64,000 nucleotides of DNA from Tenggerimyces flavus. GTDB taxonomy: Bacteria > Actinomycetota > Actinomycetes > Propionibacteriales > Actinopolymorphaceae. The stretch covers positions 7,851,420-7,915,419 of the forward strand of contig NZ_JAFBCM010000001.1 of assembly GCF_016907715.1 (NCBI RefSeq). Reading direction: 5' to 3'. The notes below the pieces were generated by a model. The model saw nothing but the letters and a program-made list of their open reading frames with translations, had not been told where the DNA came from and did no database searches. This document shows, in pieces, positions 1-64,000 of the stretch. The translations under genes were made by a program, and so were the position numbers. How positions within the stretch are numbered: position 1 is the stretch's first letter; every line of letters begins with the position of its first letter.

Positions 1-1497
1 GGATCGGCCCGTGCGGTGGAGAAGCAGCACGCCCGCGGCAAGCTGACCGCCCGGGAACGCATCGCGATGTTGCTCGACGAGGGCTCGTTCGTGGAGCTGG
101 ACGAGTTCGCCCGGCATCGTTCCCAGAATTTCGGTCTGGAGAAGAACCGCCCGTACGGCGACGGGGTCGTGACCGGGTTCGGCACTGTCGGTGGGCGTCA
201 GATCTGCGTGTTCAGCCAGGACTTCACGATCTACGGCGGCAGCCTCGGCGAGGTGTACGGCGAGAAGATCGTCAAGGTCATGGACCTCGCGATGAAGACG
301 GGCTGCCCGATCGTCGGCATCAACGAAGGCTCTGGCGCGCGCATCCAGGAGGGGGTCGTCTCCCTCGGGCTGTACGGCGAGATCTTCCGCCGGAATGTCC
401 ATGCGTCCGGCGTGATTCCACAGATCTCGCTGATCATGGGAACGTGTGCAGGTGGGCACGTCTACTCCCCCGCGCTGACCGATGTCACCGTGATGGTTGA
501 CCAAACATCCCACATGTTCATCACCGGTCCGGGCGTGATCAAGACCGTCACCGGCGAGGACGTCTCGTTCGAGGATCTCGGCGGAGCCCTTGCCCACAAC
601 ACGAAAAGTGGCAACGCGCACTACCTCGCGCCGAACGAGCAAGACGCGGTTGACTGGGTCAAGGCGCTCTTGTCATACCTGCCGCAGAACAACCTCGAGG
701 ACCCGCCGGCGTACGACGAGGACGCCGTTCTCTCCATCACAGCAGAAGATCGCGAGCTGGACACGCTCGTACCGGACTCGCCGAACCAGCCGTACGACAT
801 CCGCCAGGTAGTCGAGCATGTGCTGGACGACGGGGAGTTCCTCGAGCTGCACTCGTTGTTCGCGCCGAACATCGTCGTCGGGTTCGGCCGCGTCGACGGT
901 CAGTCCGTCGGTGTGGTGGGCAACCAGCCGTTGCAGTTCGCGGGCTGCCTGGACATCGACGCGTCGGAGAAGGCGGCCCGGTTCGTGCGGACCTGCGACG
1001 CGTTCAACCTCCCGATCCTCACGTTCGTGGACGTTCCGGGCTTTCTGCCGGGCACCGACCAGGAGTGGAACGGCATCATCCGGCGCGGCGCCAAGCTGAT
1101 CTACGCATACGCCGAGGCGACCGTCCCGTTGGTCACGGTGATCACGCGGAAGGCGTACGGCGGCGCGTACGACGTGATGGGCTCCAAGCACCTCGGCGCG
1201 GACATCAACCTGGCTTGGCCATCCGCGCAGATCGCGGTGATGGGCGCACAGGGAGCGGTGAACATCCTGTACCGCAAGGAGCTCGCGGCCAACTCCGACC
1301 CGGACGGTCTGCGGACGCAGCTCGTCGAGGAGTACGAGGACACGCTGGCGAACCCGTACGTCGCGGCCGAGCGCGGCTACGTCGACGCGGTGATCCATCC
1401 GCACGAGACCCGGGTCGAGATCGTTCGCGCGCTCCGGCTGCTGCGCACCAAGCGCGAGACGCACGCGCCGCGCAAGCATGGGAACATCCCGCTATGA
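1..1497 (+). CDS. pccB: Propionyl-CoA carboxylase beta subunit (5'-truncated by window edge)
   Basis: Carboxyltransferase beta subunit of an acyl-CoA carboxylase; it moves CO2 from carboxybiotin to the acyl-CoA. The reading frame is open from base 1 (GSARA before [16 protein letters not shown]), so the N-terminus lies outside the window and the GTG at 16 is probably not the start. Visible parts are the N-terminal crotonase-like half (GSGARIQEG near residue 111, AGGHVYSPA near 151) and the C-terminal half with [11 protein letters not shown] near 387. The Asp in AYDVM corresponds to the acyl-pocket residue that, in the Streptomyces enzymes, is Asp in PccB and Ile in AccB, so propionyl-CoA is the likely substrate. 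The stop overlaps the next start (ATGA). Confidence 0.95.
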
Positions 1498-1727
1498 GCG
1501 AAGCTTCGGAGGAGACCCGACCGGTGCTGCGCGTCGTCAAGGGTGACCCGACGCCGGAGGAGTTGGCGGCGCTCGTCGCGGTCGTGCAGGCGCGGGCCTC
1601 GTCGGCGTCCGGCCCGCCCGCGGTTGGTCGCGAGGAGAAGAGCGGCTGGGCAGCGTATTGGCGTTCGGTTCGACAGCCCGTTCAGCACGGCCCTGGCGGA
1701 TGGCGAGCGAGCGCGCGCCCGCGCTGA
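1494..1727 (+). CDS. Acyl-CoA carboxylase epsilon subunit
   Basis: Small protein of 77 residues beginning [19 protein letters not shown]. The segment [21 protein letters not shown] is the hallmark of the actinobacterial AccE/PccE epsilon subunit, which binds the beta subunit and stimulates the carboxylase. The C-terminus carries the usual Trp-rich tail ([20 protein letters not shown]). Its ATG overlaps the pccB stop by 4 bp, which indicates translational coupling and supports this start. Length is typical of the family. PccE would be an accurate name if the beta subunit is PccB as its pocket residue suggests. Confidence 0.9.
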
Positions 1728-1746
1728 GACCGTAGGCTCTGCGTTC

Positions 1747-3405
1747 ATGCGTGACATCACCGAGATCGCTGACGATCTCGTCGACCAGCAGGCCGCGCTC
1801 GACCCGATCCAGGCGACCTACGCTGGCATCAAGGGCTACGACGCGGAGCTGAACGACTACTCCCCGGACGGCTTCGCGGCACGGCAGGAGCTCAACCGCC
1901 GTACGCTCGCCGAGCTCGCCGCGACCGAGCCCTTGGACGAGCGGGAGCGGGTCGCCAAGGACGCGATGGTCGAACGGCTCGGCCTGTCCGTCGAGCGGTA
2001 CGAGGCGGGTCTGCTCACCAGCGATCTCAATGTCGCCGCGAGTCCGCTGCAGTACGTGCGCGGGGTCTTCGACCTGATGCCGACGGCTTCGGAGGAGGAC
2101 TGGCGGACGATCGCGCAGCGGCTCTCCGGCGTTCCCGCGGCTTTGGCCGGCTACCGGCGTTCGCTCGCCGAGTCAGCTGACGCCGGGCGGGTGGCCGCGC
2201 GCCGGCAGGTCGACGCGTGCGCGGACAACTGCCTTTCCTGGGCGGCGGACGACCTGTTCGGCGGGCTCGTCGCCCGTTCCGAGGTCGACGGCGCGCTGCG
2301 CGCAGACCTCGACCGGGCCGCCGCCTCCGCGACTGCCGCGCTCGGTGAGTTCGAGACGTTCCTGCGTCAGGAGCTCTCGCCCAAGGCACGCGAGAAGGAC
2401 GCTGTCGGCCAGGAGCTGTACGCGCTGAACTCGCGCTACTTCCTCGGTGCCTCGATCGATCTGCACGAGACGTACGCATGGGGCTGGGAGGAACTCGCCC
2501 GGATCGAGCGCGAGATGGAGTCGGTGGCGGACAAGATCGTTCCCGGCGGCAGCGTCTCGGACGCGGTCGCTGCGCTGGACGCGGATCCGGAGCGGCAGCT
2601 GGGGAGCAAGGAGGAGTTCCGCGACTGGATGCAGGAGCTCGCCGACCGTACGGTCGCGGAGATGGCTGGCGTCCACTTCGACATCCCGGACGCGGTACGG
2701 AAGATCGACTGCCGGCTCGCTCCGACCAGCGACGGCGCGATCTACTACACCGGCCCGAGCGAGGACTTCACCCGCCCGGGCGCGATGTGGTGGTCGGTGC
2801 CGAAGGGCGTGACCACGTTCTCGACCTGGAAGGAGTACTCGACCGTCTACCACGAGGGCGTGCCGGGGCATCACCTTCAGGTCGCGCAAACCCTGTACCG
2901 CAAGGACATTCTCAACCGCTGGCAGCGACTGATGTGCTGGATCTCCGGGCACGGCGAGGGCTGGGCGCTGTACGCCGAGCGGCTGATGGACGAGCTCGGC
3001 TACCTCGACGACCCGGGCGCTCGGCTCGGCATGCTGGACATGCAGAGCCTGCGCGCCGCCCGGGTGGTGGTGGACATCGGCATGCACCTGGAGCTGCCCA
3101 TCCCGAACTACCGTGGGAGTGGCTGGCACACCGGTGAGCGGTGGAATCCCGAGCTGGGCTTGGAGTTTCTCATCGCTCATAGCCGGATCGATGTGGAGTT
3201 CCTACGCTTCGAGCTCAACCGGTATCTCGGGTGGCCGGGGCAGGCGCCGTCGTACAAGGTGGGCGAACGGATCTGGCTGCAGGCTCGTGCGGAGGCTCAG
3301 GAGCGTGCTGGGGCTGCGTTCGATCTCAAGACGTTCCACCGCCGGGCGCTGGACCTGGGATGTCTTGGCCTGGACCCTTTCCGCGAGGCTCTGCGCCGAC
3401 TCTGA
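1747..3405 (+). CDS. DUF885 family putative metallopeptidase-like protein
   Basis: Protein of 552 residues with no signal peptide, so probably cytoplasmic. It carries the family motifs HEGVPGHHLQ (about residues 369-378) and HGEGWALYAERL (about 403-414). These resemble the His and Glu ligands of zinc peptidases, and the family is usually treated as peptidase-like, but its substrate is not established. Length matches the family. The start was placed at the ATG at 1747, giving MRDITEIADDLVDQ; an in-frame extension upstream to 1543 overlaps the epsilon gene and is low-complexity Arg-rich. It lies 19 bp after the epsilon gene, so co-transcription is possible although no functional link is known. 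Confidence 0.8.
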   Translation: MRDITEIADDLVDQQAALDPIQATYAGIKGYDAELNDYSPDGFAARQELNRRTLAELAATEPLDERERVAKDAMVERLGLSVERYEAGLLTSDLNVAASPLQYVRGVFDLMPTASEEDWRTIAQRLSGVPAALAGYRRSLAESADAGRVAARRQVDACADNCLSWAADDLFGGLVARSEVDGALRADLDRAAASATAALGEFETFLRQELSPKAREKDAVGQELYALNSRYFLGASIDLHETYAWGWEELARIEREMESVADKIVPGGSVSDAVAALDADPERQLGSKEEFRDWMQELADRTVAEMAGVHFDIPDAVRKIDCRLAPTSDGAIYYTGPSEDFTRPGAMWWSVPKGVTTFSTWKEYSTVYHEGVPGHHLQVAQTLYRKDILNRWQRLMCWISGHGEGWALYAERLMDELGYLDDPGARLGMLDMQSLRAARVVVDIGMHLELPIPNYRGSGWHTGERWNPELGLEFLIAHSRIDVEFLRFELNRYLGWPGQAPSYKVGERIWLQARAEAQERAGAAFDLKTFHRRALDLGCLGLDPFREALRRL

Positions 3406-3896
3406 TAGGAGAAGGTGCGCCGCACGAGCTCCGCGAAGGTCCTGTCTAGGTCCCGGACGGATGAGCGCGAAGACTTTTGGTCGCCATAGCGCGCATAGGC
3501 TTCGGGCTCATCCTGGGTGTGGCAGGTGTGACTCGCGTGACGACCACCAGGGTCGGGCGGGCGTGGCGCGTGGTTGGGGTGGGTGGGGCTGAGCACGGTT
3601 AGTGCGGAAGGTTTGGGGTGCTATGGCGCCCATAGTTTCCGCGCTGATCTGGGATGTGACTGGTGTGAGGTCTCAGGTTGCCGACTCGATTGTTGTGTCG
3701 GCGAGCAGCCCGGTCATGTGGGACTCGCGTGGGCTGTCGCGGCGGTCGATTGTGGTGACCAGTTTGAAAAGCCGCCGCCCCACCCCCGAACGGGTGCCCG
3801 GGGGAGGCTTCTCGTCGTTCAGGTCTGCTGCCGTCGTGGGTCGCCTGTGGGCCCCCGGTCACTTGTCGTGCAGATGACACCGGGCTTCCGTTTACC
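3406..3896. repeat. Convergent intergenic region with dispersed repeat B, copy 1
   Basis: No convincing gene lies in this 491-base gap between converging genes. From about 3730 to 3890 it matches repeat family B, also present at about 12970-13275 and 52270-52550. Shared blocks include GCGGCGGTCGATTGTGGTG, the small hairpin CCCCCGAACGGGTGCCCGGGGG, GGTCTGCTGCCGT and CAGATGACACCGGG. This copy lacks the long internal hairpin of the other two and has only GGTGACCAG at that place. The part before 3730 includes a short palindrome, CTATGGCGCCCATAG, and two weakly similar tandem segments around 3475-3545 and 3605-3680. Confidence 0.6.
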
Positions 3897-5042
3897 TCAC
3901 CATTCTGCGAGGGAGCCGTCGTCTCTTCTGAAGGTCGGCGTCCTCCACCTGTGGCCCACTTCTGCTGCGCGCTCCACTGCTGCTGCGTCCACTTCGATGC
4001 CCAGGCCTGGCCCCGTCGGCCGGCGAACGTAGCCGTCTGCGAAGCCGAACACCGACTTGTCCACCAGGTAGTCGAGCAGGTCCGATCCCTCGTTGTAGTG
4101 GATCCCCAGGCTCTGCTCCTGGATCAACGCGTTCGGCGACGCGAAGTCCACCTGCAAGCTCGCCGCCAGTGCGATCGGGCCCAGCGGGCAGTGCGGGGCC
4201 AACGACACGTCGTACGCCTCGGCCATCGAGGCGATCCGCCGCACCTCGGAGATCCCACCAGCGTGCGACAGATCCGGCTGCGCGATCGCGATTCCCTTGT
4301 CCAGAACGCGCTTGAAGTCCCACCGCGAGAACAGCCGCTCTCCCGTCGCGATCGGGATCGACGTCGAGGAGACGATCGAGCCGATGTGCTCGGACATCTC
4401 CGGCACCAGCGGTTCCTCGACGAAGAACGGCAATGACGGCTCGAGCAACGGCAGGACACGCCGCGCCATGGCGACAGTCATACGCCCGTGGAAGTCGATT
4501 GCCACGTCGAACTCCGGCCCACACGCCGCGCGCACTGCGGCCACCCGGGCGGCGATGGACTCCGCAGCGCCGGCCGTGTCGATCCGGCGCAGCTCGCCTC
4601 CGCCGTTCATCTTGATCGCCGTGAAGCCCTGCGCCTTCATGTTCAGCGCCGCGTCGGCCACCTCCGCGGGGCGGTCGCCGCCGATCCAGCCGTAGACGCG
4701 CATGCGGTCGCGGACGTGACCGCCGAGCAACTGGTACACCGGGACGCCGAGCGCCTTGCCCGCGATGTCCCACAGCGCCTGGTCGACGCCCGCCACGGCG
4801 CTCGAGAGCACGGGGCCGCCTCGATAGAAGGTGCCCTTCGTCATCACCTGCCAGTGCTCCTCGATCCGGAGCGGGTCCTGGCCGACGAGGTAGTCCGCGA
4901 GCTCGTCCACAGCCGTCGCGACCGTGTGAGCACGCCCTTCGACGATCGGCTCCCCCCACCCGGTGATGCCCTCGTCGGTGTCGATGCGCAAGAAACACCA
5001 GCGCGGCGCCACGAGGTAGGTCGTGAGGCGGGTGATCAGCAT
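3897..5042 (-). CDS. dgoD: D-galactonate dehydratase
   Basis: Enolase-superfamily (mandelate racemase/muconate lactonizing) enzyme of 381 residues, almost the length of E. coli DgoD and similar along its whole length. Dehydrates D-galactonate to 2-keto-3-deoxy-galactonate. Recognisable landmarks are GWGEPIVEGRA near residue 28, FYRGGPVL, the metal-ligand segment DFHGR near 183, EEPLVPE near 209, GERLFSRWDFKRVL near 235, QPDLSHAGGI and the catalytic-base segment APHCPLGPIALAASLQ near 285, ending GSLAEW. The ATG at 5042 gives the family N-terminus MLITRLTTY. No other galactonate gene (kinase, aldolase) is adjacent; the divergent neighbour is metE. Confidence 0.9.
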   Translation of the reverse strand: MLITRLTTYLVAPRWCFLRIDTDEGITGWGEPIVEGRAHTVATAVDELADYLVGQDPLRIEEHWQVMTKGTFYRGGPVLSSAVAGVDQALWDIAGKALGVPVYQLLGGHVRDRMRVYGWIGGDRPAEVADAALNMKAQGFTAIKMNGGGELRRIDTAGAAESIAARVAAVRAACGPEFDVAIDFHGRMTVAMARRVLPLLEPSLPFFVEEPLVPEMSEHIGSIVSSTSIPIATGERLFSRWDFKRVLDKGIAIAQPDLSHAGGISEVRRIASMAEAYDVSLAPHCPLGPIALAASLQVDFASPNALIQEQSLGIHYNEGSDLLDYLVDKSVFGFADGYVRRPTGPGLGIEVDAAAVERAAEVGHRWRTPTFRRDDGSLAEW

Positions 5043-5112
5043 GTGGACGGTCCTCTCACTCTGTGGTCTTCTCGACGCTAGCTCAGATGACGGTGCCTAT
5101 AGTCGATCCCGC

Positions 5113-5306
5113 GGTTGGTTCGTCTGGTACCGGACACTCCGGGACCGGACGAGGCAAGAGGGAACCCGGTGTGACTCCGGGACTGCCCCGCAGCGGTGAG
5201 TGGGAACGACCGCCGTCAGACGCACTGGGCGCGAGCCTGGGAAGCGACGGCCAGTAGGACAAGCGGCGACAGCCGACGAGCCCACGAGTCCGAAGACCTG
5301 CCCACC
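5113..5306 (+). promoter_or_regulatory. Cobalamin riboswitch upstream of metE
   Basis: The leader holds the conserved cobalamin aptamer blocks in order: AAGAGGGAACCCGGTG and GACTCCGGGACTGCCCCGC (5156-5193), then GCGAGCCTGGGAAG, then GACGGCCAGTAGG, and a B12-box-like end CACGAGTCCGAAGACCTGCC (5283-5302). It lies about 130 bases before the metE start on the same strand. When adenosylcobalamin is present it would turn down the B12-independent methionine synthase, which implies a B12-dependent MetH elsewhere in the genome. The 5306-5439 stretch would contain the expression platform; no clean terminator was picked out there. Confidence 0.9.
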
Positions 5307-5439
5307 GCCCACGCGCGACCGGCGCGTGGTTGGTCCACGGCCTCGAGGGGTGGCTGCCGGACACGAGCGGCGCGATCATCGCGCGCCTTCGCGTCCCCAC
5401 CTTGCCCCACGACAGCCGTCACGCGAGGGAAGGACCCTG

Positions 5440-7701
5440 ATGACAGTCAGCACCACCGTTCTCGGCTACCCCAGGATCGGTCCGCGCCGCGAGCTCAAGC
5501 GCGCGACCGAGTCGTTCTGGAACGGCCGTACGTCCGCCGCCGACCTCCAGGCCACGGCGAAAGAGCTCCGCACGAACGTCTGGACCACGCTCCGCGACGC
5601 CGGCATCGAGCAGCTCCCGTCGAACACCTTCTCGCTGTACGACTCCGTGCTCGACCAGGCCGTACTCGTCGGCGCCGTCCCCGAACGGTTCGCCCACCTC
5701 ACCGACGAGCTCGACCGCTACTTCGCGATGGCCCGCGGTGTCGAGGGCATCGCGCCGCTCGAGATGACGAAGTGGTTCGACACGAACTACCACTACCTCG
5801 TGCCCGAGCTCGGACCCGAGACCACGTTCGCGGTGTCGGGCCGCAAGCCCTTCGATGAGTTGGCCGAGGCTCCCGGCTCGCGTCCGGTGCTCGTCGGGCC
5901 GCTGAGCTTCCTACTGCTCGCCAAGCCCGATGCCGATGCGCCGAAGGACTTCCGGCCGCTCGACCTGCTGGACCGGCTGCTGCCGGTGTACGAGGACCTG
6001 CTCGCCCAGCTCGCGCAAGCCGGCGCGGAGTGGGTGCAGCTCGACGAGCCGGTGCTGGCCGCCGACCGGTCCGCGGAGGAGCTCGCGGCGCTGCAGGCGA
6101 CGTACGAACGACTCGCCGCCGCCACGCAGCGCCCGAAGCTCCTGGTCGCGAACTACTTCGGCCCCTACGGCCAAGCACTCCCCGTCCTCGCGAGGACCGG
6201 CGTCGAAGGCCTCGCGCTCGACCTGGTCGCGGGAGCCGCCGACCTCGACCAGATCGCCAGCGCCGGGCTGGGTACGAAGACGATCTACGCCGGTCTCGTC
6301 GACGGCCGCAACGTCTGGCGCACCAACCTCCCGGAAGCCCTCTCCATAGCCGCCGCCCTGCTCGGCTCCGTAGGCGACCTCGTCGTCAGCTCGTCGAGCT
6401 CGCTCCTCCACGTACCCCTCGACCTCGCCCAGGAGAACGCCCTAGACGACGCGCTCAAGGACCGGCTCGCGTTCGCCCGGGAGAAGCTGGACGAGATCGT
6501 CGTCCTCGGCCGCGCCCTCAAGGAGGGTCGCGAGTCCGTCGCCGCAGCGCTCGACGACGCGGAGACGGCACGCACCAGAGAGCTCGCGGGCTCCGTCGAC
6601 AACCGCGTACGAGCAAGGCTCGAGGCGCTCGGCGACGGAACGGCCCGCGGCCCGGCCACCGAACGCGCCGCGGCCCACCACGCGCTCGGCGCGCTCCCCG
6701 CCCTGCCGACGACGACGGTCGGCTCGTTCCCGCAGACCGCCTCGATCCGTACAGCGCGGGCCGACTTCCGCGCCGGCCGCATCGACGCGGCAGCGTACGA
6801 GCAGCGGATCAAGGCCGAGGTCGACTCGGTGATCGCGCTGCAGGAGGAGCTCGGGCTCGACGTCCTCGTGCACGGCGAGCCGGAGCGCAACGACATGGTG
6901 CAGTACTTCGCCGAGCAACTCGCCGGCTTCGCGACGACCGAGCACGGCTGGGTGCAGTCGTACGGCACGAGGTACGTCCGGCCGCCGCTGCTCTACGGCG
7001 ACGTGTCGAGGCCGAAGCCGATGACTGTGACGTGGGCGACGTACGCGCAGTCGAAGACGGCCAAGCCTGTCAAGGGGATGTTGACGGGCCCAGTCACCAT
7101 GCTGGCTTGGTCGTTCGTCCGTTCCGACCTCCCGCTGTCGCAGGCCGCACGGCAGGTGGCACTGGCCCTCAGGGACGAGGTCCACGACCTGGAGTCGGCG
7201 GGCATCCGGTACGTCCAGGTCGACGAGCCGGCGCTGCGCGAGCTGCTGCCGCTGCACGCCGCGGACCAGGCCGAGTACCTGGAGTGGGCCGTCGCCGCGT
7301 TCCGGTTCGCGACGTCCGGGATCGCCGACAGCACGCAGATCCACACGCACATGTGCTACTCGGAGTTCGGCGAGATCGTCGACACGATCGGCGCGCTGGA
7401 CGCCGACGTGACCAGCGTCGAGGCGGCGCGGTCGCGGATGGAGCTGGTCGGCGATCTGCAGCGGGCCGGCTACTCCCGCGGCATCGGCCCGGGCGTGTAC
7501 GACATCCACTCCCCGCGGGTGCCGTCGGCGGAGGAGATCGAGGAGTCGCTGCGGCTCGCGCTGGTCGCCGTGCCGGCCGACCGGCTGTGGGTCAACCCGG
7601 ACTGCGGCCTGAAGACCCGCACGTACGACGACATCGAGCCGGCCCTGCGCAACCTCGTCGCCGCGGCGCGCAAGGTCCGCCAGTCACTCCCCGCCAGCTA
7701 G
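5440..7701 (+). CDS. metE: Cobalamin-independent methionine synthase
   Basis: 5-methyltetrahydropteroyltriglutamate-homocysteine methyltransferase, 753 residues, the same length as E. coli MetE. Makes methionine in the cytoplasm without B12. It has the two-barrel structure: an N-terminal half starting TTVLGYPRIGPRRELK and a catalytic C-terminal half starting TTTVGSFPQT. Zinc ligands are visible as HTHMCYSEF near residue 636-643 (His and Cys) and NPDCGLKTR near 722 (Cys). The start at 5440 (MTVSTTVLGYPRIG) has AGGGAAGGA upstream; longer in-frame extensions run through the riboswitch and are rejected. It is a single-gene unit ending just before a repeat C element. Confidence 0.97.
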   Translation: MTVSTTVLGYPRIGPRRELKRATESFWNGRTSAADLQATAKELRTNVWTTLRDAGIEQLPSNTFSLYDSVLDQAVLVGAVPERFAHLTDELDRYFAMARGVEGIAPLEMTKWFDTNYHYLVPELGPETTFAVSGRKPFDELAEAPGSRPVLVGPLSFLLLAKPDADAPKDFRPLDLLDRLLPVYEDLLAQLAQAGAEWVQLDEPVLAADRSAEELAALQATYERLAAATQRPKLLVANYFGPYGQALPVLARTGVEGLALDLVAGAADLDQIASAGLGTKTIYAGLVDGRNVWRTNLPEALSIAAALLGSVGDLVVSSSSSLLHVPLDLAQENALDDALKDRLAFAREKLDEIVVLGRALKEGRESVAAALDDAETARTRELAGSVDNRVRARLEALGDGTARGPATERAAAHHALGALPALPTTTVGSFPQTASIRTARADFRAGRIDAAAYEQRIKAEVDSVIALQEELGLDVLVHGEPERNDMVQYFAEQLAGFATTEHGWVQSYGTRYVRPPLLYGDVSRPKPMTVTWATYAQSKTAKPVKGMLTGPVTMLAWSFVRSDLPLSQAARQVALALRDEVHDLESAGIRYVQVDEPALRELLPLHAADQAEYLEWAVAAFRFATSGIADSTQIHTHMCYSEFGEIVDTIGALDADVTSVEAARSRMELVGDLQRAGYSRGIGPGVYDIHSPRVPSAEEIEESLRLALVAVPADRLWVNPDCGLKTRTYDDIEPALRNLVAAARKVRQSLPAS

Positions 7702-7710
7702 CGGGCCGCC

Positions 7711-7786
7711 GTGATCATGAACGTGATCATGAAAGCGGACTGGGCGTATATGACCGGTTCGCCTTCATGATCACGTACATGATCAC
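7711..7786. repeat. Repeat family C: GTGATCATG hairpin element
   Basis: Long inverted repeat between converging metE and the aldo/keto reductase gene. The left arm, GTGATCATGAACGTGATCAT then GAAAGCG, pairs with the right arm, CGCCTTCATGATCACGTACA then TGATCAC, around a short core containing GGGCGTATATGACC. Related copies sit at 13374-13424 and 18368-18454. The position suggests a bidirectional terminator or REP-like element; this is inference. Confidence 0.75.
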
Positions 7787-7791
7787 CGGGT

Positions 7792-8787
7792 TTAGCCGCG
7801 GCGCTGGAACTGCGGGAGCCGGAGGAGGTCGTACGGGTACGGCAACGGTTGGTCGCTCGCCGTCGTGAGGCGGTCGAGCTGCTCGGAGGTGAGCGACCAG
7901 CCGGTGGCGCCGAGGTTGTCGCGCAGGTGCTCCGGCGTCCGCGCCCCGAAGATCGGCGCGGTCACCGCCGGCTGCTGGAGCAGCCAACGCAGCGCAACCT
8001 GCGCCGGCGACTTGCCGGCCTCCGCCGCGACCGCGTGCAGCGCGTCGAGCACCTGCCAGGTCGCCTCCGTCGCCATCGAGTCGAACGACCCACTCGCCGC
8101 GACCCGCGTGCCCGACGGCGGCGACGACATGCCGCGCCGGTACTTGCCGGACAGCCAGCCGCCCTGCAACGGGCTCCAGGGAATCAGACCCAGCCCCTCG
8201 TTCTCGCAGACCGGCACGAGCTCGTACTCCGCCGACCGGGCGAGCAGGTTGTAGAGCGGCTGCAGCGAGACGAACGGCTCCCAGCCGTTCGCGCGCGATA
8301 CGTCGACCGACTTCTGCAGCTGCCAGCCGGCGTAGTTCGCGGCGCCGACGAACCGCACCTTGCCGCTGCGCACCAGCACGTCCAGCGTCGAGAGCGTCTC
8401 CTCGAACGTGGTCGCGTCGTCGAACACGTGGATCTGGTACAGGTCGACGTAGTCCGTCCCGAGCCGGCGCAGGCTCGCGTCGATCGACCGCATGACGTGC
8501 TTGCGCCCAGCTCCCTGCGGCGGCTGCCCGGTCGCGGCCTCGCCGTACACCTTGGTCGCGATCACCAGCTCGTCGCGATCCCGCGTCTTCAGCCAGCTGC
8601 CGAGGATCCGTTCGGACTCGCCGAAGCCGTACACGTCCGCGGTGTCGATGAACGTGCCGCCGGCGTCGACGAACTCGTCCAGGATCCGATGGCTGGTCTG
8701 CTCGTCGGAATCGCCGCCGAACCCCATCGCGCCGAGGCACAGCTCACTGACCTCGAGGCCCGTTCTTCCCAAGTAGCGATAGTCCAC
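7792..8787 (-). CDS. Aldo/keto reductase
   Basis: NAD(P)H-dependent oxidoreductase of the AKR superfamily, 331 residues, cytoplasmic. The catalytic tetrad is visible: Asp48 and Tyr53 in FIDTADVYG, Lys79 in VIATKV, His120 in LYQIHVFD. The cofactor-binding C-terminal part includes [15 protein letters not shown] and [15 protein letters not shown]. The GTG at 8787 was chosen because it gives [14 protein letters not shown], the normal AKR N-terminus; an upstream extension adds 14 unrelated residues. It lies 66 bp downstream of the PhyH dioxygenase gene on the same strand, so the two may form a transcript. The substrate cannot be deduced. A paralogous AKR is at 53131-54150. Confidence 0.85.
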
Positions 8788-8853
8788 GCTTTTCGACGCT
8801 ATCTGCCCGCCGCCGGAAGAGCGAGCCAATCAGCCCGCGAGATCACGGACCGA

Positions 8854-9774
8854 TCAGCGGTCGCAGCCGCCCTCGCCGTCGGGGCGGACGTGCGGGCGGG
8901 CGACGTCCTCGAGTCCCTTGTAGGCGTACGGGTCCTCACCGGCCACGAGCACGACGTCGCGATAGTCCCACTTCGCGACATGTCCGCGCTCCTCCTTGCG
9001 CCATGGCAGCAGGGACTCCGCGCTCATGTAGTGGTTGGCGAGCGCGCGGCGGAAGCCGTGCTTGCCGCTGTTCTGCAGCGAACGGTGCAGCAGGTAGCCG
9101 TTGAAGATCACCGCCGAGCCGGCCGGAACCTCCACGGGGACGGCGTCCTCGTCGCGGTACGGGAAGTCGTACGCCTCGATCGAGCAGTCGAACCGCGGGT
9201 CGTCCTGGTCGCGGTCGGGATAGATCACGCCACGCCGGTGCGAACCGGGCAGCACCCACAGGCAGCCGTTCTCGATCGTCGCGTCGTCGAGCGCGATCCA
9301 GGTCGCGGTGAGCGAACGGTCCCGCGTCGGGATGAAGAACTCGTCCTGGTGCCAGGCCTGGCCCGGCTTGCCCTCGGACTTCATGAACAGCATCGACTGC
9401 ATGGCCTTCACGTTCGGCCCGATCACCTTGGTCAGCACCTCGACGATCCGCGGCTGGGCCAGCTGATCGGCAAGGATCTGGGAGACCTTGTGGGGCATGT
9501 GAATGCACAGATAACGGCGCAACACGTCCTCGTCGGAGATGTCCTCGCCGACGACGGGGGCGGAGTCTCCTTCACGTCCGATGCCGACCGCGCCGAGGTC
9601 GCCGCGGCACAGTCGTACGGCTTCGGCGTTGACCTCAGCGACCTCCTCGGGCGACAACGCGCCGCGGAGTACGCCGAAGCCGTCCTGCTTGATCTGCTCG
9701 ATCAGCGCATCGGAGATCGAGTCGTGGAGCGTGGCCGGGGCTTTGGTGCTGGTCTCTGCGACGACGGCTGACAT
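8854..9774 (-). CDS. Phytanoyl-CoA dioxygenase (PhyH) family oxygenase
   Basis: Fe(II)/2-oxoglutarate-dependent dioxygenase of the PhyH family, 306 residues. The double-stranded beta-helix metal site is visible as HQDEFFIPTRD (His142, Asp144) and distal LLHRSLQNSG (His230). CLWVLPGSHRRG and VPAGSAVIFNG are family landmarks. The start at 9774 is supported by a strong ribosome binding site (AGGAGGA) eight bases before ATG, giving MSAVVAETST. It is transcribed away from an AraC-family regulator (97 bp between starts), which probably controls it. Bacterial members oxidise diverse small molecules; the substrate here is unknown. Confidence 0.85.
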   Translation of the reverse strand: MSAVVAETSTKAPATLHDSISDALIEQIKQDGFGVLRGALSPEEVAEVNAEAVRLCRGDLGAVGIGREGDSAPVVGEDISDEDVLRRYLCIHMPHKVSQILADQLAQPRIVEVLTKVIGPNVKAMQSMLFMKSEGKPGQAWHQDEFFIPTRDRSLTATWIALDDATIENGCLWVLPGSHRRGVIYPDRDQDDPRFDCSIEAYDFPYRDEDAVPVEVPAGSAVIFNGYLLHRSLQNSGKHGFRRALANHYMSAESLLPWRKEERGHVAKWDYRDVVLVAGEDPYAYKGLEDVARPHVRPDGEGGCDR

Positions 9775-9871
9775 GCGATCCTCCTGTTGGGCATGGCCTC
9801 GTACGCTCTCCAGCATCGCCGTTGGCGGGCCTGATGGCCATGTCCGTCGCACCCGACTAACCTGTCTGTTC

Positions 9872-10747
9872 GTGACCTGCCGGGTAGTCGTCCGCTTCGG
9901 TGTCGCGGTGGCGCACTATCCCCCGAAGGCGACGTACGGGCCGCGGGTGCTGGACGACTTCGAGTTCGTGTGGATGCTGTCGGGGAGCGCGCGGTGGGAG
10001 TGCGGCGACCTCGACCTGCCGCTGCGTCCGGGCACGTTGTTGCTGGCCCGGCCGGGGATGCGGCACCGGTTCGCCTGGGATCCGCGGCGGCCGACCGCCC
10101 ACGCCTACGCGCACTTCTCGGTGCCGTCCCGCGGTCTGTTGCCGGCGCCCGACACCTGGCCGTTGACGCGCGCGCTCACGCCGGCCGACCCGATGGCGGC
10201 GCTGTGCCGGTACCTGCTGTGGCTGAGTCGGACGCCCGGCCCGGCGACGGCGGAGCGGGCGAACGACATGGTGGGGTGCCTGCTGGACCTGTTCGTCGCG
10301 GGACCGTTGCCGTCGGACGAGTCCGTGGACGGGCTGCCCGAACACGTGGAGCGCCTGGTCGATCACGTCCAGTCCGCCTGGCGTTCCGGCTCGGGCGAGG
10401 CGCGGGCGCTGTCGTTGGCCGAGCTCGCGACGGCGGCGCGGGTGTCGTCGGGACACCTGAGCCGGCTGTTCCGCGAGCGCTTCGCGGTGGGCCCCGTGGC
10501 GGCGATCGAGCTGGTTCGCCTGGCGCGAGCGGCGACTTTGCTGCAGCGTTCGAACCTGTCGGTGGGCGCGGTGTCGGAGAGCTGCGGCTTCGCGAACCCG
10601 TTCCACTTCTCGCGCCGCTTCAGCAGCGCGTACGGCGCCTCGCCCCGGGCGTACCGGGCAGCGTCCGGCGAGGCGGATCCGTTGGAGCCGGTCGTCCGAG
10701 CGGGCCTGCTGCCGTTGGCCCACCGGTTGTTGCTCGAGGATGCCTAG
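9872..10747 (+). CDS. AraC family transcriptional regulator
   Basis: Regulator of 291 residues. The N-terminal cupin-like sensing domain includes ARWECGDLDLPLRPGTLLLA and RPGMRHRFAW. The C-terminal AraC DNA-binding domain has two helix-turn-helix motifs, SLAELATAARVSSGHLSRLF and LSVGAVSESCGFANPFHFSR, followed by YGASPRAYR. The GTG at 9872 (VTCRVVVRFG) was chosen; a longer frame to 9539 runs into the divergent dioxygenase gene. It probably senses a ligand and controls the adjacent dioxygenase/AKR unit. It ends 4 bp inside the converging maf gene. Confidence 0.85.
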   Translation: MTCRVVVRFGVAVAHYPPKATYGPRVLDDFEFVWMLSGSARWECGDLDLPLRPGTLLLARPGMRHRFAWDPRRPTAHAYAHFSVPSRGLLPAPDTWPLTRALTPADPMAALCRYLLWLSRTPGPATAERANDMVGCLLDLFVAGPLPSDESVDGLPEHVERLVDHVQSAWRSGSGEARALSLAELATAARVSSGHLSRLFRERFAVGPVAAIELVRLARAATLLQRSNLSVGAVSESCGFANPFHFSRRFSSAYGASPRAYRAASGEADPLEPVVRAGLLPLAHRLLLEDA

Positions 10748-11352
10748 CGGTTCCAGAGATCGGGCCAGAACACGTCCAGATCACCCAGCATCCGGCGGAG
10801 CAGAGGTAACGAAAGTCCAACGATGTTGTGGTGATCGCCTTCGACGCGTTCGACGAACGCACCGCCGAGCGCGTCGATCTTGAACGCACCCGCCACGTTC
10901 AGCGGCTCACCCGTCCCCACGTACGCCGAGATCTCCGCGTCCGACAGGTCCGCGAACTGCACGACGGTCGAAGCCGTCTCCGCGACCGTCTTTCCACGAC
11001 GCGTGTCGATCACGCAGTGCCCGGTGTGCAGAACGCCCTTCCGGCCGCGCATCGAACGCCACCGTTCGACAGCGTCGGTAGGGGATGCGGGCTTGCCGTA
11101 GATCTCGCCATCCAGCTCGAGGACCGAATCACAGCCCAGCACGAACGCGTCGTCGGTGACTCGTGTTGCGACCGCATTCGCCTTGCGTTGCGCGAGAACC
11201 AGCGCGAACTCAGCCGCGGACAGGGCCTCGACATCGTCCTCCGAGACCCCGGACACTATGACCTCAGGCTCGATTCCCGCAGCCCGCAAGACCTTCAGGC
11301 GGGCCGGGGAGGACGAAGCGAGAACGAGTCGCGGTCTGCTCGATTGTTCCAC
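10744..11352 (-). CDS. maf: Maf family nucleoside-triphosphate pyrophosphatase
   Basis: Maf/HAM1-type nucleotide pyrophosphatase of 202 residues, a house-cleaning enzyme hydrolysing non-canonical or dTTP/UTP-type nucleotides. It opens with RLVLASSSPARLKVLRAAGI, the SxSPxR Maf motif (Arg slightly shifted), then VLGCDSVLELDGEIYGKP and a C-terminal EGDHHNIVGLSLPLLRRML. The GTG at 11352 puts the motif at residues 13-18; earlier in-frame codons add an unrelated leader. The maf gene accompanies the carboxylase epsilon gene in many actinobacteria, which fits its place between pccB/epsilon and the alpha gene. Its stop overlaps the AraC gene stop by 4 bp. Confidence 0.92.
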   Translation of the reverse strand: MEQSSRPRLVLASSSPARLKVLRAAGIEPEVIVSGVSEDDVEALSAAEFALVLAQRKANAVATRVTDDAFVLGCDSVLELDGEIYGKPASPTDAVERWRSMRGRKGVLHTGHCVIDTRRGKTVAETASTVVQFADLSDAEISAYVGTGEPLNVAGAFKIDALGGAFVERVEGDHHNIVGLSLPLLRRMLGDLDVFWPDLWNR

Positions 11353-11469
11353 CCGCGAGATGGTACGACTTCGCAAAACCGGGGGCGATGTCCCCTTCGG
11401 GACACCCGGACTGGGAACGATGTCGGACATGGGGAGTAGGGTTTTCCCTGAAGATCATGAAGGGAGGGG

Positions 11470-12846
11470 ATGACGACGAAGTACACGTACCTCCCGACAG
11501 TTCTCGATCACGAGATCGCCCAGCGGCGCGTGAGCGGATTCGATGTGTCCGCGATCGAGAAGGAGCTGGCCAACCAGTCTGAGATCACTCCTGCGCTGGC
11601 CCGCGAGCTGCTCACCCGACTCGCCGAGCTCGAGGCTCCGGAGGACTGGCCGTACGTCGAACCGTCCACTCTGGAAGGCATTCAGGCCGAGCTGCCCGCG
11701 TCCGCGAGTACGGCGAGGCTGGGCTTGGCCGACCTGCGCGACCGGCTCGAAGCCGCTTGGCTCGGGCGCAGTGCCGGCAACTGTCTCGGTAAGCCGGTCG
11801 AGGACGGCGGTCGCTGGAACAGCGAGTCGATCACCGTCTATCTGCGGCGCTCGGGCAACTATCCGATCAACGACTACCTCCGCCGGCTCGACCCGATGCC
11901 GGACGGCCTCGAGCTGTGCGATGCCTGGGCCGAGTCGACCAAGGGTCGGATCAAGTACGTCCCTCGCGACGACGACCTCGACTACACGTTGCTCGGCTTG
12001 CACATCCTCCAGACGCACGGCTTCGGCTACAGCACGGGCGACGTCGCCAAGGAGTGGCTGCTGCGGTTGCCGTTCCACCTGACGTACTCCGCGGAGCGCT
12101 CGACGTACCGCAACCTCGTCAACGGCGTGCCGGCCGAGGAGTGCGCGGTCAACGACAACCCGTACCGGGAGTGGAGCGGCGCGCAGATGCGCGGCGACAT
12201 CTTCGGGTACGTGTGTGCTGGTCGGCCGCGCGCTGCAGCGATGCTGTCGTACCCGGACGCCTCGTTGACCCATGTGGGCAACGGGATCTACGCCGAGCTG
12301 TGGGCCGCCGCGCTGGTCGCGGCCTCGTTCACCGCGACGTCGCTGCGCGACGCCGTTCTCGAGTCGTTCAACCATGTCCCGCAGCGGTCCCGCCTGGCGG
12401 AAGCATTGAGGTGGACGCTCGCGGTGGCCGACTCGGGGGTGGAGTGGGAGAACGCGATCACGCAGCTGCTCGAGCGGTACGCGCAGTACCACTGGCGGCA
12501 CGCGGTGCCGAACGCCGCGGTGTGCGCGCTGTCGTTGCTGTACGCGGAGGACGACTACACCCGGGCGATCGGGCTCGCGGTGCAGTCCGGCCTGGACGCA
12601 GACACCAACGGTGCGACAGCCGGCTCCGCGGCGGGCGCGTTCTCCGGTCGCGCCGGCATCCCGCCGCACTGGACAGCCCCGTTCGGCGACACATTGCGGA
12701 GTGGGCTGGCCGGCTTCGACCGGACGAGCATCCGTTCACTGGCCGAGCAGACGTTCGCGCTGGCCCGCGCCTCGCTGACCCGCGCGGCCCCGACCACAGT
12801 CGTCACCACCCCCGCCACCGACCCCGGCACCGCCCGCGCCTCCTGA
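11470..12846 (+). CDS. ADP-ribosylglycohydrolase (DraG) family protein
   Basis: Protein of 458 residues with an all-alpha DraG/ARH fold preceded by about 90 residues rich in charged helices. Family landmarks are LEAAWLGRSAGNCLGKPVE near residues 93-111, the acidic metal-binding segment DDDLDYTLLGLHIL near 166 and a second acidic site DADTNGATAGSAAGAF near 376-391. Such enzymes bind two Mg ions and cleave ADP-ribose from proteins or small N- or O-glycosides. The substrate here is unknown, and in sugar-catabolic bacteria this branch may act on nucleoside-like compounds. The start has GAAGGGAGGGG directly upstream. It is divergent from maf and monocistronic. Confidence 0.8.
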   Translation: MTTKYTYLPTVLDHEIAQRRVSGFDVSAIEKELANQSEITPALARELLTRLAELEAPEDWPYVEPSTLEGIQAELPASASTARLGLADLRDRLEAAWLGRSAGNCLGKPVEDGGRWNSESITVYLRRSGNYPINDYLRRLDPMPDGLELCDAWAESTKGRIKYVPRDDDLDYTLLGLHILQTHGFGYSTGDVAKEWLLRLPFHLTYSAERSTYRNLVNGVPAEECAVNDNPYREWSGAQMRGDIFGYVCAGRPRAAAMLSYPDASLTHVGNGIYAELWAAALVAASFTATSLRDAVLESFNHVPQRSRLAEALRWTLAVADSGVEWENAITQLLERYAQYHWRHAVPNAAVCALSLLYAEDDYTRAIGLAVQSGLDADTNGATAGSAAGAFSGRAGIPPHWTAPFGDTLRSGLAGFDRTSIRSLAEQTFALARASLTRAAPTTVVTTPATDPGTARAS

Positions 12847-12864
12847 CCCCCGCACCCCACCATT

Positions 12865-12889
12865 TTGGATGAAGGGCACCTTCATCCAA
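12865..12889. repeat. Repeat family A, half-unit
   Basis: Perfect palindrome TTGGATGAAGG-GCA-CCTTCATCCAA (11-bp arms, 3-base loop) 18 bases after the glycohydrolase stop. It is one half of the two-unit family A element; the following bases AGGTTCG match the centre of the complete copies, but the second unit is missing. Confidence 0.8.
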
Positions 12890-12969
12890 GGTTCGTTCGG
12901 ATGCGGGCTCGGGCTGTTCTTGACGAAGCTCTTCTGGTTCTGGTGCTGTCTTGGTGCGGTGTTCTCTGC

Positions 12970-13275
12970 GGACTCTCCGGGAGTTTGGTGCTCTCGGGGT
13001 CTGTGGCGGCGGTCGATTTTGGTGGCCGGTCCGGGGCGCGTCAAGGGCGCCTCACTGGGGGCGCTTCGCGCAGACGGAGAGAGGCGTCGCTTCGCGACCG
13101 CGAAGCGGCCCTTGACTCGCCCCGGCCCGGCCACCTGTTTTTCACGCGCCGCCCCCTCCCCCCGGAACAGGTGTCCCGGGGGAGGTTCCTTCTTGCTGGG
13201 GTCTGCTGCCGTGCTCGCGTTGCTTGTTGGCCCCGGTTCCTTGTGGCTCAGATGAAGCCGGGCATTCCGTCCCCG
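12970..13275. repeat. Dispersed repeat B, copy 2, with long internal hairpin
   Basis: Shares its order of blocks with copies at 3730-3890 and 52270-52550. It includes an internal hairpin: arm 13021-13048 (GGTGGCCGGTCCGGGGCGCG then TCAAGGGC) pairs with arm 13108-13135 (GCCCTTGACTCGCCCCGGCC then CGGCCACC), 28 bp with two mismatches. The 59 bases between the arms contain CTTCGCG and CGCGAAGC, which can pair further. It is followed by the small hairpin CCCCCGGAACAGG/TGTCCCGGGGG and GGTCTGCTGCCGT. No coding sense is conserved between copies. Possibly a structured RNA or non-autonomous element. Confidence 0.7.
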
Positions 13276-13279
13276 CTGT

Positions 13280-13335
13280 TTGAATGAAGGGCACCTTCAT
13301 TCAATAGGTTCGAATGAAGGTGCCCTTCATCCAAG
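13280..13335. repeat. Repeat family A, complete two-unit element
   Basis: Unit 1, TTGAATGAAGG-GCA-CCTTCATTCAA, and unit 2, GAATGAAGG-TGC-CCTTCATCC, separated by the conserved asymmetric centre TAGGTTC. Each unit is a small hairpin, and the two units are reverse complements of each other, so the whole can also fold as one long stem. It lies between converging genes, suggesting a bidirectional terminator. Confidence 0.8.
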
Positions 13336-13373
13336 GGTCGGTTGGGGCCTGTCCCGCAATCCGCCACGCGCCC

Positions 13374-13424
13374 GTGATCATGAAGGCAGAGCTTCTCTTT
13401 TCGCCAGTGAGGCTTCATGATCAC
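13374..13424. repeat. Repeat family C, short copy
   Basis: GTGATCATGAAGGC at 13374 is inverted as GCTTCATGATCAC ending at 13424, with a core containing TTCTCTTTTCGCCAGTGA. It has a single GTGATCATGA unit per arm where the copies at 7711 and 18368 have two or three. Confidence 0.7.
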
Positions 13425-13455
13425 CAGCACCTCAGCGCGCCGGCCATGACACGGT

Positions 13456-13510
13456 TTGGGTCGGCGGCACCCCGGTCCCATAGGTTCGGACCAGGGTGCC
13501 CCCGACCCAA
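13456..13510. repeat. Repeat family A, divergent-stem copy
   Basis: Arms TTGGGTCGGCGGCACCCCGG-TCC and GGACC-AGGGTGCCCCCGACCCAA pair over 23 bp with two mismatches. The GGCACC and GGTGCC blocks and the centre ATAGGTTCG are shared with family A, but the outer stem bases are entirely different and still pair. This makes it the strongest single example of compensatory change in the family. The remaining 50 bases before the GH36 stop are C-rich with no further feature. Confidence 0.65.
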
Positions 13511-13565
13511 CCAGCCAGCCCGCCCCGCCCCGCCCCGGCACGTATCGAATGAGGGGCAGCAGGCC

Positions 13566-15728
13566 CTAGCGGTCGAGCTCGCGGACGAGGTGGATCAGGC
13601 AGCTGTCGAAGTCACCGCGCAGTACCAGCGGGACGCCGTGGTTCTGCAGCAGGGCGCCGGTCCAGACCTCGCCGGTGTCGGGGTTGCGGTAGCGGCCCAA
13701 CGGGTCGAGGCCGCGCAGGCGCAAGGGCGGCTTGACGGTGCCGAACTGTTGCGAGTGCTGCCACGCGATCACCACGACCTCGGAGCCGTCGCGGTGCACG
13801 TACTCCACCGCCGAAAGGTCTCCAGCCGAAGGCGGCCGCAGCCGATAGAGCAGGCCGTGCTGGACGACCGGACGGATCCGCTTGTACTGCGCGATCAGCT
13901 CTTTCGCCTCGGTACGTTCGGCATCGGTCCATTTCGTCAGATCGCCGCCGATACCGAGCAGACCTGCCATCGCCGAGTGGAAGCGCCACCGCAACGAGGA
14001 GCGCCGCTTGTTGATGTGGTCCGGCGAGTCCGTCACCCACGCCGACATCACGCGCGGCGCGTACACCTGCGTGAAGCCTTCCTGGATCTTCAACCGGTCG
14101 AAGCCGTCGGTGTTGTCCGACGTCCACACCATGTCGGTCCGCGCGAGGATGCCGAAGTCGACCCGGCCGCCACCACCCGCGCAGCTCTCGATCGCCACGC
14201 CGGGATGCGCGCGCCGCAGCCGATCGAGTACGGAGTACAGGTTGCGTACGTGGTCGATCCACAACCGCTCGGGGTTGTCCGCCTCCTCCGGCCAGCCGGG
14301 CTCGGAGAACGGGCGGTTCATGTCCCACTTCACGTAGTCGATCGCGTTGTTCGCGAGCAGGTCGTGCAGCCACTCGTACATCCACTCGGCGACGTCGGGA
14401 CGGCCCAAGTTCAGCACGAGCTGGTTGCGTGACTCGCTCCGCTTCCGGGTCGGGAAGTGGTAGACCCAGTCCGGATGGTCGCGGTACAGATCGCTGTCCG
14501 GGTTGACCATCTCCGGCTCGACCCAGATGCCGAACTGCATGCCGCGGTCGTGCACGGCGGAGATCAACGGGGCCAGGCCCTTGGGGAAGCGGTCCGGGTT
14601 CGTCACCCAGTCGCCGAGGCCGGCCCGGTCGTTGATGCGCTGCCCGAACCATCCGTCGTCCATCACGAACAGCTCCACCCCCATCTCCGCGGCGAGCTCC
14701 GCGAGCTGGGTCTGGTTCTCCTCGTTGATGTCGAAGAACGTCGCCTCCCACGAGTTGTAGAGCACCGGGCGAAGCTGCTTGGCCTTGGGCACGATGTGCC
14801 GGAGCTGGTACGTGTGCCACGCCCGGCTCGCCGCGCCGAAGCCCGCGGCACTGTAGACGCCCGCGAAGACCGGAGTCTCGAAGATCTCACCAGCGTGCAG
14901 CTTCCAGACCCTGAAGCCGTCCTGCCCGAAGCCACCCGACACCGACGCGCGCCCGTTCGCGAACCGCTGCGCGTGGAACCGCCACGACCCGCTCCACGCG
15001 AGCGCCCCGCTCCACACCTCGCCGTGCTCCTCGCCGGCCGTACCGTCGTCGACCGCGAACCACGGGTTGGCGTGGTGGCTCGTGATCCCCGTCCGGCTGC
15101 CGATCGCGAACGTCGATGCCGGCGCCAACGGGACCCGCGACAGCTGCGTCTCGCCGCCCCAATGTCCATGCAGGTGGCTGATTCGGTAGTCGTCGCGGAA
15201 CGGGATCGCCCACGAGGCGGAGTGCGCTTGCAGCACGTCGATCGGCTCGGCGGTCTCCGGCGCACCGTCCTCGCTGGCCGAAGCGGTGTGCCGCAGCTCC
15301 GTCCAGCGCTCGATGATGTCGCCGTCCTCGTACACGCGGTAGTGCAGCGTGACCTCGAGCGGGTACGTACGGTCGGCGAACCGCAGCTCGAGCTCGCTCC
15401 GGTTGCCCTCGCGGCGTGTCTCCGCACCTTGGAACGTCCACTCGATGCCGCGCACCTGGTCGCCGAAGCGCACCGACAGCGAGGGCTGCCCGTACCGCAG
15501 CTCGCCCTCGACCGGCAGCTCCTCGACGCCGTCGCCGCCGGTCTCCGCGGTGCGGATCCGGCTCGGCGCGACGGTGAAGACGACGTGCACGGCGTCGGCC
15601 AGGTGGATGCGCGGACCCCAGTAGATGTTGACCAAACGGTCGTGCGGCGTCAGCCGGATCCCGTACGACGTCGTCTGCGTCGACAGCAACCAGACCCGTT
15701 GCGCGTGGTCGAACTCGATCCCTGCCAT
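13566..15728 (-). CDS. GH36 alpha-galactosidase
   Basis: Glycoside hydrolase family 36 enzyme of 720 residues, probably cytoplasmic because no signal peptide is seen. It removes terminal alpha-galactose from oligosaccharides. Domains are the N-terminal beta-supersandwich (to about residue 320), the catalytic barrel and a C-terminal beta domain. The nucleophile lies in YVKWDMNRPF (Asp469), the acid/base in TSDNTDGFDRL (Asp538), and the substrate loop is ESCAGGGGRVDFGI. VMDDGWFG and WVEPEMVNPDSDLY are family hallmarks. The ATG at 15728 (MAGIEFDHAQ) is used; further upstream the frame enters the SDR gene. It is the last gene of a four-gene operon and begins 22 bp after the SDR stop. Confidence 0.93.
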   Translation of the reverse strand: MAGIEFDHAQRVWLLSTQTTSYGIRLTPHDRLVNIYWGPRIHLADAVHVVFTVAPSRIRTAETGGDGVEELPVEGELRYGQPSLSVRFGDQVRGIEWTFQGAETRREGNRSELELRFADRTYPLEVTLHYRVYEDGDIIERWTELRHTASASEDGAPETAEPIDVLQAHSASWAIPFRDDYRISHLHGHWGGETQLSRVPLAPASTFAIGSRTGITSHHANPWFAVDDGTAGEEHGEVWSGALAWSGSWRFHAQRFANGRASVSGGFGQDGFRVWKLHAGEIFETPVFAGVYSAAGFGAASRAWHTYQLRHIVPKAKQLRPVLYNSWEATFFDINEENQTQLAELAAEMGVELFVMDDGWFGQRINDRAGLGDWVTNPDRFPKGLAPLISAVHDRGMQFGIWVEPEMVNPDSDLYRDHPDWVYHFPTRKRSESRNQLVLNLGRPDVAEWMYEWLHDLLANNAIDYVKWDMNRPFSEPGWPEEADNPERLWIDHVRNLYSVLDRLRRAHPGVAIESCAGGGGRVDFGILARTDMVWTSDNTDGFDRLKIQEGFTQVYAPRVMSAWVTDSPDHINKRRSSLRWRFHSAMAGLLGIGGDLTKWTDAERTEAKELIAQYKRIRPVVQHGLLYRLRPPSAGDLSAVEYVHRDGSEVVVIAWQHSQQFGTVKPPLRLRGLDPLGRYRNPDTGEVWTGALLQNHGVPLVLRGDFDSCLIHLVRELDR

Positions 15729-15750
15729 TGCCGCACTACTCCCCGTTGAT

Positions 15751-16503
15751 TTACGACTTCGGCCGGAGCCGGAGGTTCTGCATGCCGCCGTCGACGCCGA
15801 GCTCGACAGCGGTGGTCGCTCCGGCCAGCGGCGAGGCGAGGTAGACGATGCCAGCGGCGACCTCTTGCGGCGACACCAGCTTGCCGGTCGGCTGCCGCGC
15901 CTCGAGTGCCGCACGTTCGGCCTCGGGATCGTCGGCCTGCGCGAGCAACCGGCCCACCCACGGCGTGTCCGCCGTCCCCGGGTGGACCATGTTGACGCGG
16001 ATGCCCTCGTGCACGTGGTCCGCCGCCATCGCGAACGTCAGCGCGCGAACGGCGCCCTTCGAGGCGCTGTAGAGCGCACGCATCGGGATGCCCGCGACCG
16101 CGGCGATCGAACAGGTGTTGACGATCGCGGCCGCCGGCGACTTCCGTAGGTGCGGCAGCGCCGCCCTGCTGACGCGCGCCATGCCGACCACGTTGACGTT
16201 CAGCACCCGCAGCCACTCGTCGTCGTCATTGTCGGCGACCGTGCCGATCGCGCCGATGCCGGCGTTGTTGACGACGATGTCGAGCCGGCCGAACCGCTCG
16301 ATCACGATGTCAATCGCGGCTTGCACCGCCGCCGAGTCGGTCACGTCGCAGCTCACCCCGAGCAGCGGTTCCGGCACCTTCTCGGCCTGCAGGTCGAGCG
16401 CGGCGACCTTCGCGCCGCGCTCGGCGAGCAGCGTCGCGGTGGCGAGCCCGATGCCGGACGCGCCACCGGTGACGACTGCAACCAGACCGTCGAAGTCACT
16501 CAT
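15751..16503 (-). CDS. Short-chain dehydrogenase/reductase (sugar or keto-acid dehydrogenase)
   Basis: Classical SDR of 250 residues. Cofactor motif TGGASGIG (residues 12-19), NNAG at 79-82, catalytic Ser132, Tyr145 and Lys149 (YSASK), and HPGTADTPW after it. Asp37 after the second strand favours NAD over NADP. Its start overlaps the upstream FAH-family gene stop by 4 bp. SDRs next to a FAH-family hydrolase often oxidise a 2-keto-3-deoxy-sugar acid (for example in the L-fuconate pathway), but a galactose 1-dehydrogenase role alongside the alpha-galactosidase is also possible. Neither substrate can be read from sequence alone. Confidence 0.85.
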   Translation of the reverse strand: MSDFDGLVAVVTGGASGIGLATATLLAERGAKVAALDLQAEKVPEPLLGVSCDVTDSAAVQAAIDIVIERFGRLDIVVNNAGIGAIGTVADNDDDEWLRVLNVNVVGMARVSRAALPHLRKSPAAAIVNTCSIAAVAGIPMRALYSASKGAVRALTFAMAADHVHEGIRVNMVHPGTADTPWVGRLLAQADDPEAERAALEARQPTGKLVSPQEVAAGIVYLASPLAGATTAVELGVDGGMQNLRLRPKS

Positions 16504-17360
16504 GCCTGGACCAGCTGCTGGCGTTGCTTGCCGAGGCCGTCGATCTCCAGCTCCATCACGTCCCCAGCCTCGAGGAACGGGAAGCGACCGGAGAGCGCGA
16601 CCCCTTGCGGCGTGCCGGTGTTGATGAGGTCGCCGGCGTCGAGCACGAGGTACTGCGAGAGGTGCCAGATCAGGAACGCGACGTCGAAGATCATGTCCGC
16701 GGTCGTCGAGTCCTGCCGTACCTCACCGTTGACGCTCGATCTGAGGCCGAGCTTCTGCGGCTCGACCTCGTCGGCGGGAACGAGGAACGGGCCGAGCGGG
16801 TTGAACGTCTCGCAGCACTTGCCCTTCGACCACTGGCCGGCGGAGTGCTCGATCTGGAACGTGCGCTCCGACACGTCGTTCGACACGACGTACCCGGCGA
16901 CGTACTCCAGCGCCTCGTCTGGCGAGGCGAGATAGCGCGCCTGCTTGCCGATCACGACGCCGAGCTCGACCTCCCAGTCGGTCTTCACCGACTCGCGCGG
17001 GATCAGCACGTCGTCGTACGGACCGACCACGGTGTTGGGGTGCTTGAAGAACAGGATCGGCGTCTTCGGCGGCGAGTCACCGGACTCCGCGGCGTGCGCG
17101 GCGTAGTTCTGTCCGATGCACAACACCGCACCCGGCTTGGCGATCGGCGCGCCGAGCCGCAGCCCGCTGCCGTCACCGGGATCGTCGATCTGCTCGAGTG
17201 TCCCTTGAGAAACCGCTTCCCTGACCTCGGCCAGCCCGCCGGTGGCGAAGAACTTGCCGTCGATCTCGGGAGTGAGGGAGTCCAGCGCGAACAGCGTGCC
17301 GTCATCCGTGCGGACGGCGGGACGCTCCTCGCCAGGAGCTCCAAGGCGTAGCAACTGCAC
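16500..17360 (-). CDS. Fumarylacetoacetate hydrolase family protein
   Basis: FAH-fold hydrolase or decarboxylase of 286 residues. Landmarks are VLCIGQNYAAHAAESG, PILFFKHPNTVVGPYDD, metal-ligand acids in DWEVELGVVIGK and VSNDVSERTFQ, and the C-terminal TGTPQGVALSG. Members cleave acyl-pyruvate-like compounds, including 2,4-diketo-3-deoxy-L-fuconate. The GTG at 17360 (VQLLRLGAPGEER) was chosen for its AGGAGG seven bases upstream. Between the isomerase gene (29 bp away) and the SDR gene (4 bp overlap) it would act on the same sugar acid. The specific fuconate assignment is inference. Confidence 0.85.
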   Translation of the reverse strand: MQLLRLGAPGEERPAVRTDDGTLFALDSLTPEIDGKFFATGGLAEVREAVSQGTLEQIDDPGDGSGLRLGAPIAKPGAVLCIGQNYAAHAAESGDSPPKTPILFFKHPNTVVGPYDDVLIPRESVKTDWEVELGVVIGKQARYLASPDEALEYVAGYVVSNDVSERTFQIEHSAGQWSKGKCCETFNPLGPFLVPADEVEPQKLGLRSSVNGEVRQDSTTADMIFDVAFLIWHLSQYLVLDAGDLINTGTPQGVALSGRFPFLEAGDVMELEIDGLGKQRQQLVQA

Positions 17361-17389
17361 GTGTCGTCCTCCTCTTGCGCCCTTGTCTA

Positions 17390-18190
17390 TCAGGCCCAGG
17401 TGGAGTGGCCGTTGTCGACCAGCCACTGGCCACCGGTAGCGGCGTCGTCGAACGGGTCGCCGGCGGACTCGTCGAGCTCGACGATGTGGTACTCGACCAT
17501 GGTGGCGCTGATGATCGCGCCGACGTTGTCGACGACGCCCTGGCCGACGGTGGTCTGCAGCTCCCCGCGCTTCGCCGGGCCGTCCTTGACGTGCAGCAGG
17601 ACGATCTTGTTGGCGTAGAGGGCAGCGACGTCGGCAGGCTTCTGCCCGGCGGTCGCAGTCCAGTAGATGTCGAGCTCGATGAACACGTCGTCGCTCAGGT
17701 TGCGGACGAACTGGTCGTACGCCGGCGTGCCGTCCTCGACGGGCTGCCACTCGAAGTCGTGGTTGTGGTAGCCGATCTTGATCCCGCGGCCCTTCGCCTT
17801 CTCGGCGGCGTTGTTGATCGCCTCGGCGATGCGGTTCACGCCGTCGCGGGTGCTGAGCACGTCGTGCGCGAAGCCCTTGACCGCGCCAGGCACGGGGGCG
17901 ATCAGGCGGTTGGTGCCGAGAATCTCGAGCTCGTCGTAGATCTCCTCGGCGCTGTCGTCGCTCGCGACCGTTCCGTGCGTGGAGACGATGGTGAGGCCGT
18001 TGTCGTCCAGCTGAGCGCGGAACTCCTGCGCGTCCTTGATCCTGTCCGCCTTGTCGCGGCTGAGGTCGCCGATGCCGTACGCCTCGACGGCCCGGAAGCC
18101 CTTCGCGGCCACCTTGGCCAGCGCGGCGGCGCGGTCCTCGGCGAACGCTTCGCGGACGGTGTAGAGCTGGATCGCGAGGGGTGTTGCCAT
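17390..18190 (-). CDS. Sugar phosphate isomerase/epimerase (xylose isomerase-like TIM barrel)
   Basis: Protein of 266 residues with the AP-endonuclease-2/xylose isomerase-like fold. It begins LAIQLYTVREAF and has GYHNHDFEW, ELDIYWTATAG and LLHVKDG, which carry the divalent metal-binding Glu, Asp and His residues typical of the family. It would interconvert a sugar or keto-sugar. It is the first gene of the sugar operon, with FAH, SDR and GH36 following. No transporter or regulator is linked on this strand, so the inducer is not evident. The start at 18190 has AAGGGGATGACTC upstream. Confidence 0.82.
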   Translation of the reverse strand: MATPLAIQLYTVREAFAEDRAAALAKVAAKGFRAVEAYGIGDLSRDKADRIKDAQEFRAQLDDNGLTIVSTHGTVASDDSAEEIYDELEILGTNRLIAPVPGAVKGFAHDVLSTRDGVNRIAEAINNAAEKAKGRGIKIGYHNHDFEWQPVEDGTPAYDQFVRNLSDDVFIELDIYWTATAGQKPADVAALYANKIVLLHVKDGPAKRGELQTTVGQGVVDNVGAIISATMVEYHIVELDESAGDPFDDAATGGQWLVDNGHSTWA

Positions 18191-18367
18191 GAGTCATCCC
18201 CTTGAATGTCGTCTGATGTCTTGTGGGTTCTCTTGCATCCTGCCGGACGAGGGGGGTGCCGCACGAGTCGTCTTGGGAACTGAGACGGCCGTCCACGGAC
18301 GCCTCCCCACTTAATCGTTAAGCACGGCCCAGCGAGGAACCGACTCCGCCGAAGTCGCGCGCCCCTC

Positions 18368-18454
18368 GTGATCATGTCCGTGATCATGTCCGTGATCATG
18401 AAGGCGTAGCCGCCATATACGCCAGTTTGCCTTCATGATCACGTTCATGATCAC
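18368..18454. repeat. Repeat family C, three-unit copy
   Basis: Left arm has three GTGATCATG units (the first two followed by TCC, the third by AAGGCG). Right arm reads CCTTCATGATCACGTTCATG then ATCAC. The core contains GCCGCCATATACGCCAG, similar to the core at 7740. It lies downstream of the HTH_67 gene end and upstream of the sugar operon, both on the minus strand, so it could end the transcript entering from the operon side or be part of its leader region. Confidence 0.7.
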
Positions 18455-18463
18455 GCCGCGGGG

Positions 18464-19288
18464 CTAGTGGGGGTTGGCGGCTTCGAGGGTCTTGGTGATC
18501 GGTTCGAGGTCGGTGAGGAGCTGGTCGAGCTCGTTTTCGTCCAGGCTTTCGTGGGTGGCCGCGGCGAGGTCGTCGGTGATGGCCTCGATCTGCTCCTTCG
18601 TCGCACGGCCCACCTCGCTGAGCCAGCCGGAGGCGTCGATCAGGCCGCGGGTGCGGAGGCCGTCGATGACGGCGGCCAGTTGGGCCTTCGGGAGGTGGTG
18701 GACGCGGCCGAACTTCTCCGCCGGCATGCCCACGGACAGCGCGGCCAGGACGTGGGCCTCGGTGCCGCCGATGCCCGCGGTGACCAGGGCGGCGATGTGG
18801 CCGTCGCCGCGGTGCTCGCGCAGCAGGGTCGCTGCGTGCCAGAGCTTCGCCACCGGCTCGGACGGCACGGGGAGCGTCCGCAGCGCGGCGTAGAGGATCC
18901 GCCCCTCCGTCGGCGCGCTGGTCGCCGCCTGGAGAGCCAGCTCGGCGGCCCGGGCCAAGCCGGCGCTGTCAGCCAGAGCAGGCCCGAGACGGCTCCGCAG
19001 AGCCATGGCGCTGCCCCGTTCCCGAGCGGTCAGCGCCGCCTCGGGCGTGGCCGTCTCCCACACCCGCGGAACGTGGCGCGCCACCTCGCCGTCGGCGAAG
19101 TTGTAGAAGACCGCGTGCACCACCTCCGCCGAGACCCGACCCAGTGGAGCGGCCCGGCCGGCGAAGTAGCCGTCCCAGTAGTTCCGGTGCCCCAGCGCCA
19201 TCAACTCGGCGGTCGGCTCATCGGCGAGGTACGTGACCTCGTGGATCGGGTCCACAAGCCGCTTCAGACGACGGGCGATCGACTCCAT
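18464..19288 (-). CDS. SCO6745-like HTH_67 family protein
   Basis: Protein of 274 residues resembling the actinobacterial SCO6745 family, which has winged-helix-like segments (HTH_67) and no known ligand. It opens with a conserved N-terminal part, LVDPIHEVTYLADEPTAELM and RNYWDGYFAGRAAPLG. A helical C-terminal half contains the wHTH-like stretch LPKAQLAAVIDGLRTRGLID and an acidic tail. No enzyme motif is seen. The strong site AGGAGGAACTCCC precedes the ATG at 19288. DNA binding is only inferred. Monocistronic as far as can be judged. Confidence 0.7.
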   Translation of the reverse strand: MESIARRLKRLVDPIHEVTYLADEPTAELMALGHRNYWDGYFAGRAAPLGRVSAEVVHAVFYNFADGEVARHVPRVWETATPEAALTARERGSAMALRSRLGPALADSAGLARAAELALQAATSAPTEGRILYAALRTLPVPSEPVAKLWHAATLLREHRGDGHIAALVTAGIGGTEAHVLAALSVGMPAEKFGRVHHLPKAQLAAVIDGLRTRGLIDASGWLSEVGRATKEQIEAITDDLAAATHESLDENELDQLLTDLEPITKTLEAANPH

Positions 19289-19380
19289 GGGAGTTCCTCC
19301 TAGCTCGGGCGGTCTTCACCCCAGCTACGAACACCCGAGCCCCGATCCGACACCCAACCGACGGATTTCTCCCCACAGGC

Positions 19381-20913
19381 CTAGACCGGCGGGACGCCGT
19401 GCCGTTTCTCCGGGCCGCGACGGTCCTTCGTCGACGCCGCCGCCAGGCGCGCGATCAGTTCTCCACGCAGCTCGCCCGGCTCGACCACCGCGTCGATCAC
19501 GAGGTCGGCGGCGAGGCGGAGGATGTCGATGTCGTCCTCGTACTCCTCGCGCAGCCGCGTAACGTACTCCTCGCGCTCAGCCGGGTCCGAGATCTCCGCG
19601 ATCTTGTTGTAGTACACGGCATTCACCGCCGCTTCAGGCCCCATCACCGCGATCTTCGCCGTCGGCAACGCCAGCGTCGCGTCCGGTGAGAAGCCCGGCC
19701 CCGACATCGCGTAGAGCCCCGCGCCGTACGCCTTCCGCACCACCACCGAGACGGTCGGAACGGTCGCCTCCGACACCGCGGTGATCAGCTTCGCGCCGTG
19801 CCGGATGATGCCCTGCCGCTCCACCTCGGACCCGATCATGAAGCCCGGAACGTCGGCCAGATAGACCAGCGGAACGTTGAACGCGTCGCACAGCCAGATG
19901 AACCGAGCCGCCTTGTCCGCCGAGTCGACGAACAGCACGCCGCCCTTCACCGCCGGGTTGTTGGCCACCACCCCCACCACCTGGCCGGCGAGACACCCGA
20001 AGCCCACGATGATCTCCGGCGCGAACAGCGGCTTGAGCTCGAAGAACGTGTCCTCGTCCAGCAGCGCGTCGAGCACGGTGTACATGTCGTACCCGACGTT
20101 CTCCGCCTCCGGCACCAGGTCGGCGGTGAACTCCCGCGCCGGCGGGCGCGCGTCGTACGACGGTGGCAGCGTGCGCCACGCCCCAGGAACGTAGGAGAAG
20201 AACGCCTTCGCGGACTCGATCGCCTCGGCGTCGTCGGACGCGAGGTTGTCGCCGCAGCCCGAGACGGACGCGTGCATCCGAGCGCCGCCCATCTCCTCCA
20301 GCGTGACCTTCTCCCCCACGACCATCTCGGCCATGCGGGGCGAGCCGAGGTACATCGAGGCGTTGCCCTCGACCATGATCACGATGTCGCAGAACGACGG
20401 GATGTACGCGCCGCCGGCGGCGGACGGCCCGAACAGGCAGCAGATCTGCGGCACCTTGCCGGACAGCGCGACCTGGTTGGCGAAGATCCGCCCCGCGCCG
20501 CGGCGGCCTGGGAACAGGTCGACCTGGTCGGTGATCCGGGCGCCGGCGGAGTCGATGAACCAGAAGATCGGCAGCTCGTCCCGGAGCGCGATCTCGGTGA
20601 TGCGCACGATCTTCTCCACCGTGCGCGCGCCCCACGATCCGGCCTTCACGGTTGGGTCGTTCGCGACGACGAGCGCCGGGCGGCCGTCGACGAGCAGCCG
20701 CCCGGTCACGACGCCGTCGGCGGGCAGGCCCTCGGCCGAGGCGTTGGCGAGCTGGCCGTCCTCGACGAACGTGCCGGGGTCGGCGAGCAGCGCGATGCGG
20801 TCGCGGACGTACAGCTTGTTCTGGCTGGCGAGCTTCGCGGCTCCCTTGTCGCCCGGGCGCAGCGTCGCCTCGCGAGCGACGGCCACCTCTTTGGCGTGAT
20901 CCCTGCGAGCCAC
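19381..20913 (-). CDS. Acyl-CoA carboxylase carboxyltransferase (methylcrotonyl-CoA carboxylase beta-like)
   Basis: Beta subunit of 510 residues, a different branch from the PccB at the left edge. Landmarks are FIDSAGARITDQVDLFPGRR, SAAGGAYIPSFCDI, YLGSPRMAE and, in the C-terminal half, RKAYGAGLYAMSGPGF in place of the PccB pocket AYDVM. The GTG start at 20913 lies 10 bp after the acyl-CoA dehydrogenase stop, so the two genes are an operon. With a LiuR-like regulator and operator upstream, methylcrotonyl-CoA (leucine degradation) is a sensible substrate guess. It needs a biotinylated alpha subunit; the only one in this window is at 25734. Confidence 0.85.
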   Translation of the reverse strand: MARRDHAKEVAVAREATLRPGDKGAAKLASQNKLYVRDRIALLADPGTFVEDGQLANASAEGLPADGVVTGRLLVDGRPALVVANDPTVKAGSWGARTVEKIVRITEIALRDELPIFWFIDSAGARITDQVDLFPGRRGAGRIFANQVALSGKVPQICCLFGPSAAGGAYIPSFCDIVIMVEGNASMYLGSPRMAEMVVGEKVTLEEMGGARMHASVSGCGDNLASDDAEAIESAKAFFSYVPGAWRTLPPSYDARPPAREFTADLVPEAENVGYDMYTVLDALLDEDTFFELKPLFAPEIIVGFGCLAGQVVGVVANNPAVKGGVLFVDSADKAARFIWLCDAFNVPLVYLADVPGFMIGSEVERQGIIRHGAKLITAVSEATVPTVSVVVRKAYGAGLYAMSGPGFSPDATLALPTAKIAVMGPEAAVNAVYYNKIAEISDPAEREEYVTRLREEYEDDIDILRLAADLVIDAVVEPGELRGELIARLAAASTKDRRGPEKRHGVPPV

Positions 20914-20923
20914 GTTCCGGACC

Positions 20924-22075
20924 CTACTCGACGTCGAGGCCCAGACCGCGCGCGATCACCAGCCGTTGGATCTCGCTCGTTCCCTCGCCGATCTCGAGGA
21001 TCTTGGCGTCGCGGTAGAAGCGGGCGACCGGGTACTCCTCCATGAAGCCGTAGCCGCCGAAGATCTGCGTGGCCTCGCGGGTCGCGGTGACCGCGGCCTC
21101 GGTGGACACGAGCTTCGCGATCGCGGCGGCGCGCTTGACCTCGGCCTTGGGACGGCCGGCGTCGCGGAGGGCCGCGGCCTTGTAGACGAGCAGCCTGGAC
21201 GTCTCCACCGCGGCCTGCAGGTCGGCGAGCTTGAACGCGACGGCCTGCTTGGTGCCGATCGTCTTGCCGAACGCCTTGCGCTCCTTGGCGTACGCGAGCG
21301 CGTGGTCGAGGCAGGCCTGGATGAGCCCGGTCGCGAGCGCGCCGATCGCGATGCGGCCGTCGTCGAGCGTGGCGAGGAACTGCGCGTATCCCTTGCCCCG
21401 CTCGCCGAGCAGGTTGGCCTCGGGGACGCGGCAGTTCTGGAACGTGAGCGGGTGGGTGTCGGAGGCGTGCCAGCCGAGCTTGTTGTAGCTGGGCTCGACG
21501 ATGAAGCCGTCGGTGCCGGACGGGACGATGATCGAGGAGATCTCGTTCTCGCCGGTCCTCGCGGTGACCGTGACGAGGGCGGTGATGTCGGTGCCGGAGT
21601 TCGTGATGAACTGCTTGGAGCCGTCGATGACCCACTCGCCGTTCTCCAACCTGGCCTTGGTCTTCGTGGCGCCGGCGTCGGAACCGGACTCGGCCTCGGT
21701 GAGTCCGAACGCGGCGAGCGTGCGGCCAGCGGTGAGGTCGGGGAGCCAGCGCTGCTTCTGTTCCTCGGTGCCGTACGCGAGGATCGGGGTGATGCCGAGC
21801 CCCACCGCGCCCTCGAGGGTGATGCCGAGCGACTGGTCGACGCGTCCGATCTCCTCGATCGCGATGCACAGGCTGGTGAAGTCGCCGCCGCTGCCGCCGT
21901 ACTCCTCGGGAACGGGGAGCCCGAACAGGCCGAGCTTGCCCATCTTGTCGACCGCGTCGAGCGGGAACTCGTGCCGTTCGTCCCAGGCGGCGGTGTGCGG
22001 CGCGAGCTCGGTGTCGGCGAACTCGCGGACGACCTTGCGGAACGCTTCGTGCTCTTCGTCGAGTTCGAACGGCAT
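20924..22075 (-). CDS. Acyl-CoA dehydrogenase
   Basis: FAD-dependent acyl-CoA dehydrogenase of 383 residues. Landmarks are FGLTEAESGSDAGAT, WVIDGSKQFITNSGTD, YAKERKAFGKTIGTKQAVAF, QIFGGYGFMEEYPVAR and the C-terminal EIGEGTSEIQRLVIARGL. The Glu in GEGTSEIQ (about residue 364) is the usual catalytic base of short/medium-chain enzymes; isovaleryl-CoA dehydrogenases carry the base on another helix, so a strict leucine role is not proved. The ATG at 22075 gives MPFELDEEHEAFRK. It is divergent from merR across a 72-bp gap with a palindromic operator. Confidence 0.9.
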   Translation of the reverse strand: MPFELDEEHEAFRKVVREFADTELAPHTAAWDERHEFPLDAVDKMGKLGLFGLPVPEEYGGSGGDFTSLCIAIEEIGRVDQSLGITLEGAVGLGITPILAYGTEEQKQRWLPDLTAGRTLAAFGLTEAESGSDAGATKTKARLENGEWVIDGSKQFITNSGTDITALVTVTARTGENEISSIIVPSGTDGFIVEPSYNKLGWHASDTHPLTFQNCRVPEANLLGERGKGYAQFLATLDDGRIAIGALATGLIQACLDHALAYAKERKAFGKTIGTKQAVAFKLADLQAAVETSRLLVYKAAALRDAGRPKAEVKRAAAIAKLVSTEAAVTATREATQIFGGYGFMEEYPVARFYRDAKILEIGEGTSEIQRLVIARGLGLDVE

Positions 22076-22098
22076 GGTGTCACCTCGTTCTGACTTAC

Positions 22099-22116
22099 GC
22101 TTACGTAAACGTAAGC
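22099..22116. promoter_or_regulatory. LiuR-like operator palindrome
   Basis: Perfect palindrome GCTTACGT-AA-ACGTAAGC in the divergent gap between the acyl-CoA dehydrogenase and the MerR gene. It closely resembles the proteobacterial LiuR consensus of the form TTTACGTnnACGTAAA, and MerR-family regulators bind such spaced palindromes. It should control both directions. An extra TTACG precedes it on the left at 22095. Confidence 0.8.
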
Positions 22117-22147
22117 TTAGCTCATCGCTAGCCGCGAAGGGATCCGG

Positions 22148-22543
22148 ATGACTGACGCGCGGACGTGGTCGATCGCCGAGCTGGCCGAGGAGTACGCGGT
22201 GACGCTGCGGACGATCCGGTTCTACGAGGACCGCGGGCTGCTGTCGCCGGAACGCAAGGGCACGCAGCGGGTCTTCCACGCGCGCGACCGGGTGCGGCTG
22301 GGGCTGATCCTGCGGGGCAAGCGGCTCGGCTTCTCGCTGGAGGAGATCGCGCGGATCGTCGGCATGTACGACGCGGAGCCGGGCGAGGTGGGGCAGCTGC
22401 AGTACCTGCTGGAGCAGATCGTGGTGCGCCGCAAGGAGCTGGAGCAACGGCGCCGCGACATCGAGGAGACGCTGGCCGAGCTGGACGCCGTCGAGACCCG
22501 CTGCCGCGACGACCTCTCCCGCCTCACCGGCGACGGCAAATGA
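22148..22543 (+). CDS. MerR family regulator, LiuR-like
   Basis: Regulator of 131 residues. The N-terminal MerR helix-turn-helix and wing run from WSIAELAEEYAVTLRTIRFY through EDRGLLSPERKGTQRVF. An effector helix with RLGFSLEEIARIVGMYD and a C-terminal coiled-coil dimer helix follow. EPGEVGQLQYLLEQI is like LiuR and related MerR proteins of branched-chain acyl-CoA breakdown, which bind a CoA thioester rather than metals; no Cys metal ligands are clustered here. It faces the acyl-CoA dehydrogenase-carboxylase operon over a LiuR-type operator. The last codons and stop (GGC AAA TGA) are part of the repeat D palindrome. Confidence 0.85.
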   Translation: MTDARTWSIAELAEEYAVTLRTIRFYEDRGLLSPERKGTQRVFHARDRVRLGLILRGKRLGFSLEEIARIVGMYDAEPGEVGQLQYLLEQIVVRRKELEQRRRDIEETLAELDAVETRCRDDLSRLTGDGK

Positions 22544-22632
22544 TCATGTTTACATGATCATTTGCCGCTCTACCTGGGGTACACCCCGCGTAGAGCACCC
22601 ACTCGCCAGGTAAAGCGGGCATCGGCGCCCAT
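22535..22632. repeat. Repeat family D, copy 1 (overlaps merR stop)
   Basis: Palindrome GGCAAATGATCATG-TTTA-CATGATCATTTGCC (22535-22566) followed by a 66-base tail. In the tail, CCGCTCTACCTGG can pair either with GTAGAGC nearby (hairpin GCTCTAC...GTAGAGC, with GGGGT/ACCCC inside) or with the distal CCAGGTAAAGCGG (13 bp, one mismatch). An inverted copy is at 56833-56924 and a diverged one at 62802. Lies between converging merR and WYL genes. Confidence 0.8.
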
Positions 22633-22663
22633 CCGCCAGCACCGCCGACATACGCCACGGGTC

Positions 22664-23620
22664 CTAGTCGGAAAGGTCGTTGGCCGCCACGAACGCCTTC
22701 GCCGCCGTGACGGCGTGCTGGCGGAGGCTTTCGGGTTCGACCACGATCACCTCGCCGGCGATGCCCAGGTCGTGCAGAACGGCGTGGGCGTTGTCCTCGT
22801 CGCCGACCTCGAGCACGGCGTCCACCCAGCCGTCGGCGTCGGGTTCGGAGAGCGTGCGCGACCGCACGTACACCCAGTCGGTCCGCTGGACCGCGTCCCC
22901 ACGCAGCCGCAGCCGAACGACGTAGCTCCCCAACGACTGGACGTAGCTGGCGGAAGCCGCCTGCCAGTGGGCGGCGAGGTCGAAGCCTTCGGGACGTTCG
23001 AACGTCTCGTCCAGCACGGCGATGCTGCGGATCCGGTCGACGCGGTACGTCCGCAGGCCGGCCTCGCGGCGACCGACGAGGTACCAGGTCATGTTGTCGC
23101 GGACCAGACCGAGCGGAGCCAGCTCGAGGGTGACGGGCGAGGAGGTGCGGTAGCGAATCGACACGAGCCGATCGGCCCAGATCGCCCGCTGCAGGTCCAA
23201 CAGCGTCGACCGAGGCGGCTCCGGTCCCCAGCTGCCCTGCGTGACGTGGATCCGCTGGCGCGCGTGCTCGACCTGGTCCCGCGCGCTGGGTGCGATGGCG
23301 GCCAGCAGCTTGTGGATCGGCGCCTGGCCAGGATCGTCGATGCCGAGGTCGTCGAGGACTCCGCGCGACTGGGCGACGACCATGGCGAGCGCGTCGCTGG
23401 TGGTGAGCGCGTTGAGGCTGGTGCGGTAGTCGGCGACGAGCGCCCACCCGCCAGCGGTGCCGCGGGTGGCGTACACGGGGATGCCGACGCCGCTGAGGAC
23501 GTCCATGTCACGCTGGATCGTCCGCGGCGAGACCTCCAGCTCCCGTCCCAGCTCCGCCGCCGTGGCACGCCCCTTCGCCTGCAGAACCATGACGATCCGG
23601 AGCAGCCGTTCGGCGCGCAT
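22664..23620 (-). CDS. WYL-domain transcriptional regulator
   Basis: Regulator of 318 residues with an N-terminal DeoR-type winged helix (MRAERLLRIVMVLQAKGRAT then LEVSPRTIQRDMDVL) and a WYL domain with its characteristic segments (VSIRYRTSS, LAPLGLVRDNMTWYLVGRR, YRVDRIRSIAVLDETFERP), plus a WCX-type C-terminus. Such proteins regulate in response to nucleotides or small ligands. It is divergent from the PCD-VOC fusion gene with 46 bp between starts, so that gene is its most likely target along with itself. Confidence 0.85.
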   Translation of the reverse strand: MRAERLLRIVMVLQAKGRATAAELGRELEVSPRTIQRDMDVLSGVGIPVYATRGTAGGWALVADYRTSLNALTTSDALAMVVAQSRGVLDDLGIDDPGQAPIHKLLAAIAPSARDQVEHARQRIHVTQGSWGPEPPRSTLLDLQRAIWADRLVSIRYRTSSPVTLELAPLGLVRDNMTWYLVGRREAGLRTYRVDRIRSIAVLDETFERPEGFDLAAHWQAASASYVQSLGSYVVRLRLRGDAVQRTDWVYVRSRTLSEPDADGWVDAVLEVGDEDNAHAVLHDLGIAGEVIVVEPESLRQHAVTAAKAFVAANDLSD

Positions 23621-23666
23621 CGCAATATGACATCAGGTGTCGTAAAGGCCTGCAACCCTCGGGTCC

Positions 23667-24359
23667 ATGAGCACACCACTGACCGGACAGCGGATCGCCG
23701 ACGCCGGACTCGACGGCTGGGCGTTCCTCCTCCACTACGGCTCGGGCGGACTCGAGACACGGATCCGCACCGAGAACTTCCAAGCCGGCTTGGCGATCGT
23801 GACCGCGATCGGCTCCGCCGCGGCCGAGCTGAACCATCACGCCTCGCTCGACCTCCGCCCGTCGCGAGTCGACGTCCGGCTGAGCAGCCGCGACGCCGGC
23901 GGCGTGACGGAGCTGGACGTACGGCTCGCGCGCCGGGTCACCGAGCTCGCGACGGCTTCGGGCTGCACGTTGGACGCGAACGTGTCCCGCATCGAGCTCG
24001 GGCTGGACACCCCGTCGTACGGGAAGATCGCCTCGTTCTGGACCGCCGTACTGGGCACCGAGCACGTCGTCGGCGACGACTCCTGGGGCGACGTCGGCGA
24101 CCCGAACCACGCGCTGCCGATGATCTACTTCCAACGCGGCTCCGGCGAGCGGCGCTGGCATCCCGACCTCTGGGTCGACCCCGCACAGGTCCAGCCTCGG
24201 ATCGACGCGGCCCTCGCCGCCGGCGGGACGCTGGTCAGCGACCAGGACGCGCCGGCCTGGTGGGTGCTGGCCGACCCGGACGGCAACGCGGTCCGCCTCT
24301 GCACCTGGCAGCCGGGCGAGACGCCGCTGTGCGACTCGCAGTACCGGCCCAACGCCTAG
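23667..24359 (+). CDS. Pterin dehydratase-like / VOC domain fusion protein
   Basis: Protein of 230 residues. The N-terminal about 100 residues match the pterin-4a-carbinolamine dehydratase (PCD/DCoH) fold: ENFQAGLAIVTAIGSAAAEL, NHHASLDLRPSRVDVRL, SSRDAGGVTELDVRLA. The active-site His pair is present, but the third His of PCD (in the LSTH segment) is replaced by Arg (LSSR), so classical dehydratase activity is doubtful. The C-terminal half is a VOC/glyoxalase-like domain (IELGLDTPSYGKIASFWTAV, WWVLADPDGNAVRLCTW). Probably a small-molecule binding or isomerase protein controlled by the divergent WYL regulator. Confidence 0.75.
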   Translation: MSTPLTGQRIADAGLDGWAFLLHYGSGGLETRIRTENFQAGLAIVTAIGSAAAELNHHASLDLRPSRVDVRLSSRDAGGVTELDVRLARRVTELATASGCTLDANVSRIELGLDTPSYGKIASFWTAVLGTEHVVGDDSWGDVGDPNHALPMIYFQRGSGERRWHPDLWVDPAQVQPRIDAALAAGGTLVSDQDAPAWWVLADPDGNAVRLCTWQPGETPLCDSQYRPNA

Positions 24360-24402
24360 AGAACGGTGGACACTCATCGACCAACGGCAGTACGGTCGTC
24401 CG

Positions 24403-25110
24403 ATGAGTGAGATCGCAGTCTCGAATATCAAGACGGTGGGCGAGGCGTTCGGCGCCGTGGCGGGTACGTACGACGCCAGCCGGCGCCGGCTCGTCACCTG
24501 CTTCGACGACTTCTACGCCGCCGCCACGCGCTTCGCCACGCTCGACCTGCCGGCGAACGCGAAGGTGCTCGACCTCGGCGCGGGGACCGGCCTGCTGTCG
24601 CTGCTGATCGCCGGCGTGCGGCCCGATGCGACGTTCACGCTCGTCGACGTCGCCCAGCCGATGCTCGACCAGGCCGACCGCGAGCTGACCGCGCGCGGGA
24701 TCGCGCACCGCACCGTCCTGCGGGACCTGACCGACGAACTGCCGGAAGGCGAGTACGACGCGATCGTGTCCGCGCTCGCGATCCACCACCTCGACGACGC
24801 CGGCAAGCGCGACCTTTACGCCCGCGCGGCGAACGCCCTCGCAGACGGGGGCGTGTTCGTGAACGCCGAGCAGGTCGCCGGCCCGACCCCCAGGCTCGAC
24901 GCGCTCTACGACGAGCTCTGGGAGGCCGACGCCCGCGAGAACGGCAGCGACGACGCCGAAGTAGCCGGCGCCCGCGCACGCATGGCCTTCGACCAAACGG
25001 CGCCGACCGAGGACCAGCTGACATGGCTCAGAGAAGCCGGCCTTGCCGACGTCGCCTGCGTCTACCAGAACCTCCGCTTCGCCGTCCTCACCGGCCGGTA
25101 TCAGCGGTGA
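24403..25110 (+). CDS. Class I SAM-dependent methyltransferase
   Basis: Methyltransferase of 235 residues with a Rossmann-type SAM site: motif I VLDLGAGTGLLSLLIA near residue 50, acidic TLVDVAQPMLDQA ending strand 2, and YDAIVSALAIHHLDD as the motif IV region. The Tyr/His-rich loop and C-terminal AFDQTAPTEDQLTWLREAGL are typical of small-molecule methyltransferases of the UbiE/trans-aconitate type. Substrate unknown. It is 43 bp after the PCD-VOC gene and 13 bp before the antitoxin gene, so it may be in the same transcript. Confidence 0.8.
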   Translation: MSEIAVSNIKTVGEAFGAVAGTYDASRRRLVTCFDDFYAAATRFATLDLPANAKVLDLGAGTGLLSLLIAGVRPDATFTLVDVAQPMLDQADRELTARGIAHRTVLRDLTDELPEGEYDAIVSALAIHHLDDAGKRDLYARAANALADGGVFVNAEQVAGPTPRLDALYDELWEADARENGSDDAEVAGARARMAFDQTAPTEDQLTWLREAGLADVACVYQNLRFAVLTGRYQR

Positions 25111-25123
25111 TACCATCGAGGGC

Positions 25124-25327
25124 ATGGCGATGACACTGCGACTGACGGACGACGAGGCCGAGGCGCTGAAGCGCCGCGCCGAGCTGGAGCGACGGTCGAT
25201 GCAGGACGTGGCCCGGCAGGCCGTCCGCGAGTACGTCGAGAGCCACAGTCGGGCCGAGCTGCTCGACCAGGTGCTCGACGACGAGCTGCCGAGATACGCC
25301 GAGGCGCTGGAGAAGCTCGGCCGGTGA
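25124..25327 (+). CDS. Ribbon-helix-helix antitoxin
   Basis: Small protein of 67 residues starting MAMTLRLTDDEAEALKRRAE, with the ribbon-helix-helix pattern (beta strand MTLRLTDDE, helix A, then SMQDVARQAVREYVESHS as helix B). The C-terminal tail AELLDQVLDDELPRYAEALE would wrap the toxin. The stop overlaps the Doc-type toxin GTG by 4 bp, the normal antitoxin-first arrangement. ATG 25124 is chosen; ATG 25130 two codons later is also possible. It would neutralise the toxin and repress its own promoter, probably near 25085-25120. Confidence 0.85.
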   Translation: MAMTLRLTDDEAEALKRRAELERRSMQDVARQAVREYVESHSRAELLDQVLDDELPRYAEALEKLGR

Positions 25328-25737
25328 TCTACCTCACCCTGGGTGAGCTGCTGCACGTCGCGGAACGCATCCTGGGCGACTTCGAGGTGCGCGACTACGG
25401 GCTCCTCGAGGCCGCCCTCGCCCGTCCCCGGGCGAGCGCGTTCGGCGAGGACGCGTACAAGACGCTCGACGAGAAGGCCGCCGCCCTCCTGCACTCCCTC
25501 GCGAAGAACCACGCCCTGGAAGACGGCAACAAGCGCCTCAGCCTCGCCGGGCTCATCGCGTTCTACGGCATGAACGGCCGCCGCCTCACGCTCACCAACG
25601 CCCAGGCGTACGACCTGATCATCGACGTCGCCGACGGCACGCTGGACACCGTGGCCGGCATCGCTCAGCGGTTGAGCCGGGCCACGGAGCCCAGGCGTCC
25701 TAGACTCCCGGAGAACGTGGGAGGAGCCAGCCAGTGA
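25324..25737 (+). CDS. Doc-type Fic-fold toxin
   Basis: Death-on-curing family protein of 137 residues. The catalytic loop [11 protein letters not shown] (His63, Asp67, Asn69, Lys70, Arg71) matches the Doc motif HxFx(D/N)xNKR, with Leu in place of Phe. Doc proteins phosphorylate EF-Tu and stop translation. The toxin is about ten residues longer than P1 Doc, with a tail [17 protein letters not shown]. It starts with GTG overlapping the antitoxin stop, and its own stop overlaps the GTG of the carboxylase alpha gene. The ribosome binding site of that gene (GGGAGGAG) lies inside the toxin tail. Confidence 0.85.
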
Positions 25738-27491
25738 CCATCAGCAAGGTGCTCATCGCCAACCGCGGAGAGATCGCGGTCCGCATCGCCCGAGCCTGCG
25801 CGGACCACGGCCTCGCGAGCGTCGCCGTCTACGCCGACCCGGACCGGGACGCCTTGCACGTGCGCGTCGCCGACGAGGCGTACGCGCTGGACGGTGCCAC
25901 GCCGGCCGACAGCTACCTCGCGATCGACAAGCTCCTCCGCGTCGCCGAGCAGGCGGGAGCCGACGCCGTCCACCCCGGGTACGGCTTCCTCGCCGAGAAC
26001 GCCGCCTTCGCGCAGGCCGTGATCGACCACGGCCTGACCTGGATCGGCCCGCCGCCCGCGGCGATCGACGCGCTCGGCGACAAGGTGAAGGCCCGCCACA
26101 TCGCGCAGAAGGTCGGCGCCCCGCTCGTCGCCGGCACCCAGGACCCGGTCGAGGGCGCCGACGAGGTCGTGGCCTTCGCCCAGCAGAACGGCCTCCCGGT
26201 CGCGATCAAGGCCGCGTACGGAGGCGGCGGCCGCGGTCTCAAGGTGGCCCGCACGCTGGAGGAGATCCCCGAGCTGTTCGACTCCGCCGTCCGCGAGGCG
26301 GTCTCCGCGTTCGGCCGCGGCGAGTGCTTCGTCGAGCGTTACCTCGACCGCCCGCGCCACGTCGAGACCCAGTGCCTCGCCGACCAGCACGGCAACGTCG
26401 TCGTGGTCTCGACCCGCGACTGTTCCCTCCAGCGCAGGCATCAGAAGCTCGTCGAGGAAGCTCCGGCCCCGTTCCTCACCGACGCCCAGCGCGAGCAGCT
26501 TTACCAAGCCAGCAAGGCGATTCTGCTCGAGGCGGGCTACGAAGGCGCCGGCACCTGCGAGTTCCTCGTCGGGCAGGACGGCACGATCTCGTTCCTCGAG
26601 GTCAACACACGGCTGCAGGTCGAGCACCCGGTCACCGAGCAGGTCACCGGCATCGACCTGGTCCGCGAGATGTTCCGCATCGCGAACGGCGAATCGCTCG
26701 GCTACGACGACCCGCCGATCACCGGCCACTCGATCGAGTTCCGCATCAACGCCGAGGACGCCGGCCGCGGTTTCCTCCCCGCGCCCGGCACGTTGACCAG
26801 GTGGCACCCGCCGTCCGGTCCGGGCGTGCGGCTCGACGGCGGGTACGACCAGGGCGAGACCGTTCCCGGATCGTTCGACTCGCTGGTCGCCAAGCTCGTC
26901 GTGTCCGGGCGAGACCGGACGCAGGCGCTGGAACGGTCGCGGCGCGCGCTCGCGGAGTTCGAGGTCGACGGCATGCCGACGGTGATCGCGTTCCACCGCG
27001 CGGTCGTCGACGACCCGGCGTTCGTCGCCAGCGAGGGCAAGTTCGGCGTGCACACGCGCTGGATCGAGACCGAGTTCGTCAACACGATCGCGCCGTACGA
27101 GGGCGACCTCGCCGAAGCCGACGGTGCCGAACGGGACCGCGTCACCGTCGAGGTCAACGGCAAGCGGCTCGAGGTCGTGCTGCCCGCCGCACTGGGCGCC
27201 GCAGCCGCGCCGACAACGGCCGGGCGAAAGCCACCGCGCCGTTCCGGCGGAGCGAAGTCCGCGGCCACGGCGGGCGGCGACGCGCTGACCTCGCCGATGC
27301 AGGGCACCGTGGTCAAGGTCACCGTCGAGGAAGGGCAGACCGTCGCCGCGGGCGAGCTCATCGTCGTGCTCGAGGCGATGAAGATGGAGCAACCGGTCAA
27401 CGCGCACAAGAGCGGAACGATCACCGCCCTCGCCGCGACCGTGGGGGCGACCGTGAGCGCAGGCGCGGTGTTCTGCGAGATCAAGGACTGA
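25734..27491 (+). CDS. Acyl-CoA carboxylase alpha subunit (biotin carboxylase + BCCP)
   Basis: Protein of 585 residues combining biotin carboxylase ([32 protein letters not shown], the ATP-grasp loop [46 protein letters not shown]) and a C-terminal biotin carrier domain with EAMKMEQ (Lys550). It is the AccA2/AccA3-type subunit that serves actinobacterial acetyl- and propionyl-CoA carboxylases and belongs with pccB, the epsilon gene and maf in related genomes. It is probably essential. The GTG at 25734 has GGGAGGAG eight bases upstream and overlaps the toxin stop. The linker [19 protein letters not shown] is typical. Confidence 0.93.
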
Positions 27492-27518
27492 TTCACCGCA
27501 CCACCAGGGGAGGCCGGG

Positions 27519-29942
27519 ATGGATGACAGCGCACGTCGGGCCATCGTGGAGGCGGCGCTCGCCAAGCTCGACCTCGACACCAAGTGCGGGCTGCTGGCCG
27601 GCGAGACCATGTGGAAACTGCCGGCCTGTGCAGCGATCGGGCTCGCCCCGATCGTCATGTCCGACGGGCCGATCGGCGTGCGCGGCGTGCGCTGGAGTGC
27701 GGACGACCCGTCCGTCGCGCTGCCGTCGCCGACGGCGCTCGGCGCCACCTGGGATCCGGCGCTCGCCGAACGAGCCGGCGCCCTGCTCGCCCAGGAGGCG
27801 CGCCGCAAGGGCGTGCACGTGCTGCTCGCCCCGACCGTCAACCTGCACCGTTCCCCGCTCGGCGGCCGGCACTTCGAGTCCTACTCGGAGGACCCGTTCC
27901 TCACCGCCGAACTCGGCACCGGCTACGTACGCGGCGTGCAGTCCGGCGGGGTCGCGACGACCGTCAAGCACTTCGTCGCGAACGACGCCGAGACCGAACG
28001 CTTCACCGTCGACAACCTCGTCGGCCCGCGCGCGCTCCGCGAGCTCTACCTCGCGCCGTTCGAGGCGATCGTCAAGAACGCCGGCGCCTGGGGTGTGATG
28101 TCGGCGTACAACCGTGTCAACGGCACGTCGATGACCGAGCATCACCAACTACAGAACGAGATTCTTCGCGGCGAGTGGGGCTTCGACGGCTTCGTCGTCT
28201 CGGACTGGACCGGCGCGCGGAGCACCGTCGGCGCGATCACCGGCGGCACGGACGTGGCGATGCCTGGCCCGGGCACGGTGTACGGACCGGCGCTTGCCGC
28301 CGCGGTCCGAGCTGGCGAGGTCGAGGAACGCGTCGTCGACGACGCAGTACGCCGCGTCCTGCTCCTCGCCTCCCGCGTCGGCGCGCTCGCCGGCGCCGAG
28401 CCCACCGAGCCGCCCGCCGGCATCGACGGCGACGCGCTCGCGCGTGAGGTCGCGCAACGCTCGTTCGTCCTTGTCCGCAACGAGAATCAGGCACTCCCGC
28501 TTACCGGCGTGCGGAGCGTCGCCGTCCTCGGCGCCGCCGCTCGCGACGCGCGGGTGCTCGGCGGCGGGTCGGCCGAGGTGTTCCCGGACCATGTGGTGTC
28601 GCCGCTCGACGGGCTGACCGCCGCGTTGCCGGAGGGCACCGTCCGATACGCCGTCGGCGCGGACCCGTCGGGCGAGCTCGCGTCTGCCGGCGCCGGGTTC
28701 CAGCTCGAAGCGGTCTGCCGCGGCGAGGACGATCAGGTGTTGGGCGGCACGCCGTTGCCGAACGGCTCGGTGCTCTGGATGGGCGCCGACTCGATGCCGC
28801 GGGACGTCGACTACGACGAACTGCACGCGGTCGAGATCACCGGCACGTTCGTACCGCGCGAGAGCGGCGAGCACGCGTTCGGCACCCGCGGACTCGGCGC
28901 GCACCGGCTCGTCGTGGGGTCGGAGGTGCTGTTCGACGGCGTGCACGAGCTTCCCGAGGGTGCCGACTTCATGGAGGCGATCTTCGGCGCGCCCGTCCAG
29001 CGCGGCTCGGTGAACCTCGAAGCGGGCAAGGCGATTCAGGTCAGCTTGACGTATGTCGTTCCCAAGTACGACGGCCCGATCAAGGTCGTCGCTTTCGCGC
29101 TGGCGCACAGTGGCCCGCAGCGGACGTCGGACGAGCTCATCGCCGAAGCCGTCGAGGTGGCTCGTGCCGCTGACGCGGCGATCGTCGTGGTCGCGACGAC
29201 CGAACGGGTCGAGTCGGAGGGCTTCGACCGGACGAGTTTGGCCTTGCCCGGCACGCAGGACGAGCTGGTCCGCGCGGTCGCGGCGGTGAATCCGCGTACG
29301 GTCGTCGTCGTGAACGCCGGGGCGCCGGTCGAGCTGCCGTGGCGCGACTCGGTCGCGGCGGTGCTCCTGACCTGGTTCCCCGGTCAGGAGGGCGGCGCGG
29401 CGTTGGCGGACGTGCTGCTCGGGTCGGCCGAGCCCGGTGGCCGGTTGCCGACGACCTGGCCCGCGGTCCTCGCGGACGCTCCCGTGACCCAGGTGACGCC
29501 GCGGAACGGGCAGCTCGCGTACGACGAGGGTGTCTTCATCGGCTACCGCGCGTGGGAGCGGGCGGGGCGGACGCCCGCGTACCCGTTCGGGCACGGGCTC
29601 GGCTACACCGACTGGGAGTACGAGGCGATCCTCGTCTCGCCGACGGTGGCTCGGGTACGGATCCGCAACCTGGGTTCGCGTCCCGGCCGCGAGGTCGTGC
29701 AGGTGTACGTCGCCCCGGTCGACGACTCCGCCGAGCGGCCGGCCCGTTGGCTGGCCGGCTTCGCGTCCGTCGAGGTCGACCCCAGCGAGAGCGCCGAGGT
29801 GGAGGTCGCGCTGCCGGAGCGGGCGTTCCAGATCTGGGACGAGCAGTTCGCATCGTGGCGGTTGGTGCCCGGCGCGTACGAGGTGCAGGCCGGTCGTTCG
29901 ATCGCCGACTGCCGCCTCACCGCGCCGCTCCAGATCGGCTGA
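27519..29942 (+). CDS. GH3 beta-glycosidase with PA14 domain
   Basis: Glycoside hydrolase family 3 enzyme of 807 residues without signal peptide. The N-terminal barrel contains APTVNLHRSPLGGRHFESYS, KHFVANDAETER and the nucleophile segment FVVSDWTGARS (Asp229). The alpha/beta sandwich is interrupted by a PA14 module at roughly residues 390-520, and the C-terminus is a fibronectin-III-like domain (NLGSRPGREVVQVYVAP). This layout resembles beta-glucosidases that release glucose from beta-glucosides, with PA14 shaping the substrate pocket. It lies 27 bp after the carboxylase alpha gene but has no functional link to it. It ends 2 bp before the converging membrane protein gene. Confidence 0.9.
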   Translation: MDDSARRAIVEAALAKLDLDTKCGLLAGETMWKLPACAAIGLAPIVMSDGPIGVRGVRWSADDPSVALPSPTALGATWDPALAERAGALLAQEARRKGVHVLLAPTVNLHRSPLGGRHFESYSEDPFLTAELGTGYVRGVQSGGVATTVKHFVANDAETERFTVDNLVGPRALRELYLAPFEAIVKNAGAWGVMSAYNRVNGTSMTEHHQLQNEILRGEWGFDGFVVSDWTGARSTVGAITGGTDVAMPGPGTVYGPALAAAVRAGEVEERVVDDAVRRVLLLASRVGALAGAEPTEPPAGIDGDALAREVAQRSFVLVRNENQALPLTGVRSVAVLGAAARDARVLGGGSAEVFPDHVVSPLDGLTAALPEGTVRYAVGADPSGELASAGAGFQLEAVCRGEDDQVLGGTPLPNGSVLWMGADSMPRDVDYDELHAVEITGTFVPRESGEHAFGTRGLGAHRLVVGSEVLFDGVHELPEGADFMEAIFGAPVQRGSVNLEAGKAIQVSLTYVVPKYDGPIKVVAFALAHSGPQRTSDELIAEAVEVARAADAAIVVVATTERVESEGFDRTSLALPGTQDELVRAVAAVNPRTVVVVNAGAPVELPWRDSVAAVLLTWFPGQEGGAALADVLLGSAEPGGRLPTTWPAVLADAPVTQVTPRNGQLAYDEGVFIGYRAWERAGRTPAYPFGHGLGYTDWEYEAILVSPTVARVRIRNLGSRPGREVVQVYVAPVDDSAERPARWLAGFASVEVDPSESAEVEVALPERAFQIWDEQFASWRLVPGAYEVQAGRSIADCRLTAPLQIG

Positions 29943-29944
29943 CC

Positions 29945-30841
29945 TCAGTCGGTGCGGATCCAGGCGATCGAGGCGGACACTCCAGCGACCAGCAGGGAGC
30001 TGCCGAGGACCGCGAGCGCCGTCGGGCGGAACGACTCGGCCGCGGCGTCGTAGATCAGCGCCTCGATGCTCGGCGGCGCGAGGTCGCTGCCGATGGTCAG
30101 GCCGAGCAGCAGCGCGATCATCGCGACCGCGACACCGAGTGCCGCGGCGACGAGCGTACGCATCCGGCGGACCGCGGCGATCAGCGCGAGCAGGAACAGG
30201 CCGATCGCGACGAACGGCGCGTACGTGCCGAGCAGGTGGACCCGTTCGTACCACGTCCGCGCGGTCCCGACGGTCTCCGACCGCACCAGCACGACCTGGG
30301 TCTGGCCGGGCTGGATCTGCGACGCCGCGGTCAGCCCGTCCGCGACCAGCCGGCGCTTGATCTCATCGATCAACGGCGCCACGTCCACGCTGATCGCGGT
30401 CGCGGGTCCGGTCCGCTGGGTGACGATCACCGTCTGCGCGTTCCTTGCCAGCGTCTCCCAGACACCGGTCGCCGCGGAGGTCGCGAGCACGTCCTGGATC
30501 CGTTGTTGGATGAGGGCTCGTACGGCCACGTCGGACACGTTCACCAGGTTGCGGATGTCGTCGAGGAACCCGCCGGTGATGCCCCGTCGTGCCAACGAGT
30601 CCAACCCGTCGCCGATGTTGCCCTTGACGTCGATCCGCTCCATCAGTGCCCCGGTCACCTGCTTGGCAACCGTCACGTGCAGCCGCGGGTCGGCGGAGAT
30701 CGTGCGCACCGTCGAACGGAACTCGGTCGTCGACATCGCCCGGTCCGCCCACGCCGCCGGCACGGCGACCAGCGTGGCCAGCGAACCCAGGATGAGCAGC
30801 AAAGTGGCAACGACGGCCCGCCACCCCTGCTTCGCTGCCAC
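29945..30841 (-). CDS. Actinobacterial membrane protein of unknown function
   Basis: Protein of 298 residues with an N-terminal transmembrane segment (AVVATLLLILGSLATLVAV), a long extracytoplasmic helical region (about residues 35-205) and three C-terminal hydrophobic segments (PFVAIGLFLLALIAAV, LVAAALGVAVAMIALLLGL, LAVLGSSLLVAGVSASIAW). Similar membrane proteins are common in actinobacteria and have no known role. The GTG at 30841 is preferred over 30868 because GGGAGG lies six bases before it. Convergent with GH3, with a 2-bp gap and no terminator hairpin between them. Confidence 0.7.
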   Translation of the reverse strand: MAAKQGWRAVVATLLLILGSLATLVAVPAAWADRAMSTTEFRSTVRTISADPRLHVTVAKQVTGALMERIDVKGNIGDGLDSLARRGITGGFLDDIRNLVNVSDVAVRALIQQRIQDVLATSAATGVWETLARNAQTVIVTQRTGPATAISVDVAPLIDEIKRRLVADGLTAASQIQPGQTQVVLVRSETVGTARTWYERVHLLGTYAPFVAIGLFLLALIAAVRRMRTLVAAALGVAVAMIALLLGLTIGSDLAPPSIEALIYDAAAESFRPTALAVLGSSLLVAGVSASIAWIRTD

Positions 30842-30903
30842 GTCAGACCTCCCGCGTACGCCGCCCACTCAGGGAATCGTCGCACGCGGGAGGGTCTAAG
30901 GCC

Positions 30904-31072
30904 GTGTCTGCCAAAGATCGCCTGGCGCGCGGCGCCCCACATCCCGCCTGGCCGCGGTGCACATCGTCACCCATATAACCAATATGAATTCCTCCTGCAC
31001 CACGCCCAGCCGGGCGCGGGGCGCCGCGCGCCATCGCGCTACGCGCGATGACCGGCGCTATTTGCCAGACAC
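30904..31072. repeat. 169-bp inverted-repeat element (MITE-like or terminator)
   Basis: Ends GTGTCTGCCAAAGATCGCC and GGCGCTATTTGCCAGACAC are imperfect inverted repeats. Inside them, TGGCGCGCGGCGCCCC is repeated inverted as GGGGCGCCGCGCGCCA, 16 bp perfect. The right side carries an extra small hairpin, CATCGCG/CGCGATG. The centre is AT-rich for this genome (CCCATATAACCAATATGAAT). No target-site duplication is obvious and no second copy is in the window. It lies after the S8 peptidase stop and before the membrane protein start, both on the minus strand. Confidence 0.65.
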
Positions 31073-31084
31073 GACCAACGCTTG

Positions 31085-34000
31085 CTACTTCAGCCCGTAC
31101 GCCCGGGTCACGGTCTGCTGCAGCCGGTTGCCGGCCTGGTCGGACACATCCACCCGAAGCGTCACCGCGCCACCCGCGGCCTTCTGCGGATGCACGACGA
31201 GCGCTTTGTAGGTGTTCCGCCCGGTCCTGAGCAGCCGCGCGGACTCCCAGGTAGCACCGTCGTCGTATGACAACTCCAGCTTGACGCGGGCGATCCTGGC
31301 CGACTTCGCGCCGTCCTGGTGCCGTACCGCCAGCTTCAGCGGCACCAACCGGCCGGTGCGCACCTGGCTCGAGGCGTCGGCCGTCGGAACGTCGTACTCG
31401 GCCAGCAGCAACGGCAGCTGCTCCGGCTTCTTCTCGGTCCCGGTGCCCTTCGAGGAGAACGTCCACGCCGAGGCGAGCTTCGTCGAGTACTTCCACCAGG
31501 GGAACGACCGCGTGCTCTCCTGCTCGAGCCGGAACGTGTCCGCGCCGGCGGCGAGCTCGTAGAAGCCGAACCGGTCGGGCGTCTCCCCCACCAGCTTTCC
31601 GGCGCGATAGAGCCGCTGAACGTGCGTGTCGGCAGAGGAGTTGTCGACCCGGTCGCGCTGGTCGGCGAACGCGTTCATCACGACCTCGAGCGCGCCTTCC
31701 GTACGCCGCGCCGTGCCGAGCCACGGCAGGTCGTTGCCCGCGGGCAGCGAGTGCGTCGCGACCGGATGGAACCAGCGGACGTCGTGCCGCGAGCCCGGCC
31801 GATACGCACGCGGCAGCTCGGCCAGGCTGACGCCGGAGCTGTCGTCCAGGTTGACCGGAAGGATCACCTGCGTCCACTTCATCTGGTTCGCGAGGATGTA
31901 GTCGGTCCGCGTGGACGGGGTGTCGAACTGCGGGATGAGGTTGCCGCCGTTCTCGCTCCCCAGCGGCGTGATCGCGCTGCGCACCTCCGAGGTCTCGCCG
32001 CCGCTCGGCGCGTGGGCGCCGAACGACACCGCCACCTTCGCCAGCTCACTCTTGCGCACCCGGTACGTCAGGTCGGCCGGGATCCGGCCCTCCACCGGAA
32101 TCGCCAGATCGTAGACGTACGGCGACCGCGCGATCCCCGTGACGTCCAGCCGGACCGGGCCTTTCTCCACCAGGGCAAGCAACTTCGCGGCCGCTGCCCG
32201 GTCGGTCATGATGCTCGGAGTCTCGTACGGCGGCTCGCCCCACCACCACTCGCCGGATCGTCCCGGGAACGACGGGTCGTAGAACAGCGCGAGCTTCGCG
32301 CCAGCGGCGGCCGCCGCCCGTGCCTCGTCGGCGAACGACGAGTTCTGGTCGTGCGCGATCAACGCGACGCCACCCTCGACGTCGCCGCCCGGGAACGTGT
32401 CGACCGGCATCCTGGCTTTCCCGTCGAACCGAGGGGCGAACGGGATCGCACGCGGCGCGAGGTCGAGGCCCTTCGCGCCCACGACGTTCATTGTGATCGG
32501 CGGCGCCTCGCGGCGTACCTCTGTGGAGAACTCGAGCTTTCCGACCTTCGCCTTCGCCGACGGCACCGCGAACAGCCGCCGGTTGGTGTCGTGGGCGGTC
32601 CCGCCGAACCCGTTCCAGGACGCTCCGTTCGCGGAGACCCGGACGAGGCCGAACGCCTTCGTGTGGGTGTTGGTCCTGGGTCCGTTCTGGACGTCGAGCG
32701 TGACCTCGCGGGCCTTGGTGCCGTCCAGGTCGACCGTCGTGTCGCGCTGGAGATCGACGTTCGGCTCGTGGATGAGGAGGAACTCCGGGAGCGACTCGTC
32801 GGTCGCGTTCACGGCCGCGGTGACGCCGACGCTGTACGCACCCTTGGGCAGGCGGAGGGTGACCTTGCCGTTCTCGATGGGGATGAACGGGTTCAGCGGG
32901 TACCACTGGCCGTCGTCGGTGTCGGCGATGTTGAGCAGGTCGGTGATGGGCTCGCCGTGCCGGTCGACGGCGTTGATCGTGAGGTCGTACAGCTCGGGCT
33001 CGAGGTACCAGGCGATCGGCGTGCGGAGCTGGCCGTCGCCGTTTGTGGCGGTGAGCGCGCCTTCGTGGACGCCGTTCGGCATTCCGGCGGGGTCGAGACG
33101 TACGTTCACGGTCGCACTGCTCTGGGCGGCGATCGTGAGCGCGGTCTGGTCGATGGTGAGGTTGCCGGTGACCGCGAGCTCGAGGGTGACGGGGCTGGTG
33201 CCGGTGTTGGTGTACGTGATCGGCTTGGTCACCGGCGCGGGGTTGTCGTGGGGCCACTTGAAGTAGCCGAGCTCGAGCTTTCCAGTGTCGGTGTGGACCT
33301 GCTCGGTCGTCGCGTGGGCGACGTCGATGCGGCCGGCGCCCTGCTCGAACTCGGTGAGGTCGGCGTGCGGCTTCGCGGTGCTCATCAGGCTGGCGCGGAC
33401 CTCGTTCGCCTTCCAGGACGGGTGCTGCTGCAGCAGGATCGCGGCGGCTCCCGCGACGTGCGGCGCGGCCATCGACGTTCCGCTCAGGCTGACGTGGTCG
33501 TCGCCGACGGGGTCGCCGAGCTCGGTGCCCGCCGCCTTCGCGGCGACGATGTCGACGCCGGGCGCGGTCACGTCCGGCTTGAGACCGCCGTCGCCCACGC
33601 GCGGGCCGCGGCTGGAGAAGTCCGCGAGCTCGTCCTGCTTGTCGACGGCGCCGACGGTCAACGCCTCGTCCGCACTACCGGGACTGCCGATCGTCTGCTC
33701 GCCCAGCTGGCCGTCGTTGCCCGCGGAGATGACGAACAGCGTGCCGGTCTGTTGGGTGAGGCGGTTGACGGTCTCCTCGACCGGGTCGACGCCCGGGCTG
33801 TCGGTGCCGCCGAGGCTGAGGTTGACGACGTTCGCGCCCTGGGCGACCGCCCACTCCATGCCGGCGATGATGCCGTCCCAGTAGCCGCCGCCGCTGTCGT
33901 CGAGGACCTTGGCGCTGAGGAGCGTGGCGTCGGGGGCGACGCCCCTGTACTTGGTGTCGTTGCTGGCGACGATCGAGGCGACGTGCGTGCCGTGGCCGAA

Positions 34001-34765
34001 GTGGTCGGTGACCTCGGGGCTCTCGCTGAAGTTCTTGGCCTCAACGACGTTGTTCTGGAGGTCGGGGTGGGTCGCGTCGATGCCGGTGTCGGCGATCGCG
34101 ACCTTGATGCCCTCGCCGGTGAAGCCCTTCGCCCAGGCTGCGGGGGCGCCGATCTGCTTGACGCTCTGGTCGAGGCTCGCTTGCACCTTCTGGCTGAGCC
34201 AGATGTAGTCGACTCCGCTGTCCAGCTTTGCTGTTCTGGCCGGCTTGGTGTCGATGGCGTTCCAGAACGTGTCCGCGTTCTGCTTGTCGACGCGGACGGC
34301 TTCGGCGTTGATCGACTTCAGCAGCCTGGTGCGCTTGGCGCCCTTGATCGTGGCTTTGGCTTGGGAGCGGTCGAGGATCAGCGGGAGGGTCTTGGAGCGC
34401 TTGTCGTCGAAGCCCTGCTCGATGAGCGTCGTGACGTCGAACAGCGTCGGGTCGAGTCGCTTGGCGAGGACGTACGGGCGGGCCTTCTCGGGGATCACGT
34501 ACGTGTGGCCGTGCTGCCTGAGGATCTGGAGGTAGTCCGAGCTTCGCTGCTTGCCGATCAGCGACACGGGCTCGCGGCCGGGCTGGCCTGGCCCGACGAG
34601 GACGACGTCGCCGGTGACCAGCGTGACCCGGTGCGCCCCTGCTGCCCCCGCGGTATTGGGCTTGCTCGCGACGTCGACTTGGGCCTGCCCAACGCCCGTC
34701 CCCGCCACCATCACCGCCGCGAGGACGCTCGCCGCGATGGCATGCCTTCGTGGTTTCTGGACCAT
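31085..34765 (-). CDS. Secreted S8 (subtilisin-like) serine peptidase, giant
   Basis: Protein of 1226 residues with an N-terminal signal peptide (AIAASVLAAVMVAGTGVGQA), a propeptide-like region to about 200 and a subtilisin domain with an intact triad: Asp226 in AIADTGIDATHPD, His261 in GHGTHVAS, Ser431 in LSGTSMAAPHVAG, plus oxyanion Asn in VISAGNDG. The long C-terminal part (about residues 470-1226) consists of beta domains including a PA-like region. The start at 34765 (MVQKPRRHAIA) has GGGGAGAAC before it. Expected to be extracellular and to degrade proteins. A paralogue of the same layout and near-equal length is at 47414-51160. Confidence 0.9.
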   Translation of the reverse strand: MVQKPRRHAIAASVLAAVMVAGTGVGQAQVDVASKPNTAGAAGAHRVTLVTGDVVLVGPGQPGREPVSLIGKQRSSDYLQILRQHGHTYVIPEKARPYVLAKRLDPTLFDVTTLIEQGFDDKRSKTLPLILDRSQAKATIKGAKRTRLLKSINAEAVRVDKQNADTFWNAIDTKPARTAKLDSGVDYIWLSQKVQASLDQSVKQIGAPAAWAKGFTGEGIKVAIADTGIDATHPDLQNNVVEAKNFSESPEVTDHFGHGTHVASIVASNDTKYRGVAPDATLLSAKVLDDSGGGYWDGIIAGMEWAVAQGANVVNLSLGGTDSPGVDPVEETVNRLTQQTGTLFVISAGNDGQLGEQTIGSPGSADEALTVGAVDKQDELADFSSRGPRVGDGGLKPDVTAPGVDIVAAKAAGTELGDPVGDDHVSLSGTSMAAPHVAGAAAILLQQHPSWKANEVRASLMSTAKPHADLTEFEQGAGRIDVAHATTEQVHTDTGKLELGYFKWPHDNPAPVTKPITYTNTGTSPVTLELAVTGNLTIDQTALTIAAQSSATVNVRLDPAGMPNGVHEGALTATNGDGQLRTPIAWYLEPELYDLTINAVDRHGEPITDLLNIADTDDGQWYPLNPFIPIENGKVTLRLPKGAYSVGVTAAVNATDESLPEFLLIHEPNVDLQRDTTVDLDGTKAREVTLDVQNGPRTNTHTKAFGLVRVSANGASWNGFGGTAHDTNRRLFAVPSAKAKVGKLEFSTEVRREAPPITMNVVGAKGLDLAPRAIPFAPRFDGKARMPVDTFPGGDVEGGVALIAHDQNSSFADEARAAAAAGAKLALFYDPSFPGRSGEWWWGEPPYETPSIMTDRAAAAKLLALVEKGPVRLDVTGIARSPYVYDLAIPVEGRIPADLTYRVRKSELAKVAVSFGAHAPSGGETSEVRSAITPLGSENGGNLIPQFDTPSTRTDYILANQMKWTQVILPVNLDDSSGVSLAELPRAYRPGSRHDVRWFHPVATHSLPAGNDLPWLGTARRTEGALEVVMNAFADQRDRVDNSSADTHVQRLYRAGKLVGETPDRFGFYELAAGADTFRLEQESTRSFPWWKYSTKLASAWTFSSKGTGTEKKPEQLPLLLAEYDVPTADASSQVRTGRLVPLKLAVRHQDGAKSARIARVKLELSYDDGATWESARLLRTGRNTYKALVVHPQKAAGGAVTLRVDVSDQAGNRLQQTVTRAYGLK

Positions 34766-34896
34766 GTTCTCCCCGTCATCGGCCAACAGAAGGAGGCCCG
34801 AGCCGGACAGCTCGAACCTCACACCAGAAACGACGCCTGCCGCGGGCAGAAAGGGTAATCGGTGTCCATTTCCGGCCCGACCGGGCGAGCCCGTCG

Positions 34897-35640
34897 CTAG
34901 CTGACGAGTCGGGCCCGTAGCGCGTCGACCTGGTCGTCGCCCAGGCCTCCCTGCCGGAGGTACGGCTCGGCGCCGCCATACCTGTCCTCGAGGTGCTCGA
35001 GTAGGGCGAACATCGTTGCCGGTCGAGCCGTGAAGGACTCCGCCAGCTGGTCACGTTCGGTGGGGTCGTCGACGAGCGCGAGCTGTGCGGCGAAGTGGTC
35101 ACGCATGCGGTCGTCCAGGACGGCGTAGTCGGCGACGACGGCATCGGCCGGTACTCCCGCGAGGCTCAAAGCCAGGGCGATCACGTTCCCGGATCGGTCC
35201 TTCCCCGCATGGCAATGGACGACGACTCCGCCCGACGGCGCGTCCGCGATCGCCCCGACCGCCGCGGCGATCATGGCGGGGTTGCGGTCGAGCATCGCCA
35301 TGTACTGCTGGTCGATGGTCTGGGTTGGATCGTAGGGATCGTCGACGTGGTAGAGCGGCTGGTTGCGGTAGAGCGGGCCGTTGGCGAACGGAGATGGATC
35401 ACCCTCGCACTCCGGGGGCGTTCGCACGTCGACGATGCGGCTCACGGAGGCCCGCCGGACCGCCTCGACGCCGGCCTCGGTCAACCGGGAGAGGTTGTCG
35501 GAACGGATCAACGCCCCCGCCGCGATCTGGCGACCGTTGCTCGTGGGCAGGCCACCCAGATCGCGGACGTTGAGACAGTTCGGCCACTGCAGTTGCCTTG
35601 GTCCTGTCACAGGTACCAGTACCTCTTCCCTCTCGGCCAC
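34897..35640 (-). CDS. Tyrosine-protein phosphatase (PTPLP/Y_phosphatase3 type)
   Basis: Protein of 247 residues. It opens with the family signature NCLNVRDLGGLPTSNGRQIA and IRSDNLSRLT, and has the CX5R catalytic loop HCHAGKDRSG (Cys143, Arg149), with the Lys that marks the MptpB-like atypical group acting on phosphotyrosine and phosphoinositides. It is probably cytoplasmic; no signal peptide. The initiation codon at 35640 is GTG with only a weak ribosome binding site, so a few residues of uncertainty remain. Neighbours give no clear substrate. Confidence 0.85.
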   Translation of the reverse strand: MAEREEVLVPVTGPRQLQWPNCLNVRDLGGLPTSNGRQIAAGALIRSDNLSRLTEAGVEAVRRASVSRIVDVRTPPECEGDPSPFANGPLYRNQPLYHVDDPYDPTQTIDQQYMAMLDRNPAMIAAAVGAIADAPSGGVVVHCHAGKDRSGNVIALALSLAGVPADAVVADYAVLDDRMRDHFAAQLALVDDPTERDQLAESFTARPATMFALLEHLEDRYGGAEPYLRQGGLGDDQVDALRARLVS

Positions 35641-35794
35641 CGATCAGCCGAGCTCGCTGAGAGCAGCTCTGCGGGACCCGAGTCTGCGCCACTGGGCGCC
35701 GAAACATAAGTCTTGAAGTCGCGGCCCAAACCTGCGAAAAATGGATGGGAAGAACTCGTCGTTTCCGGCTGATCAACAGGCGCTTCCCACACCC

Positions 35795-36721
35795 TTAGCG
35801 GACCAGCGGCGTGATGCCGGGCTTGGCGAGGTCGGCGGCGGTCTCGCGGAGGCGGTCGACCAGCTCCGAGCCCAGTGGTGGGTGCCAGCGGCCCTTGCGG
35901 CGGAGGACGCCGACGTAGCGGTGCGGGAACGGGCGGACGCGGACGAACGCGAGGCCCTCGATCTGCGGCGCCATCGCCAGCGCCGGCACCAACGCGACTC
36001 CCACGCCGCCCGCGACGAGCGTCTGCATGAAGCCGTAGTCGCTCGCCCGGCACGCCGTTCGGGGCGGGAAGCCCGCCGCCAGGCAGTACTGGTCGGTCTG
36101 CAGCCCGCAGTCGCGGACGCCCTGCACCCAGCGCTCGTCGGCGAGATCCGCCAGCTCGATCTCCGCGCGGTCCGCCAGTGGATGGCGCGCAGGCAGCGCG
36201 GCGTACATCTCCTCACCGAGCAGCGGCGTGTACTCGTACTCCGCGGCCCACTCGCGCGGCGGCGCGGGCGTGAAGAAGTGGTAGACGATCCCGAGGTCGG
36301 CGCCACCGGCGGCGAGCAGCGGAACGGTGTCCTGCGGCTCGGACTCGCGGACGTCGAGCTCGACCTCCGTCCGCGCCGTGAGCCCGACCAGCGCCCGCGG
36401 CAGCAGCGCCAGCCCGGCCGTCGGGAACGTGGCGATCGCGAGGCGCCCGACCAGCCCGTCGGCGTACGCGGCGAGGTGCCGCTCCACCTGCCCGAGGTCG
36501 CCGTCCAGCTCGGCGGTCACGTCCGCCAGCATCCGCCCCGGCTCGGTCACCGAGACGCCGCGCGGGCCCCGGTGGACGACCGGCAGCCCGAGGGAACGTT
36601 CGAGCGCGCCGATCTGCTGGGAGACCGCGGACGGCGTGATCCGCAGCTCGCGGGCGGCGGCCGAGAAACTGCCGGTACGGGCGACCTCGCGCAGCACGCG
36701 CAACCGGTGCAGATCGAGCAT
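35795..36721 (-). CDS. LysR family transcriptional regulator
   Basis: Regulator of 308 residues with an N-terminal LysR helix-turn-helix (MLDLHRLRVLREVARTGSFS then LRITPSAVSQQIGALERSLG) and a periplasmic-binding-like effector domain. The ATG at 36721 begins at the standard LysR position; an upstream codon would add MTRCFKLYF. It is divergent from an EamA transporter gene 72 bp away, an arrangement in which the LysR protein generally controls exporter expression. The gap contains an imperfect CAACT...AGTTG palindrome that could be its site. Confidence 0.88.
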   Translation of the reverse strand: MLDLHRLRVLREVARTGSFSAAARELRITPSAVSQQIGALERSLGLPVVHRGPRGVSVTEPGRMLADVTAELDGDLGQVERHLAAYADGLVGRLAIATFPTAGLALLPRALVGLTARTEVELDVRESEPQDTVPLLAAGGADLGIVYHFFTPAPPREWAAEYEYTPLLGEEMYAALPARHPLADRAEIELADLADERWVQGVRDCGLQTDQYCLAAGFPPRTACRASDYGFMQTLVAGGVGVALVPALAMAPQIEGLAFVRVRPFPHRYVGVLRRKGRWHPPLGSELVDRLRETAADLAKPGITPLVR

Positions 36722-36793
36722 GAAGTACAACTTAAAACATCGTGTCAAAGTCGTAGTTGCTCTTCACTCGGAGCCCACACGAGGCTGGGGCGC

Positions 36794-37705
36794 ATGACGA
36801 GAAGCTCGTGGGCCCAGCTGCTCGGTTTGTCCGCCTTGTGGGGAGCGTCGTACCTGTTCATCAGCATCGCGCTCACCGGCGTCGGGCCGTTCGCGCTGAC
36901 GTTCGGGCGGGTGGCGGGCGCCGCGCTCGTGCTGCTGCCGTTCTGGTGGCGCCGCCGCGCCGTGCTGGCCAAGCGCTGGCCGTTGGTCTTCCTCGTGGCG
37001 ATCCCGGAGATCGCGCTGCCGTTCACGCTGATCAACACCGGCGAACGGACGATCGACTCCGGCCTCGCCGGCACGCTCGTCGCGCTCGCTCCGCTGTGGC
37101 TGGTCGTCCTCGGTCCGCTGCTGCGGCAGGGGCGGCCGACCGGACGGGCAGTGGGCGGGACGCTGATCGGGCTCGTCGGCGTCGCGATCCTGCTGGGCGG
37201 GATCGGTACGGGCGCCGACGTGCACCTGCTCGGCGCCGCGCTCGTCGTGGTCGCGGCGGCGTCGTACTCGGTCGGCGCCGCGCTGCTCGCGCGCTGGTTC
37301 GACGGGATCGACGCGGTGACGATCACCGGGAGTACGACGGCAGCGGCTTCGATCATGCTGCTCCCGTTCACGGCGTTCGATCTGCCCGACCGGATGCCGA
37401 GCTGGCAGGCCATCGCGGCGATCGCGGTGCTGGCGGTCGGTGGCACGGCCGCTGGTCTGGTCCTGTTCAACAAGCTGATCACCACGGCCGGCCCCGCTCG
37501 GGCGAGCCTGGTGTCGTACCTCGCGCCGACGTTCGCCGTCGGGTACGGCGCTTTGCTGCTGCACGAGCCGGTCGGGCCGGGCACATTCGCGGGTCTGGGC
37601 CTTATCCTGGTCGGATCATGGCTTTGCACGCGAAGCCGACGTGCGTTACCGCCTGTGGTCGAGACCGAGATCACAGTGCGAAAACTTCCGGCGCGGGGAA
37701 CATGA
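36794..37705 (+). CDS. EamA/DMT family transporter
   Basis: Integral membrane protein of 303 residues with about ten hydrophobic segments in two EamA repeats (SWAQLLGLSALWGASYLFIS at the start; LLGAALVVVAAASYSVGAAL opening the second). LINTGERTIDSGLAGTLVAL and YLAPTFAVGYGALLLHEPVG are typical EamA stretches. Drug/metabolite exporters of this family move amino acids or small metabolites. The ATG at 36794 gives MTRSSWAQLLG. Regulation by the divergent LysR gene is likely. Nothing in sequence identifies the substrate. Confidence 0.87.
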   Translation: MTRSSWAQLLGLSALWGASYLFISIALTGVGPFALTFGRVAGAALVLLPFWWRRRAVLAKRWPLVFLVAIPEIALPFTLINTGERTIDSGLAGTLVALAPLWLVVLGPLLRQGRPTGRAVGGTLIGLVGVAILLGGIGTGADVHLLGAALVVVAAASYSVGAALLARWFDGIDAVTITGSTTAAASIMLLPFTAFDLPDRMPSWQAIAAIAVLAVGGTAAGLVLFNKLITTAGPARASLVSYLAPTFAVGYGALLLHEPVGPGTFAGLGLILVGSWLCTRSRRALPPVVETEITVRKLPARGT

Positions 37706-37755
37706 GCGCCTAGGTCAGCCGTCCCATAGGCTGGAGACGGCTGAGGGAGGCCGAC

Positions 37756-38589
37756 GTGGAGTTTCTACTGATTCTGCTGGTCGTGATCGGTGCGATCGCG
37801 GTCGTGTCGAATATTCGCAGCAACAAGCGCCGCAAAGAGATCGCGGCCTCGGACTTGGCGAAGGTCAAGGCGTTCGCCGAGGAGGACGTGACCCGCTTCG
37901 GCGAGGAGCTGCAGCGCCTGGACGTCGATGTGGCCGGGCATGACCTGGACGACTCGACTCGCCAGGACTACGAGCGCGCCTTGGACGAGTACGACACGGC
38001 CAAGAAGCAGCTCGACACCGCGGCGCGTCCCGACGACATCAAGAACATCACCACGATCCTCGAGGACGGCAAGTACGCAGTGGCGTGCGTCCGGGCTCGG
38101 ATCAAGGGTGAGCCCTTGCCGCAGCGGCGCCCGCCGTGCTTCTTCAACCCGCAGCACGGGCCGTCGACCGAGGACGTCGAGTGGGCGCCCGCGGGCGGGG
38201 AGTACCGTCGCGTGCCGGTGTGTGCCGCGGATGCCGAGCGGGTCCGTGCCGGCGCCGAGCCGGACATTCGCAAGGTGATGACCGACGACGGCGAACGCGT
38301 CCCGTACTGGCAGGGCGGCCAGGCGTACTCCCCGTACACGCAGGGGTACTTCGCCGGCTTCGCGACCTCCGGCCTGCTGCCGGCCATCCTCATCGGCTCG
38401 ATGATGGGCGGCATGATGGGCGGCGGCTGGGGCGACGGCGGCTACGCCGACGGTGACGGTGAAGGCGGAGACGGCGGCGGTGGCGACGGCGGCGGTGGTG
38501 ACGCCGGCGGCGACATGGGCGGCGGCGACTGGGGCGGCGGCGACTTCGGCGGCGGCGACTTCGGCGGCGGCGACTTCGGCGGCTTCTGA
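37756..38589 (+). CDS. Conserved protein with N-terminal anchor and Gly-Asp repeat tail
   Basis: Protein of 277 residues starting with GTG 37756 (GGGAGG upstream). An N-terminal transmembrane helix (EFLLILLVVIGAIAVVS) is followed by a charged helical region to about residue 110. A conserved cysteine-containing segment follows (RRPPCFFNPQHGPSTEDVEW, then RRVPVCAADAERVRAG), with a second hydrophobic stretch (GLLPAILIGSMMGGMMGGG). The C-terminal 55 residues are almost only Gly and Asp, ending in three GGGDF repeats. Resembles uncharacterised actinobacterial membrane proteins; Gly-rich tails of this kind occur on TPM-type proteins, but no enzyme domain is recognised. Confidence 0.7.
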   Translation: MEFLLILLVVIGAIAVVSNIRSNKRRKEIAASDLAKVKAFAEEDVTRFGEELQRLDVDVAGHDLDDSTRQDYERALDEYDTAKKQLDTAARPDDIKNITTILEDGKYAVACVRARIKGEPLPQRRPPCFFNPQHGPSTEDVEWAPAGGEYRRVPVCAADAERVRAGAEPDIRKVMTDDGERVPYWQGGQAYSPYTQGYFAGFATSGLLPAILIGSMMGGMMGGGWGDGGYADGDGEGGDGGGGDGGGGDAGGDMGGGDWGGGDFGGGDFGGGDFGGF

Positions 38590-38608
38590 CCCGTCCAGCT
38601 TTGAGCGA

Positions 38609-38642
38609 CATGGCCGTGCTTGGTTCGCCAAGCACGGCCATG
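38609..38642 (+). terminator. Intrinsic-type hairpin between converging genes
   Basis: Perfect 15-bp stem CATGGCCGTGCTTGG-TTCG-CCAAGCACGGCCATG with a stable TTCG tetraloop, 20 bases after the Gly-Asp protein stop and 7 bases before the acetyltransferase stop. There is no U-tract, as is usual in high-GC actinobacteria. It could work in both directions. Confidence 0.8.
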
Positions 38643-38648
38643 ACTCGT

Positions 38649-39383
38649 CTAGAGCGGGTGCCGCATCCAGACGTTCGGCTCCACATAGACGGCGTAGTCG
38701 TGCCGCGGGTCACAGTGCACGGGGACGAGGCCCTGGGGCACGATCACGTCGCCCGGAGTGTCGAATGGCAGACCGGTCCAGTCCCGCCACTCGGCGAGCG
38801 AGCCGGAGATCGTCATCGAACGCGGCGCCACCTTCACGATCGACGCACCGGCCCGAGCGTGCACCCGCAGCCACGGATCGACCGGCAACCCGTCCGGCCG
38901 CACCAGCTGCACGTACTCCGCCATCGACAACGACGGCTGCTCATGCTTCGCCGTCGGCCGCACCGGCGCGAACAACTCCCGATGCCCCTGCCCAGCAGCA
39001 GCCTCACGCATCGCCGACAAGATCCGCCCCGACAAGCCCTGACCCGACAGCGCAGGACTGACCGCGATCTCGATCGCGCTCACCGCCTCCGCCGGCCGCT
39101 GGCCGTGATCCTGGAACGCCCACAGCAGCACCGCGTCCCAGCCACCGTCGGGCAGCTCGCCGCCGCGCTCGGCTAGGGCGAAGGGCACCGAACGGCCGCG
39201 GCCAACCACCTGGCCGGCGGGGTCGGTGGCGACGACGCAGTACTCGGGGAACGTGCGCACGATCCGTCCGTACAACGCGCCCCCGAGCATGCCCTGGCTC
39301 AGGTACGCCGGCATGGTCCGTTCGACCTCGCCCAGCCGGCCCGCGTACTCCGGCCGCTCGGCCACCGTGCTCACCGTGATCAC
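38649..39383 (-). CDS. GNAT-like N-acetyltransferase, tandem copy 1
   Basis: Protein of 244 residues beginning VITVSTVAERPEYAGRL after a GAGGAGG site. A GNAT motif A-like segment (VSPALSGQGLSGRIL) supports acetyl-CoA binding. The C-terminal half (FAPVRPTAKHEQPSLSMAEY, then VYVEPNVWMRHPL) is shared with the neighbour at 39395-40132. It is the second of two genes in tandem, separated by 11 bp. Middle sections of the two genes are identical over 240 bases while the N-terminal halves differ strongly. Substrate unknown; the family is annotated as acetyltransferase in related genomes. Confidence 0.75.
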   Translation of the reverse strand: MITVSTVAERPEYAGRLGEVERTMPAYLSQGMLGGALYGRIVRTFPEYCVVATDPAGQVVGRGRSVPFALAERGGELPDGGWDAVLLWAFQDHGQRPAEAVSAIEIAVSPALSGQGLSGRILSAMREAAAGQGHRELFAPVRPTAKHEQPSLSMAEYVQLVRPDGLPVDPWLRVHARAGASIVKVAPRSMTISGSLAEWRDWTGLPFDTPGDVIVPQGLVPVHCDPRHDYAVYVEPNVWMRHPL

Positions 39384-39791
39384 GACCGACCTCCTCAGAG
39401 CGGGTGCCGCATCCAGACGTTCGGCTCCACATAGACCGCGTAGTCGTGGGTCGTGTCGCAGTGCACCGGGATCAGGGCCTGCGGCACGGTCACGGGGCCG
39501 TCGGTGTCGAACGGCAGACCGGTCCACTCCCGCCACTCCGCCAGCGAGCCCGAGATCGTCATCGAACGCGGCGCCACCTTCACGATCGACGCACCGGCCC
39601 GAGCGTGCACCCGCAGCCACGGATCGACCGGCAACCCGTCCGGCCGCACCAGCTGCACGTACTCCGCCATCGACAACGACGGCTGCTCATGCTTCGCCGT
39701 CGGCCGCACCGGCGCGAACAACTCCCGATGCCCCTGCCCAGCAGCAGCCTCACGCATCGCCGACAAGATCCGCCCCGACAAGCCCTGACCC
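38806..39791 (-). repeat. 240-bp identical tract in tandem acetyltransferase genes
   Basis: Bases 38806-39045 and 39552-39791 are identical at all 240 positions (offset 746), ending abruptly at G/C (38805/39551) and G/A (39046/39792) differences. A second short identical stretch covers the last codons (38652-38690 and 39398-39436). Outside these tracts the genes are clearly diverged. This is the pattern left by recent gene conversion between tandem paralogues. Confidence 0.9.
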
Positions 39792-40132
39792 AGATACGCA
39801 GGGCTGATCGCCACCTCCAGCGCGCTCACCGCGTCCGCGACGTTCTTCTGCGCCTGGTCGTAGAAGGCCCGCAGCAGCACCGCGTCCCAGCCACCGTCGG
39901 GCAGCTCACCACCGCGCTCGGCCAAGCCGAACGGCGCCGAACGCCCGCGCCCCACCACCGCGCCGGACGGGTCCAACGCCACCACGCAGTACGCCGGGAA
40001 CGCGTGCGCCACCTGCCAGAACAACGCGTTCGCCAACAGGTCCTTGGCCATGAACGTCGGCCAGGTGTCCTCGAACTCGTACAACCGGTCCGCGTACTCC
40101 GGCCGCTCGGCAACGGTCGTCAACGTAATCAC
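39395..40132 (-). CDS. GNAT-like N-acetyltransferase, tandem copy 2
   Basis: Protein of 245 residues beginning MITLTTVAERPEYADRLYEF (GTG start). Compared with copy 1 the first 120 residues are about half identical, and the part from GQGLSGRILSAMREAA to MTISGSLAEWR is nearly the same because of the converted tract. The N-terminal half (TWPTFMAKDLLANALFWQVA) should set substrate choice, so the two proteins may share chemistry and differ in target. Upstream, the GH15-like gene ends 15 bp before its start on the same strand, so read-through from that operon is likely. Confidence 0.75.
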   Translation of the reverse strand: MITLTTVAERPEYADRLYEFEDTWPTFMAKDLLANALFWQVAHAFPAYCVVALDPSGAVVGRGRSAPFGLAERGGELPDGGWDAVLLRAFYDQAQKNVADAVSALEVAISPAYLGQGLSGRILSAMREAAAGQGHRELFAPVRPTAKHEQPSLSMAEYVQLVRPDGLPVDPWLRVHARAGASIVKVAPRSMTISGSLAEWREWTGLPFDTDGPVTVPQALIPVHCDTTHDYAVYVEPNVWMRHPL

Positions 40133-40147
40133 AAACGAGAGTCTGCC

Positions 40148-41377
40148 TCAGTAGGGAATGTCCGTCGGCCCGGCAGCGACCCCGTAGTTCAACGCCGAAA
40201 GCGTCAGCAACACCAGCGAGGACGTCCAGCCCAACGGCGCCACCATGATCGGCCGCCCTTCCGGCGACACCTGCTCGGGCAACGACCCGGTCGCCGTACG
40301 GTGCCGGTCGAGCCAGTCCAACAGCTCCTCTGCCCCCGCGCGGTCCCCCGACGACGCCAGCACCAACGCGAACAACGCGGTCTCCGGCGTCCAGGCGATC
40401 CCGTCCCGCCGCCACCGCTCCCCCGGCTTCAGCCCGCCGTTCGGCAGCCGCAACTGCCGCACAGCCCGATGCACAGCAGCGTCCACCGGAGCACGAGCAG
40501 GTGCGAACGGTGGAGCAAGAAACGCCACCGCGGCGTCCATCCCACCCGACGGAACCCGCCGCGGATACCCGTGCGGCCCGAACGTCGTCTCGATCGCGGC
40601 AGCCAGCCGATCGGCCGCGGCATCCCAGCGAGCCGACTCCACCGACCGCCCCGTCCCCATCGCCAGCGAGGCCGCCGACCGCAGCCCCAACAGCAACGGC
40701 GCCGCCGTCCCCAACGTCACCTGGGTCTCGCGCAGTTCCCAGTAGTCCGGCGACACCGACGGCAACCCCGACGGACCCAAGGACCGCACCGCCGCATCGG
40801 CCGACGCGGCAACCATCGGCCACAACTCGGAGACGGTCCGCCGCACGCCCTCGTCGCCCGAGGTGTTCGTCTGCCACCAGTACCAAACGGCCCACGGCAC
40901 CCACCCCGACCCGTCCAGCTGCACACCCCGCGAGTCCGGCGGCAACCCCGACCCGTCCGGCAGATACCGCGCCTGCCAACGACCATCCGCGGGATGCATC
41001 GCAAGCAGGTACCGCAGGATCACCTCGGCGCGCCGGTGCTCGTGCCCGGCGCACAGAGCTGCCACGACGAACGCGGAGTCCCGCGGCCACACGTACCGCC
41101 ACGCCGGATCCCACGCGGCGACCTGCGCGCCCGGCTCACCCGCCATCCCCAGCAGCCGAAGGTCCGAGACCGCACGCGCCGCCATGTCTGTGTAGCGAGG
41201 ATCGACGACCAACCCACCGAGGGAGTCCGAGTCCATCTCGTACGAGTACGCCCGCGTGTCCAACGTGATCGGCCGCACGACGCCGTCGGCACCGAGCACG
41301 ATGCCCTGCATGAACAACCGGGGTGCGACCCGGTGCGCCGGTCCGACGACGAACGCCAGCACCAGCAGCAACACCAC
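40148..41377 (-). CDS. GH15-like six-hairpin glycosidase
   Basis: Protein of 409 residues with an N-terminal hydrophobic anchor or signal (VVLLLVLAFVVGP) and an (alpha/alpha)6 barrel related to glucoamylases. Landmarks are AWRYVWPRDSAFVVAAL, QLDGSGWVPWAVWYWWQTN, SPDYWELRETQVTLGTA with the likely general acid in YWE, and the C-terminal SLPEQVSPEG...APLGWTSS with the likely base in PEQV. It is shorter than full GH15 enzymes, which carry an N-terminal beta domain. GTG 41377 is used, with a GGGGGG stretch about seven bases before it. It begins 23 bp after the lpdA stop, so lpdA, this gene and the acetyltransferases may form one transcript. Confidence 0.75.
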   Translation of the reverse strand: MVLLLVLAFVVGPAHRVAPRLFMQGIVLGADGVVRPITLDTRAYSYEMDSDSLGGLVVDPRYTDMAARAVSDLRLLGMAGEPGAQVAAWDPAWRYVWPRDSAFVVAALCAGHEHRRAEVILRYLLAMHPADGRWQARYLPDGSGLPPDSRGVQLDGSGWVPWAVWYWWQTNTSGDEGVRRTVSELWPMVAASADAAVRSLGPSGLPSVSPDYWELRETQVTLGTAAPLLLGLRSAASLAMGTGRSVESARWDAAADRLAAAIETTFGPHGYPRRVPSGGMDAAVAFLAPPFAPARAPVDAAVHRAVRQLRLPNGGLKPGERWRRDGIAWTPETALFALVLASSGDRAGAEELLDWLDRHRTATGSLPEQVSPEGRPIMVAPLGWTSSLVLLTLSALNYGVAAGPTDIPY

Positions 41378-41400
41378 CCAACGCGCCCCCCGTAGCGCGT

Positions 41401-42810
41401 TCAGCGCTCCCGTGGCACCTGCTCACGTCGGTGCAACCGGCGCGCCGCCTCGGCGATCGAGCCGCTCAGCGACGGGTACACGGTGAACGCGTGCGCCACC
41501 TGGTCGACCGTGAGATTCGCCGAGATCGCCAACGACAGTGGGTGAATCAGCTCACTCGCCCGCGGCGCGACGATCACGCCGCCGACCACGATGCCCGTAC
41601 CAGGACGGCAGAACAGCTTGACGAAACCGTCCTTGAAGTCCTGCATCTTGGCGCGCGCGTTCCCCGTCAACGGCAGATTGACAGCGACCGCGTCGACCTT
41701 GCCACTGTCGATGTCGACCTGCGACCAGCCGATCGTCGCGATCTCCGGCGAGGTGAACACGGTCGCGCTGACCTCGCTGAGGTCGAGCGGTTGAACGGCG
41801 TCGCCGAGCGCGTGCCACATCGCGATCCGCCCCTGCATCGCCGCGACGGACGCGAGCATCAGCACACCGGTGCAGTCGCCGGCCGCGTACACCCCACGCG
41901 CCGCCGTACGGGAGACCCGGTCGACCTCGACGAAGCCGCCCTTGTCCAGGCCGACGCCCGCCTTCTCCAGGCCGATGTCCGCGGTGTTCGGGATCGAGCC
42001 GACCGCGAGCAGGCAATGCGAGCCCTCGACCGTACGGCCGTCGGTCAGCGTCACGAGCACGCCGTCGCCCTGGCGTACGACGCTCTGCGCCCGCGATCGC
42101 GACAGCACCGTCATGCCGCGGCGGGTGAACACGTCCTCGAGCACGGTCGCCGCATCGGCGTCCTCGCTCGGCAGCACCCGGTCGCGGCTGGAGACGAGCA
42201 CGACGTCGCAGCCGAGCCCGTTGTACGCGCCGGCGAACTCCGCGCCGGTCACGCCGGACCCGACTACGATCAGGCGTTGCGGCAGCTCATCGAGCTCGTA
42301 CACCTGCTCCCAGGTGAGGATCCGCTCGCCGTCCGGGACCGCGTCGGGCAGCACCCGCGGGTGAGCGCCGGTCGAGATGAGAATGACGTCGGCCGTGAGC
42401 TCCTCGATGCCGCCGTCGGTGAGCTCGGCGACGACACGGTCGGGGCCATCGAGGCGACCGGTGCCGCGGACGATGCGTACGCCCTCGCGTTCCTGCGCCG
42501 CCGCGATGTCGGCGGACTGCGCCTTGACGAGCGCCTTCACGCGAGTGTTGACGCTCTCGAGATCGACGTGGACCGCGCCGCTCTCCGGCTCGGCCCCGGC
42601 GATGCGCACGCCGAGCTCGCCGGACTCGCGGATCTCGGTGAGGACGTCCGCGGTGGCGACGAGCGTCTTGCTCGGCACGCAGTCGGTCAGCACCGCGCTG
42701 CCGCCGAGGCCGTCGCGGTCGACGAGGGTTACTTCGGCACCGAGCTGGGCGGCGACGAGGGCGGCCTCGTACCCGCCAGGTCCCCCGCCAACGATCACGA
42801 CACGAGTCAC
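41401..42810 (-). CDS. lpdA: NAD(P)H-quinone dehydrogenase / flavoprotein disulfide reductase family
   Basis: FAD flavoenzyme of 469 residues: VVIVGGGPGGYEAALVAAQL binds FAD, VVGSGVTGAEFAGAY binds NAD(P), and GVYAAGDCTGVLML is the second FAD site. Where lipoamide dehydrogenases have a CxxxxC redox pair it has GGSAVLTDCVPSKT, so the first Cys is Ala39 and only Cys44 remains. This is the pattern of M. tuberculosis LpdA (Rv3303c), which reduces quinones and not lipoamide. The GTG at 42810 (VTRVVIVGGG) is the start. It is divergent from the cyclotransferase-like gene with 200 bp between starts. Confidence 0.9.
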   Translation of the reverse strand: MTRVVIVGGGPGGYEAALVAAQLGAEVTLVDRDGLGGSAVLTDCVPSKTLVATADVLTEIRESGELGVRIAGAEPESGAVHVDLESVNTRVKALVKAQSADIAAAQEREGVRIVRGTGRLDGPDRVVAELTDGGIEELTADVILISTGAHPRVLPDAVPDGERILTWEQVYELDELPQRLIVVGSGVTGAEFAGAYNGLGCDVVLVSSRDRVLPSEDADAATVLEDVFTRRGMTVLSRSRAQSVVRQGDGVLVTLTDGRTVEGSHCLLAVGSIPNTADIGLEKAGVGLDKGGFVEVDRVSRTAARGVYAAGDCTGVLMLASVAAMQGRIAMWHALGDAVQPLDLSEVSATVFTSPEIATIGWSQVDIDSGKVDAVAVNLPLTGNARAKMQDFKDGFVKLFCRPGTGIVVGGVIVAPRASELIHPLSLAISANLTVDQVAHAFTVYPSLSGSIAEAARRLHRREQVPRER

Positions 42811-43010
42811 GGCGCCATTGTTCCAGACCGGCGCCGCGGTGCTTGACCGTCGAGCTGACGACGAGCGACCCCAGCCCCCACCTGACCTCGCCACCAGCGT
42901 CGCTCGGCGGCGGCTCGCGGGCAGGCGCCGCGTTAAAGCGCCGGTCTCGCCGCGCGCCAGCGCGGCAATGATGCAGCTACATCGGGACTCCTCCGATACG
43001 CTCAGAGCCC

Positions 43011-43463
43011 GTGACCCTGTACGCGGCATACGGCTCGAATCTCAGCCCGGCGCAGATGTCTGCCCGGTGCCCGCACTCGCCGCTGCGCGGAACGGGGTGG
43101 CTGCCGGGTTGGCGGCTCACGTTCGGCGGCGAGGACCACGGCTGGGACGGCGCGCTGCCGACCGTCGTCGAGGACGAGAAGTCCCAGGTCTTCGTCGGTC
43201 TGTACGACGTCTCCGAGGCCGACGAGAACGCTCTCGACGAGTGGGAGGGCCTCAACCTCGGGCTCTACCGCAAGCTCCGGATCCGCGCGCACACGCTGGA
43301 TGGCGACGTTGTGGCCTGGGTGTACGTGCTGGACGCGTTCGAGGGCGGCCTGCCCTCGGCCCGGCTGCTCGGCATCCTCGCCGACGCGGCCGAGGCGGGC
43401 GGCGCGCCGGACGACTACGCCGCCGAGCTGCGCGGCCGGCCCTGCCGGTCTATCGGCGACTAG
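43011..43463 (+). CDS. Gamma-glutamylcyclotransferase-like protein
   Basis: Protein of 150 residues of the AIG2/GGCT fold. It opens with MTLYAAYGSNLSPAQMSARC, the YGSNL substrate loop, and carries the catalytic Glu79 in DEWEGLNLGLYRK. In vitro such proteins split gamma-glutamyl peptides to 5-oxoproline, but many bacterial members have other or unknown substrates. The gene is divergent from lpdA. Its last 14 bases overlap the end of the converging SARP gene. Confidence 0.8.
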   Translation: MTLYAAYGSNLSPAQMSARCPHSPLRGTGWLPGWRLTFGGEDHGWDGALPTVVEDEKSQVFVGLYDVSEADENALDEWEGLNLGLYRKLRIRAHTLDGDVVAWVYVLDAFEGGLPSARLLGILADAAEAGGAPDDYAAELRGRPCRSIGD

Positions 43464-44601
43464 CCTCCAGAACGAGCCGGAACGCGCCCTCACGCGCGAC
43501 CAACCCGCCCAAGGCCGCGCGGCTCGTCACGAGCACGACGCAGCCCGCCGATCCCGGCAGCAGCGGACGGACCTGAGCCACGTTCGTCGCGTCGTCGAGC
43601 AGCACCAGGACGCGCCGGTCGGCGAGCAGCGAACGGTAGAGGCTCGCGGCCCGGTCCAGCTCGGCCGGCGGCGACGAGACGCCCAGCAGGGCGAGCAGCT
43701 CGAAGAGCGCGTCCAGCGGATCCGACTGCCCTAGCGACACATACAGCAACCCGTCGGGGAACCGCGACCGCACCCGATGCGCCCAGAGCACGGCGAGCGC
43801 GGTCTTCCCCACCCCAGCGGGACCGACGACCAGCGCGAGGGACGACTCCGGCACCAGCTCGTCGAGCGCATTCAGCTCCGCCGTTCGACCCACCAGTGCG
43901 GGAGAGGCGGGGAACGCCGACAGTTCGAGCGAGGGATCGCCGCGCAGGATCGCCGAGTGCAATTCCTCCACCTCCGGCGACGGCTTGGACCCGTACTCCG
44001 ACGCGAGCCGCGCGCGGACCCGTTGGAACGCCGCGAGCGCGTCGGCCTGCCGCCCGGACCTGTACAAAGCGAGCATCAACGGCCGAGCGAACCGCGGATC
44101 CTCCGAAACCAACTCGGCCAGCTCCCCCACCAGCTCGCGATGCCGTCCCCGCGCGAGGTCCGCGTCCACCACCGCGGCGAGCGCCGCGAGCCGCTGATCC
44201 TCGAGCGTGCGACAGAGCCGCGCCCGCAGCGGCGGATCGGCGACGTCCACGAGCGCGGGCCCGCGCCACAGTGCGAGCGCCGGACGCAGCGCACCCTCCT
44301 GGACCAGCCGCTCGAACCGGCACGCATCGACGAGATCCGGCTCGAGCGCCAGCCGATATCCCGTGCCGACGGTCTCCAGCGGCACGCCGGCGGCCCGGAG
44401 CCGGGACACGTGCGCCCGCACGACCCCGAGCGCACCCGGCGGAGCCGTCTCCCACATCAGCGCGACGAGCCGGTCCCAGGGAACGACCCGGCCCACCTCC
44501 AGCCCGAGCAGCGCGAGCAGCAACCGCCGCTTGCGCGGGCCGAGCGAGAGCTGGCGCCCGGCCGAGGTCGCCTGGACCGGTCCCAGCAGCGCCAGCTCCA
44601 T
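43450..44601 (-). CDS. AfsR/SARP regulator, truncated within its NB-ARC domain
   Basis: Protein of 383 residues. The OmpR-type winged helix (MELALLGPVQATSAGRQLSL then GPRKRRLLLALLGLEVGRVV) is followed by the BTAD helical domain (residues about 95-235) and the beginning of an NB-ARC ATPase: P-loop GPAGVGKTAL at 260-269 and Walker B RVLVLLDDAT near 331-340. It stops shortly after the sensor motif LVTSRAAL, so the rest of NB-ARC and the usual TPR part are missing. Such regulators switch on secondary metabolism or other clusters. The ATG at 44601 is canonical. The target is unknown, and no biosynthetic cluster is in view. Confidence 0.85.
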   Translation of the reverse strand: MELALLGPVQATSAGRQLSLGPRKRRLLLALLGLEVGRVVPWDRLVALMWETAPPGALGVVRAHVSRLRAAGVPLETVGTGYRLALEPDLVDACRFERLVQEGALRPALALWRGPALVDVADPPLRARLCRTLEDQRLAALAAVVDADLARGRHRELVGELAELVSEDPRFARPLMLALYRSGRQADALAAFQRVRARLASEYGSKPSPEVEELHSAILRGDPSLELSAFPASPALVGRTAELNALDELVPESSLALVVGPAGVGKTALAVLWAHRVRSRFPDGLLYVSLGQSDPLDALFELLALLGVSSPPAELDRAASLYRSLLADRRVLVLLDDATNVAQVRPLLPGSAGCVVLVTSRAALGGLVAREGAFRLVLEASRR

Positions 44602-44695
44602 GCGCCCACTATCCCGCTTGCGCGCCGACGCAACCAGGACGCAACCGGCCGAGATCACGCTCTGACCAGGGCATCGATCGAGGTGGGGGTCGGGA

Positions 44696-47230
44696 ATGGC
44701 GTTCGAGAACATCACCAGCTGGCCGTTCGTGGGAAGAGAACGGGAGCTGCGGCGGATCGTCGCAGCGCTGGCACAGCCCGCCGGCGCCGGGCTGATGATC
44801 GCCGGCCCGCCCGGGGTGGGCAAGAGCCGGCTCGCCGCGGAGGCCGCCGCGATCGCGGCGCGGGCCGGATTCGACTGCCGGCGCGTGCTCGGGACGCGCG
44901 CGGCCAAGGGGATCCCGTACGGCGCGTTGGCCCCGCTGCTCCGCGACCACGGCAGCGACACGCTCAGCGCGGTCGCCGAGGTCGTCGCTACCAGCGACGA
45001 GCGAACGCTGCTGCTCGTGGTCGACGACGCACACCTGCTCGACGAGGCCTCGGCCGCGGTCGTTCATCAGCTCGCGGCGTCGCGCCGGGCGTTCGTCGTC
45101 GTGACGGTACGGACGGGCGAGGCGAGCCCGGATCCCCTGCAGGCGTTGTGGAAAGACGGAACGGTCGACCGTCTCGACCTCGGCCCGCTGCCCCGACCCG
45201 ACCACGACCGGCTGCTCGACGAACTGCTCTGCGGGCCGATCGACGGCGCATGCCGGCGCGACCTGTGGGAGGCGAGCCAGGGGAACGTGCTGTTCCTGCG
45301 CGAGCTGCTGCTCGGCGCCGTCGACCACGGCATCCTGCGCCGCGAGCGCGGCCTGTTCCGGCTGACCCGGACGCTGGCCAGCACGCCGCGGCTGGTCGAG
45401 CTCGTCGAGAGCCGCCTCGTCGACACCGGTCCAGCCGAACGCGAGCTGCTCGAACTCCTCGCGTTGGGCGAGCCGATCGCGTTCTCGCTGCTGACCTCCG
45501 TCGCCGATACCGCGCTGCTGCCGGCGCTGGAGCGGCAGGGGCTGGTCGCGACCGTCGTCATCGGCGACCGCCTGCACGTACGGCTCGCGCATCCGTTGCA
45601 CGGCGAGGTGCTGCGGCAACGGATGAGCAAGCTGACCCAGCTGGTGTTGTGCCGGCGGCTCGCCGACGCCTCGACGGACGACGGCGACCTCGTCCAGGTC
45701 GCGGTCTGGCGACTCGACGGCGGCGGCGCGGCCCCGGCGGGGCTCATGCTCGCGGCGGCGAGGCGGGCGTACGACGCCGGCGACCTCGCGCTGGCCGAGC
45801 GGCTGGCGTCGGCGACGACGGCGCCCGAGGCGGACCTGCTCCTGGCCCGCGTCTACGGGCGGTGGGGGCGGCAGCGCGAACGGGCCGAGCGGCTCGACGC
45901 GCTCGACGGCCTCGACCTGCCGGACGACCAGCGCGCGGCGGCCGCACTGGAGCGGTCGGCGGTCCTCGCCGCCCAGCTGGCCGACCCGTGCCCGTCGCTG
46001 GCCGCGGCGGAGGCGAGCGTCGCACCGGGGCCGTGGCGGGACGAGCTCCGGGCCGAGCGGGCCTTGCGGGAGTTGCCGGAGGAGGCGCTGCGGCTGACCT
46101 CGCCGCTGCTGGAGTCGCCGGACGGGCGCGTGTTCGTACGGGCCGCGACCGCGGTGAGCCTGGCGTGGCGGCTGCTGGGCCGGTTCGAGTCGGCCGCCTC
46201 GATGGCGGAGCGGGCGTCGACCGTACGGCGGACGCTGGCCGACCCGATCGGGCTGCCCGAGCCCGGGTTCCTGGTGGCGCTGCGGGCCGCCGCCCTCGTG
46301 CAGGGCGGGTCGCTGGAGGCGCGGTCGGTGGTGGAGGTCGCGTACGACGAGGCCGTCGCCGCACGCTGCCGGGTCGGTCAGGCGTGGTGCGCCGCCGGCC
46401 GCGCGCTGGTCGCCGTGCAGGCCGGCGCACTCGTCGACGCCGCGCACCTGTGGACCGAGGCCGCGGCGGTGTTCTCCGATCTCGGCGAGCAGGAACCGGC
46501 GCGGTGGTGCCTAGCGAACCTCGCGATCACGTCGGCCTCGGTCGGCGACGTCCGGCGGGCTTCCGCGGTGCTCGAGCTCGCCGGACCGGCCAGCACCGTC
46601 GACCTCGAGCGTGCCCGGGCATGGGTGCTCGCCGCGGAGGGGCAGCTGGCGGAGGCCGTTCGGCGGCTGCGATCGCTGGCTGAGGGTTCTGCGCGTGCGG
46701 TGGCGGCGGTGCTCTGGCACGACTGCGTACGGCTGGGCGACGCCGCCCTCGCCGCACCTGCCCTGGCGACGCTGGCCGAGGTGGTGGACGGCGACCTGTT
46801 GTGGGCGCGGGCCCTGCACGCCGAGGGCGTCGCGGGCGGCGACGCCGGCGTGCTGGTCGCGGCGGCGGACCGGTTCGAGGCTCTGGGCGCGACGCTGTTC
46901 GCTGCCGAGGCTTCGGCCGCCGCCGCGGCGACGTATCGGCGCGGCGCCCAGTCCCGCACCGCGCAGAGCCTGGCCGGCCGGTCCCGCGCGCTGGTGTCGC
47001 GGTGCCAGCGGGTCCGTACGCCGGCGCTCGACCTCGCCGGCCCCGGCGCCGTGCTGACCGCCCGCGAGCGGGAGATCGCCGGCCTGGCTGCCCGTGGGCT
47101 CACGAGCAGCGCGATCGCCGGGCGGCTGACACTGTCCGTGCGAACGGTCGAGAGCCACCTGCAGCGGACGTACTCCAAGCTCGGCGTCACCAGCCGGCAC
47201 GAGCTCGCCGACTCCCTCTCCGCCTGCTAG
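44696..47230 (+). CDS. LAL-family LuxR regulator with AAA ATPase domain
   Basis: Large regulator of 844 residues. An N-terminal STAND/AAA domain begins WPFVGRERELRRIV, with P-loop GPPGVGKSRLA (37-47) and Walker B TLLLVVDDAHLLDE near 103. A long helical TPR-like region follows, and the C-terminal LuxR helix-turn-helix is near 775-840 (LTAREREIAGLAARGLTSSA, then LSVRTVESHLQRTYSKLGVT). LAL proteins sense a ligand with the ATPase core and activate transcription. It is divergent from the truncated SARP gene across 94 bp; the pair may regulate each other. The nearest downstream target on its strand is not obvious. Confidence 0.9.
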   Translation: MAFENITSWPFVGRERELRRIVAALAQPAGAGLMIAGPPGVGKSRLAAEAAAIAARAGFDCRRVLGTRAAKGIPYGALAPLLRDHGSDTLSAVAEVVATSDERTLLLVVDDAHLLDEASAAVVHQLAASRRAFVVVTVRTGEASPDPLQALWKDGTVDRLDLGPLPRPDHDRLLDELLCGPIDGACRRDLWEASQGNVLFLRELLLGAVDHGILRRERGLFRLTRTLASTPRLVELVESRLVDTGPAERELLELLALGEPIAFSLLTSVADTALLPALERQGLVATVVIGDRLHVRLAHPLHGEVLRQRMSKLTQLVLCRRLADASTDDGDLVQVAVWRLDGGGAAPAGLMLAAARRAYDAGDLALAERLASATTAPEADLLLARVYGRWGRQRERAERLDALDGLDLPDDQRAAAALERSAVLAAQLADPCPSLAAAEASVAPGPWRDELRAERALRELPEEALRLTSPLLESPDGRVFVRAATAVSLAWRLLGRFESAASMAERASTVRRTLADPIGLPEPGFLVALRAAALVQGGSLEARSVVEVAYDEAVAARCRVGQAWCAAGRALVAVQAGALVDAAHLWTEAAAVFSDLGEQEPARWCLANLAITSASVGDVRRASAVLELAGPASTVDLERARAWVLAAEGQLAEAVRRLRSLAEGSARAVAAVLWHDCVRLGDAALAAPALATLAEVVDGDLLWARALHAEGVAGGDAGVLVAAADRFEALGATLFAAEASAAAAATYRRGAQSRTAQSLAGRSRALVSRCQRVRTPALDLAGPGAVLTAREREIAGLAARGLTSSAIAGRLTLSVRTVESHLQRTYSKLGVTSRHELADSLSAC

Positions 47231-47240
47231 ACCGACGTTT

Positions 47241-47407
47241 GAATGAAGGGCACCTTCATTCCATAGCCCGGCCCATCCACCATGTCCCATCAAACTGTGG
47301 GGTTCTGGTCGCGACACGCCAGCGTGTCGCGACCAGAACCCCACACTTTCGCGAAGGGCGGAGGGTCCCCTCGCTCGAGGAGGTTCGAATGAAGGTGCCC
47401 TTCATTC
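47241..47407. repeat. Repeat family A, complete copy split by an insert
   Basis: Unit 1 GAATGAAGG-GCA-CCTTCATTC (47241-47261) and unit 2 GAATGAAGG-TGC-CCTTCATTC (47387-47407) have the normal order, but the centre ATAGGTTCG is broken: ATAG at 47263-47266 and AGGTTCG at 47381-47387 are separated by about 114 bases. Complete copies have the same centre unbroken (13302-13312). The insert holds the 24-bp hairpin listed separately. Located between the converging LAL and S8 genes. Confidence 0.75.
47296..47345. repeat. Perfect 24-bp inverted repeat
   Basis: TGTGGGGTTCTGGTCGCGAC then ACGC is followed by two bases (CA) and then the exact reverse complement, GCGTGTCGCGACCAGAACCC then CACA. A small hairpin, GGAGGGTCCCCTC, follows at 47360-47372. 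It is the longest perfect hairpin noticed in the window and lies inside the insert that splits repeat A. It may act as a strong terminator or a folded RNA. Confidence 0.9.
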
Positions 47408-47413
47408 CATTGC

Positions 47414-50400
47414 TCAGCGGACGTGCCAGGCGTGGACGATCGTCTGCACCAGCTTGTTGCCGTCGCGGTCGGTCGCCGTGACGCGCAGCGTGCCGGCCTT
47501 CGCTCCGGCCGGCGCCTTCGGCAAGGTCACCTTGACAGCTGACCTCGGGCCGGAGGTCGCAGCCCGCTTGAAGGTCTCGCCGTCGTACGACACCTCGACC
47601 CGCAGGGTGGTCCCGCTCGGTCCGCGTACGCCCGGCTGGTAGCCCGGCCGGATCGTGAGCAGCTTGCCACCGGCCCGCGGGATGGCGTTGTTCAGATCGG
47701 TCTGGAGGTCGTACCCGAGCTGCAGCAACGGCAGGACCTCCCGCTTGCGTACGTGCGAGGACGTGAAGCTCCACACGCTCCGCGTCGACGACGAGGTCGT
47801 CGCCCACGACTCGGAGTTCCGGTCGACGGCGAGCTCGAGGTCGTACCGAGCCCGCGCCGCCGGCACCGGGAACTGGCCGGTCGGCCCGTTGAACGTCTTC
47901 ACCAGCTGGCCGTTCTTGCGCAACGTCATCGTGGTGCGATCCTGCAGCTCCGACCCCGGGAACCCTCCGGTGTCGCCCCAGCCGTAGATCAGGTTGTTGC
48001 CCGACACGAACTGCGGGATGGTCACCCGGATCGCGTCCTCGTAGCGCGAGACCGGCAGTCCGACCGACTCGCCGCCCGTCACGTCCGGCATGGCAGGCCG
48101 GGTGATCGCCGGCCACCAGGACTGCTTGAACTGTTCGCCCTTGCGGAGTTGGATGTTGAGGCCGTACTCCTCACCCACCCAGTTCCACAGGTCGGCGGTC
48201 CCGCTGCTCGACCAGACACCCGCGGTGACGTAGTCCGTCTGCCGCAACGGAGCCTTGACAGTGCGCGCCAGCTGGTAGCCCGCGTCGATGCCGGGCACGT
48301 ACGTGGTGCGCTGATCAGACTGCCCGAAGACGCGGCCCGGGTCGTGCTTGTGGAAGTCGGTGACCATGGTCGCCATCGGCAGCTTGCGTGTGTCGTACCG
48401 GAGGGGACCGTCGACCTCGCGCTCGACGAACATCAGGTCGTAGCGGTACGTGCTGTCCGGGACGCCGACCAGCCGCACCTGCCGTTCTCCCTTGGCCAGC
48501 GCGTCGCGCAGCTTGCGGCCCTCGGGCTGCTGCAGCGTGTAGTACGGCAGCGGCGGTTCCCACTGGCCGTCGCTCCAGAACCCTGGCTGGTCGCGGTAGA
48601 GCAACATCACCTTGACACCGGCCTTCGCCGCGTCCGCGATCTGGCTCACGGTGTCGTCGTACGAACGCCACTTGACGAGCGCGACAGCGCCCTTCGCCTT
48701 GGCCTCCGTCAGTTCGGTGGGCGTGCCCGTTCCGGCGTCGACGAGGCGCAGCGTCTGGTCGCCGACGAAGCTCGTGCCCCACTCGCCGTTCGGCGAGGGC
48801 ACCCGGAAGCCGCCCGCGCCGAGCACGTCGACCGTGAGGACCGGCTGCTTGAGGTCCCACCGGTGGGTGACCTCGTACTTGCCTGACCTCGGCCGATCGA
48901 AGCGCTGGACGTAGACCTCCTTGGTGATCTCACCGGGCATGTTCCAGCCGAACAGCGTCGAGTTGCTGCCGATCGTGCGATGCCACGCGATGATGTACGA
49001 CCGCGGGTCGGCCTGTTTCGGCGTCGAGATCGCGATCCGTTCGGTCTTGCGGGCATCGAAGTGCAGCTTCATCGACGAGCGCACGTCGAGCTCGGGCTTG
49101 CTGAACAGCGCGATCGACTTCGCCGCGTGCTCCTCGTCCTCGGTGTTGACGAACGCGCTGAGCGAGTACTTGCCGTCCGGTACGCGGATGACGACCTTGC
49201 CGTTCTCGAAGTTGTGGATCGTCATTTCGTTCGTGTCGTAGCTGACCAGCTGCACGTTCGTGGCGGACGCGTTGGCCGGCTTGCCGTCCCTGTCCGTCGC
49301 GGTGACGGTGAGGTCGCGGAGCTGGCCGTCGACGATCGCGCTGTAGGCCGTGCGGACCGATGTGCCGGCGCTGGTGCGCGCGACGATGGAGCCCGCGTAC
49401 GTGCCGTGCTTCGTCTTGTCGACGTCGAGTGTGACGGTGCTCGTCGCGGTCTTGCCTGGCGCGATCGTCAAGCGGCGCGGGGAGAACGACAGACGCGCGT
49501 CGGGGTGGTTGCCCTGCGCGACGTTCGACACGTCGGCGGCGAGGTTGACCGTGACCGTGCGGTTGCCGGTGTTGCGGTACTGCAAGGCCCGCTTGACGAG
49601 TGGACGCGCGCTGCCCGTCCAGGTGATTCGGCCGACCGCCACCGAGGGCGTGTCGGTCACGACGTTGCCCTTGAGTCCGGTGGGGATGTTGATGAGTCCC
49701 AAGCCCTGTTGGGGAATGCCTACGTTGGACGAGGGGCGCGCGCTCGAGATCAGCGCGCTCTTCAGCTGCTGGCCGGTCCAGGTCGGGTGCTTCTGCGCGA
49801 GGATCGCGGCTGCGCCGGCGACGTGCGGCGTGGCCATCGACGTACCGGACAGGGTCGTGTACCACTGGCTGACGTCCCCGCCGAGGTTCGTTCCGGCGGC
49901 CCGGGCGGCGACGATGTCGACGCCGGGCGCGGTCACCTCGGGTTTGACCATGCCGTCGCCGAGGCGGAGGCCGCGGCTGGAGAAGTTGGCCAGCGCGCCC
50001 TTCTTGTCGACGGCTCCGACGGTGAGCGCGGACTTGGAGGCGCCGGGGAACGTGACCGTCTGCCCATCCGGACCGGCGTTGCCGGCGGCGACCACGAACA
50101 ACGTGCCGGAGCTCGCGGACAACGTGTCGATGGCCTGGCTGAGCGGGTCGGAGCCGTCGGACGGTACGGGACCGCCGAGGCTCATGCTGACGACCTTCGC
50201 GCCGCTCGCGATGGCCCACTCCATCCCGGCCATGATCCACGAGTCGTAGCCGAAGCCCTCGTCGCTCAGCACCTTGCCGACGAGCAGGTCGGTGCCGGGA
50301 GCGACGCCCTTGCGGACCTTGTTGCCCGTCGACGCCTTGCCGGAGCCGGCGATGGTCGAGGCGACGTGCGTACCGTGGCCGTTGCGGTCCTGGACGGTCT

Positions 50401-51160
50401 CCTCGGGGACGAAGCTCTTCGAGGTCTTGACCTTCGCCAGGTCGGGGTGGGCCTGGTCGTACCCGGTGTCGAGCACCGCGACCTTGACGCCCTTGCCGTC
50501 AAGCCCGGCTTGCCAGGCCTTGTCGGCGCCGATCTGCTTGGTGCTCTTGTCCAGCGTCGCCTTCACACGGGCGTCGAGCCAGACCTTGCCGATGCCGCTG
50601 CCGAGGCGCGGCTTGCTCGTCCGGCGGTCGTCGTCGATCGACTCCCAGAACGTCCGGATCTGGTCGTGCTTCGGGGTGACCGCGACCGTCGCGAGCTTGG
50701 GGAACGTGCGGTGCTTCGCGAGCGCCTTCGGGAGAGCTGGGGCGCGCCTCGTACGGGCCCCGCTTTCGGTCGGCGTCAGCAGCAGCGGGAGCGCCTTGCC
50801 GCCGAAGCCCTGCTCGGCGAGCGCGCTGAGGTTGAACAGTCCGGGGTCGATCTGGCCGCTGTCGAGGTAGGGCGCGGCCGCGGCGGGGACGACGAGCAAG
50901 TCGCCCTTGACATGGCGGAGCTGGTAGCCGTTCGTTCGCCCTGGTTGGGGAACGAGGCTCGCGGACTGCCGTCCGTCGCTCTCGATCGTGAGTCGCGCTA
51001 CGTCGCCGGTGACGAGCTTGAACGTGTAGGTCTTGGCGCCGGCCGTCCGTACGTGCTGTGGCGTTGGCGGCGCGCCTTGCGCGACTGGCGCGCTGACGAA
51101 CGTGGCAGTGATGACTCCGACGATCGCGGCGAGCGCGATCGTCGAGCGAGGCGTTGGCAC
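47414..51160 (-). CDS. Secreted S8 (subtilisin-like) serine peptidase, giant, paralogue 2
   Basis: Protein of 1248 residues with a signal peptide ([20 protein letters not shown]), a propeptide region and an intact subtilisin domain: Asp231 in [13 protein letters not shown], His265 in GHGTHVAST, Ser441 in [13 protein letters not shown], with [12 protein letters not shown] for the oxyanion Asn. A large C-terminal beta-rich part ends like that of the first S8 protein ([12 protein letters not shown] here; SDQAGNRLQQTV there). GTG 51160 has GGGGAGC nine bases before. Extracellular protein degradation is expected. Divergent from the PNP gene across 131 bp. Confidence 0.9.
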
Positions 51161-51291
51161 AGGCGTTGCTCCCCACCGAGGTCCGAAGCTTCTTCATGCG
51201 AGATCCATCAGGTCAAACCGGTCGGTCCCTCGCAAAGGTTGTCGGGCTCGCTGTCCGGTCGCGGCCTCGCCACGCAGTAGATTTCCGTACC

Positions 51292-52095
51292 GTGACCGAC
51301 TTCTCTGACCCGTACGCCGCCGCCTCGGCCGCGGCCGCCACGCTCCGCACTCTGACCGGGATTGAGTCGCACGATGTCGCGGTGGTGCTGGGCTCCGGCT
51401 GGCGACCCGCGGCAGACCTGATCGGCACCACGGTCGCCGAGGTTTCGTCGACCTCCCTGCCGGGGTTCGCCCCGCCGGCGGTCGAGGGACACGCCGGCCT
51501 GCTCCGGAGCCTGTCGGTCGGCTCCCGGCGTGTGCTGGCCGTCATGGGCCGTACGCACCTGTACGAGGGCCTCGGCGTCGCGGCAACGGTGCATGCGGTG
51601 CGTACGGCCGTGGCGGCTGGGTGCCGGATCGTGGTGCTGACGAACGGCTGCGGGGGCTTGCGGACGGAGTGGTCGCCGGGGACGCCGGTGCTGATCTCGG
51701 ACCACCTGAACCTGACCGGCCAGTCGCCTTTGTCGGGGGCGCGCTTCGTGGACCTGACTGATCTGTACTCGTCGCGGCTTCGGGACCTCTGCCGTTCGGT
51801 GGATCCGTCGCTGACGGAGGGCGTTTATGCCCAGCTGCCGGGGCCGCACTACGAGACGCCGGCGGAGATTCGGTACCTGCGCACGATCGGCGCGGACCTG
51901 GTGGGGATGTCGACGGTGCTGGAAGCGATCGCCTGCCGCGAAGCCGGGGCCGAGGTGTTGGGGCTGTCGCTGGTGACGAACCTGGCTGCCGGGATGACCG
52001 GGGAACCGCTGGACCACGCCGAGGTACTGGAGGCCGGCAGGGTGGCCGCCGAGCGCATGGGCAGTTTGCTCGCTTCGGTGGTGACCCAGCTCTAA
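51292..52095 (+). CDS. deoD: Purine-nucleoside phosphorylase
   Basis: Trimeric-type purine nucleoside phosphorylase of 267 residues, close to M. tuberculosis PNP in length. It splits purine (deoxy)ribonucleosides with phosphate to base and (deoxy)ribose 1-phosphate. Visible parts are [71 protein letters not shown] and SLVTNLAAG with the purine-binding Asn. GTG 51292 ([11 protein letters not shown]) is chosen. The phosphomutase, deoxyribose-phosphate aldolase and acetaldehyde-type dehydrogenases needed for the next steps lie downstream. The symbol follows mycobacterial usage; trimeric PNPs are also called punA. Confidence 0.92.
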
Positions 52096-52107
52096 CTGGC
52101 GCCTGTT

Positions 52108-52162
52108 TTGGATGAAGGGCACCTTCATCCAAACCTATTGGATGAAGGTGCCCTTCATCCAA
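52108..52162. repeat. Repeat family A, complete copy
   Basis: Two perfect hairpins, TTGGATGAAGG-GCA-CCTTCATCCAA and TTGGATGAAGG-TGC-CCTTCATCCAA, around ACCTA. The outer bases differ from the 13280 copy (GGAT/ATCC here, GAAT/ATTC there) but pair in both, and the centre is in inverted orientation. Twelve bases after the PNP stop. Confidence 0.85.
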
Positions 52163-52269
52163 CGCGGAGGGAGCGGTGGGAGCTGGGAAACCGCCCATGC
52201 CAACACTCCATGCGCGGGTGGCTGAGCTTTGGGTCTTGCTGTTGCTTTGCCCAACTGGGCTTGGGCGAT

Positions 52270-52550
52270 CAGCTGGTCGGGCTGTTGCGGCGGTCGAGTG
52301 TGGTGGCCGGTCCGGGGCGCGTCAAGGGCGCCGCGGCGGCTTCGCAGAGGGGCGACGTCGCTTCGCGACCGCGGAGCGGCCCTTGACTCGCCCCGGCCCG
52401 GCCACCAGTTTCAAGCGCGCCGCCCCTGCCCCCGGAACAGGGTCCCGGGAGAGGTTCCTTCTTGCTTGGGTTGGTTGCCGTGCTGAGGTCGCTTGTGGGC
52501 CCTCGGCCCCTTGCTGTTCAGATGAGGCCGGGTGGTTCCGTCCGCCGCTG
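52270..52550. repeat. Dispersed repeat B, copy 3, with long internal hairpin
   Basis: Block order follows the copies at 3730 and 12970. The hairpin arms are 52302-52329 (GGTGGCCGGTCCGGGGCGCG then TCAAGGGC) and 52379-52406 (GCCCTTGACTCGCCCCGGCC then CGGCCACC), with CTTCGCGACC in the loop as in copy 2. The small hairpin CCCCCGGAACAGGGTCCCGG and CAGATGAGGCCGGG follow. It is flanked on both sides by family A copies. The rest of the 52096-52616 gap has no gene. Confidence 0.7.
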
Positions 52551-52611
52551 GTTTTTAATGAAGGGCACCTTCATTCGAACCTATTGAATGAAGGTGCCCT
52601 TCATCAAAAAC
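52551..52611. repeat. Repeat family A, copy with extended outer stem
   Basis: GTTTTTAATGAAGGGCACC pairs with the distal GGTGCCCTTCATCAAAAAC (one mismatch). Each half also forms its own AATGAAGG/CCTTCATT hairpin, and the centre is CGAACCTATTG. The T-run and A-run at the ends would give U-rich tails in both directions, as expected for a bidirectional terminator of PNP and the VOC gene, whose stop is 5 bases away. Confidence 0.85.
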
Positions 52612-52616
52612 GGTGG

Positions 52617-53057
52617 TCAGCTCACGCAGAACTCGTTGCCCTCGGGATCGCGCATCACCACGTAGTACTCCGGATCGGCCGGGTCGTCCTCGCGCGTCCG
52701 CCGCACTACGGACGCCCCGATCGTCTGCAGCTCGGTGACCTTCTCGTCCACGATCTGCACCCGCCGAGCCTGGGACAAAGTGTCATCCCGACCAGTCGGA
52801 TAGAGATCGAGATGCAGCCGGTTCTTGCCAGCCTTGCGCTCCGGCACCTGCTGGAACCACATAGGCGGCCGTTGCCCGAGCGGATCGAAGATCCGGTCCT
52901 CAAACGCAGAACGCGACCCCAGCCGATCCCGATAGTGCGTATGCCACGTCGTCGAAGGCCCAGTGGGCGGCACCGGCTCGTAGCCCAAGGCCACGGCCCA
53001 GAACTCGGCCAGCCGCGGCGGGTCGTGAGCGTCCACGGTCAGCTGCCAGAACACCAT
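52617..53057 (-). CDS. VOC family (glyoxalase/bleomycin resistance-like) protein
   Basis: Protein of 146 residues with one VOC module: MVFWQLTVDAHDPPRLAEFW at the start, WFQQVPERKAGKNRLHLDLY in the middle and YYVVMRDPEGNEFCVS at the end. The His in LHLDLY and the Glu in GNEFCV fit the metal site or ligand pocket of the family. The ATG at 53057 gives the standard N-terminus; an upstream GTG adds eight residues. Single gene, convergent with PNP. Function not identifiable. Confidence 0.82.
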   Translation of the reverse strand: MVFWQLTVDAHDPPRLAEFWAVALGYEPVPPTGPSTTWHTHYRDRLGSRSAFEDRIFDPLGQRPPMWFQQVPERKAGKNRLHLDLYPTGRDDTLSQARRVQIVDEKVTELQTIGASVVRRTREDDPADPEYYVVMRDPEGNEFCVS

Positions 53058-53130
53058 CCCGGCGACGGTACCCCCGCACAAGGCAAAGCCGGGCAGGGGG
53101 CGACCCTGCCCGGCTTCGCACTCAAGAGAC

Positions 53131-54150
53131 CTACAGCGAACGGTTGCGCTGGTTCACGCCCGGCCCGCCGTACGGGTAGTCGTCGACGATCGGCGCGCTC
53201 GCCTCGTCCAGCGACGCCGTCTCCTCCGCGGACAGGTGCAGGTCCGCCATGCCGAGGTTGTCGTCCAGCTGCTCGAGAGTCCGCGCACCCAGGATGACCG
53301 ACGTCACAGCCGGCCGGTCGACGAGCCACGACAGCGACACCTGGGCCATCGAGACGCCACGCGCAGAAGCAAGCGCCCGAACGGTGTCGATCACGCGCCA
53401 CGTCCGCTCGTCGGCGTTGCGCTTCCGCCACCCCTCCATGCCTCGCTCGGGGTTCTCGCCGAGCCGGGTCGCGCCGGTCGGGACGGCGTCGCGCTGGTAC
53501 TTGCCGGACAGCCAGCCGCCACCGAGCGGTGACCACGGGAGGATGCCGATGTTCTCGTTCAGGCACACCTGCGTGAGCTCGAACTCCACCGCCCGCTGCA
53601 GCAGGTTGTACTGCGGCTGCAGCGTCGCGATCGGCACCGTGTTGTGGAACGACGAAAGCAGCGCGGCCTTCTGCAGCTGCCAGCCGAGGAAGTTGCTGAC
53701 CCCCGCGTAGTGGATCTTGCCGGCGCGTACGGCGTCGTCGAAGAACCGCAGCGTCTCCTCCAGCGGCGTCACCGCGTCGAACGCGTGCGCCTGGTACAGA
53801 TCGATGGTCTCGACGCCCAACCGACGAAGAGATGCGTCGAGCGCACGGGTGAGGTTGGTCCGCGAGTTGCCGACCAGGTGCCGCTCACCGGAACGGTGGA
53901 ACCGGCCCTTCGTCGCGATCACCAGCTGGTCGCGCAGCTCCGGGCGCTTGCCGAGCCAGCGGCCGATGATCTCCTCCGAGACACCGCCGGAGTAGACGTT
54001 CGCGGTGTCGATGAAATTGCCGCCGACCTCGACGAACCGGTCGAGCTGGCGGTGCGAGAGCTCCTCGTCGGTCTCCGAGCCGAACGTCATCGTGCCGAGG
54101 CAGAGCGACGACACGGCCGTGCCGGTGTTGCCGAGCTTGCGGTACTCCAT
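53131..54150 (-). CDS. Aldo/keto reductase
   Basis: AKR superfamily enzyme of 339 residues with tetrad Asp48, Tyr53 (FIDTANVYSGG), Lys81 (VIATKG) and His122 (LYQAHAFD). [19 protein letters not shown] and VILGARTLEQLDDNLGM form the cofactor site. The ATG at 54150 (MEYRKLGNTGTAVS) matches family starts. Paralogue of the AKR at 7792. It is divergent from a LysR gene with 118 bp between starts, so LysR control is probable. Confidence 0.87.
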   Translation of the reverse strand: MEYRKLGNTGTAVSSLCLGTMTFGSETDEELSHRQLDRFVEVGGNFIDTANVYSGGVSEEIIGRWLGKRPELRDQLVIATKGRFHRSGERHLVGNSRTNLTRALDASLRRLGVETIDLYQAHAFDAVTPLEETLRFFDDAVRAGKIHYAGVSNFLGWQLQKAALLSSFHNTVPIATLQPQYNLLQRAVEFELTQVCLNENIGILPWSPLGGGWLSGKYQRDAVPTGATRLGENPERGMEGWRKRNADERTWRVIDTVRALASARGVSMAQVSLSWLVDRPAVTSVILGARTLEQLDDNLGMADLHLSAEETASLDEASAPIVDDYPYGGPGVNQRNRSL

Positions 54151-54268
54151 GCGGGCAAGACCTCCAGAAAGCGGCGGGCGGAACGATCCCTCTCCTACTC
54201 TTGCCGAGCCCATTTAAACTGTCCAACAGAAGGATCCGATCCCATCGATCGCTCTAGGAGATTGGTCC

Positions 54269-55144
54269 ATGGAGCTGCGCCAGCTCGAGTACTTCATCGC
54301 CGTCGCCGAGGAACGCCACTTCACCCGGGCCGCGCAACGGATGCACGTCGCCCAGTCCGGGCTGTCGACGTCGATCCGTTCGCTGGAACGAGAGCTCGGC
54401 GCGGTCCTGTTCCTCCGCAACACGCGCAGCGTCGAGCTCACCGACGCCGGGCGGGCGCTGCTGTCGGAGGCGCGGCACACGCTCACGTACGTCGCCGCCG
54501 CCCGCGACGCGGTCGCCGCGGTGCAGGGCGTCCTGACCGGCCGGCTCGTCGTCGGGTCGATGCAGTGCCTCGGCGCGTTGCACGTTCCGGACCTGCTGGC
54601 CCGCTTCTCCCAGGCGCATCCCGGCATCGAGATCCACCTGCGGCACGCCAGCTCGCCGGACCTGGTGGAGCAGGTACGCGCGGGTGACGTGGACGTCGCG
54701 TTCGTCACGACTCCCTCACGCCCGGTCGCCGGTGTCGCGGTCGCGCCGTTGGCCTCCGAGCCGATGGTGCTGGCTTGCGGCGCCGGGCACGCGCTGGCAG
54801 AGAAGGACAGCGTCGAGCTGGGCGAGCTGAAGGAGGAGACGTTCGTCGACTTCCAGCCGGGCTGGGTCACGCGGGACGTCACCGACCTGGCGCTGGCCGG
54901 CGCGGAGTTCGACCGCCGCGTCGCGTTCGAGGTCAACGACGTGCACTCGCTGCTCGATCTCGTCGGCCACGGGCTGGGGATCGCGCTTGTGCCGCACACG
55001 TTCACGATGAAGCGGACGACGGCACGCTTCGTCCCGCTGAGAGCACCCGTGCCGGAGTGGCGGATCGGCATCGCCACCGCCGCGGGCCGGCCCGCCAGCG
55101 CCGCCGCGCGGGCGCTGCTCGCCGACGAGGCCCTCCGCGGCTGA
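54269..55144 (+). CDS. LysR family transcriptional regulator
   Basis: Regulator of 291 residues. The N-terminal HTH is MELRQLEYFIAVAEERHFTR then RMHVAQSGLSTSIRSLEREL, followed by an effector-binding domain with VNDVHSLLDLVGHGLGIALV. The start is the canonical LysR ATG. It faces the aldo/keto reductase gene, the likely target. It ends 20 bp before the phosphomutase start, so read-through into that gene is possible. Confidence 0.88.
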   Translation: MELRQLEYFIAVAEERHFTRAAQRMHVAQSGLSTSIRSLERELGAVLFLRNTRSVELTDAGRALLSEARHTLTYVAAARDAVAAVQGVLTGRLVVGSMQCLGALHVPDLLARFSQAHPGIEIHLRHASSPDLVEQVRAGDVDVAFVTTPSRPVAGVAVAPLASEPMVLACGAGHALAEKDSVELGELKEETFVDFQPGWVTRDVTDLALAGAEFDRRVAFEVNDVHSLLDLVGHGLGIALVPHTFTMKRTTARFVPLRAPVPEWRIGIATAAGRPASAAARALLADEALRG

Positions 55145-55164
55145 CCGCGCAATAGGTTGTGGTC

Positions 55165-56796
55165 ATGACCGACCTCGTGGGGGCCGCGCGCGCCTGGATT
55201 GCCGAAGATCCCGACCCGGACACCCGGGCCGAACTCACTGCTGTCGTCGCCGCGACCGAGGCTGGAGAAGCCGCGGCGCTCGCTGAGCTGGAGGACCGGT
55301 TCAGCGGGCCGCTGGAGTTCGGGACGGCGGGGTTGCGCGGCGCGATGGGTGCCGGGCCGAACCGGATGAACCGCGTCGTGGTCATCCGCGCCGCCGCCGG
55401 CCTCGCCGCGTACCTGAGCGCCCGAGGCGGCGGAAAGGTGCTCGTGGGGTACGACGCGCGCCACAACTCCCACACGTTCGCCACCGACACCGCGGCCGTG
55501 CTCGCTGGCGCCGGCCTGGAGCCGCTCGTGCTGTCGCGGTCGCTGCCGACGCCGTTGCTCGCGTACGGGATCCGACAGCTCGGCTGCGTCGCCGGCGTGA
55601 TGGTGACCGCGTCGCACAACCCGCCGCAGGACAACGGATACAAGGTCTATCTCGGCGACGGCTCGCAGATCGTCCCGCCGGCGGACAGCGACATCTCGGC
55701 GGAGATCGCGGCCGTCGGCCCGCTGGCATCGGTGCCGTTGGGCTCGGAATGGGAGACCATTGACGACTCGCTCGTCGCGTCGTACCTGGACCGGATCGCG
55801 TCGACGGTGTCGGCCGGCGGGCCGCGCGAGCTGCGGATGGCGTACACGCCGTTGCACGGGGTCGGCTGGACGCTCGTGCGCGAGGCGGTCGCGCGGGCCG
55901 GCTTCGCGTTGCCGGAGGTGGTCGCCGAGCAGGTGGCGCCGGACCCGGCGTTCCCGACCGTCACGTTCCCGAACCCGGAGGAGCCCGGCGCGATGGACCT
56001 CGCGCTGGCGCTCGGCGCGCGCATCGAAGCCGACCTGGTGGTGGCGAACGACCCGGACGCGGACCGGTGCGCGGTCGCGGTGCCAGTCGGGGACGGGTTC
56101 CGGATGCTGACGGGCGACGAGCTGGGTGCCCTGTTGGCCTCGCACCTCCTCGCGTCGGGGGCCGCGGGGACGTTCGCGACCACGATCGTCTCGTCGACGC
56201 TGCTGGGGAAGATCGCGGCGAAGCACGGGCAGCCGTACGTGGAGACGCTGACCGGGTTCAAGTGGATCGGGCGGGTGCCGGGGCTGGCGTTCGGGTACGA
56301 GGAGGCGCTGGGCTACTGCGTCGATCCCACGGCGGTGGCGGACAAGGACGGGGTCTCGACGCTCGTGCGGGTCGCCGAGCTCGCCGCCTCGCTCAGGGCG
56401 TCCGGGCGTACGTTGCTCGACCTGCTCGACGACCTCGCGCGGGAGTGCGGCGTGCACGCGACGTCGCAGCTGTCGGTCCGGGTGACCGACCTCGCCTCGA
56501 TCGGCCAGACCCTGGAACGTCTCCGGTCGTCCCCGCCGTCGTCGTTGGGCGGACGGACGGTGGAACGGATCGACGACCTCGCCGCCCCGACCGGCCCGCT
56601 GCCGCCGACGCCCGGCCTCCGCTTCACGCTCGAAGGCGAGGCCCGCGTGGTGGTCCGCCCGAGTGGCACCGAGCCCAAGCTGAAGTGCTACCTCGAGGTG
56701 GTGGAGCCCGCGGCCGACGACCTGACCGCCGCCCGGGCAGCCGCCGCTGAGGGCATCGCGGCGATCCGCGCCGACCTGGAGAAGCTCGTCGGCTAG
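55165..56796 (+). CDS. pmmB: Alpha-D-phosphohexomutase family enzyme (PmmB-type, possible phosphopentomutase)
   Basis: Phosphosugar mutase of 543 residues. It has the long N-terminal part of the PGM2-like branch (GPLEFGTAGLRGAMGAGPNR), catalytic phosphoserine Ser150 in TASHNPPQDNGYK, metal loop DPDADR (296-301), sugar-binding loop GYEEALGYC, and phosphate loop RPSGTEPKLKCYLE. It is the M. tuberculosis PmmB (Rv3308) type. PGM2-like mutases often act on (deoxy)ribose phosphates, and the neighbourhood (PNP and DeoC) makes conversion of (deoxy)ribose 1-phosphate to 5-phosphate the most economical role. A phosphomannomutase role cannot be excluded. ATG 55165 is used; GTG 55159 adds two residues. 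Confidence 0.85.
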   Translation: MTDLVGAARAWIAEDPDPDTRAELTAVVAATEAGEAAALAELEDRFSGPLEFGTAGLRGAMGAGPNRMNRVVVIRAAAGLAAYLSARGGGKVLVGYDARHNSHTFATDTAAVLAGAGLEPLVLSRSLPTPLLAYGIRQLGCVAGVMVTASHNPPQDNGYKVYLGDGSQIVPPADSDISAEIAAVGPLASVPLGSEWETIDDSLVASYLDRIASTVSAGGPRELRMAYTPLHGVGWTLVREAVARAGFALPEVVAEQVAPDPAFPTVTFPNPEEPGAMDLALALGARIEADLVVANDPDADRCAVAVPVGDGFRMLTGDELGALLASHLLASGAAGTFATTIVSSTLLGKIAAKHGQPYVETLTGFKWIGRVPGLAFGYEEALGYCVDPTAVADKDGVSTLVRVAELAASLRASGRTLLDLLDDLARECGVHATSQLSVRVTDLASIGQTLERLRSSPPSSLGGRTVERIDDLAAPTGPLPPTPGLRFTLEGEARVVVRPSGTEPKLKCYLEVVEPAADDLTAARAAAAEGIAAIRADLEKLVG

Positions 56797-56832
56797 TCCC
56801 TGTCGCGTAAGTCGACGGTGCTGGCGGACGGG

Positions 56833-56924
56833 CACCGATGCCGCTTTACCTGGCGAGTGGGTGCTCTACGCGGGGTGTATCCCACGTGGAGCGGCAAATG
56901 ATCATGTAAACATGATCATTTGCC
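56833..56924. repeat. Repeat family D, copy 2 (inverted relative to copy 1)
   Basis: Begins ATGCCGCTTTACCTGGCGAG, reads GTGCTCTACGCGGGGTGTA, and ends with the palindrome GGCAAATGATCATG-TAAA-CATGATCATTTGCC (56893-56924). It is almost the exact reverse complement of copy 1, so the same two alternative hairpins are possible. It is between the converging phosphomutase and deoC genes. Confidence 0.85.
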
Positions 56925-57009
56925 GCCACTCCGGATCCACCGAGGGCACCGGAGAACCATCCAGGAGCACCCGGGGCAGCCTGCTCGTCAACGACGCTCG
57001 TCACAGGCC

Positions 57010-57960
57010 CTAGTCGAGCGTGAAGTAGTCCGGCCCCGAGTACGTGCCGGTGCGCATCTTGGTGCGCTGCATCAGCAGGTCGTTCAGCAGGCTGGACGCG
57101 CCGAGGCGGAACCAGTCGGGGTCGAGCCAGTCGTCGCCGGCGGTCTCGTTGACCAGCACGAGGTAGCGGATCGCGTCCTTCGACGTACGGATCCCGCCTG
57201 CCGGCTTCACGCCGACCTGGCGGCCGTACGCGTCGCGGAAGTCGCGCACCGCTTCGAGCATCACCAACGTCACCGGTAGCGTCGCGGCCGGCGCGATCTT
57301 GCCGGTCGAGGTCTTGATGAAGTCCGCGCCGGCCAGCATCGCGAGCCAGGACGCGCGGCGGACGTTGTCGTACGTCGCGAGCTCGCCCGTCTCCAGGATC
57401 ACCTTCAGGTGCGCCGCTCCGCACGCGCCCTTGATCGCCACGATCTCGTCGAAGACCTGCCCGTACTGCCCCGCGAGGAACGCCCCGCGGTCGATCACCA
57501 TGTCGATCTCGTCCGCACCCGCTGCCACCGCGTCGGCGGTGTCGCGGAGCTTGATGTCGAGGCTCGTACGCCCCGACGGGAAGCCGCTCGCGACGCTCGC
57601 GATCTTCACCGTCGACCCGGCGACGGCGGCCTTCGCGACGGGCACCATGTCCGGGTAGACGCAGACCGCGGCGACCGACGGGCAGGAGGCGTCGGCGGGA
57701 TCGGGCCGGATCGCCTTCGCCGACAGTGCCCGGACCTTGCCCGGGGTGTCCTGGCCCTCCAGCGTCGTGAGGTCGATCATCCGGACCGCGAGATCGAGCG
57801 CGTACGCCTTGGCCGTCGTCTTGATCGAACGGGTCGACAACGTCGCGGCCCGCGCCTCCGCCCCGACCTGGTCGACCCCCGGCAACCCGGCCAGGAACCG
57901 GCGCAGCTGGGAGGCCGAGGACGTGATGTCCGAGATGTCCGCACTGCCGGTGACCGTCAC
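57010..57960 (-). CDS. deoC: Deoxyribose-phosphate aldolase
   Basis: Class I aldolase of 316 residues splitting 2-deoxyribose 5-phosphate into glyceraldehyde 3-phosphate and acetaldehyde. The Schiff-base Lys216 is in ADFIKTSTGKIAP, the second active-site Lys in VGVKPAGGIRTSKDA near 251, and the Asp in DEIDMVIDRGAFL. AVCVYPDMVPVAK and VASGFPSGRTSLDIK are family landmarks. It is longer than E. coli DeoC because of N- and C-terminal extensions, as in other actinobacteria. GTG 57960 (VTVTGSADISD) was chosen. It works on the product of the PNP and phosphomutase steps. Confidence 0.93.
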   Translation of the reverse strand: MTVTGSADISDITSSASQLRRFLAGLPGVDQVGAEARAATLSTRSIKTTAKAYALDLAVRMIDLTTLEGQDTPGKVRALSAKAIRPDPADASCPSVAAVCVYPDMVPVAKAAVAGSTVKIASVASGFPSGRTSLDIKLRDTADAVAAGADEIDMVIDRGAFLAGQYGQVFDEIVAIKGACGAAHLKVILETGELATYDNVRRASWLAMLAGADFIKTSTGKIAPAATLPVTLVMLEAVRDFRDAYGRQVGVKPAGGIRTSKDAIRYLVLVNETAGDDWLDPDWFRLGASSLLNDLLMQRTKMRTGTYSGPDYFTLD

Positions 57961-58036
57961 GCCCGCCAGTGTAGGCGGAGACAACACATCCGTAACGACC
58001 AAAGACTCCCGCCGCGAGCGTGGGTAGGGTGCGGGA

Positions 58037-58675
58037 ATGCCAGGTAAACGACCCAAGGTCGTCGAGAGCTTCGCCCCGATGGGCGGCCGCGTGCTCGGGT
58101 TCATCGCGTTGGCGATCGGGGCCGTGATGGTCGTCGACGTCGTGATCGAGTTCCGTACGTGGGAGGGCCTCAAGATCGCCGCGATCACCGTCGCGGTCGG
58201 AGCCGTGATCTGGGTCGGGCTGATCCGGCCCTCGGTGGTCGCGTACGAGCGCAACCTGGTGCTGCGCAACTTCCTGCGCGACAAGGTGATCCCGTGGCAT
58301 CTCGTCACCGGCACGCGGGTCTCGCCCGCCCTGGTCGTCGAGACCGGGGAGGAACAGCACCGTTCCGTCGCCGTCATCGCCGGCGGCCCGGACCGCCGCG
58401 CCATCAGGCGCGCGGCACGAGGCGGCCGCGGCCTCAGCGGCGCGGGCGGCCAGGTGGACATCGACCCCGGCACGCACGAGATGCCCAGCCCCAACCCAAA
58501 GACCCCGGCCCGCCCACCCGCGCAGCACGCCGCGCACCGGGTCGAGACCATGGCCGAGAAGTTCCGGGACAAGTCGACCGACCAGCCGGCCGTCGAGGAA
58601 CGCTGGGCCACCATCGAGATCACCGTCTTCGCCGTCGCGGTCGTCGTCGCGATCCTCGCGATTCTGATCGGATAA
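58037..58675 (+). CDS. Membrane protein with bacterial PH-like domain
   Basis: Protein of 212 residues. Two N-terminal transmembrane helices (VLGFIALAIGAVMVVDVVIE and LKIAAITVAVGAVIWVGLI) precede a PH-like segment (RPSVVAYERNLVLRNFLRDK then VIPWHLVTGTRVSPAL). Then come a Pro-rich spacer and a C-terminal helix (ITVFAVAVVVAILAILIG). Resembles the actinobacterial bPH_6 family whose function is unknown. It is divergent from deoC (76 bp) and 58 bp before the sigma factor gene. Confidence 0.75.
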   Translation: MPGKRPKVVESFAPMGGRVLGFIALAIGAVMVVDVVIEFRTWEGLKIAAITVAVGAVIWVGLIRPSVVAYERNLVLRNFLRDKVIPWHLVTGTRVSPALVVETGEEQHRSVAVIAGGPDRRAIRRAARGGRGLSGAGGQVDIDPGTHEMPSPNPKTPARPPAQHAAHRVETMAEKFRDKSTDQPAVEERWATIEITVFAVAVVVAILAILIG

Positions 58676-58733
58676 CCACCCAACCGAAGCACGCCCTGGG
58701 CTCGTCCTTGATTGCGAGGACGAGGGGGTACGC

Positions 58734-59255
58734 ATGACAAGACCCAGCAGGGACGAGCAGTTCCGCGCGTTCGTCGACGCGCGCGGAAGCTCCCTGATCC
58801 GGTGCGCCTTTCTGCTGACCAGAGATCACCACCTGGCCGAGGACCTGGTCCAGAGCGTCCTGACCAAGGTCGCACTGCGCTGGTGGCGGCTCGGCTCGCC
58901 GGACCACGCCGACGCGTACGCACGCAAGGCGATCTACCGCGAGTACGTCTCGTGGTGGCGGGTGAGCCGCAACCGGGAGATTCCGGTCGACGCGACACCA
59001 GAACGCGACGGGGAGTCGTTCGTCGACTCCAGCATCCACAAAATGGCGCTCGACGACGCGCTCGCGAAGCTCGCCCCCAGGCAGCGAGCCGTGATCCTGT
59101 TGCGCTTCTACGAGGACCGCGACGTCGAACAGGCCGCGGCGATCCTCGGCTGCAGCGCCGGAACGGTGAAGAGCCAGACCCACTCCGCGCTCGCCAAGCT
59201 CCGCGATCTGTGCGCGGACCTGGTCGAGCTGGACGCGAACGGAGGCATCCGATGA
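58734..59255 (+). CDS. SigE-family ECF sigma factor
   Basis: Extracytoplasmic-function sigma factor of 173 residues. Region 2 is FVDARGSSLIRCAFLLTRDH then LAEDLVQSVLTKVALRW. Region 4 is LAPRQRAVILLRFYEDRDVE then GCSAGTVKSQTHSALAKLR, the SigE-family (SACE-type) pattern. Its stop overlaps the start of the next gene (ATGA), so the next protein is likely its membrane-bound partner. Target promoters unknown. Confidence 0.9.
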   Translation: MTRPSRDEQFRAFVDARGSSLIRCAFLLTRDHHLAEDLVQSVLTKVALRWWRLGSPDHADAYARKAIYREYVSWWRVSRNREIPVDATPERDGESFVDSSIHKMALDDALAKLAPRQRAVILLRFYEDRDVEQAAAILGCSAGTVKSQTHSALAKLRDLCADLVELDANGGIR

Positions 59256-60373
59256 ACCTGCGAGAAGAGCTCGACCGCATCGCCGAAAACGCTCCGCCAC
59301 TGTCCCCCGCAGCCGCCGACCTCGCCCTGACCAGGGCCCGCCGCCGGCGCTACGTCCAGGCGCCCCTCGTCGTTGCGGCGGTCGCCATGGCGGTCGTCGG
59401 TGGGCTCGCGATCCGACCGAACCTGTTCGGGACGGACTTCGTGCCCGCCGCGCCATGGGGCAAGCGGATCGAGGTTCCCGCGACCGCGGACAACCTGCCC
59501 GCGCAGGGCGTCGGGCCGGCCCGCCTGGCCTACGCAACGAGCTGCGGGGGCTCCCCGACGGCCACGCCGGACTGCGTGGAGCCGCGGATCATGACCGAGG
59601 ACAACAAGCACTGGGCCGTTGTCGACGCCCGCCCGTCGACGAACGGCAAGGAGGCGATCACCGTCTCGCCGGATGGCAAGCAGATCGCGTACACCCGCGG
59701 CGACTGGTTGGTACTCCGCGAGCTGGCAAGCGGCACGGTGACGCCACTGTTCGAGCTCGAGGACACGACCTACGGACGCGCGATGTGGGCTCCGGCCAGC
59801 AAGGCGGTCGCGTTCAACCTCACCGTCTCGGGCAAGTCCCAGACCAAGCTCGTCGATGTGATGACCGGCAAGGTCACGGCGACCCTGAAGGACGGGTGGT
59901 TGCTGGGGCTGCCGAACGCCGAGGCCTTGATCCCGTTCGACACGCTCGACGAGCAAGAGCTGCCGATGGTCGACCGCACGGGAGTGACCAGAGGTACGTT
60001 GCCGAACGCCCTGAGCCTCACCCGGGATCGAAGCGGCGCCACCGGCCTGGTCTCCCCCGACGGCAAGCACCTGGCTGTCGTGATGCGCGCCGTGGTCGAC
60101 GATCCGGCACAGATTAGGACCCTCCGTCTCGAACCGCCCAGGGTCCCGATCTACATCGGGATGGGTTCCGGAGACGGGGACGCCGATCGCCATTCGGTCC
60201 TGGGTTGGCTGGACAACGAGCGGGTCCTGATCTCGAACGGGTACCTCGACGACTCGCGGTCACGCCAGGAGCTGGTCGTTGTCGACGCCGAGACCGAGCA
60301 GGAGTCCCCGTTCACCGAGGTCGTCGGCTCCACGGTCCAGGACTCGATCTCGGTGGCCACCGACCTGCTCTGA
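59252..60373 (+). CDS. Membrane-anchored beta-propeller-like protein, possible sigma partner
   Basis: Protein of 373 residues: a short cytoplasmic part of 38 residues (MNLREELDRIAENAPPLSP then AADLALTRARRRR), one transmembrane segment (APLVVAAVAMAVVGGLAI) and an outer domain with TolB/WD40-like motifs (ITVSPDGKQIAYTRGDW, ATGLVSPDGKHLAVVM). The layout resembles anti-sigma factors of SigE-type ECF pairs, but no zinc-binding HxxxCxxC is present. Translational coupling to the sigma gene supports a regulatory partnership. Ends 82 bp before the ALDH gene. Confidence 0.75.
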   Translation: MNLREELDRIAENAPPLSPAAADLALTRARRRRYVQAPLVVAAVAMAVVGGLAIRPNLFGTDFVPAAPWGKRIEVPATADNLPAQGVGPARLAYATSCGGSPTATPDCVEPRIMTEDNKHWAVVDARPSTNGKEAITVSPDGKQIAYTRGDWLVLRELASGTVTPLFELEDTTYGRAMWAPASKAVAFNLTVSGKSQTKLVDVMTGKVTATLKDGWLLGLPNAEALIPFDTLDEQELPMVDRTGVTRGTLPNALSLTRDRSGATGLVSPDGKHLAVVMRAVVDDPAQIRTLRLEPPRVPIYIGMGSGDGDADRHSVLGWLDNERVLISNGYLDDSRSRQELVVVDAETEQESPFTEVVGSTVQDSISVATDLL

Positions 60374-60455
60374 CCAGGGCACTGACCCGTTCTCCGCCGG
60401 GCGTCTACGCTGGGCCGCAGGCTGTGCGTCGGACACGGCGGAGGACGGGTCAGCG

Positions 60456-61895
60456 ATGGGGAAGTTCGAGTACGCCCCGGCACCGGAGTCACGTTCGATC
60501 GTGGACCTCCGGTCGTCGTACGGGCTGTTCGTCGACGGCGAGTTCGTCGAGCCGAAAGACGGCCGGATGTTCAAGACGGTCAGCCCTTCCAGCGAGGAGG
60601 TCCTGGCCGAGGTCGCCGAGGCGGGACCGCAGGACGTCGACCGGGCCGTGGCGGCGGCGCGTACGGCGTTCAAGAAGACCTGGGGCTCGATGCCCGGCCG
60701 CGACCGCGCCAAGTACCTCTACCGCATCGCCCGCATCATCCAGGAACGGGGCCGCGAGCTCGCCGTGCTCGAGAGCCTCGACAACGGCAAGCCCATCCGG
60801 GAGGCCCGCGACGTCGACATCCCGCTCGTCGCCGCCCACTTCTTCTACTACGCGGGCTGGGCGGACAAGCTCGAGTACGCGGGCTTCGGCGCCGACCCGA
60901 AGCCGCACGGCGTCGCCGGGCAGGTCATCCCGTGGAACTTCCCGATGCTCATGCTGGCTTGGAAGATCGCACCCGCGCTCGCAGCCGGCAACACGGTCGT
61001 CCTCAAGCCTGCCGAGACCACGCCGCTCACCGCGCTCGCGTTCGCCGAGATCTGCCAGCAGGCCGACCTGCCACCGGGCGTCGTCAACATCGTCACCGGG
61101 GCCGGCGCGACTGGCCAGGCGCTGGTGACGCACGCGGACGTCGACAAGATCGCGTTCACCGGCTCGACCGACGTCGGCAAGGCCATCGCCAGAAGTGTCG
61201 CCGGTACGAAGAAGCGCGTCACGCTCGAGCTCGGCGGCAAGGCCGCGAACATCGTCTTCGAGGACGCCCCGATCGACCAGGCCGTCGAGGGCATCGTCAA
61301 CGGGATCTTCTTCAACCAGGGTCATGTCTGCTGCGCCGGTTCGCGCCTCCTCGTCCAGGAGAGCGTGTACGAAGAGGTCCTCGCCAGCCTCAAGCGAAGG
61401 ATGGGCACGCTGAACGTCGGCGACCCGCTCGACAAGAACACCGACATCGGCGCGATCAACTCGCCCCAGCAGCTCGCCAAGATCCGCATGCTCAGCGACG
61501 TCGGCGAGCAGGAGGGTGCCGAGCGCTGGTCCGCCCCCTGTGACCTCCCGGAGCGCGGCTACTGGTTCCCGCCGACGATCTTCACCGGCGTCTCCCAGGC
61601 GCACCGGATCGCGCGCGAGGAGATCTTCGGCCCCGTCCTCAGCATCCTCACGTTCCGCACGCCGGCCGAGGCGATCGAGAAGGCCAACAACACCCCGTTC
61701 GGCCTGTCCGCCGGCGTCTGGACCGAGAAGGGCTCGCGGATCCTCTGGATGGCCGACAAGCTCCGCGCCGGCGTGGTGTGGGCGAACACGTTCAACCGCT
61801 TCGACCCCACCTCGCCGTTCGGCGGCTACAAGGAGTCGGGCTACGGCCGCGAGGGCGGACGGCACGGGCTGGAGGCCTACCTTGCCAAGCACTGA
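60456..61895 (+). CDS. Aldehyde dehydrogenase, catalytic (ALDH16-like first half)
   Basis: NAD(P)-dependent aldehyde dehydrogenase of 479 residues with all catalytic elements: VIPWNFPMLMLAWK (Asn near 160), IAFTGSTDVGKAI, ELGGKAANIVFED (Glu near 258) and NQGHVCCAGSRLL (Cys292 or 293). YAGWADKLEY is shared with the following gene. Oxidises an aldehyde to the acid; acetaldehyde from DeoC is a natural candidate. ATG 60456 (MGKFEYAPAPES) was chosen. The stop overlaps the next gene by 14 bases, so both proteins are made from one message. Confidence 0.9.
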   Translation: MGKFEYAPAPESRSIVDLRSSYGLFVDGEFVEPKDGRMFKTVSPSSEEVLAEVAEAGPQDVDRAVAAARTAFKKTWGSMPGRDRAKYLYRIARIIQERGRELAVLESLDNGKPIREARDVDIPLVAAHFFYYAGWADKLEYAGFGADPKPHGVAGQVIPWNFPMLMLAWKIAPALAAGNTVVLKPAETTPLTALAFAEICQQADLPPGVVNIVTGAGATGQALVTHADVDKIAFTGSTDVGKAIARSVAGTKKRVTLELGGKAANIVFEDAPIDQAVEGIVNGIFFNQGHVCCAGSRLLVQESVYEEVLASLKRRMGTLNVGDPLDKNTDIGAINSPQQLAKIRMLSDVGEQEGAERWSAPCDLPERGYWFPPTIFTGVSQAHRIAREEIFGPVLSILTFRTPAEAIEKANNTPFGLSAGVWTEKGSRILWMADKLRAGVVWANTFNRFDPTSPFGGYKESGYGREGGRHGLEAYLAKH

Positions 61896-62760
61896 CAACC
61901 GGCTCGCGGTCCGCAAGACCTACAAGCTGTACGTCGGCGGGGCGTTCCCCCGCAGCGAGTCCGGCCGGAGCTACGTGGTGAACGACGCTCGCGGGGCCTT
62001 CCTCGCCAATGCGGCATTGGCGTCCCGCAAGGACGCGCGCGACGCGGTCGTGGCGGCGCGGAAGGCGTGGCCGGGCTGGACCGGCAAGACCGCGTACAAC
62101 CGCGGCCAGGTCGTCTACCGGATCGCGGAGATGCTCGAGGGCCGGCGCTCGCAGTTCGTCGACGAGGTCGCGGCCGGCGAGGGTTCGTCGCGGGCGAAGG
62201 CTGAACGTTCCGTCGACGAGGCGATCGATCGGCTGGTCTGGTACGCGGGCTGGGCGGACAAGATCGGGCAGGTGGTCGGCTCGACCAACCCGGTCGCCGG
62301 CCCGTACTTCGACTTCTCGGTGCCCGAGTCGACCGGTGTCGTCGCGGTCGTCGCGCCGCAGGACTCCAGCCTGCTGGGGCTGATCTCCGTCGTGGCGCCG
62401 GCGATCGTGACCGGCAACACCGTTGTCGTCCTCGCCGCCGAGGAACGCCCGCTGCCGGCGATCACGCTCGGCGAGGTGCTCGCGACCAGCGACCTGCCGG
62501 GCGGCGTGGTCAACATCCTCACCGGCCGGGTGGCCGAGGTCGCGCCCTGGCTCGCCGGGCACATGGACGTGAACGCGATCGACCTCGTCGGCGTCGCCGA
62601 TGCCGAACTGGGCAAGGAGCTCGAGCTCGCGGCGGCCGAGAACCTCAAGCGCGTGCTTCGCGTCCCCGACAAGGCACCGGACTGGTCCGCCGACCCGGGC
62701 ATCGGCCGGCTGACCGCGTACCTCGAGACGAAGACGGTCTGGCACCCGATAGGCATCTAG
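61882..62760 (+). CDS. Non-catalytic aldehyde dehydrogenase-like protein (ALDH16-like second half)
   Basis: Protein of 292 residues homologous to the NAD-binding part of ALDHs (YKLYVGGAFPRSESGRSY, RLVWYAGWADKIGQVVGST) but lacking catalysis. The PWNFP loop is APQDSS, FTGS is replaced by DLVGVADAELG, and the protein ends with YLETKTVWHPIGI before the region that would carry Cys. Only a TTG start (61882) precedes the homology and overlaps the catalytic ALDH gene. The two proteins together (479 + 292 residues) match the length and order of the single-chain ALDH16 family, whose second domain is inactive. Confidence 0.8.
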   Translation: MPSTDNRLAVRKTYKLYVGGAFPRSESGRSYVVNDARGAFLANAALASRKDARDAVVAARKAWPGWTGKTAYNRGQVVYRIAEMLEGRRSQFVDEVAAGEGSSRAKAERSVDEAIDRLVWYAGWADKIGQVVGSTNPVAGPYFDFSVPESTGVVAVVAPQDSSLLGLISVVAPAIVTGNTVVVLAAEERPLPAITLGEVLATSDLPGGVVNILTGRVAEVAPWLAGHMDVNAIDLVGVADAELGKELELAAAENLKRVLRVPDKAPDWSADPGIGRLTAYLETKTVWHPIGI

Positions 62761-62801
62761 CCAGCCAGCCAGCCAGCTAGCTCCGTCCGGTCCGGCACCT
62801 T

Positions 62802-62886
62802 GGGCCAATGATCATGTTTACATGATCATTGGCCCCTTTGCGTGGGGTGTACGCCAGGTAGAGGGGCCACTGGCCGTGTGAGGCGA
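62802..62886. repeat. Repeat family D, copy 3 (diverged)
   Basis: Palindrome GGGCCAATGATCATG-TTTA-CATGATCATTGGCCC (62802-62835), where the outer GGCC replaces the AAAT/TGCC bases of other copies and pairing is kept, then a diverged tail with CGTGGGGTGTACGCCAGG and GGCCCCT/AGAGGGGCC. It follows the ALDH pair and precedes a gene on the same strand, the only family D copy not between converging genes. A short CCAG repeat is at 62761-62777. Confidence 0.75.
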
Positions 62887-62954
62887 CCACCTGCAGCCCA
62901 CGCCGTCCGGCGCCAACGTCCAGGCGGGCGGGGCGGGTGGCTAGGCTTCGGTGG

Positions 62955-64000
62955 GTGACAACGACCTTCGTCAACGAGCCGATCGTGCCGGTGGAGCTGA
63001 AGCTGCCGACGGGCACCGTGATGACCCTGTACCAGCCGGGCTGGCAGGCCGTCGACGACGGATCGGCCGCGTTCTTGGGCAAGGAAGGCAAGGTCTTCGC
63101 GTTCCCGGACCTGAGCACGCTGTCCCGGTTCGTGAAGTCCGACGCCGAGCACGACCTCACGGCGAGCCCGTACCTGTCCGGGGTGCAGGACTGGGACATC
63201 GACAAGTACGCCGAGGAACTGTGCGCGTACGACCTCAGTGCCCCGCCGGAGCTCGCGGACGGTCACCTCGAGGAGGAGGAGCAGGCGTCGCTCGGCTCGA
63301 CGCTGGCGCTGCTGCTCGACCTGCTCGACTACCAGGACATCCAGGATGAGCACGCCGACGCGTTGCGCGACGACCACGAGGTCGAGCACCTGGCGGCCGG
63401 TGAGCAGGCCGGCGGCCTGTTCAGCACCGAGAAGCGGCGGCAGCACGTCGTCGACCTGATGGGCGCGCACTGGGTGTGGTGCGTGAACGCGGTGACCAAG
63501 GGCATCGAGCAGGTGGACACCAGCTCGCTGCCGGGCTCGGCCGCGGCCTCGGGTTCGGGCGACAGCACCCCGATCGAGGACATCGTCGACGCGGTGACGG
63601 TGTGGTTCGCGTTCTCCGAGCAGGGTGCGTACACGCTGCGGACGACCACGTTGCACGAGGGCCGGCCGAACTACCTCGGCCGTTACTCCAGCGGCTCGAT
63701 GTCGCTGCTCGCCGCGACCGACGTCGACACGCTGCGCTCGGAGCTGGGTTCGGGGAAGGCGGGCACGCTGCCGGGCGTACGCCTGCCCGACGTGGACACG
63801 CGCCCGGACCTCTCGCTGACGCCGGCGGACGACTTCATCTTCGACCTGGTGGAGATCGCCGACTCGATCAGCCCGGCGCTGTCGGTCGAGCAGGCCGACC
63901 GCCTGGTGACCGCGTGGTCGGAGCTGTCCCGCCTCACCGCCTGGGGCAAGTGGGCCGACGTGGCCGCGCTGCTGGGTACGGAGTCGCCGGTCGGCCGGTT
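62955..64000 (+). CDS. Hypothetical protein (3'-truncated by window edge)
   Basis: Open frame of 348 codons from GTG 62955 that runs off the right edge. The product begins VTTTFVNEPIVPVELKLPTG, then has GWQAVDDGSAAFLGKEGKVF and FPDLSTLSRFVKS, acidic helical stretches (ADGHLEEEEQASLGSTLAL), and KRRQHVVDLMGAHWVW. No transmembrane segment, signal peptide or known enzyme motif is visible. Codon usage is normal for the window. Resembles conserved actinobacterial proteins of unknown function; it lies downstream of the ALDH pair on the same strand. Confidence 0.7.
   Translation, partial: MTTTFVNEPIVPVELKLPTGTVMTLYQPGWQAVDDGSAAFLGKEGKVFAFPDLSTLSRFVKSDAEHDLTASPYLSGVQDWDIDKYAEELCAYDLSAPPELADGHLEEEEQASLGSTLALLLDLLDYQDIQDEHADALRDDHEVEHLAAGEQAGGLFSTEKRRQHVVDLMGAHWVWCVNAVTKGIEQVDTSSLPGSAAASGSGDSTPIEDIVDAVTVWFAFSEQGAYTLRTTTLHEGRPNYLGRYSSGSMSLLAATDVDTLRSELGSGKAGTLPGVRLPDVDTRPDLSLTPADDFIFDLVEIADSISPALSVEQADRLVTAWSELSRLTAWGKWADVAALLGTESPVGR

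Follow-up and report, generated by a model that had tools for sequence, protein, structure and literature searches.

The closest described counterpart of the locus considered here is the route 3 pathway of L-fucose breakdown (FucF, FucG; for example in Herbaspirillum huttiense, PMC11199699), which has a C4 dehydrogenase and a diketo-acid hydrolase side by side and in which a one-cluster arrangement is common, but not required. Related systems contribute the other parts for comparison: the L-2,4-diketo-3-deoxyrhamnonate hydrolase LRA6 (PDB: 8GSR), the three-domain GH36 enzymes AgaA and AgaB (PDB: 4FNQ), and enzymes that split sugars by elimination instead of hydrolysis, namely the 3-keto-glycoside lyases AL1 and BT1 together with AtOGE (PMC10628242). 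We analysed a 64,000-nucleotide stretch of the Tenggerimyces flavus genome (the window), which carries homologues of these enzymes in a four-gene operon. Its features, by position in the window, are as follows.

18269-18287, minus strand: inverted repeat, possible operator, upstream of the TIM-barrel gene
18190-17390, minus strand: TIM-barrel 'isomerase' gene (266 aa, PF01261)
17360-16500, minus strand: FAH-family hydrolase gene (GTG start, 286 aa, PF01557)
16503-15751, minus strand: short-chain dehydrogenase (SDR) gene (250 aa)
15728-13566, minus strand: GH36 alpha-galactosidase gene (ATG start, 720 aa, three GH36 Pfam domains)

We consider it likely that the SDR and FAH proteins finish the breakdown of L-fucose-derived acids, the upper half of the pathway being encoded 2.15 Mb away, with GH36 trimming glycans and the TIM-barrel protein catalysing an elimination. 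For the most part this would be an already known pathway split over two sites, the lyase-like gene being the one oddity. We found no description of the four-gene operon in the literature, of which subscription journals were mostly outside our coverage.

Operon layout and conservation

Along the operon the genes are separated by a 29 bp gap, a 4 bp overlap and a 22 bp gap, the same tight packing that a preliminary description of this DNA had reported. The order and strand of the TIM-barrel, FAH and SDR genes are kept in all eight genomes of the family (that of T. flavus included), and this conserved three-gene grouping is more than chance. In the seven relatives, the TIM-barrel and FAH genes stand 84-179 bp apart. 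GH36 is a variable member of the operon: it follows the SDR gene intact in two of the eight genomes and as a remnant in a third, and is absent from this place in five. A Paenibacillus locus (L230), with FAH (43%) and SDR (38%) proteins encoded near a TIM-barrel homologue, was left out of the count because other genes intervene. In five of the eight family genomes an acyl-CoA-carboxylase-like gene directly adjoins the three-gene unit.

The probable lower half of an L-fucose pathway

The best PDB match of the SDR protein is 4DQX, which has been placed close to the type 2 L-KDFDH enzymes (PMC11199699), and the S132-Y145-K149 triad is present in the alignment to it. R142, T177 and R203 are kept as in types 1 and 2 of that study, which assigns the residue roles and describes the equivalents of R142 and R203 as carboxylate-binding arginines. 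The third ligand position, matched by counting and not by structure, is L186, neither R nor Y, so that with this assignment the resulting R-T-L-R pattern is absent from the four patterns described (PMC11199699) and would set the protein apart from the route 3 enzymes. Judged by this homology, the SDR protein is probably an L-2-keto-3-deoxyfuconate 4-dehydrogenase.

The FAH protein has 8GSR as its best PDB match (202.8 bits), with residues 4-283 aligned, essentially the full length. Motifs of the metal region are kept. Against the NCBIfam LRA6 equivalog NF053535 the score is 261.6 bits, below the curated cut-off of 500, and the protein is therefore not filed as LRA6; its neighbours are fucose genes and not rhamnose genes. 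A 2,4-diketo-3-deoxy-L-fuconate hydrolase is its probable identity. The T. flavus genome holds a second FAH copy (54%), within a GlcNAc-2-epimerase/ABC transporter/GH20 locus, and two further copies (45% and 40%).

Outside the family, 13 of 36 FAH matches were examined as loci, some of the proteins being the queries themselves. An SDR orthologue was found at ten of the 13, a close homologue of L-fuconate dehydratase (FucD) at five, a lactonase-like gene at eight and an aldo/keto reductase gene at seven; ten loci had one or more of the FucD, lactonase-like and aldo/keto reductase genes, and three had none of them within 20 kb. Two further loci (L170, L171) have an SDR orthologue (71%) with FucD on one side and an aldo/keto reductase gene on the other. 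In T. flavus itself, homologues of the fuconate dehydratase, lactonase and dehydrogenase of route 3 are all present, in a cluster of aldo/keto reductase, amidohydrolase and enolase-family dehydratase genes 2.15 Mb from the operon. The FucD of the T. flavus genome scores 616 bits against the solved L-fuconate dehydratase 1YEY, whereas its aldo/keto reductase (43%) and amidohydrolase (36%) show only moderate likeness to the cluster proteins. A homologue of the aldo/keto reductase had no match to the NCBIfam L-fucose dehydrogenase, and a homologue of the amidohydrolase scored 164.6, below a cut-off of 400. FucD homologues occur in seven of the eight family genomes; in the eighth (G001) none was found genome-wide at E 1e-30 or at the expected place, and the unit is kept. 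The resemblance to non-phosphorylative L-fuconate breakdown drawn earlier from the FAH and SDR genes fits these neighbourhoods, the 4DQX and 8GSR matches and the presence of FucD in the genome.

We infer joint use of the two clusters. The aldo/keto reductase of the distant cluster would act as L-fucose dehydrogenase, the amidohydrolase as lactonase and the enolase-family protein as L-fuconate dehydratase; the SDR protein would then oxidise L-2-keto-3-deoxyfuconate at C4 and the FAH protein would hydrolyse the diketo acid. Relative to route 3, the lower half would thus stand 2.15 Mb from the upper half, be accompanied by a TIM-barrel gene and in some genomes by GH36, and be fed by an aldo/keto reductase as the dehydrogenase candidate. 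The same chemistry could instead serve mainly 2-keto-3-deoxy-L-galactonate or D-pentonate-derived acids (from D-arabinose or D-xylose): for the H. huttiense L-KDFDH, L-KDGal and D-KDP are substrates too, 5-fold and 12-fold poorer than L-KDF (PMC11199699, Table 1), and the unit and the fuconate dehydratase cluster are not linked. We regard this as unlikely given the orthologues that do have close fuconate dehydratase homologues nearby (the five outside loci, plus L170 and L171) and the GH29 fucosidase genes that lie 16-21 kb from the unit in six of the eight family genomes, although the latter may be plain synteny.

The repeat CGTCTCA-N5-TGGGACG, located no more than 200 bp upstream of the TIM-barrel gene in all eight family genomes with 0-1 mismatches (one in the copy at 18269-18287), is a possible operator. 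Its genome-wide matches did not mark the upper fucose cluster, and a comparison in four genomes (G000, G003, G005, G007) revealed no operator common to operon and upper cluster: the best 18-base matches (13, 14, 13 and 16 as raw counts, the 16 being GC-rich) differ from genome to genome, and a shared site was rejected. A second repeat site recurring in G002, G003, G004 and G007 was taken as chance because the end of an apparent sialidase-like gene is where it sits in the three of the four that were read (L267, L269, L276).

GH36 and a proposed D-galactose route

The glycosidase was correctly described as an alpha-galactosidase. It has the N-terminal, melibiase and C-terminal domains of GH36 (Pfam), matches AgaB (4FNQ) with 428.2 bits, and carries DDGW (357), KWDMN (467) and TSDNTD (536), which we take to be the catalytic Asp motifs. 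Domain layout and motifs are shared with AgaA and AgaB; the location in a sugar-acid operon and the variability among relatives are not. The enzyme probably trims alpha-galactose off glycans that also bear L-fucose.

The preliminary description went further, proposing a new galactose-to-diketo-acid route with a galactonate dehydratase 9 kb away. That gene, at 5042-3897 on the minus strand, is genuine: it scores 620.3 bits where the NCBIfam equivalog requires 311. It lies 8.5 kb away from the 3' end of GH36, and six of the eight family genomes have it close to the unit. GH36, itself intact in two of them with a remnant in a third, would free D-galactose for oxidation to D-galactonate, the dehydratase would yield 2-keto-3-deoxy-D-galactonate, and C4 oxidation by the SDR protein followed by FAH would give pyruvate and D-glycerate. 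However, 2-keto-3-deoxy-D-galactonate is a 4(R) acid. Among relatives of the SDR protein, the best characterised one prefers 4(S)-hydroxy acids, with L-KDP, a 4(R) acid, still used about 200-fold less well (PMC11199699, Table 1). Furthermore, six genes on both strands (MetE, aldo/keto reductase, PhyH, AraC, Maf and ADP-ribosylglycohydrolase) part the dehydratase from the operon, and five of the eight genomes with the unit have no GH36 beside the SDR gene. Because of the 4(S) preference, the position of the dehydratase outside the operon and the missing GH36 genes, the D-galactose route is not supported and we think it very improbable. KDPG-type aldolases are present in all eight family genomes, which would allow an ordinary phosphorylated fate. 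Since the SDR and FAH genes resemble the last two steps of the known L-fucose route, to whose end we assign the family-wide unit, the evidence speaks against a new galactose pathway.

A lyase-like TIM-barrel protein

The AlphaFold2 model of the TIM-barrel protein (pLDDT 97.8) was compared using VIA-align, giving Z scores of 27.8 for AL1, 26.8 for BT1 and 23.2 for AtOGE; the Foldseek top match, uncharacterised 3OBE, ties with AL1 at 27.7. AL1 and BT1 are thus the closest characterised structures, despite just 22-26% identity across AL1, BT1 and AtOGE. Residues H142, H144, D174 and H200 align with those AtOGE residues that bind the metal and with its catalytic His (as named in PMC10628242), the metal position being histidine as in AtOGE and not glutamate, and E238 is matched to the site by homologue alignment only. 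The invariance of two histidines among homologues is partly built into the search pattern. On these grounds the earlier label of 'isomerase' is probably a misnomer: the model resembles enzymes that act by elimination, and the protein, set among sugar-acid genes as AL1, BT1 and AtOGE are not, probably acts on a keto sugar or keto-glycoside by metal-dependent elimination. With such a likely lyase-type enzyme, soil actinobacteria would have elimination chemistry next to genes of oxidative fucose breakdown.

It is possible, if rather doubtful, that this gene encodes a plain sugar isomerase or epimerase, functionally unrelated to FAH and SDR and only sharing their transcript. FAH is rarely near its homologues (two of 80 loci, one of them in A. 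alba, from the same family), the gap to FAH is wider in the seven relatives, and the dehydrogenase subunit PF13618 (Gluconate_2-dh3) has no match in the T. flavus genome; yet order and strand are constant in the family, the AtOGE-like histidine replaces glutamate, and sugar 3-epimerases and xylose isomerases reach Z scores of only about 19-20. Elimination by the TIM-barrel protein remains our preferred reading. In a more specific form, to which we give little credence, it would be a keto-glycoside eliminase for fucosylated or galactosylated substrates, with L-fucose freed by oxidation and elimination and finished via the diketo-acid route of the same operon; if true, oxidative L-fucose catabolism and the non-hydrolytic pathway for glycosides would be connected.

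None of the operon's four genes encodes a Gfo/Idh reductase or glycoside 3-dehydrogenase. PF13618 was rejected as a partner, being found in six of the eight family genomes and, by position, near the unit in none of the six. A GMC oxidoreductase gene adjoins the GH29 gene and has a small neighbour that matched no Pfam family; around the 80 TIM-barrel homologue loci, the small-subunit query gave no match and the GMC query two.

Layout of the operon and its variable fourth gene

The window spans bases 7,851,420-7,915,419 of the 8.52-Mb single-contig genome, and the four-gene operon has exactly the layout given in the preliminary description:

18190-17390, minus strand, TIM-barrel 'isomerase'
17360-16500, minus strand, FAH-family hydrolase
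16503-15751, minus strand, SDR
15728-13566, minus strand, GH36

No NCBIfam family listed for the four genes (for the SDR, 25 of 225) reaches its curated cut-off. The first three genes form a unit whose order and single strand are kept in all eight family genomes, this one included, at identities to the window of 59-63% (TIM-barrel protein) and 77-81% (both FAH and SDR). An acyl-CoA-carboxylase-like gene directly adjoins the unit in five of the eight, and other reading frames lie in between in the window and the relatives G005 and G007.

GH36 comes after the SDR here and in G007 (69% identity). In G005 a 44-residue GH36 remnant (locus L072, 600-731; 70% identical, corresponding to GH36 residues 619-662) starts shortly 3' of the SDR, at the contig end. 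The remaining five genomes have Maf after the SDR, at a spacing of at most 129 bp, and a search for GH36 traces in these five gave nothing better than E 0.8. Early presence in the family with later losses seems likelier than repeated gain.

Pathway of the FAH and SDR enzymes

The FAH and SDR are most likely part of the known fucose pathway, in a split arrangement. For 13 of the 36 FAH matches outside the family (12 genomes), the surrounding 20 kb was examined. In counts that include some of the search queries themselves, an orthologue of the window SDR (59-69%) was present at 10 of the 13 loci, L-fuconate dehydratase (FucD, at least 58%) at five, a lactonase-like amidohydrolase at eight and an aldo/keto reductase at seven; at least one of the latter three occurred at 10, and all three were absent from the 20 kb read at L076, L078 and L086. 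At L170 and L171, an SDR orthologue (71%) is flanked by FucD and an aldo/keto reductase. In the T. flavus genome this upper half forms a separate cluster away from the operon:

5,710,848-5,712,095 (genome), FucD, 616 bits to L-fuconate dehydratase 1YEY

In divergent orientation to FucD, the cluster holds an aldo/keto reductase (43% to the protein at L081) and an amidohydrolase (36% to that at L082). FucD is present in seven of the eight family genomes; in the eighth, G001, a genome-wide search at E 1e-30 gave no match, and FucD is missing from the site beside the aldo/keto reductase (L166, 7478-8748) where relatives have it. GH29 fucosidase genes lie ~16-21 kb from the unit in six of eight genomes, a nearness that may be plain synteny. 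Also in this genome, the GH29 gene has two divergent neighbours, a GMC oxidoreductase and a small protein lacking any Pfam match (L165, 8039-12287; G000:C1:7840038-7844286); no such pair was seen by eye beside GH29 at L172 or L173. A second FAH paralogue (54%; L005, 9414-10235; G000:C1:6852913-6853734) neighbours a GlcNAc-2-epimerase-family gene, ABC transporter genes and GH20.

The preliminary description raised the possibility of an oxidative route from galactose to a diketo acid, noting a galactonate dehydratase nearby. That gene is genuine, as described, and its location near the unit in six of eight family genomes is the strongest point for such a route; however, it lies outside the operon's transcription unit, and GH36 is absent from the unit in most relatives. 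KDPG-type aldolases also occur in all eight genomes, so an ordinary phosphorylated fate would be possible. A fungal L-fucose regulator controls alpha-galactosidases, according to PMC12370193, and by this analogy GH36 would be compatible with a fucose operon, no galactose route being needed.

The acid of the galactose route, D-KDGal, is 4(R) by its chemistry. It is absent from the substrate table of PMC11199699, where L-KDFDH favours 4(S)-hydroxy acids and L-KDP, a 4(R) acid, is ~200-fold worse yet still active. The same paper describes acid binding in L-KDFDH via Arg148, Arg192 and Arg214 with Thr183, and gives four residue patterns, with 4DQX near type 2. The window SDR, whose best PDB match is 4DQX, has S132-Y145-K149, R142, T177 and R203, with L186 at the Arg192 position as matched by counting. 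The SDRs at L081, L083 and L084, which lie in fucose clusters, read R-T-L-R as well.

The TIM-barrel protein

The real question of the operon is its first gene. An AlphaFold2 model built on a 59-sequence alignment (mean pLDDT 97.8) was ranked by Foldseek closest to the uncharacterised 3OBE, then to the 3-keto-beta-glucopyranoside-1,2-lyases AL1 and BT1. VIA-align scored AL1 at 27.8, 3OBE 27.7, BT1 26.8 and 3L23 26.1, with lower values for Art22 (23.5), the O-glycoside beta-eliminase AtOGE (23.2), IolE (22.4) and IolI (20.9), and ~19-20 for sugar 3-epimerases and xylose isomerases. According to PMC10628242, the AtOGE metal ligands are His132, Asp163, His189 and, weakly, Glu233, with His134 catalytic, and C-glycoside enzymes have Glu as first ligand. 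In the window protein, the alignment places H142, H144, D174 and H200 at the catalytic histidine and the first three metal ligands of AtOGE. These four and E238 are invariant in 59/59 aligned homologues, an invariance partly built in for the two histidines by scanning genome contigs with the pattern GYHNHDF (13 of the 59, outside the family, were chosen without it). Such likeness of fold and residues is not proof of the reaction.

Of the usual partners, Gfo/Idh is not among the four operon genes, and a search of the T. flavus genome for PF13618 gave no match. A Gfo/Idh query matches at 32 of 80 loci of TIM-barrel homologues versus 1 of 18 in a control set that does not mirror the 80 in taxon or length; FAH is near two of the 80, one in Actinopolymorpha alba, a member of the family.

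Repeats around the operon

An inverted repeat, CGTCTCA-N5-TGGGACG (0-1 mismatch), lies upstream of the first gene in all eight family genomes; a comparison in four genomes showed no corresponding site at the upper cluster. Scanning the region for promoters and terminators gave no hit above shuffles. The sequence CTTCATGATCACG has four copies in the window (7763-7775, 13373-13385, 18391-18443; 0 expected by shuffles), with copies on both flanks of the operon among them. The hairpin ATGAAGGTGCCCTTCAT has nine exact copies (0 expected by shuffles), many paired, and looks like an intergenic repeat family:

12869-12885, hairpin
13284-13330, hairpin
47243-47405, hairpin
52112-52158, hairpin
52558-52604, hairpin
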